From positions 1 to 22,583 of the IMG/VR virus record IMGVR_UViG_3300030329_004153: a stretch of DNA of 22,583 bases. The stretch is one strand, 5' to 3'. This document shows positions 1-22,583 of the stretch, one piece after another. How positions within the stretch are numbered: position 1 is the stretch's first letter; each line of letters opens with the position of its first letter. The notes under the pieces are model-generated. The model did not search any database. It had not been told where the DNA came from and worked only from the letters and a program-made list of their open reading frames with translations. This DNA comes from a virus. Made by a program: the position numbers and the translations under genes.

Positions 1-69
1 ACAGAAATGCAAACAGTCAGAGGAAGAAACCCGTCCGCAATGGTCACAATAATCGCTTGGTTTGTGCAT
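1..69 (-). CDS. Cysteine-rich mini-protein, leftward, cut by window edge (paralogue of the 427-615 gene)
   Basis: The leftward frame starts at ATG 69-67 and remains open to the window edge, giving 23 visible residues beginning MHKPSDYCDHCGRVSSSDC. They match the N-terminus of the gene at 427-615 at all but two residues, and the DNA matches at about 61 of 69 positions, with three of the eight differences silent. The cysteines form a CxxC pair (C8, C11) and a CxxxC pair (C19, C23), so a small zinc-binding protein is likely. The start lies 8 bases after a CACAAGGGA box shared with the neighbouring leftward genes. Function is unknown. The C-terminus lies outside the window. Confidence 0.72.
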   Translation of the reverse strand, partial: MHKPSDYCDHCGRVSSSDCLHFC

Positions 70-90
70 TGTGCTATTCCCTTGTGTGAT

Positions 91-112
91 GGGAGGACCC
101 GAAGACCCTCCC
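91..112 (-). other. Intergenic RNA hairpin with cUUCGg tetraloop
   Basis: In the leftward RNA, GGGAGG pairs with CCTCCC. The inner pairs are two G-U wobbles and a C-G that close a UUCG loop, the exceptionally stable C(UUCG)G tetraloop. The complementary strand gives an A-C mismatch at the wobble position, so the structure is favoured in the leftward transcript. It sits 11 bases after the stop of the 124-369 gene. No T-run follows, so it looks more like a processing or stability element than an intrinsic terminator. Confidence 0.55.
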
Positions 113-123
113 GGTTTGTGTGC

Positions 124-369
124 CTAGTACAGCCCTTGTCGGCAAGCTTGCGTGTGAATCGTATTGACCTGCCTCAGTTCACTGGCCGTCATGCCCGTTT
201 CTTCTTCGTCCCCCGGCCCCGACCAGACTCCCTCCATGATTGCCACCGCCATTGATGCGGTAAGACGATCATTGTCTTTCGACAGGAAAATTTGGTCGAT
301 TCCGTCGATAACCTCGTGCGTTATCAGGAGGCCATGCCAGTGTGTGTTGCCGTGTGGATTGATTTGCAT
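124..369 (-). CDS. Small acidic leftward phage protein of unknown function
   Basis: This 81-residue protein begins MQINPHGNTHWHGLLITHEV and has a histidine-rich N-terminus (H6, H10, H12, H18). A mixed helical middle follows, with an acidic GDEEE stretch before the C-terminus. There are no membrane segments and only one cysteine, so it is unlike its zinc-type neighbours. The start is well supported: the 16 bases before the ATG are identical to those before the 1-69 gene and include CACAAGGGA 8 bases upstream. It is the middle cassette of the leftward series, with 54- and 57-base intergenic gaps that each hold a UUCG-loop hairpin. I do not recognise the family. Its position suggests an early, host-interaction type gene, which is inference only. 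Confidence 0.68.
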   Translation of the reverse strand: MQINPHGNTHWHGLLITHEVIDGIDQIFLSKDNDRLTASMAVAIMEGVWSGPGDEEETGMTASELRQVNTIHTQACRQGLY

Positions 370-390
370 TGTGCTATTCCCTTGTGTAAT

Positions 391-418
391 GGGGAGCAGG
401 TCCGAAAACCCGCTCCCC
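391..418 (-). other. Intergenic RNA hairpin, 12-bp stem, UUCG loop
   Basis: In leftward RNA, GGGGAGCGGGTT pairs with GACCTGCTCCCC across 12 positions, including two G-U wobbles, and leaves a four-base UUCG loop. It occupies the same place as the hairpin at 91-112: right after the upstream gene's stop and a CACACA..CC spacer, and right before the ACACAAGGGA box of the next gene. The stem sequence differs from that hairpin but the architecture is the same, which argues for a conserved RNA function. No T-run follows in either direction. Confidence 0.6.
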
Positions 419-426
419 GGTGTGTG

Positions 427-615
427 TTACTGGTTCCGGTACTCGTCCAGAAATTCCTGGCGACAGAAATAAAGACAGTGATCACATAACCACATTTCTG
501 TCCAGTCGCAGAAGAGAAGACAGTCAGAGGAAGAAGCCCGTCCGCAGTGGTCACAGTAATCGCTTGGTTTGTGCATTGTGCTATCCTTTCCTTTTAGCTT
601 TTTCAGATCGTCCAT
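427..615 (-). CDS. Cysteine-rich mini-protein with CxxC/CxxxC motifs (probable zinc binder)
   Basis: The leftward frame ends at TAA 429-427. Two starts are plausible. ATG 615 (62 residues, MDDLKKLKG...) lies 7 bases after a CACAAGGGA box. ATG 576 (49 residues, MHKPSDYCDHCGR...) corresponds to the start of the paralogue at 1-69 and has its own AAAGGA. Numbered from ATG 576, cysteines at 8, 11, 19, 23, 31, 34 and 38 make CxxC, CxxxC, CxxC and CxxxC pairs, enough for one or two zinc sites, followed by an acidic C-terminus. No family is recognised. Small early phage proteins of this type often bind host proteins, but nothing here shows a target. The extra 39 bases between the two starts carry a second ribosome site and look like an insertion relative to the paralogue. 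Confidence 0.7.
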   Translation of the reverse strand: MDDLKKLKGKDSTMHKPSDYCDHCGRASSSDCLLFCDWTEMWLCDHCLYFCRQEFLDEYRNQ

Positions 616-642
616 TGTTCGGTCCCTTGTGTGGGTTTTTAT

Positions 643-684
643 GCGGGGAAGTGTGAGACGGCACCGTCTCATTCACTTCCCCGC
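643..684 (-). other. Long intergenic hairpin (11-bp plus 6-8-bp stems)
   Basis: GCGGGGAAGTG (643-653) pairs perfectly with CACTTCCCCGC (674-684). After a two-base bulge, GAGACG pairs with CGTCTC around a four-base loop. The hairpin stands upstream of the ACACAAGGGA box of the 427-615 gene, in the position that UUCG hairpins occupy for the other two cassettes. It is not followed by a T-run in the leftward direction and only by TTTG in the rightward direction, so a simple terminator is unlikely. An RNase III-type processing site is a reasonable alternative. Confidence 0.6.
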
Positions 685-771
685 TTTGTCCGCTAGTCCG
701 TGCATCCTTCCTCCCTGATTGCATAAGAAGTTTTTCATGGCGTTTTTTGCTTTGCTGTTTCTGGGACGCAC
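673..771 (-). CDS. Possible 32-residue leftward leader peptide
   Basis: A GTG-started frame (VRPRNSKAKNAMKNFLCNQG...) runs from 771 to a TGA at 675-673 that lies inside the stem of the 643-684 hairpin. Upstream is ACACAAGGATAG, a variant of the box before the other leftward genes, but it stands only three bases from the GTG. The same stretch is also open in another frame from an ATG at 856. The DNA is one copy of a diverged repeat (see 710-774), and the 12-base indel between copies keeps both frames. It could equally be an untranslated leader. Low confidence. Confidence 0.25.
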   Translation of the reverse strand: MRPRNSKAKNAMKNFLCNQGGRMHGLADKAGK

Positions 772-774
772 CTA
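710..774. repeat. Diverged direct repeat, copy A
   Basis: This copy matches 977-1029: both begin CCTCCCTGAT, share GCATAAGAAGTTTTTC and end GCTGTTTCTGGGACGCACCTA. Copy A carries 12 extra bases in its middle. It lies in the leader of the leftward transcript, between the promoter near 850 and the first well-supported leftward gene. Confidence 0.7.
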
Positions 775-816
775 TCCTTGTGTTTGGCGTTTGCTCGATT
801 CGATTGTCAAATAGCT

Positions 817-833
817 GGCAGGAACGTCCTGCC
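817..833. promoter_or_regulatory. Perfect palindrome at the leftward promoter, candidate operator
   Basis: GGCAGGAACGTCCTGCC is a perfect inverted repeat with 7-bp arms and an ACG centre. It starts about 12 bases downstream of the leftward -10 hexamer, so it overlaps the early transcribed region. Either a dimeric repressor site or an RNA stem would fit. The half-site sequence CCTGCCCAT recurs at 906-914, on the other side of the promoter. Confidence 0.5.
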
Positions 834-844
834 CATCTAATAAC

Positions 845-872
845 AGTATACCACATTTATCGACAAAAGCAA
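845..872 (-). promoter_or_regulatory. Leftward extended -10 promoter
   Basis: On the minus strand, TATACT (850-845) is preceded by TGG, giving an extended -10 (TGnTATAnT). A weak -35, TTGCTT (872-867), lies 16 bases upstream. Transcription would start near 838 and read the 1-771 cassettes. The rightward promoter at 1405-1432 has the same design (TTGCAT, 16 bases, TATAGT with an upstream TG). Confidence 0.55.
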
Positions 873-874
873 AC

Positions 875-1318
875 AAAAAGAATAGAAATAAATCATATAT
901 TTGACCTGCCCATGTGACAGGTGCGGCGTGCGTGCGTGTGTGCCATATTGGCAGCTATTGTCTTACTATTTGCGAACCTCCCTGATCGCATAAGAAGTTT
1001 TTCGTGTTGCTGTTTCTGGGACGCACCTAGGCGTTGAATTGTCATATCATTCGTGTCGCTGGGCGTGCGTTGGCGTGCGTGCTGGGGCCGGTGTGGGCCG
1101 CCGCGTGGGTGCGGGCCGAGGGGCCTTGACGCACCGCTCCACCGGCGTCCGCGAGAGATGTTTGGACTCCCTCCCTCCTTCCCCAAGGCTCCTCCTCATC
1201 CTGCCGTATAGTAGTGTCTTCGTCCTCTGTAATCGCGTATCTCAAAAATTCCGAAGGTAGTGTCGTAATCGTTCTGAACTGCTCACACGCGACGGCGTGG
1301 GGTTTCTGTTGGCCTTAC
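875..1318. other. Divergent intergenic control region without a convincing gene
   Basis: This stretch lies between the leftward and rightward promoters. It holds an AT-rich segment (875-903), ACCTG/CAGGT arms spaced by nine bases (904-922), GCGTGCGTG runs near 929 and 1065, and copy B of the diverged repeat. A strongly G-skewed block (about 1060-1130) and a pyrimidine-rich block (about 1165-1200) follow. Short open frames exist in several registers, but none has both a good ribosome site and protein-like composition. It could be a regulatory or origin-type region. Confidence 0.5.
977..1029. repeat. Diverged direct repeat, copy B
   Basis: This is the partner of 710-774, 12 bases shorter in the middle and with a few substitutions. 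Here no promoter or conserved ribosome box stands immediately upstream on the minus strand. On the minus strand a frame beginning at ATG 1042 (MTIQRLGASQKQQHEK...) reads through it for 49 residues, but no Shine-Dalgarno supports that start. Confidence 0.65.
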
Positions 1319-1394
1319 GTGATTTTTTGTGACTCCAATGTGACTCCAATGTGACTCCAATGTGACTCGTTTGTGACTCTAGTGTGATTTTCTG
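1319..1394. repeat. Helically phased 11-bp tandem array (iteron- or operator-like)
   Basis: Seven units each begin with GTGA. They are GTGATTTTTT (1319), three identical GTGACTCCAAT (1329, 1340, 1351), GTGACTCGTTT (1362), GTGACTCTAGT (1373) and GTGATTTTCTG (1384). The period is 11 bases, or 10 for the first unit, so every GTGA falls on nearly the same face of the helix. The array ends 10 bases before the -35 region of the rightward promoter and is followed by an AT-rich tract. This geometry suits cooperative binding by a repressor, activator or replication initiator. The protein is unknown. Confidence 0.9.
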
Positions 1395-1404
1395 TTTTTT
1401 TTAT

Positions 1405-1432
1405 TTGCATTATGTCCCGTATATGTTATAGT
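1405..1432 (+). promoter_or_regulatory. Rightward extended -10 promoter
   Basis: TATAGT (1427-1432) is preceded by TGT, forming an extended -10. TTGCAT (1405-1410) lies 16 bases upstream as a weak -35. The expected start near 1439 places about 140 bases of leader before the first rightward gene. The promoter is next to the 11-bp array, which suggests direct control by whatever binds there. Confidence 0.6.
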
Positions 1433-1535
1433 TTGAGTAGGTGGCATGGCCGCATCGCTGTCAACTCGGATGATTGGGCAGTGGCGACCCCTGTATGGTT
1501 ATCCGGGTAGGTCTTGCCTTTTTGGTTTTGGTGTT

Positions 1536-1569
1536 GGGTCGGGGTTGTCTGGCCCCGGCCCTGTTTTTT
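1536..1569 (+). terminator. Intrinsic terminator or attenuator in the rightward leader
   Basis: GGGTCGGGG pairs with CCCCGGCCC (nine pairs, one T-G) around an eight-base loop, followed two bases later by six T residues (1564-1569). It lies about 100 bases after the predicted transcription start and ends just before the GAGGTG ribosome site of the first gene. A weaker stem (1483-1489 with 1510-1518, two-base bulge) followed by five T residues precedes it. Termination here would release a leader RNA of about 130 nucleotides. Expression of the downstream genes would then need read-through, antitermination or refolding. Confidence 0.65.
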
Positions 1570-1578
1570 GAGGTGATT

Positions 1579-1842
1579 ATGACGCGGGATGAGTGTGTTG
1601 AGGCACTGGTGGATTGTGAGCATGAGATCATGTTTGCGGACGGTTTTGACGATGCGATTATTGGCGTATTTTTTGGCATTTTTGACCGTCCTGCTGGCGT
1701 GGTGTATGACGGCGGTATGGTTATTGACTTGCTTGTAGAGCGGGACGGGATGACTGAGGAGGAGGCGACGGAGCATTTTGTGTACAATATCGAGGGTTCT
1801 TATGTGGGTCCGGGTACGCCCCTTTTCGTGGCGGTTCAGTGA
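1579..1842 (+). CDS. Small acidic phage protein of the 'GAYVGEGTP'-tail type
   Basis: This 87-residue protein starts MTRDECVEALVDCEHEIMF. Its C-terminus, EEEATEHFVYNIEGSYVGPG, resembles a conserved hypothetical phage family in which an E-E-A-x-E-x-F-x-(F/Y)-N segment is followed by G(S/A)YVG-x-G-TP. The frame is open from 1474, but those upstream 35 codons cross the terminator stem and are unlikely to be coding. ATG 1579 has GAGGTG just upstream and is the preferred start. It is the first gene of the rightward unit, and its TGA overlaps the next ATG by one base. The biochemical role of the family is unknown to me. Confidence 0.8.
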   Translation: MTRDECVEALVDCEHEIMFADGFDDAIIGVFFGIFDRPAGVVYDGGMVIDLLVERDGMTEEEATEHFVYNIEGSYVGPGTPLFVAVQ

Positions 1843-2030
1843 TGGTTGCATTTGGGTATGATCCGATGCTGAATGAGGTGGGTTGGGAGTATGTTTACCA
1901 TCCTGATCCATCTCCTCCGCCGTTGTGTTCGTCCTGCGGCCGGGTGGGCGATCCGTTGTCTGAGTGTCCTGAATGTAGTGTCAACGCTCGTCAGAACCGG
2001 GGCCTTCGTTATCTGGAGGGCAGTTCGTGA
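1842..2030 (+). CDS. Zinc-ribbon-like mini-protein
   Basis: This protein has 62 residues. A proline-rich segment precedes two CxxC knuckles, C29-S-S-C32 and C42-P-E-C45, the usual spacing of a short zinc ribbon. The start is ATG 1842, which shares one base with the previous stop. GTG 1839 is an alternative. The stop overlaps the next start by four bases (GTGA), implying translational coupling. It is one of five CxxC proteins encoded in succession before the terminase. Structure is inferred from cysteine spacing only, and the ligand-binding partner is unknown. Confidence 0.75.
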   Translation: MVAFGYDPMLNEVGWEYVYHPDPSPPPLCSSCGRVGDPLSECPECSVNARQNRGLRYLEGSS

Positions 2031-2350
2031 GCAATGTTGTCATTTGCGATATGTGTGGAAAGAATCTCTGTAAGTATCCGGCCTGCGATTTTATGGAGGA
2101 GGCGTCCGGAGGGGATGAGGATTCTGTTGCCGTCTATATTGACATAGGCCCGGCAGCGGGCGGCAGCGACGTCCCTTCCGGGGGATACGGTCACTGTTGG
2201 CATTTCTGCGTGTCCTGTATAGAGACAATGTGTTCGGAAGGGGTTGATTTGGGCTATCCGCACGAAGTTGCTTTCCAGTACTGGCTTTCTCGTGAGATAC
2301 CCCGGATATTGAACTCATTGAAAAAACGCCTTGATGAGCGGTCGTCATGA
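2027..2350 (+). CDS. Cysteine-rich small protein with N-terminal CxxC
   Basis: This 107-residue protein has a GTG start overlapping the previous stop by four bases. C7-D-M-C10 begins the sequence, with C15 and C20 close behind. A glycine/aspartate-rich linker (residues 27-55) leads to H56, C57, H59, C61 and C64 (HCWHFCVSC). An amphipathic basic C-terminal helix (residues 80-105) follows. The two cysteine/histidine clusters could each bind zinc or fold together around one site. The lower-GC composition is similar to its small neighbours. No family is recognised. Its stop overlaps the next start (ATGA). Confidence 0.75.
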   Translation: MSNVVICDMCGKNLCKYPACDFMEEASGGDEDSVAVYIDIGPAAGGSDVPSGGYGHCWHFCVSCIETMCSEGVDLGYPHEVAFQYWLSREIPRILNSLKKRLDERSS

Positions 2351-2577
2351 GCCGGCGGGTTTTTTGCAAGCGTTTGTATGTCGGAGAAAATGTTCCACAT
2401 GGAACAATCCCTGTTTCTCCGCGAAAATGCCCGGTTTGCCGTGGTGACGGCTATTTCGACGACAAAATGAAGTGTCCGGCCTGTGCGGGCACCCGGTATG
2501 TTAAACTACCCTTATCTGAGTACAAACGGATGTGTGCGAATGAAAAAGGCCAAAAAGCAGACCCACTTCAGTCCTGA
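2347..2577 (+). CDS. DnaJ-type CxxCxGxG zinc-finger mini-protein
   Basis: This 76-residue protein has two knuckles of the DnaJ cysteine-rich type: C28-PVC31-R-G-D-G and C43-PAC46-A-G-T-R. Here they are detached from any J domain. In DnaJ such repeats bind zinc and take part in substrate or disulfide handling. In a free-standing phage protein the role is open. The start overlaps the previous stop by four bases (ATGA). The last 38 bases overlap the next gene. A 16-bp parS-like palindrome lies in codons 15-20. Confidence 0.78.
   Translation: MSRRVFCKRLYVGENVPHGTIPVSPRKCPVCRGDGYFDDKMKCPACAGTRYVKLPLSEYKRMCANEKGQKADPLQS
2391..2406. promoter_or_regulatory. parS-like palindrome inside a coding sequence
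   Basis: TGTTCCACATGGAACA has 6-bp perfect arms. It differs at one position from TGTTCCACGTGGAACA, a known form of the chromosomal ParB-binding site, and at three from TGTTTCACGTGAAACA. The difference falls in the CACGTG core, which matters for ParB recognition. It may be chance within the codons for E-N-V-P-H-G-T. Confidence 0.35.
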
Positions 2578-2755
2578 GGGGCTGAGCCATCTCGTGCGAA
2601 TCCAGCAGCGTCAGCTGGCGACGTTCAATCTGGACGTTCCGCTGGACAACCTGATCGACAATTACCGTCCCTGTCCGAAATGCGGCTGGGCGGTGAACGA
2701 TTTCATGTGTTTTTGTGTCAAATGCAACACCCGTTTCAAGCCGACGAGGCCCTAG
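2540..2755 (+). CDS. Zinc-ribbon protein with basic N-terminus
   Basis: This 71-residue protein begins MKKAKKQTHFSPEG, with a lysine-rich start suited to nucleic-acid contact. A helix around residues 14-28 follows, then a clear zinc ribbon, C45-P-K-C48 and C59-V-K-C62, close to the C-terminus. The chosen ATG lies within the last 38 bases of the preceding gene. The frame also has an upstream ATG at 2483, which would overlap that gene far more deeply and adds unlike sequence. The ribbon at the tail resembles zinc-ribbon modules of transcription and translation proteins, but no specific family can be named. Confidence 0.75.
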   Translation: MKKAKKQTHFSPEGLSHLVRIQQRQLATFNLDVPLDNLIDNYRPCPKCGWAVNDFMCFCVKCNTRFKPTRP

Positions 2756-2770
2756 AGAGGTAGGTATTTT

Positions 2771-3016
2771 ATGATTCTGTGTGACGGCTGTATGAAGGAG
2801 CTTCCGGACGGCTCCCCTACTGTCAGGATTGACCTGATAGAGGAGCAGTGGGGCGGAGAGGATCAAGTGACAGAGGAGAGCGGCAGGGGCCATCTGTGTA
2901 AGGAGTGCAAGGGAACGATCTGGCGGTCTGTTAGCGAGACCACAGAGTCTCTGGTCAAGTTCCCTACAGACCTGCTGCGTCGGGCAAGGGCTGAAATGAT
3001 CAAGAGGCGACCGTGA
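2771..3016 (+). CDS. CxxC...HxCxxC small phage protein
   Basis: This 81-residue protein begins MILCDGCMKEL. C4 and C7 pair with H41, C43 and C46 (HLCKEC), an arrangement common in small phage proteins with a treble-clef or zinc-ribbon-like core. A beta segment and an acidic loop separate the two halves, and a basic helix ends the protein (LLRRARAEMIKRR). AGAGAGG stands upstream of the start with a rather long spacer. Its TGA overlaps the GTG of the next gene by four bases. Function is unknown; structural zinc is probable. Confidence 0.78.
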   Translation: MILCDGCMKELPDGSPTVRIDLIEEQWGGEDQVTEESGRGHLCKECKGTIWRSVSETTESLVKFPTDLLRRARAEMIKRRP

Positions 3017-3186
3017 CAGACGAACGACTGGAAGCCCTGATTCAGGCCAAAATGGACGCGGCCCGGCAGGCCCTGATGGATTTCTGCCTGCAGGACACGA
3101 CCGGTCCGGGCATCACGTTCGCTGAGCTGCTGGACGCCCCTTCCTACGGCAGCCCCGAACTCAAGACGGAGAACTGGTGGAAATGA
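3013..3186 (+). CDS. 57-residue protein directly upstream of the large terminase
   Basis: A GTG-started frame overlaps the previous stop by four bases (GTGA) and ends in a TGA that overlaps the terminase ATG (ATGA). It fills what would otherwise be a 160-base gap. The sequence VTDERLEALIQAKMDAARQA is a strong amphipathic helix, followed by DFCLQDTTG and a second short helix FAELLDAP. It is in the usual place for a small terminase subunit but is far shorter than most of them and shows no helix-turn-helix. It may be a remnant, an unusually small terminase partner or unrelated. Coupling at both ends makes it credible as a gene. Confidence 0.65.
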   Translation: MTDERLEALIQAKMDAARQALMDFCLQDTTGPGITFAELLDAPSYGSPELKTENWWK

Positions 3187-4898
3187 CGCAAGCAGACATT
3201 GACATCACCCTGCGGGTCCTGCAGCAGCGTCCTGAACACTGGATGGCGACGCACTGCAATATCCGCACCAAGCGGGGCGAGATCATCCCGTTCCGGCTGA
3301 ACGAGGCCCAGATCCGCATTATGCAGGTGATCGAGGACCTGCAGGCGGCGGGCCGGCCGGTGCGGATTATCGTGCTCAAGGCCCGGCAGATGGGCGTCAG
3401 CACCTTTACTGAGGCGTTGATGTACTACTTCTCCAATAACCGCCCGAATATCACCGGCCTTGTCAGTGCCCACGATGACGAGTCCAGCACCTCCATTTTC
3501 CAGATGATCCAGCTGATGCAGGAGGACAATACCGAGCCGCGTCCGACCGACTACACCAACCGCAAGGAGATCATTTACAGTGCTCCGCACCGATCAAAAA
3601 TGGCGGTCCAGACTGCCGGTAAAACGAAGCTGGGCCGTTCGAGTACGCTGCATTTCTTTCATGGCTCGGAGGTGGCTTTCTGGCCGTATGCGAAGGAATC
3701 GCTGAACGCGGTCCACGCGGCCATCTCCAAGGACCCCGGCACCTTCAGCCTGCTGGAATCGACGGCGAACGGTATGGGCGGCGAGTTTTACGAAAGGTGG
3801 TGTCAGGCGGTCAAGGGCGAGTCGGAGTATGTCCCGGTGTTTCTGGCATGGCACGAATTTGACGAATACCGGCTCCCGCCGGGCCGTCACCCCAGTCTGG
3901 ACCCTAATCAGGACGGGGAGCCGTGGTCTCAGGAGGAGAACCGCCGCCGCCGGGAGTACAATCTCGATGACGACCAGATGATCTGGTATCGCTACATCCT
4001 GCGGAACGACTGCGGCAACGACGAGGAACTCATGAAGCAGGAGTACCCGTCAAACTGGCAGGAGGCGTTTATCGTCGGTGGACGGCCCTTTTTCCAGCCG
4101 TTTCGTCTCATGCGGATGGACGCCGAGGTCAAGGTCGCCCCGTTCAAGGGCCGGTTTGAGGCCGGTCAGTTCGTCATGGACGAGACCGGACCCGTCAGGA
4201 TCTGGTATCAGCCGCGGTACGGGGAACCCTACGCGATGGGCTGCGACACCGCCGAGGGCATACAGGACGACGACCACCGGGACCCCGACGCCAGTGTCGC
4301 CTACGTCATGAGCCGGGAACGGATCGTGGTCGCCGAGTGCCACTCCCGCCAGAACGTGGACCTGTTCAGCGAGCAGGCGGACGCACTGGGCCGCCATTTC
4401 AACGACGCCCTGCTGGGTTTTGAGATCAACAACACCTCCGGCGGCGAGATGCGTCAGTGCCTCAAGCGGCTCAATTACCCGAACCTCTACACCCGTGAGC
4501 GGTACGACCAGCACGGGGACGTCACCACCGAGAAAATCGGCTGGCGGACCGATACGGCCACCCGGATGATGATGCTGGGCGACCTGCAGAAAGCGATCCG
4601 TGAGAACCTTGTCCGGGTGCCCTCCGACCGGCTGATGATCGAAATGCGGGCCTTTCACTACGACAAGACCGGCAAGCCGCAGGCGATGACCGGTGAGCAC
4701 GACGATTGTGTGATGGCTTTTGCGATAGCTTACCAGATGCTCATGACAGTCCTTGAGCAGTTTGGCACCTTTACCCTCTCCGACACGGCCGGCAAGAGCG
4801 TTATTGAGCTTGAGGCCCGACCAGTTTTCCAGCCTGACTACGTGATGGGCGGCTGCGAGGAGGAGGATTACACCCAGTATATGGAGTTAGATTCATGA
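3183..4898 (+). CDS. terL: Terminase large subunit (ATPase/nuclease DNA-packaging motor)
   Basis: This protein of 571 residues drives genome packaging at the portal. Numbered from ATG 3183, the ATPase domain has the Walker A variant KARQMGVST (about 66-74) and the Walker B/SEVAFW segment with E163 near 162-166. The coupling motif ESTANG begins at 192. The RNase H-like nuclease domain has D355 in GCDTAEG, E414 in GFEIN and D507/D508 in HDDC, the expected acidic triad. Length is normal for the Terminase_6/RNase H type. ATG 3183 overlaps the upstream stop (ATGA). GTG 3177, five bases after GGAG, is an alternative start giving two more residues. Its stop overlaps the next gene by four bases. Confidence 0.96.
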   Translation: MTQADIDITLRVLQQRPEHWMATHCNIRTKRGEIIPFRLNEAQIRIMQVIEDLQAAGRPVRIIVLKARQMGVSTFTEALMYYFSNNRPNITGLVSAHDDESSTSIFQMIQLMQEDNTEPRPTDYTNRKEIIYSAPHRSKMAVQTAGKTKLGRSSTLHFFHGSEVAFWPYAKESLNAVHAAISKDPGTFSLLESTANGMGGEFYERWCQAVKGESEYVPVFLAWHEFDEYRLPPGRHPSLDPNQDGEPWSQEENRRRREYNLDDDQMIWYRYILRNDCGNDEELMKQEYPSNWQEAFIVGGRPFFQPFRLMRMDAEVKVAPFKGRFEAGQFVMDETGPVRIWYQPRYGEPYAMGCDTAEGIQDDDHRDPDASVAYVMSRERIVVAECHSRQNVDLFSEQADALGRHFNDALLGFEINNTSGGEMRQCLKRLNYPNLYTRERYDQHGDVTTEKIGWRTDTATRMMMLGDLQKAIRENLVRVPSDRLMIEMRAFHYDKTGKPQAMTGEHDDCVMAFAIAYQMLMTVLEQFGTFTLSDTAGKSVIELEARPVFQPDYVMGGCEEEDYTQYMELDS

Positions 4899-5398
4899 TT
4901 GTAGTATTCCCAAAGTACGTTGTTGATTGCATGGTTCCGCTGGCTGAAAAGGCCCTTGAGTTCAAGGTCAAGTTCGAGAACAACCGGCTCAACCGGGACA
5001 TGACCCCGGACCGGCTGAAAAAGGCACATGGCAGCCTGATGTCCGAAATGGCCGCGGCGGAGTGTCTGAACGTCTACTTCAACCCGCGGGTGGACAATTC
5101 CCAGATCGGGACCGCGGATCTCTACTACGCGGAACTGGCGATAGACGTCAAGCACACCCTGTACAACGGGCCGACGCCCAAGCTGATCGTCTCCAAGGAG
5201 CATGACGAGCACCCCAACCGGTTCCATGCGTTCATGCTGATGATGGGCAGCGACGACCTGACCCGCTGGGAATACGCCGGGTTCGCGTGGGCTGAGCAGA
5301 TACTGGCCCCGTCCCGTCTGGATCATTCCCTGCCGTGGCCGGCCTATTCCATGCTGGCAGAGGACCTGAATAAGCGAAAACCGAAACAAGTAGCGTGA
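4895..5398 (+). CDS. Probable PD-(D/E)XK-type nuclease next to the terminase
   Basis: This protein of 167 residues has a start overlapping the terL stop (ATGA). An N-terminal helix carries E51 and E56 in LMSEMAAAEC, similar to the E-x4-A-A helix of Mrr/resolvase-like nucleases. It is followed by G-T-A-D75 and, nine residues on, I-D84-V-K86-H. The order glutamate helix, aspartate, then (D/E)-x-K on adjacent strands is the PD-(D/E)XK layout. The remaining alpha/beta sequence has no membrane segment. An endonuclease beside the terminase could process concatemers or junctions during packaging. The assignment rests on motif order only. It could instead be an inactive fold member or an unrelated conserved protein. 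Confidence 0.6.
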   Translation: MIVVFPKYVVDCMVPLAEKALEFKVKFENNRLNRDMTPDRLKKAHGSLMSEMAAAECLNVYFNPRVDNSQIGTADLYYAELAIDVKHTLYNGPTPKLIVSKEHDEHPNRFHAFMLMMGSDDLTRWEYAGFAWAEQILAPSRLDHSLPWPAYSMLAEDLNKRKPKQVA

Positions 5399-5404
5399 TT
5401 ACGC

Positions 5405-5428
5405 TTGACAACCACGGATGGTTTGTCA
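5405..5428. promoter_or_regulatory. Imperfect inverted repeat in the gap after the nuclease gene
   Basis: TGACAACC (5406-5413) faces GGTTTGTCA (5420-5428) across six bases, with one extra T in the right arm. The left arm includes a perfect TTGACA -35 hexamer (5405-5410), but at 16-18 bases only poor -10 sequences occur. It could be an operator or a weak promoter; evidence is thin. The 76-base gap holds nothing else obvious except the ribosome site of the next gene. Confidence 0.3.
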
Positions 5429-5474
5429 CACTTCAATAAAGCCTGTGGCGGGTCATAATTAACGGAGTATCAAT

Positions 5475-5729
5475 ATGGCTTCCAATAAAAAGACCGCCTC
5501 CAAGAAAAAGGCGTCCGCAAAGAAGGCCAAGCCTTCAGGTCCTGCTCCTGCCAAGGAGCGTCTCCCCTACCGTGTGGCTCTGACCGAGTCCGGGGTTCGC
5601 ATTAAGGTGAATCATCCGGCCCCGTTGCGTCCCACGGTACTTGAGCTGGATCTGGGAGCGATTCCGCCGGACGCCATACGGGAGGCACTGGACCTGTATG
5701 AGCAAGCGGAAAATTCGCAAGACGATTAA
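5475..5729 (+). CDS. Small protein with lysine/alanine-rich basic tail
   Basis: This 84-residue protein has GGAG eight bases before the ATG. Residues 3-25 are a Lys/Ala/Ser-rich disordered tail of the kind that binds nucleic acid, histone H1-like in composition. The rest forms short beta strands (PYRVALTESGVRIKV, TVLELDLGAI) and an acidic helix (AIREALDLYEQAENSQDD). The next gene begins 32 bases before this one ends. Association with packaged or replicating DNA is a guess from the tail alone. No family is recognised. Confidence 0.72.
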   Translation: MASNKKTASKKKASAKKAKPSGPAPAKERLPYRVALTESGVRIKVNHPAPLRPTVLELDLGAIPPDAIREALDLYEQAENSQDD

Positions 5730-6033
5730 AGAAGCGATTCCGGCCGGGCAGCGACGTATCAACGACGGAACCATCTGCGGGACCTGTAAGTATCACAACC
5801 CGCCGAACCCTGTCATCCTGAAGGTTCCGACCTCTGCCGTGGCCGGGCGGGCGATCATTGACCCGACCGTGCCCAAGGAAACGCTTTTTCCGCTTATCAC
5901 CTGCTGCAACCCGGAGAGCGTGAATTTCATGGTCATCATGACCCCTCACGCCGGCTGCGAGTTGTGGAACGGGATCAAACCGGATGATAAGGAAGTATCA
6001 CCGGACGCTGATGGAAGAACGCCTGCGGAGTAG
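5698..6033 (+). CDS. Four-cysteine small protein, CxxC...CC...C-E-L-W type
   Basis: This 111-residue protein starts at ATG 5698 inside the end of the preceding gene (GGAGG lies 12 bases upstream). The basic N-terminus MSKRKIRKTIKEAI precedes C27-G-T-C30-K-Y. C69-C70-N-P and H-A-G-C87-E-L-W follow. The spacing of a CxxCxY/F pair, a middle cysteine and a final GC-x-L-W recalls small high-potential iron-sulfur-like or zinc proteins found in phages, but this is resemblance, not identification. An alternative upstream ATG at 5641 would overlap the previous gene almost completely and is unlikely. Confidence 0.7.
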   Translation: MSKRKIRKTIKEAIPAGQRRINDGTICGTCKYHNPPNPVILKVPTSAVAGRAIIDPTVPKETLFPLITCCNPESVNFMVIMTPHAGCELWNGIKPDDKEVSPDADGRTPAE

Positions 6034-6136
6034 CCGCCAGAACTTCTGGTGTGTTCTGCTGCTGGCGGTCATTGAGGGAGCTGTGTTGGCATGGATACTG
6101 CTACGGTATGCTGGTTCGTCATCGGGGCCTTCGTGA
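5984..6136 (+). CDS. 50-residue single-pass membrane protein
   Basis: The frame from ATG 5984 to TGA 6136 encodes MIRKYHRTLMEERLRSSRQN followed by a hydrophobic segment at residues 21-40 that contains one glutamate (E31), then RYAGSSSGPS. The charged basic N-terminus favours a cytoplasmic N-terminus by the positive-inside rule. It overlaps the end of the previous gene by 50 bases and the next gene by 46 bases in a different frame. No strong Shine-Dalgarno is visible and translation may be coupled. It might be a holin-like or membrane-anchored accessory protein; no family is recognised. Confidence 0.5.
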   Translation: MIRKYHRTLMEERLRSSRQNFWCVLLLAVIEGAVLAWILLRYAGSSSGPS

Positions 6137-6264
6137 TGGGTTCGCTGGCGACACTTTTGGGTATGTGTGTTGCAATCAAGATTGCCCTGCGGTTGCGGGG
6201 CGAGGATACAGGGCTGTTTGAAAAGCCGCCCCCGGTCGCGGACACGGCCGGAGAAACGGAGTAA
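6091..6264 (+). CDS. 57-residue membrane protein with cytoplasmic-type tail
   Basis: ATG 6091 to TAA 6264, with AGGGAG ten bases upstream, encodes MDTATVCWFVIGAFVMGSLA and continues hydrophobic to about residue 33. The basic R-L-R stop-transfer and a polar tail (GEDTGLFEKPPPVADTAGETE) follow. It overlaps the previous membrane gene by 46 bases in another frame. The acidic N-terminus and basic cytosolic flank predict the opposite orientation to that neighbour. Two overlapping small membrane proteins recall spanin or holin/antiholin pairs, although the location between terminase and portal is unusual and no lipobox is present. Confidence 0.58.
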   Translation: MDTATVCWFVIGAFVMGSLATLLGMCVAIKIALRLRGEDTGLFEKPPPVADTAGETE

Positions 6265-6267
6265 GTC

Positions 6268-6837
6268 ATGACTTTACTGAACACGGCACAGAATGAATGG
6301 AGAATTGCTGGTCAGGCGTCTACCAACACCACCGGGAACGCCTACGATCTGGCCTACGGGGGCACATGGGCCACCGGTGCCCAGAACCCGGCCAACAGGC
6401 CGGCCGGCCTGACAGGCCAGAACCAGCACCGGGACCTGACGAGCCGCCACGCGGCCCGACTGACGCTGGAGTGCAACGGGCTGCGGATGCGGTTTCTGGT
6501 GTCGGACACGGCAGACAAACAGGTCGCCTGCACCGTCTGGATGTGGGACTGCACCGGGGCACCGATGGACGCCCTGATTCTCAACCCGATCCAAGCCGGG
6601 GCCGCCGTTTGCGAGACGCACCCGGTCCTGCAGACGTCCCTGACGGATTTCTTCTACGCCGACACGATCACCGACACGACCGACAACGTCTCTGTGACGG
6701 CGGTGGGTTCGACCGACGGCATCGCCGAGATCCGCTTTGACGCCCGCGGGGTAACGTGGATCTACGCCGACTTCAATACGGCCGCACCTTCCGGAACGGA
6801 CGGGACAGACGGCATCTGCCTTTTCAAGGAGTACTAA
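6268..6837 (+). CDS. Predicted beta-rich virion protein
   Basis: This protein of 189 residues has GGAG before the ATG. The sequence is rich in Thr, Asp, Ala and Gly with alternating hydrophobic strands (LRMRFLVSD, CTVWMWD, IAEIRFDARGVTWIYADFN) and no membrane or coiled-coil segments, typical of a beta-sandwich capsid-surface or fibre-attachment protein. It opens a run of four start/stop-overlapping genes ending at 8601, placed between terminase and portal. No specific family is recognised. Codon use (CCG, CGG, GAC) matches the other structural genes. Confidence 0.72.
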   Translation: MTLLNTAQNEWRIAGQASTNTTGNAYDLAYGGTWATGAQNPANRPAGLTGQNQHRDLTSRHAARLTLECNGLRMRFLVSDTADKQVACTVWMWDCTGAPMDALILNPIQAGAAVCETHPVLQTSLTDFFYADTITDTTDNVSVTAVGSTDGIAEIRFDARGVTWIYADFNTAAPSGTDGTDGICLFKEY

Positions 6838-7172
6838 TGCATTCCCGGATTGTTGCAATCAAGTCCGTCCCAGAAGAAGGGGTCGCCTGCCGGATCGTCT
6901 ACAAGGACGGCCGGGTTGTGGACCTTATGGAGTCCACCCGAGACAGCCGGGGCACTGACGCCAACTCCCGCAAGGCGGAGAAATCCGTCCGTAACGAGTT
7001 CCGCAAGGGGACCAGCGATCCGGTTGAAAAGTCAGAGATCCATGTCCACAAGAATCGGGACGGGACCTATTCCTATGCGTTTGGGGCAGAGCCGACGGTT
7101 TGGCCCGAAGACGAGCCGGGCAGGGACGACTATCCGCCCAAGCCGGTCCGGGTGGAGAGGAGGCCCCGGTAA
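6837..7172 (+). CDS. Small charged protein of unknown function
   Basis: This 111-residue protein has its ATG sharing one base with the preceding TAA (TAATG), with AAGGAG upstream. The protein is highly polar. Strands RIVAIKSVPEEGVACRIVYK and GRVVDL lead into a helix of mixed charge (KAEKSVRNEFRKG), a HVHKNRDGTYSYAF hairpin and a proline/arginine-rich tail. The longer open frame from 6756 overlaps the previous gene deeply and is not favoured. It ends overlapping the next start by one base. Its place among virion-type genes suggests an assembly role, which is inference. Confidence 0.68.
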   Translation: MHSRIVAIKSVPEEGVACRIVYKDGRVVDLMESTRDSRGTDANSRKAEKSVRNEFRKGTSDPVEKSEIHVHKNRDGTYSYAFGAEPTVWPEDEPGRDDYPPKPVRVERRPR

Positions 7173-7879
7173 TGCCGGTTCTTTTCGAGGCAACCCATGA
7201 AACTGGCGACCTGAGCGAGTACGATTCCTATGTGACAGGCTCTCAGGTTACGGTAAACGCTTCTGCCGCGATGGCCGGGACATCTCTGGGAAAGGAGATG
7301 GCCTTAACAAACACATCCTACGGGATCAAGTCTTTTGTTAGTACGGGGGAGCAGCTTCATGTCCGGTTCTACATCAACCGGGACAATGAGACACAGGCCA
7401 ACGGCGAGGAGCACCGCTCCGTACTCCAGTTCTCTAATAATGACCAGATATTGTTCATGCTGGGAACCAACGGGAGCGGGAAGTATGGACGCTTGGCACT
7501 CAAAAATGACGGAAGGACGTCCACCAGCTGGGGTGTTCAGACCGCATGGAACGCGGGTGCCCAGTACGTTGAGATTGTGATTTACAAGGCCGACACCGAC
7601 AGTTCCGCTGACGCCTACGGCGAGTGGTACTCCAACGGGGTTCTCATGGAGCGATCTCCTGCCTCCGGCGGAATTGACCTCTATGATGACTGGCCGGACG
7701 AAATCAACTTTGGAGCCTTATACCCGGACGCCAGTACCAGCGGTCCGCTCTACTTGGATCAGCTGAAAATAGCGGACGACAACGCCATGATCGGCCCTCA
7801 TTCGGCCAGCACCTCCGGGTATCGCAGCCGGTACGATCTCAGCGGACACCGCGATTTCAGGGGGAGGTATGCGGTCTAA
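7172..7879 (+). CDS. LamG/concanavalin-like beta-sandwich protein, first paralogue
   Basis: This protein of 235 residues starts MPVLFEATHETGDLSEYDSY. The order of strands fits a LamG/concanavalin jelly roll. An early strand with YGIKSF is followed by LHVRFYINRD, SVLQFSNNDQILFMLGTN, YVEIVIYKADTD, GEWYSNGVLMERS and finally PLYLDQLKIADDNAMIGP. Such domains bind carbohydrate or decorate phage particles. The stop of this gene overlaps the start of the next (TAATG), which encodes a diverged copy. A surface-exposed virion or glycan-binding role is the best guess. No catalytic residues can be assigned. Confidence 0.7.
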   Translation: MPVLFEATHETGDLSEYDSYVTGSQVTVNASAAMAGTSLGKEMALTNTSYGIKSFVSTGEQLHVRFYINRDNETQANGEEHRSVLQFSNNDQILFMLGTNGSGKYGRLALKNDGRTSTSWGVQTAWNAGAQYVEIVIYKADTDSSADAYGEWYSNGVLMERSPASGGIDLYDDWPDEINFGALYPDASTSGPLYLDQLKIADDNAMIGPHSASTSGYRSRYDLSGHRDFRGRYAV

Positions 7880-8601
7880 TGGCTGTAATTGCCAACATCC
7901 AGATGGAGTCGGGTAGCCCCAGTGAGTGGACCCTTCTCTACAGAACCGGGACTGGGGGCGTAGATGTAGCCCAGCAGGCTGCACTGGCGAATACCCGGTT
8001 CGGACTCCAGTGCTTGGTTGATACGACTGGGGACAAGGCGTATGGTCAGAAGTCCGTAACACACAACACCGATATTTTCCGTATGCGATTCTACTTTGAC
8101 CCCAGCGGGCTTACTCAGGGCGTGGGTGAGAAGTTTCCTGTTATGACGGGGAACGCCGCAGCAACCACAACCTACCAGAAAATAGAGCTACATGGGGTAG
8201 CAGGTTCTGGATATGAGATGAGTATTGGTGTCAGGTCCGACGGGCTTTCGTGGACAGATTCAACCAAGTTCGCCATTACCGATGCGGTACACCTGATCGA
8301 GGCCCAATGGACTCAGGCGGATAATGACAGTTCCTCTAATGCGACCGCTGAAATTTGGGTGGATGGAGTTAGCGAGGGGACTGTCTCCGGCGTGGACCTT
8401 TATGACGGGTGGGACCTTGATTTCTTCCGAATGGGTCAGATTAACCTTACCGACGCCGGGACCAATGGAAACATTTACGTAGACCAAATCGTGGTAAACG
8501 ACAACGGTGCATATATAGGCCCCCATAATCCCGGAAGCAGGAACCGCAGCCGAATCGACGGAAGTCTGAGGGCACGGTATTCCACAAACATCTACTCTTG
8601 A
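7879..8601 (+). CDS. LamG/concanavalin-like beta-sandwich protein, second paralogue
   Basis: This protein of 240 residues is a diverged tandem copy of the preceding gene. Shared landmarks are FRMRFYFDPS versus LHVRFYINRD, a D(T)DSS or NDSS-N turn, E(I)WVDGV versus EWYSNGV, the DLYD-x-W signature, and YVDQIVVNDNGAYIGPH versus YLDQLKIADDNAMIGPH. Both end in an arginine/serine-rich tail (SRNRSRIDGS here). The copies keep gene order and spacing but differ strongly in sequence, so the duplication is old or was followed by rapid change. It may form hetero-oligomers with its neighbour or offer a second binding specificity. Confidence 0.7.
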   Translation: MAVIANIQMESGSPSEWTLLYRTGTGGVDVAQQAALANTRFGLQCLVDTTGDKAYGQKSVTHNTDIFRMRFYFDPSGLTQGVGEKFPVMTGNAAATTTYQKIELHGVAGSGYEMSIGVRSDGLSWTDSTKFAITDAVHLIEAQWTQADNDSSSNATAEIWVDGVSEGTVSGVDLYDGWDLDFFRMGQINLTDAGTNGNIYVDQIVVNDNGAYIGPHNPGSRNRSRIDGSLRARYSTNIYS

Positions 8602-8617
8602 ATTTCAGGAGCGTTAC

Positions 8618-10777
8618 ATGGCACACTCAATCACGACGACGAATATCCCGGACGGCGAGAAGTCCGAAGAAACCCTGAACGGCCTGATGGACAACATGGT
8701 TGCTCAGGGCCGCAAGCGGACCGACCAGTTTCTGGCGATGTACCGGGACGCGGTGCGATACGTCTACGGCGACCAGATCGGCGACAAGAAGCGGAAGAAG
8801 AACTGGGAGTACCCGGTGATGAACCGCATGTTCGCCGACATGATGCAGGAAATCGCCATGCTGACCAGCAACAATCCCCGTCTGGAGGTGGTCCCGGTCG
8901 AGGACACCGACATCGAGGACGCGAAAATCGTCGATGGGATGCTGCGGTACACATGGTCGGTCGAGCAGAATATGAGGCTCAAGGCCATGCAGGCCGAACT
9001 GGACAATCACCTCTCCGGGTTCATGCTGGCGAAATGGTACTGGGAGCCGACCGAGAACTGGAACGAGGAACGGCAGAATTACGACGGCCGGGCCGAGGTG
9101 GTGATCGTCAATCCCCAGTATTTCGGCTGTGACGAGGAGGTCGAGTCCGCGTTCGACATCCCCACCAAGGCCAGATACCTCTGGACCGAGCGGTGGGTGG
9201 ATAAGGCGTGGGCGGCCTTCCGCTGGGAGAAGTACGCCGACTGGCTGGAGGAGCAGGGCGAAGGCGATCAGGTCAACAAGTCCATGCCCGTCAGGAACAC
9301 GGCGACCGGCACGGACGAGCGGGACTTCAACCGGTCCACCTACGCATGGGCCGGCAAGGAGAAGGAGAACGACACCGAGGAGTTCCTGCAGCGTCGTCTG
9401 GCCGACGCGATCACGTCCCTGACCGGCAACAACCAGAAAAGCCAGTTGGACGCCAACCAGCGGGAGACCGGGCTGGTCAAGGTGCAGGAGTTCTTCATCC
9501 GGGACTACACGCTGGAGGACCTGCCGAAGGAGCTGGAGAATATCCCGTTCGGAGAGCCGGGCACCGAGCACATCCTGAAAATGGACGACAACCCTCTCTA
9601 CTACGACAGCAACCGCCCGAAGGAGGACGGCGAGGGGTTTGAGATGGTGGACGTCTGGCCCCAGCGGAACAAGAACAAGGGCAAGAAGCGGCCCAAGTAC
9701 CCGGTCGGGCGGGTCATCGTCCGGGTGGGCGACAAGGTCATTGTCGAGGACCGGGCCTATGGGGTGATCGACTACGGCGTCTCGCGCCGGATTATCGCCA
9801 GCCAGTGGCCTTTCGCCGTGGCCCCCAACAGCTTCCTGCCGCATATCTGGCAGGGGGTCAACGGGGTGGAGCTGAGCCGCGGGTTCCAAGACTGGATGAA
9901 CACCGTTTCCAGCCATTTCCTGAACAACCTGAAATTCTTCGCGGACCCCCTGAACGTTATCGAGGAAGGGGCCATCCGCAAGGGCAACGACCGCAAGCAG
10001 GAAGCAACGGTCCCCAACTGGGCGGGCGGTATCCTGCAGCTCAAGCGGGGCATGTTCGCCAAGTTCCGCCGTGAGCCTCCCGTCGGTATCCCGGAAAGCC
10101 TGTTCCGCATGTTCGAGCTGTTCAAGCGGCAGGATCAGGACCTCAAGGGCGTCCATGACGTCGCACAGGGCCGGGCCTCCAGCGGCGAACAGACGCTGGG
10201 TGAGCTGCAGATGCTCAACCGGAACACCCGGCTGCGTGTGGCGATGAAGGGTGCCATACTGGACGAGTGGATGAAGAACGTCGCCCGCGGTCTGGTGGAA
10301 CTCAAGCAGGCCCACCTGCGGCCGGACGAGTGGATTCGCATTGTCGGGGCCACCCCGGAGGCGGTCCAGAGTTCGATGAAATGGTCGTCCGGTCTGGCCG
10401 ACGCCAAGGTGGACATCATATTCGAGCCGGCCAGCACCCTCCCGTTCGACGAGGAGAAGGAGCAGGCCAAGTACGTCAAGGCATACGAGTTCGTTGGGGA
10501 CGCGATGCTCAAGGACGTATTGGAAAAACTGAAAATACAGAACATCGACGAGATTCTGGAACGGCACTCCCTGACGCAGGTGCTGACCCAGATCATGGAG
10601 ATGGCCTCCGAGCTGCAGCTGCCGCCCGATCAGGTGATGGCCGCACTGGAGAGGCAGCTGATGTTACAGAGCACCCTTTCAGGTCAGGGGGCACCCCCGC
10701 AGGGCGGCGGACAACCGCCCTCCGGAGGCGGCCAGCCTGCCCAGCCTGCCGAACCGGTAGGGGCTGGAGTCAGTTGA
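8618..10777 (+). CDS. Portal protein
   Basis: This protein of 719 residues forms the dodecameric channel through which DNA is packaged and ejected. Its length and style match P22-type portals (about 725 residues). The N-terminal helices carry FLAMYRDAVRYVYGDQ and NRMFADMMQEIAMLTSNNPR. The wing region includes VVIVNPQYFGCDEEVESAFD, and the stem-crown helices begin with GIPESLFRMFELFKRQDQDL and pass through the EQTLGELQMLNRNTRL segment. Residues from about 680 are a low-complexity Pro/Gly/Gln tail. AGGAG precedes the ATG by eight bases. The stop codon lies inside the TTGACA of the downstream capsid promoter. Confidence 0.9.
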   Translation: MAHSITTTNIPDGEKSEETLNGLMDNMVAQGRKRTDQFLAMYRDAVRYVYGDQIGDKKRKKNWEYPVMNRMFADMMQEIAMLTSNNPRLEVVPVEDTDIEDAKIVDGMLRYTWSVEQNMRLKAMQAELDNHLSGFMLAKWYWEPTENWNEERQNYDGRAEVVIVNPQYFGCDEEVESAFDIPTKARYLWTERWVDKAWAAFRWEKYADWLEEQGEGDQVNKSMPVRNTATGTDERDFNRSTYAWAGKEKENDTEEFLQRRLADAITSLTGNNQKSQLDANQRETGLVKVQEFFIRDYTLEDLPKELENIPFGEPGTEHILKMDDNPLYYDSNRPKEDGEGFEMVDVWPQRNKNKGKKRPKYPVGRVIVRVGDKVIVEDRAYGVIDYGVSRRIIASQWPFAVAPNSFLPHIWQGVNGVELSRGFQDWMNTVSSHFLNNLKFFADPLNVIEEGAIRKGNDRKQEATVPNWAGGILQLKRGMFAKFRREPPVGIPESLFRMFELFKRQDQDLKGVHDVAQGRASSGEQTLGELQMLNRNTRLRVAMKGAILDEWMKNVARGLVELKQAHLRPDEWIRIVGATPEAVQSSMKWSSGLADAKVDIIFEPASTLPFDEEKEQAKYVKAYEFVGDAMLKDVLEKLKIQNIDEILERHSLTQVLTQIMEMASELQLPPDQVMAALERQLMLQSTLSGQGAPPQGGGQPPSGGGQPAQPAEPVGAGVS

Positions 10778-10801
10778 CAAAAACAGACTGTTTAGTATAA
10801 T
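10774..10801 (+). promoter_or_regulatory. Consensus sigma70 promoter for the scaffold-capsid unit
   Basis: TTGACA (10774-10779), 16 bases, TATAAT (10796-10801): both hexamers are perfect. The -35 overlaps the portal stop codon. A start near 10808 would give a leader of about 135 nucleotides before the scaffold gene. The transcript would run to the terminator at 14022-14060 and cover scaffold, major capsid and three decoration-type genes. Confidence 0.85.
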
Positions 10802-10807
10802 TTTTTG

Positions 10808-10943
10808 CGTGGCACGGTGACAGCTTGTTATAGCCGTTCGGACATGAGCTGAACAAAGCGTAACCGGATAGTTACCAGTGTCTTAGCCTTTTATAAGTCC
10901 TTGTCGGACACGCTGCTGGCAATCACGAAGAAAGGAGTCAGTC
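10808..10943 (+). promoter_or_regulatory. Structured leader upstream of the scaffold gene
   Basis: This 136-base untranslated segment has several short stems: GTAAC/GTTAC (around 10861-10876), GTCC/GGAC around TTGTC, and outer pairings CCAG...CTGG and AGCGT...ACGCT. No terminator and no open frame of useful length is present. AAAGGAG at its end serves the scaffold ATG. It may stabilise the abundant capsid message or regulate it; the individual stems are weak. Confidence 0.4.
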
Positions 10944-11651
10944 ATGGTTGATGAAGGAGTATCCGCTACTGCAGAAGAACAAAATTCGGAAAAAACCGAA
11001 AAAAGTTCAGAGCAGCAGCAACAGGAATGGAACAAGGAGCGTCAGTATCGTGACGAACTGAGTGCGGCTGGCAAGAGAGAGGCCCAGCTTCAGGCCCAAC
11101 TGGCACAAACCATCGCCGAGCGGAACCGCATGAAGCAGGACATGGACGACAAGGCCGAGGAAACCGAACAGGTGGACTTGGATGTCTACGAGAACCTGAG
11201 AGACAAAGTCGTCAAGCTCGAAGGGAGCCTCAAGGAGACCCGACGGGATCTCACCTCCGCCAAGCAGCAGTTGGGGCAGGCCGAACAGACTGCCCGCGAC
11301 CAGCAGGGTCAAAAGGTTCTCGATGACACCCTGACGAAGTTCGACAAGGAGTATGGTCCTCACCGCAACGAGGTTTTGCCTGAAGTCGAGGAGGAATACC
11401 AGCAACTCCAGATCAATAAGCTCCCTGCCGCCCAGCAGAAAGCATGGGTGGAAAAAGCCCTGAAACTTGCCTACGTCGAGAAATCGGATGGCAAGAAGCC
11501 TGACAAGGATGACTCCGAACAGAAGCCTGACAACGATGGAAAGCCGGTCCTAGATAGCGGTCAAGGTGGCCGAGTCTCGGGCGGCACGGACATTAAAGAA
11601 GGCTCCCTGAAGGACGTCAAGGAACAGATGAAAAAGCTGTTCCGGAAGTAG
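10944..11651 (+). CDS. Capsid scaffolding protein
   Basis: This 235-residue protein is highly charged and glutamine-rich, with long heptad-compatible helices between residues about 25 and 120 and a second helix near 125-175. A disordered Lys/Asp linker (about 178-210) and a basic C-terminal helix (LKDVKEQMKKLFRK) follow. A coiled-coil rod with a basic terminal coat-binding helix is typical of phage scaffolds such as those of P22 and phi29. Position between portal and major capsid gene supports the call. AAAGGAG precedes the ATG. No protease gene is visible nearby, so the scaffold may exit intact rather than be cleaved. Confidence 0.85.
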   Translation: MVDEGVSATAEEQNSEKTEKSSEQQQQEWNKERQYRDELSAAGKREAQLQAQLAQTIAERNRMKQDMDDKAEETEQVDLDVYENLRDKVVKLEGSLKETRRDLTSAKQQLGQAEQTARDQQGQKVLDDTLTKFDKEYGPHRNEVLPEVEEEYQQLQINKLPAAQQKAWVEKALKLAYVEKSDGKKPDKDDSEQKPDNDGKPVLDSGQGGRVSGGTDIKEGSLKDVKEQMKKLFRK

Positions 11652-11690
11652 CCAGCACGGCCGCTCCTTCAGGGAAGAAGGAGTATTATC

Positions 11691-12743
11691 ATGGCAACCA
11701 ACCTTGTGAACGCAACTCGCGTTTTCGTCAACAAGGCTTGGAAGTCTCACATTTCCTATGGTATGCCTCTGCTGACACGCCTCATGGAGCGTCAACAGAT
11801 TTTCCCCGGTGGTCTCCAGTATGAGATGATCGGAGAAGTAGCCGACACCGAATCGCTGGTTCAGGAGTACGGACCGAATGATCCGTTGGTCGGCGGGTCC
11901 AAGGAAATCCTTGAGAAACCCAAGTGGAATCGTGCGTACATCACGATCCCCGTCGAAAAGACGGTAGACGAAGACGTCATAAACGCCCCCGAGGGCGACG
12001 GCAAGCTGATCGACACGGCAGAAGTGATCGCCAAGAACGCCCTGCGGTCGATGAAGCAGCTGATGTACAAGAGGATCTACGGCTCAGCCAACGACGCCGA
12101 GATCGACACCTATCACACTTACCTGCAGGGTCTCTGTTCCGCACTGGACACAGACAAGACCTATGGCGGTCTGACCCGTGCTACCAGCGTCACCAACGAA
12201 TGGTGGCAGGCAGCCGACTACGCCGCCCACGACACCGCGGCCACCATTTCCAAGTCGAATCTCTGGAACTGGCTGGACAGCGTCCGTGAATTTACCGAAG
12301 GGTCGGACGACATTCTCATCATCATGGGCAGCACCCTGTACAACAGGATGAAGGCCCAGATGGAGGCGTCCAACTCCTACGAGGTGAGCGGAAACGCGGC
12401 CAAGCAGGGATTCCGGAGCATGTCACTCGACGGTTACGAAATCGCCGAGGATCTGCGTCTGGAACGGTTGACCGGGGCCGATGTGGAACACCGGGATGGA
12501 AGCGACGCCGGACTCGACGGAACCACCGCCGATGTCGGCTCGACATACGTATTTGTCCTGAACCTGAATACGTGGAGCCTGCGTTATACGGACCGTGCAG
12601 GCAGCCCGTTCGATATGAGCGATTTCTTCGATCAGGACAAACTCATCGGCGGTCTCGAAAAATCTCTGGCCCGGATCAAGTGGAAAGGCAATCTCATCTG
12701 TGAGCAGCCCAACGCCAACCTGATGCGGACTGCAATTACCTGA
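11691..12743 (+). CDS. Major capsid protein (HK97-fold type)
   Basis: This protein of 350 residues follows the scaffold and is preceded by AAGGAG. The N-terminal arm (ATRVFVNKAWKSHISYGMPL) leads to an ITIPVEKTVDEDVINAPEG segment, a spine-helix-like region (IDTAEVIAKNALRSMKQLMY) and an axial-domain style ILIIMGSTLYNRM. The closing P-domain/beta segment is YVFVLNLNTWSLRYTDR and DKLIGGLEKSLARIKWKGNL. This order is typical of HK97-fold coat proteins in podoviruses. There is no long N-terminal delta domain, consistent with a separate scaffold. Expected at hundreds of copies per particle. Confidence 0.88.
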   Translation: MATNLVNATRVFVNKAWKSHISYGMPLLTRLMERQQIFPGGLQYEMIGEVADTESLVQEYGPNDPLVGGSKEILEKPKWNRAYITIPVEKTVDEDVINAPEGDGKLIDTAEVIAKNALRSMKQLMYKRIYGSANDAEIDTYHTYLQGLCSALDTDKTYGGLTRATSVTNEWWQAADYAAHDTAATISKSNLWNWLDSVREFTEGSDDILIIMGSTLYNRMKAQMEASNSYEVSGNAAKQGFRSMSLDGYEIAEDLRLERLTGADVEHRDGSDAGLDGTTADVGSTYVFVLNLNTWSLRYTDRAGSPFDMSDFFDQDKLIGGLEKSLARIKWKGNLICEQPNANLMRTAIT

Positions 12744-12762
12744 TGAAAGGTGGTGATTCTTA

Positions 12763-13380
12763 ATGGCAGCTTCAACAATCGACGACCAATATGTACACCT
12801 GTTCGATCTGGTGCCGGGTCCCGTTCGCCACGGCTGGCTTCCGCCGGCTGACAGCAACGGCAACACCTTCACCAACAGCAGCCACCACAATGTTGCGACC
12901 GCGGAGTACGATGTCGGCTTCAAAGTCGGCGTTTACGACCGGACCAACAAGGGTCACGCCGTTTTCGCCTACCTGCAGATGGGAACCGCTTCCGGTGTCG
13001 CCGTGGCCGCCAAGGCCATCATGGCTCCCGGTAACGTCACCACCGCGGGCAGCAACGCCAAACACTGGTCAATCGTGACCAACGACCCGGATCAGTTCGT
13101 GGAGGATTCCTTCGCGTGTGTCGCCTTATCGGCGATGACCGAGGATTACTACGGCTGGTTCTGGTGCGGCGGCGTCTGCCCTGTCGGCTGGGTTTCCGCT
13201 CTGGACGGCAACTACAAGACGGCCAACGGCCGGGAAGTGGTTGAAGGCGGTATGGCGTGCGTGGATCACTCCACGAACGACGAACTGGCGTTCGGCAACG
13301 CCTACGGTGCCACCGGTGCGACCAGCGGTAACGCGACCTTGTCCAAGGTCATTGGCTGGAGCATGAACGCCCAAGCGTAA
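12763..13380 (+). CDS. Putative capsid decoration/virion protein
   Basis: This 205-residue protein follows the major capsid gene by 19 bases, with AAAGGTGG as ribosome site. It is rich in Gly, Ala, Val and Asn with many predicted strands (VGFKVGVYDR, HAVFAYLQMG, YGWFWCGGVCPVGWVSALD). The paired cysteines in WCGGVCPVGW stand in a hydrophobic stretch; whether they form a disulfide cannot be said. Location and composition fit a head decoration or stabilising protein. No family is recognised with certainty. It is within the unit bounded by the promoter at 10774 and the terminator at 14022. Confidence 0.7.
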   Translation: MAASTIDDQYVHLFDLVPGPVRHGWLPPADSNGNTFTNSSHHNVATAEYDVGFKVGVYDRTNKGHAVFAYLQMGTASGVAVAAKAIMAPGNVTTAGSNAKHWSIVTNDPDQFVEDSFACVALSAMTEDYYGWFWCGGVCPVGWVSALDGNYKTANGREVVEGGMACVDHSTNDELAFGNAYGATGATSGNATLSKVIGWSMNAQA

Positions 13381-13397
13381 CCTGAAAGGAGTTAATC

Positions 13398-13694
13398 ATG
13401 GCAATACCAACAACAGAAGCGTTGGCCCACATGAACAACCTTCAGGTTCACTGCGGAACGGCAACGTTTACGACCAGTGGCACGACGGTCGCGGTCTCGA
13501 CCCACCTCTCGCGGGTGGTCTCCGGTATTGTGACCCCGAACGCGGTAACGGCGGACGCGGAAACGCACTCCGCCGAGACCGGGTACGTGGCGGACATGAC
13601 AACGCCGGGATCGGTGACGATCTCGCGTGTCGTGGAAACCGGCGGAACGATTACCAGCGGCGGCGTTGTGAACTTTATGTTCTTTGGCTTTTAG
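13398..13694 (+). CDS. Small beta-rich decoration-type protein, first copy
   Basis: This 98-residue protein has AAAGGAG six bases before the ATG. After an N-terminal helix (TEALAHMNNLQ) it is almost all beta strand with Thr/Val/Gly turns: ATFTTSGTTVAVST, GIVTPNAVTADAETHS, VTISRVVETGGTITSGG and a hydrophobic end VVNFMFFGF. The following gene of equal length is a clear paralogue, sharing VTPNAVTADAET and RVVETGGTITSGG. Its size, duplication and position next to the capsid gene suggest a small decoration or symmetry-capping protein. Confidence 0.75.
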   Translation: MAIPTTEALAHMNNLQVHCGTATFTTSGTTVAVSTHLSRVVSGIVTPNAVTADAETHSAETGYVADMTTPGSVTISRVVETGGTITSGGVVNFMFFGF

Positions 13695-13712
13695 CCGGAA
13701 AGGTGGTGAAGC

Positions 13713-14009
13713 ATGGTCGCATTTGATGATGACAACATGGTTCGCGGATGCCTTACGGGCTTGAGGACAATCGCCGGAACGGTGTCGTTCTCCACATCCG
13801 ATACTCAGGTAACTGTTGAGGACTCGGGTCTGACGCACGTTGTTGCCGGCTATGTCACCCCCAACGCGGTGACGGCGGATGCGGAAACGTATTCCCTGAC
13901 AACCGGCAATCTGGATGACCGCGGAACGCTGACTATCGACCGGGTGGTTGAGACCGGCGGGACGATTACGTCCGGCGGGACCGTCAGTTTCGTGGCAATG
14001 GGTTATTAA
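13713..14009 (+). CDS. Small beta-rich decoration-type protein, second copy
   Basis: This 98-residue protein is the same length as the preceding gene and is preceded by AAAGGTGGTGA. The shared segments VTPNAVTADAET and RVVETGGTITSGG are encoded with several silent third-base differences, so both copies have been kept under protein-level selection. The N-termini differ completely (MVAFDDDNMVRGCLTGLR here), as would be expected if each copy docks at a different site. It is the last gene before the intrinsic terminator. Confidence 0.75.
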   Translation: MVAFDDDNMVRGCLTGLRTIAGTVSFSTSDTQVTVEDSGLTHVVAGYVTPNAVTADAETYSLTTGNLDDRGTLTIDRVVETGGTITSGGTVSFVAMGY

Positions 14010-14021
14010 CCTCCCTCTCCC

Positions 14022-14060
14022 GCGGGCGTCCGGTTCATTCTGGACGCCCGCAGGGTTTTT
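14022..14060 (+). terminator. Intrinsic terminator closing the capsid transcript
   Basis: GCGGGCGTCC pairs perfectly with GGACGCCCGC around a ten-base loop. AGGG and five T residues (14056-14060) follow. It lies 12 bases after the second small paralogue and 14 bases before the adaptor gene, so it separates the capsid unit from the tail unit. Partial read-through would supply tail genes at a lower level, since no clear promoter is visible between it and the adaptor. Confidence 0.85.
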
Positions 14061-14074
14061 AACGAGGCGACATC

Positions 14075-14767
14075 ATGGCGGACCTTACTCACGACCAGCT
14101 GGTGGATGAAGTTCAGGGCTACCTTGCCAAGGACAGCAATGATTCCTTGGTGGATGACACCCGTGCTTCCCGCTGGGTTAATGAGGGAATACGACGAATC
14201 ATTGAGCTGAACCCCGGCTTGAAGGACGCCTCTGTCATTGACACCTCTACGGTCACATGGGCGACCGACGACTTTGACTACCTACTGGCTGCGTGGGATG
14301 TGGCAGGCCCTCCTGATTACAAGGTGGGCCGGATCAAGCGGATCAAGTACATCGACACGACCAACGAGGACTATCATTCCCTCAAGCCCTACATCGGTGG
14401 CGTGGACGCATGGGACGCCCGATGGCCCTACCCGCCGGCCGCCGGGAACGGTATCCCGGAATGGTACATTGTCAGGGACTTCAAGCAGATCGAGGTGATC
14501 CCGGTTCCGGGAAGCGACCAGAACGGCAAGGCGATGTACCTCTACTACGACCAGATGCCGGGCGACATTGCCACCACGGAAACCCCGGTCCTGACAAATT
14601 TCAACGAGCAGATCATCCACATGGCACTGGCGGTCGCGTACCGGGCCATGCGGAAGTTTGAGAACGGGGCACGGATGGAGGCACACGCCCAGTTGCTTGT
14701 GGCGACCCGTATGGAGCAGGAAGGCACTTACGAGACAGCTGACGCAGTGGCCGACTTCGGGCCGTAG
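14075..14767 (+). CDS. Head-to-tail adaptor (head completion) protein
   Basis: This protein of 230 residues begins MADLTHDQLVDEVQGYLAKD and continues ASRWVNEGIRRIIELNPG, the helical opening typical of podoviral adaptors (P22 gp4/T7 gp11-type position and fold style). The middle is beta-rich (RIKRIKYIDTTNEDYHSL, WYIVRDFKQIEVIPVPG, AMYLYYDQMPGD). A final helix pair (FNEQIIHMALAVAYRAM, MEAHAQLLVATRMEQEG) follows. Such proteins form a ring under the portal and anchor the nozzle. The downstream gene is nozzle-like, which supports the call. GAGG stands before the ATG. Confidence 0.8.
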   Translation: MADLTHDQLVDEVQGYLAKDSNDSLVDDTRASRWVNEGIRRIIELNPGLKDASVIDTSTVTWATDDFDYLLAAWDVAGPPDYKVGRIKRIKYIDTTNEDYHSLKPYIGGVDAWDARWPYPPAAGNGIPEWYIVRDFKQIEVIPVPGSDQNGKAMYLYYDQMPGDIATTETPVLTNFNEQIIHMALAVAYRAMRKFENGARMEAHAQLLVATRMEQEGTYETADAVADFGP

Positions 14768-14775
14768 GAGACGCT

Positions 14776-16401
14776 ATGAGCCGGGCCGGCGGAAATATGG
14801 ATCTCATCCTGATACCGGGGCTGCACGGTGGGCTGAATACCGGTCTGCCGCGGAACCTGATCGACGTCAGCGAATCACCCAAAATACAGAACTTCATTGT
14901 GGACAAGGGCGTTCTGACCAAGCGGACGGGGTACGCTGCTGCCGGCGGGAGTACTCCGCCTGACGCCCAGATCCAGCACCTGCACTATTACTACGAGCAG
15001 AACGGGGCCAAAAAGCGTATGTGGGCCTTCGAGCAGGACGACATCAAGTGGTCTGCATCCTACGGGGGTAACTGGACGAGGGCTGACAGCGGCGGCGACC
15101 CGTCTGGCAAACAGACGGGAACGGACCATTACTGGTGTACAACCGAGATCGTTCGCCTGAGCGACCTGAAAACCTATCTCTGCTTTCTGCAGCAAAACAC
15201 AAACCCAGAAGACCCTGAGCAAGGGGATGTTGCCGGCCGTGTGCATTATGTCAATGACGCAGAAGCGTCCGGGGCATCAGGCGTTACCATACTGGGGGGG
15301 GCTACCGGTTACAACACATCTGCAACCTACCACCGCTGCAAATGGATGCTGGAGTACGGTAACCGGCTTTGCCTGTACAACATCGTCTGGGATTCCAGCG
15401 GCGACAAACTGATGCCGACACGGATTCAATGGTCCGCTCAGGGATCGTTCACGGTTGCAGGCGACTGGTCATCTACGGCATTTGGTGACCTGAGAACGGG
15501 AGCCGGGGCCATTGTCCGAGCCGAGCTGCTGCGTAATACGGCTTATGTCTACATGGAACATTCCATAATCAGCCAGAACATCACCAATGACTCCTCTGCC
15601 CCGTTCCGGTTCGATACGATGGTCCCCGAAGTCGGTTTGTACTCAGTCAGGCTGCTGGTGAACACGGGGGACGCTCACTACTTTGTGGGCAACAACCGAC
15701 AGATATACGAGTACTTCGGCGGCCGGGATCTGCGGCCCATTGGAGATCCCATCAAGGAGGAGTTCTTCAACGACATCGACAAGACGTTCTCTACCTACAG
15801 GCGTCGGAATCGCAGCTTTGGGGTGTACTTCAGGGACCTGAACGCGGTCGGGTTTGTCATTCCAGTAGACACGACGGACCCGGACATTATCTACGTCTAC
15901 TTCTTTAGGACCCGTCGCTGGTTCAAGTTCAACACGCAACACGCTTTTCAGGCATTTGCCGAGTACCTGAAAGCGGACGGGGTGACCGGCGGGTACGAGA
16001 ACATCCCTTATCTGGCCGGGGTGGGTTCCGGAACCCTGTACCAGTGGGACTACAATACCGCGAACGATGCAGGCACAGCCATCGACGCCTACGTACAGAC
16101 CAAAGACTTCCTGATCGACCTGAAGCACAAGTATGCCGGGATCAATGTGTATTTCGAGGCGTCCGGCGACGGAGCGGCTTCCACGGTGGTTGTGGGCTAC
16201 AGCCCGGACGACAACACCGACCCGGATAGCGGCTGGACAGAGAAGACTGTCACCCTGACAAGTGGGTGGGATCTGTATAAAGCCAACTTCAACCTGAGCG
16301 GTTACATGGCAAAGTTCCAGTTCCGGAACGCCGTGTCAGGAGAGAAGCTGAAACTTGGAAGTATCCGGATTGAGCTGGAGAGGATGGACGAGGAAAAATG
16401 A
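14776..16401 (+). CDS. Tail nozzle-like beta-propeller protein
   Basis: This 541-residue protein starts eight bases after the adaptor stop (GGAG upstream). The opening GGLNTGLPRNLIDVSESPKI followed by QNFIVDKGVLTKRTGY matches the conserved start of podoviral hub/nozzle proteins (P22 gp10 and T7 gp12 class), where SPx2QN and G-x-L-x-(K/R)R-x-GY are frequent. The body alternates aromatic strands (WMLEYGNRLCLYNIVWD, VYVYFFRTRRWFKF-like) compatible with a propeller. The C-terminal part (residues about 420-535) looks like a separate jelly-roll domain. It would cap the tail tube and contact the fibre encoded next. A second ATG at 14797 is possible. Confidence 0.78.
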   Translation: MSRAGGNMDLILIPGLHGGLNTGLPRNLIDVSESPKIQNFIVDKGVLTKRTGYAAAGGSTPPDAQIQHLHYYYEQNGAKKRMWAFEQDDIKWSASYGGNWTRADSGGDPSGKQTGTDHYWCTTEIVRLSDLKTYLCFLQQNTNPEDPEQGDVAGRVHYVNDAEASGASGVTILGGATGYNTSATYHRCKWMLEYGNRLCLYNIVWDSSGDKLMPTRIQWSAQGSFTVAGDWSSTAFGDLRTGAGAIVRAELLRNTAYVYMEHSIISQNITNDSSAPFRFDTMVPEVGLYSVRLLVNTGDAHYFVGNNRQIYEYFGGRDLRPIGDPIKEEFFNDIDKTFSTYRRRNRSFGVYFRDLNAVGFVIPVDTTDPDIIYVYFFRTRRWFKFNTQHAFQAFAEYLKADGVTGGYENIPYLAGVGSGTLYQWDYNTANDAGTAIDAYVQTKDFLIDLKHKYAGINVYFEASGDGAASTVVVGYSPDDNTDPDSGWTEKTVTLTSGWDLYKANFNLSGYMAKFQFRNAVSGEKLKLGSIRIELERMDEEK

Positions 16402-17855
16402 CCAGCCCGTTAGGAATAAAACCTGAAGACATCATTCCGGGTCCTCCCTACGAGTTTGGAAGCCCGGAGCAACAGTTGGCCGAGCTGAGAGACTGGGCCT
16501 CCAAAATGTCCAACGCCCTGATGGACTTCCTGAACCTGCTGGATGGAGACAGTTCTATCGGCCTGTCCGCCGCTGACGACATTATCAATGAGATAAACGC
16601 CAACGGCACAGTAGATGTATCGTACATTTCGATCAACTCCAACGGCACCCTGACAAACGCTGGAAGTGGTCAGGTCACTATTGCCGGGCTTGGATATACA
16701 GGGGACCTGAACGCGACCAACGGGGCGGACTGGGTAAGCAGTCTAACGAGTGTTCCCGGCCGGTTCGGAGACTCTCACGAGGCTTATACGGGCCTGATAA
16801 TGACGTCCAGTTTCATGGGGTATATCAATTCCGGCACTCCCACGGTCTATATCGACAGCAGCGGGAATTTCCTGTTTCAGTGCGACGCAAACAACAAGGT
16901 GGAGTTTGTCGGGGGCACGTTTACGGTAAACGCACAGGCTGGATTCATAGGATCATCAACGGATTATTTTGACATTACCAACTCCAAGATCCAATTAGCC
17001 GACACGGTAAACACGAAGTACCTGTGGCTTGAGGATGGTCAATGGTCCATCCGGGCCGCTGTGGATGGTGGTGGTCCAGCGCTTATTGGGGCTAGGTATG
17101 ATACGTCAGTACAATCCGCCAAATTGCACCTGATGGCTGTCGGAACTGACGAGGCCCGCTTGACTTTTATAGACGGCGGCGGTGTGGAACGGGGGTACCT
17201 GCGTGTGATAGGGACTGCGGCCACTCTTGATGGGTTTGCTATCCAGAATTGCACTATAGCCGCTTCGCAAATCTCCTCCGGATCTATCGCCACAGCCCGG
17301 ATGCAGACCAATGTAGTAGCCGCCATCAACGCTGGATCTGGGGACATTGCTACGGCTCGGATGCAAACAAACGCCATCGCTGCCGTTAATGCAAGTTCGG
17401 GAACCATTGACGTCGATCATGGAGGGCTGGACTTATCCAGCTACACAACTGGAGACCTTGTCTATGCAAGTGCTTCCACCACATTCTCCAAGCTGGGGAT
17501 AGGGACGGCCGGGCAAATTCTGCAGGTCAACAGTGGAGCCACCGCCCCGGAATGGACAACAGGACCCAGCTTTGAGCATGGGTCATATACTGGGGATGGT
17601 GCCGCCCCGAGCTGGGAGACCAAGTACACATTTGGCTTCAGCCCAACGGCGTGCATAGTTCAAAGGGAGACGTCTACTGGGTCGCCAGTTCTGGTTCTTA
17701 CGGCGAACGGTTCGGCGGCGGCTTTCGCAATAAACATGACGGCCGGTTCTGATTTAAGTTCGGACGTCAGGCTGAACGGTACAACACTGCAAGTTAATAG
17801 CGGAAATGCCCACGTAAACGCATCAGCGGATTACCACTGCATTGCGTGGAAATAG
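16398..17855 (+). CDS. Tail fibre / receptor-binding protein
   Basis: This 485-residue protein has its start overlapping the nozzle stop by four bases. The N-terminal helix (SPEQQLAELRDWASKMSNAL) probably attaches to the tail. Repetitive beta-rich Gly/Ser/Thr/Asn sequence follows, with two 20-residue SGxIATARMQTN repeats (294-333). The trimeric-fibre signature HGGLDLSSYTTGDLVYASAS...KLGIGTAGQILQVNSGATAPEW is common in phage fibres. The C-terminal residues about 395-485 form a separate tip-like domain (CIVQRETSTGSPVLVLTANG). Host-surface recognition is the expected role. No enzymatic (lyase or glycosidase) motif is visible. Confidence 0.85.
   Translation: MTSPLGIKPEDIIPGPPYEFGSPEQQLAELRDWASKMSNALMDFLNLLDGDSSIGLSAADDIINEINANGTVDVSYISINSNGTLTNAGSGQVTIAGLGYTGDLNATNGADWVSSLTSVPGRFGDSHEAYTGLIMTSSFMGYINSGTPTVYIDSSGNFLFQCDANNKVEFVGGTFTVNAQAGFIGSSTDYFDITNSKIQLADTVNTKYLWLEDGQWSIRAAVDGGGPALIGARYDTSVQSAKLHLMAVGTDEARLTFIDGGGVERGYLRVIGTAATLDGFAIQNCTIAASQISSGSIATARMQTNVVAAINAGSGDIATARMQTNAIAAVNASSGTIDVDHGGLDLSSYTTGDLVYASASTTFSKLGIGTAGQILQVNSGATAPEWTTGPSFEHGSYTGDGAAPSWETKYTFGFSPTACIVQRETSTGSPVLVLTANGSAAAFAINMTAGSDLSSDVRLNGTTLQVNSGNAHVNASADYHCIAWK
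17277..17396 (+). repeat. Two tandem 20-residue coding repeats in the tail fibre
   Basis: Residues 294-313 and 314-333 share SG(S/D)IATARMQTN(V/A) and then (V/I)AA(I/V)NA. The DNA of the two copies differs at many third positions, so this is a maintained protein repeat rather than a recent slip. The repeats probably extend the trimeric shaft by one unit each. Confidence 0.85.
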
Positions 17856-17864
17856 AGGTGAATC

Positions 17865-20021
17865 ATGTGGATAATCAATAACTATAATCACTTTGAACCC
17901 TTCGCTCCTGCCTACAAGCCGAGTCAGAGATTCGACGGCGGTACGAGTGCGGCATTGATCGCCTCCAGCCTGATTGGCGGAGGTAGCCAGATCGGGGGCG
18001 CGGCGATGGCGGGCGGGTCCAGCCCCAGCGTGTTCAGCACGTTCAGCCGGAACCAGAAGGGGATGGACCGGCTCTTGTTCGACTGGCTCATGGGCATCAC
18101 CCGCGACGGTAAGGGCAAGGAGATCTCTCGTGCCCCGCTGCTGTCCAAAATACAGCAGAAGCTCAAGAATCGGCCGGCCACGCCGGTCGCGGGCCTGACG
18201 GACCAGCAGCAGCAGACCATCGCCGGTGCCGGGCAGACGCTGGGCCGTGCCATGAACCTGCGGGGAGTGGATCAGAATTTCCAACAGGACCTGAAGAACA
18301 GGTTTCTGCCGGCAATGGCCGGGGGCGGACGGATTCCTCCGGGCGGCTCGGCGGTGGTAGGAGAGAACCAGTTACCGGAAATCGTTCATGCCCTGCCCGG
18401 TGGCGGGGTGGAGGTCATCCCGAACCCTGAGACGTTCAAGTCGCCGGAGTCTATCGCCCACGCGATGGCAAGCAAGCAGGCGGCCGAACAGGCAACAGGC
18501 GTTCCGGGAAAGGTCACCGGGACGATTTTCGATGATCCCATCGGTACACGCTTCCAGCTGGACACGGACACCGGCAGCCATTTCCTTCGTCCGGGAGACA
18601 TCCCGACATTTGACATTCGGACCGGGCTGGGTTTCCAGACTGGAAGCTCCTTTTCAGATGGTAACGAGTTTTTATCGAATGATGCGTTTCGACCGTTCCA
18701 GCAGGGATTCGAGCAGTCTGACGAGTTCAACAAGTTCGTCAATTCCCAGCGGGGCAATCCGTTCGGTGCCTTCAAAGGGCTGAACACCAACCGGACCGGT
18801 CAAGCCCGTCGGTATTTCGATGCGTTCGGTCGTTATGTCCGGGGCCTTCCGGTGGCGACCGGTGCCCCGCAGGCGATCACCGATGCGATGGGCAACATCG
18901 GCGGTTTCGGCCAGCCGGACTTCTCGCTGGATGCGTTCAACAATTTCCTGACCGGCGGCACCAACTCGACTGTTGGCGGTCCCTTCGGCGGCGGGGCGGA
19001 AGCCTTCACGCTGGGTCTGGACCCGGTAACCGGTCAGGTGCGGATTAAAGACCCCTTCGCCAGTGCGGATGTGTTCCAGAACATCATCAATGAGTACAAC
19101 GCGACGCTGCCGGTGCAGGGCACAACGGCTCTGGGCGGCGGACCGCAGGTTCCGGGGGCCGAGGACCCGCTGGACGGCGGTGCGGTTGTCGGCACAACCG
19201 ATGCAGGCGGACAGACCACCACGCAGGAGGTTCCCGCTGACGACCCCAGCCTTGGTACACAGACCACCGTTGGGACCGGAGACGGCACCAACGGAACGGT
19301 CGATCCTTTGGGTGACGGCGACGGGGCGGACCCGAACGATCCCAATACCAACGACACGGCCGGCCTGCCGGACCAGTCTGACCCGGCCATACCGGGAACC
19401 GAGGCGAATATCCTCTGGCTACAGGAGCAGCTGGCGACCTTCCTGAACCCGTTTGATTCCACGGCGGCTGAAGCGGCGTTCACCAGCTCTGTTGAGGACC
19501 CGGCATTTGAGACGTTCGACGAGAAGACTCGCCCGCGTATCCGGCAGGCGTTTGCCGGAAACGAGAACTTCTTCGGCGGCGGACGAACGCAAACCGAAGT
19601 GGACGCTCTGGAAGACCTGACCGACAAGCTGGAGGAGTCTCGGACTGAGTTCCTGTTCAATGCCGAGGAGGCTCATAAGAATCGTGGCATCGCCGCGGCA
19701 CGGCTTCAGATGGACCTGACCGAGCTTCCCGGCAAGCTGGACACGACCGAGGCGTCCATCAACCGGATCAACGCCCTGACGGCCTCTACGTGGTCAACCA
19801 TCGACATCAACTCCGCACTGGCGGACGCCCAGATCACCAACACGCAGGCAAACATCTACTCGACGTTGATGGGGATATTCAACATGGAACAGAACCAGCA
19901 GCAGCGTGAGTTCGAGGCGGAATTTCTGGATCTGCTGGAAGTGGACGGCTTCAGCATTGGCGGCCTGATGGACCTGTTATTCAAGTATCAGGACCAAGGG
20001 CAGATAGCTTTAGGAGTGTAA
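17865..20021 (+). CDS. Large internal virion / ejection-type protein
   Basis: This protein of 718 residues has AGAGGTG before the ATG. The N-terminal part is Ala/Gly/Ser-rich with a weak hydrophobic stretch (ALIASSLIGGGSQIGGAAMA). The middle has many aromatic F-x2-F motifs. Residues about 418-512 are a disordered linker of Gly, Asp, Thr and Pro, and the end is helical (residues about 580-700, including RTEFLFNAEEAHKNRGIAAA). The arrangement suits a protein stored inside the head and threaded out during ejection. It is followed directly by two more genes of this style, as in T7 and P22 internal/ejection clusters. No enzymatic motif is seen. A tail spike or head fibre is a less likely alternative. 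Confidence 0.62.
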   Translation: MWIINNYNHFEPFAPAYKPSQRFDGGTSAALIASSLIGGGSQIGGAAMAGGSSPSVFSTFSRNQKGMDRLLFDWLMGITRDGKGKEISRAPLLSKIQQKLKNRPATPVAGLTDQQQQTIAGAGQTLGRAMNLRGVDQNFQQDLKNRFLPAMAGGGRIPPGGSAVVGENQLPEIVHALPGGGVEVIPNPETFKSPESIAHAMASKQAAEQATGVPGKVTGTIFDDPIGTRFQLDTDTGSHFLRPGDIPTFDIRTGLGFQTGSSFSDGNEFLSNDAFRPFQQGFEQSDEFNKFVNSQRGNPFGAFKGLNTNRTGQARRYFDAFGRYVRGLPVATGAPQAITDAMGNIGGFGQPDFSLDAFNNFLTGGTNSTVGGPFGGGAEAFTLGLDPVTGQVRIKDPFASADVFQNIINEYNATLPVQGTTALGGGPQVPGAEDPLDGGAVVGTTDAGGQTTTQEVPADDPSLGTQTTVGTGDGTNGTVDPLGDGDGADPNDPNTNDTAGLPDQSDPAIPGTEANILWLQEQLATFLNPFDSTAAEAAFTSSVEDPAFETFDEKTRPRIRQAFAGNENFFGGGRTQTEVDALEDLTDKLEESRTEFLFNAEEAHKNRGIAAARLQMDLTELPGKLDTTEASINRINALTASTWSTIDINSALADAQITNTQANIYSTLMGIFNMEQNQQQREFEAEFLDLLEVDGFSIGGLMDLLFKYQDQGQIALGV

Positions 20022-20022
20022 T

Positions 20023-21135
20023 ATGCCATCGGTACAAGTATTTCAGAAGGGTCCTTCCGGCAAGGAGAGGATGGCTCAGGGTCTCGCGGGTGCGGGCCAG
20101 ACAATCGCACAGACGCTGCGGGACTCCGCCAGTCTGGGCTTGCGTGAAGACCACATGGCGAACCGTGATCAGATGTTCGAGCAGCAGCAGGACCTTGCCA
20201 CGATGAAGTTCCTCAACTCAATGGACCCGGACCAGATTGACGGGGCGATTGGTCTTGTTAAGAGGTTCCGGCCCGAGTTTGTGACCCGCATGGGTGAACA
20301 AGGGATGCAGGACTTCATTGTCGGCATCAAGAGGCAAAACGTGGGATTGGTTGTGAATGATTCTCGTGAGGCGTTGGATCACGCTATCGAACAAGGCCAG
20401 ATGGGTTCTCCGGGAGAATTGGCTGGAGGTGAGGCCGGTGTCGGAGGAGTGGACGCTGGCAAGGTTGCTCAATGGGCAAAGGTGCAGCTGGATACCGTAG
20501 CGGAGCGGTGGGGAGACGAGTTTGCTCAGGATTGGGCTAACGCTATGGTGCGAAGTTACCCGCAGTACGGGTCTGAACTCAAACAAGCCTTCACCGGCCA
20601 GAACCCGCAGGATGTGATTGGCAACTCGCCGATGGAGCAGGCGGTGGCCGGGGCGGCCAACCCCCAGACGCCAGCCCCTGAAGTGCCGGAGGGCCAGCCG
20701 ATTCCGCCTCCGCCGCCGATGGACCCGAACAATTTCGCTGGATTGGCCTCAGCCCTGAACCCGCAGGAGGCCCCGGCCCCGCCGATCCCGCAGGCAGAAG
20801 TGACACCTCCGCCAACAGGTCAGGACCTCATGACAGGGACGCAGCACGTTCAGAGGGCACAAAACATCAACGATGGGAGTAACGTCCTGCAGGGAGGCCC
20901 TCCCGGTCAGCCTGAGATCAACCCGGACTTCTTCCACCCGTCCAGCATTGTTGACGCCAACGCGACGCAGGGGCCGTTCATTACGCCGTCAGACCAGCAG
21001 TGGATCAGCTATCTGGGCCAGACGGTTGCCGGTGCGGAGCAGGATATTCAGAAGTGGCTGAAGGCTGGTAGGCAGCCTTCGGAGATTTACCAGATATACA
21101 AGGACTTGGGACTGTTTCAGGGAACCAACTTCTAA
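20023..21135 (+). CDS. Internal virion-type protein with proline-rich linker
   Basis: This protein of 370 residues starts one base after the previous stop. The N-terminal half is helical (GKERMAQGLAGAGQTIAQTL, NRDQMFEQQQDLATMKFLNS). Residues about 205-270 are a Pro/Ala/Gln-rich unstructured linker with PIPPPPPMDP, and the C-terminal helix (ISYLGQTVAGAEQDIQKWLK then SEIYQIYKDLGL) resembles a docking segment. A helix-linker-helix design is frequent in ejection proteins. Its TAA overlaps the next ATG by one base. Assignment is from position and composition. Confidence 0.6.
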   Translation: MPSVQVFQKGPSGKERMAQGLAGAGQTIAQTLRDSASLGLREDHMANRDQMFEQQQDLATMKFLNSMDPDQIDGAIGLVKRFRPEFVTRMGEQGMQDFIVGIKRQNVGLVVNDSREALDHAIEQGQMGSPGELAGGEAGVGGVDAGKVAQWAKVQLDTVAERWGDEFAQDWANAMVRSYPQYGSELKQAFTGQNPQDVIGNSPMEQAVAGAANPQTPAPEVPEGQPIPPPPPMDPNNFAGLASALNPQEAPAPPIPQAEVTPPPTGQDLMTGTQHVQRAQNINDGSNVLQGGPPGQPEINPDFFHPSSIVDANATQGPFITPSDQQWISYLGQTVAGAEQDIQKWLKAGRQPSEIYQIYKDLGLFQGTNF

Positions 21136-22583
21136 TGGCTAATATCGGCTTATGGGACCGCGTGGAAGCGGCGTTTGCGGAACAGGACAAGCAGAACGCC
21201 GAGGCCCAGCAGCAGGTCCAGAAAGCAAACAAGGCATTTGACCCCGCAAAAGTGGGTCAGGAGTTCAGTAAGCGGGACCCCAAAATGGCGAACCCGGCCA
21301 TTTGGCAGTCCGTGGAGGAGGAGTTTGCCCGCAGGGATCAGGAGAACGCGGAGATCGAGGCGTTCTGGAACGCGGCCCAGCAAGGCCAGATCAGTTTCGA
21401 CGGGATTACGGGAGACCGAACACGACCGGTTACATTGGGTGATGACGATACCGCCGGGCAGGATGCCGGCAAAGACCGAGTGGAAAAACCCGCCACAGCT
21501 TTTCTGCAAGCCTATAGCGATACGGCAAATTTGAAATCGGGTGTGCCGGTCGCTATAGGCTCGGTCTTTAATGATTCCAACGAGTTGTCTGGTGCCGACA
21601 TGCAGCAGATCATCGCCCGACGCGGCGAGGAGAGGCGTATCAGCGGCCTGAAACACTCGTTCACCGGCAAGGTGGTGGAATCCTACCGCCGGGGAAGTGA
21701 GCACGTAAAGGCGACGGTTGACCTGTACGACGCGGCCATTGCCAATCCCGACCCCCAGCGTGAACAGCAGATCATCGAGCAGCTTCAGCGTCTCGAAAAG
21801 AAACAGATGCAGGACCCGATTGACGGGAACCTGCTGGCAGAAATGGTCTACGGTGCGGCCGGCAGCGTGTTGCCCAGTTTTGTCGAGGGTGCCAAGGCCG
21901 GGTTGCCGATGGCTGCGGCGGGTGCTGCGGCGGGTGCGTCCGGTGCGGCTATTGCCGGCCAGCTGGGTCCGCAGGTTGCCCTTCCTGAAGAAGCGATTAC
22001 CGTTCCGGCCGCTTCAGTGACCGGGTTCGGGTTCGGGTTCAAAGTAGGATCGACCTACTTCTGGGCCAGACAGGGTGCCGGGGAAGCCTACTACGCCATG
22101 CGTCGGGAGGGTGCAGACCCCACGGTCTCCAAAATAATCTCCAATTTCGCCGGTGTGCCCTACGCCCTGATCGAACAGTTTCAGCTGGGCCGGGCCATTC
22201 CGGACGAGGTAACCAAGGGGGCGACCAATCTGGTCCGCCAGAAGGTGGCCGACATCGTTCTGGACATCTCCAAGCGGTACGGTGCCAATCTGGGTATGCA
22301 GACGGTTCAGGAGGTCGGTCAGGAGGCCGTACTGGTCCTTGCCGAGGATCTGGGCCAGTACTACAGCGACAACGACATCAAGGTGGACAAGGCGTTCCTG
22401 CAGGAGCGGGCACAGCGGCTCTGGCACACTACGGTCGAGTCCGCCAAGGCGTTCGCACTGGTCCCGGCACCGGGGGCGGCTATCTCAGCGTCCAGCCAGC
22501 TTGGCAAGCGGCGTGAGGCCATCGAGGCGGAGAGGGCGGCCGCCCAGCCGCAGGAGACATTCGACGAGGTCGAGATCCCGCTG
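21135..22583 (+). CDS. Large internal virion protein, N-terminal part (open at window end)
   Basis: The frame from ATG 21135 (overlapping the previous TAA) is open for all 483 codons to the window end. Residues 1-23 (MANIGLWDRVEAAFAEQDKQ...) and 51-73 (MANPAIWQSVEEEFARRDQE...) are an internal duplication with 12 of 23 residues identical. A hydrophobic Ala/Gly stretch (about 255-276, AAAGAAAGASGAAIAG) is followed by a GFGFKVGSTYFWARQGAGEA segment and AYYAMRREGADPTVSKIISN. This is similar to membrane-interacting parts of large podoviral ejection proteins and large polyvalent phage proteins. Such proteins often carry a transglycosylase or other enzyme further on; that part is outside the window. 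Confidence 0.7.
   Translation, partial: MANIGLWDRVEAAFAEQDKQNAEAQQQVQKANKAFDPAKVGQEFSKRDPKMANPAIWQSVEEEFARRDQENAEIEAFWNAAQQGQISFDGITGDRTRPVTLGDDDTAGQDAGKDRVEKPATAFLQAYSDTANLKSGVPVAIGSVFNDSNELSGADMQQIIARRGEERRISGLKHSFTGKVVESYRRGSEHVKATVDLYDAAIANPDPQREQQIIEQLQRLEKKQMQDPIDGNLLAEMVYGAAGSVLPSFVEGAKAGLPMAAAGAAAGASGAAIAGQLGPQVALPEEAITVPAASVTGFGFGFKVGSTYFWARQGAGEAYYAMRREGADPTVSKIISNFAGVPYALIEQFQLGRAIPDEVTKGATNLVRQKVADIVLDISKRYGANLGMQTVQEVGQEAVLVLAEDLGQYYSDNDIKVDKAFLQERAQRLWHTTVESAKAFALVPAPGAAISASSQLGKRREAIEAERAAAQPQETFDEVEIPL

Follow-up and report, generated by a model that had tools for sequence, protein, structure and literature searches.

A seven-unit, helically phased repeat array ahead of the packaging and structural genes of an uncultured phage: a candidate cooperative operator

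The DNA considered here, called the window in the following, is the IMG/VR virus record IMGVR_UViG_3300030329_004153, a fragment of 22,583 bases. By its gene content it appears to derive from a podovirus-like phage. Small leftward ORFs occupy its left side, and a repeat array lies between these and the rightward genes. The nearest leftward ORF (427-672, minus strand) is an ORF call only and matched no family. The leftward small-ORF region contains a duplication (2-77 and 509-584, 91% identical). A second duplicated segment (710-774 and 977-1029) belongs to two minus-strand ORFs that have GASQKQQ...HEKLLM in common; the spacing between the matching parts differs by 12 bases and the frame is kept.

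The rightward operon starts with a gene of PHROG 13182 (1579-1842, plus strand, E 1e-21), a family of unknown function with homologues in large Bacillus phages and in Tunturi_2. The gene of the terminase large subunit (TerL; 3177-4898, plus strand) lies 1.8 kb downstream of the array; portal (8618) and capsid (11691) follow in the same direction. Neither the portal nor the capsid protein found a homologue among 50,697 annotated phage records, and a phage DNA search with the window as query gave no match; nor did an Rfam search. A full-consensus promoter, TTGACA-16-TATAAT (10774-10801), starts where the portal gene ends, upstream of the scaffold and capsid genes. Within the gene 2347-2577 an almost perfect 16-bp palindrome, TGTTCCACATGGAACA (2391-2406), resembles the parS site of ParB; a looser copy is found at 19876.

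The array itself (1319-1394, plus strand) consists of GTGATTTTTT, three times GTGACTCCAAT, GTGACTCGTTT, GTGACTCTAGT and GTGATTTTCTG. The first unit, of 10 bases, starts at 1319, the three identical ones at 1329, 1340 and 1351, the others at 1362, 1373 and 1384, respectively. The initial annotation had described GTGA seven times in steps of 10, 11, 11, 11, 11 and 11 bases, helical phasing of the units, three identical copies and a GTGATTTT cap at either end. All of this is borne out by direct reading, and TRF and a second repeat search each detected this array. GTGACTC is common to the five central units, GTGATTT to both end units. All five copies of GTGACTC in the 22.6-kb window are inside the array.

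The array is far beyond chance. Its period-11 autocorrelation amounts to 38/44 over a 44-base stretch; the maximum in 100 first-order Markov resamplings was 28 (periods 7-24), as was the best value in the window minus the array. A degenerate three-unit pattern yielded four matches versus none expected. The mismatches concentrate in the 4-bp linkers and not in the core GTGA(C/T)T(C/T) (permutation p = 0.002). A spared core with varied linkers points to a row of protein-binding sites under selection rather than to a decaying slippage repeat. Folding of the array strand gave no hairpin (0 kcal/mol), and the CRP-type palindrome TGTGA-N6-TCACA has no match in the window.

Next to the array, a T-rich tract (1395-1403, plus strand) leads to a -35-like hexamer; it may act as an UP element. 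The predicted promoter (1404-1432, plus strand) is of the sigma70-like, extended -10 type: TTTGCA (1404-1409), 17 bp, TATAGT (1427-1432) and a TG one base before the -10. The initial annotation was thus right in placing an extended -10 promoter beside the array. The 10 bases that it gave, however, lead to the -35-like hexamer TTTGCA and not to the -10. Promoters of such quality are not rare in the region (three found versus 2.5 expected in about 3 kb). For the roughly 90 bp that start 12 bp before the array end, the match is unusual (p = 0.005 by single-base shuffles, the stretch having been chosen after the promoter was seen). Further downstream, a structured leader is predicted (1438-1578, plus strand, -58.4 kcal/mol, z -2.95), as is, ahead of the first rightward gene, a terminator-like hairpin with a T run (1536-1569, plus strand, 11 pairs, -21.8 kcal/mol, z -4.1). 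Since the leader is predicted to fold well and the 11-pair hairpin is followed by a T run, a terminator or attenuator is likely.

Relatives by portal and capsid were found in five IMG/VR contigs (L099, L109/L110, L111, L112 and L038); L109 and L110 are near-identical across their overlap. The closest long relative, L099, comprises 62,460 bases, and its portal and capsid are about 48% identical to those of the window. Both its ends fall within one apparent DnaB-like gene, so it is probably a permuted complete genome. L099 has seven GTCGCAGAATG-type units in 11-bp steps with the word GTCGCA. They precede TerL by 1.36 kb and a gene resembling that of the terminase small subunit (TerS) by about 0.7 kb. 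The spacing GTCG-N7-GTCG is unique to this array within the 62-kb record, and again the cores are the conserved part of the units (p = 0.017); the comparison of core and linker was not significant for L127, L118 and L018. Place, period and copy number thus recur in L099 while the word differs. The check that the initial annotation had proposed, for arrays at the same place in related phages, has an informative outcome: L099 has one, with another word, while L110 and Tunturi_2, a cultured phage with a layout similar to that of the window, have none there.

The survey was extended to 118 distinct terminase loci of the window's family, viral and prophage; Bacteroidota genomes contained no terminase relatives. 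With a period of 10 or 11, a score of 31/44 or better and a position up to 4 kb upstream of TerL as criterion, arrays were found in eight loci (the window, L099, L118, L123, L127, L141, L185 and L192), and downstream of TerL in none (769 kb). The idea that arrays are constant across the window's terminase family was dropped in view of these 8 of 118. The repeat word is different in each of the eight. They are not fully independent, L118 and L123 looking related. Counting the upstream arrays by non-triplet period gives eight for 10 and 11 together and three for 7, 8, 13, 14, 16, 17 and 19 altogether. Normalised to intergenic length, the upstream excess is modest (p 0.025, window left out). That phased arrays with unrelated words recur ahead of terminase genes is a lead, short of a result. 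Promoter scans of the other loci do not support a general promoter rule: L099, L118, L123, L127 and L185 lack a good promoter after the array, those of L141 and L192 are weak, and in L118 a consensus promoter lies instead about 480 bp from the array.

With moderate confidence we read the array of the window as a cooperative operator for the rightward (late) promoter, bound by a stacked regulator. Several copies of one DNA-binding protein would sit next to each other on the GTGA(C/T)T(C/T) cores, stacked along one helical face between about -120 and -45 relative to the predicted start. The regulator, whose gene probably lies in the early phage region that the fragment lacks or in the host, would control, most likely activate, the extended -10 promoter with its weak -35, from which the rightward packaging and structural operon would start. 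Given the terminator-like hairpin some 100-130 nt further on, there may be a second level of control before the first gene, read-through or antitermination. Protein binding, the identity of the protein, the sign of control, the use of the promoter and termination at the hairpin are what we infer, since no binder was recognised in the fragment. The operator reading is supported by the place of the array, which ends 10 bp before an extended -10 promoter where the rightward operon begins, and by the terminator-like hairpin after this promoter. It is further supported by the confinement of conservation to the cores, here and in L099, by the 7 x 11 bp array of the latter and by the 8 of 118 TerL loci with upstream arrays versus none downstream, and it has published precedents in Alt, Ltr and BldC (PMC13123087, PMC5859096). 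Against it count the scanned proteins of the window, among which no DNA-binding protein was recognised, as the initial annotation had supposed. So do the relatives, most of which lack an array, the other arrays mostly without a good promoter after them, the modest intergenic-normalised enrichment and the frequent occurrence of GTGACTC 11-bp arrays elsewhere in replication-initiator-like genes or by integrases.

An iteron-type replication origin or initiator operator, the 11-bp repeats being bound by an O-like initiator of the phage, is a possible, if rather unlikely, explanation. It is a serious rival because relatives carry iteron-like arrays in their O-like genes. In L099 and L110 such 11-bp phased arrays are in the coding linker of the gene, as CGTAACGGA-type repeats in L099, where another set lies between genes next to an AT-rich tract, and as GTCCGG-type repeats in L110. 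The stretches L102:11268-11330, L100:15749-15800 and L244:3362-3423 contain these arrays. The word of the window, too, is met in similar genes of other phages. A search for GTGACTC arrays with an 11-bp period yielded 22 viral stretches. At least 11 of these represent one lineage, in which the array ends a helicase-like gene; several others are inside replication-initiator-like genes (L022, L025 and L035, by sequence also L020 and L023). In these five, the array is in the low-complexity linker of the gene, out of codon step. The period of 11 is not a multiple of three, which, inside genes, points to a constraint at the DNA level. These initiator-like genes, however, were recognised by eye, and Pfam gave no family at its cut-off. 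Moreover, L099 has one word in its array ahead of the terminase genes and another in its O-gene repeats. The fragment contains no initiator gene and no GTGACTC beyond the array, the replication genes being outside of it, and the array of the window abuts a promoter. Of an iteron origin one would expect an AT-rich unwinding tract; here the phased repeats are present, and the adjoining T-rich tract is short and overlaps the promoter. Operator or iteron origin was the choice that the initial annotation had offered; of the two, the evidence leans to the operator by the position of the array.

An improbable alternative is a packaging site (pac or cos), where the DNA wraps around the ring of the small terminase with its helix-turn-helix (HTH) domains touching successive turns. 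The recurrent place of the arrays upstream of terminase genes fits this proposal, as does the TerS-like gene that follows the array in L099, L118, L123 and L127. TerS rings are mostly nonamers with neighbouring HTHs about one DNA turn apart, a wrapping model exists, and in the pac site of SPP1 direct repeats extend over promoters and the beginning of the TerS gene (PMC4737164, PMC7672466). In phages with this terminase family, unrelated phased words might then evolve repeatedly upstream of the terminase genes because the TerS ring reads wrapped DNA with one HTH for each turn. Such an array would be a pac site readable from the sequence, its word co-varying with TerS, an idea to which we likewise assign a low probability. 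Most relatives, however, are devoid of such arrays, and TerS of SPP1/SF6 shows little sequence specificity in its binding of pac DNA (PMC4737164). Nor was a TerS found in the window with the TerS-like proteins of eight relatives as queries, a search whose sensitivity is limited by the fragment and by divergence.

That slippage has produced a neutral tandem repeat is very unlikely. Three units are indeed identical, and many bacteria have GTGACTC 11-bp arrays at dispersed sites in their chromosomes: a stricter pattern found 35 stretches in 85,000 bacterial and archaeal genomes, mostly scattered. In chromosomes of Winogradskyella and Bizionia (L062, L073 and L050), GTGACTCCGTA/GTGACTCCGAA arrays share one 11-bp unit across two genera. 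A neutral repeat, however, is expected to decay evenly across its unit, which disfavours slippage as an explanation of the spared cores; the preference of periods 10 and 11 over the seven other non-triplet periods ahead of terminases also speaks against it. The exact unit of the window was also sought in viral contigs. The only other match, L018, has the opposite orientation and lies upstream of an ORF next to a terminase-like gene, both assigned by eye.

Highly improbable, finally, are integrase arm-type sites of an attP, a reading prompted by two viral contigs (L032 and L037) in which a GTGACTC 11-bp array adjoins a tyrosine integrase, as in 4 of the 35 cellular stretches (L040, L055, L069 and L070); it lost weight when the 62-kb L099 proved to have an array yet neither PF00589 nor PF00239. 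The window has no integrase, no recognised att core and no tRNA gene. Given the varied settings in which it occurs, the word GTGACTC alone does not tell the function; phased direct repeats serve in more than one kind of nucleoprotein complex.

If the operator reading is true, the array pinpoints the main switch for late genes in a group of uncultured phages whose portal and capsid stand apart from those of the annotated phages. Arrays of period 10 or 11 upstream of terminases would in that case be a simple, word-independent mark by which viral metagenomes could be searched for late operators, origins or packaging sites. The small size of the array suits it to direct assays in vitro and in reporters.

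Among known systems, the iterons in lambda O-like initiator genes resemble the array in their helically spaced repeats, and L099 and L110 have 11-bp sets in O-like genes. The array of the window, in contrast, is non-coding and beside a promoter, and the initiator gene would be outside the fragment. The boxes of the OmpR/PhoB family (PhoB, PhoP of Streptomyces and Mycobacterium) are 7-bp direct repeats with 4-bp spacers, i.e., with a period of 11 bp, and usually comprise two to four units. The array shares this layout of 7 + 4 bp but has seven units. In the late control of lambda by Q at pR'-tR', a promoter is followed by a short leader, a terminator and then the late genes. The order in the window, promoter, leader, terminator-like hairpin and late genes, is the same. 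Q-like loading elements are discussed in PMC11150451. The Q elements are inside the promoter, whereas the window has a seven-unit array upstream of it, and no Q gene was seen there.

BldC binds head-to-tail to direct repeats, with one helical turn between protected tracts, and the array resembles its site at the smeA-sffA promoter in its direct repeats, on which each protomer would take up one helical turn (PMC5859096). The winged-helix filaments of the Xis/RdfS type are also built head-to-tail with one turn per protomer (PMC11963761). Unlike the BldC case, the motif of the window is a different one, and the fragment is without a BldC-like protein.

The late promoters controlled by Alt of TP901-1 and Ltr of phi13 serve packaging and structural genes; upstream of it, the TP901-1 promoter has four imperfect direct repeats (-76 to -32) to which Alt binds, and that of phi13 four repeats (-107 to -42) on which Ltr depends (PMC13123087). 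The 44-bp span of the Alt repeats suggests a spacing of 11 bp. In the window, too, the repeats are just upstream of a predicted promoter (-120 to -45, taking about 110 bp as the criterion) that precedes the TerL, portal and capsid genes on the same strand. There are, however, seven nearly perfect repeats versus four, and the regulators are known there, that of phi13 being encoded directly upstream, whereas no Ltr-, Alt- or RinA-like protein was seen among the scanned proteins of the window, the early region being outside the fragment. Since no such regulator gene was found nearby, we do not count the array as a member of the Alt/Ltr type. Most likely it adds one more case to a known class of control sites, among which its length and regularity are unusual.
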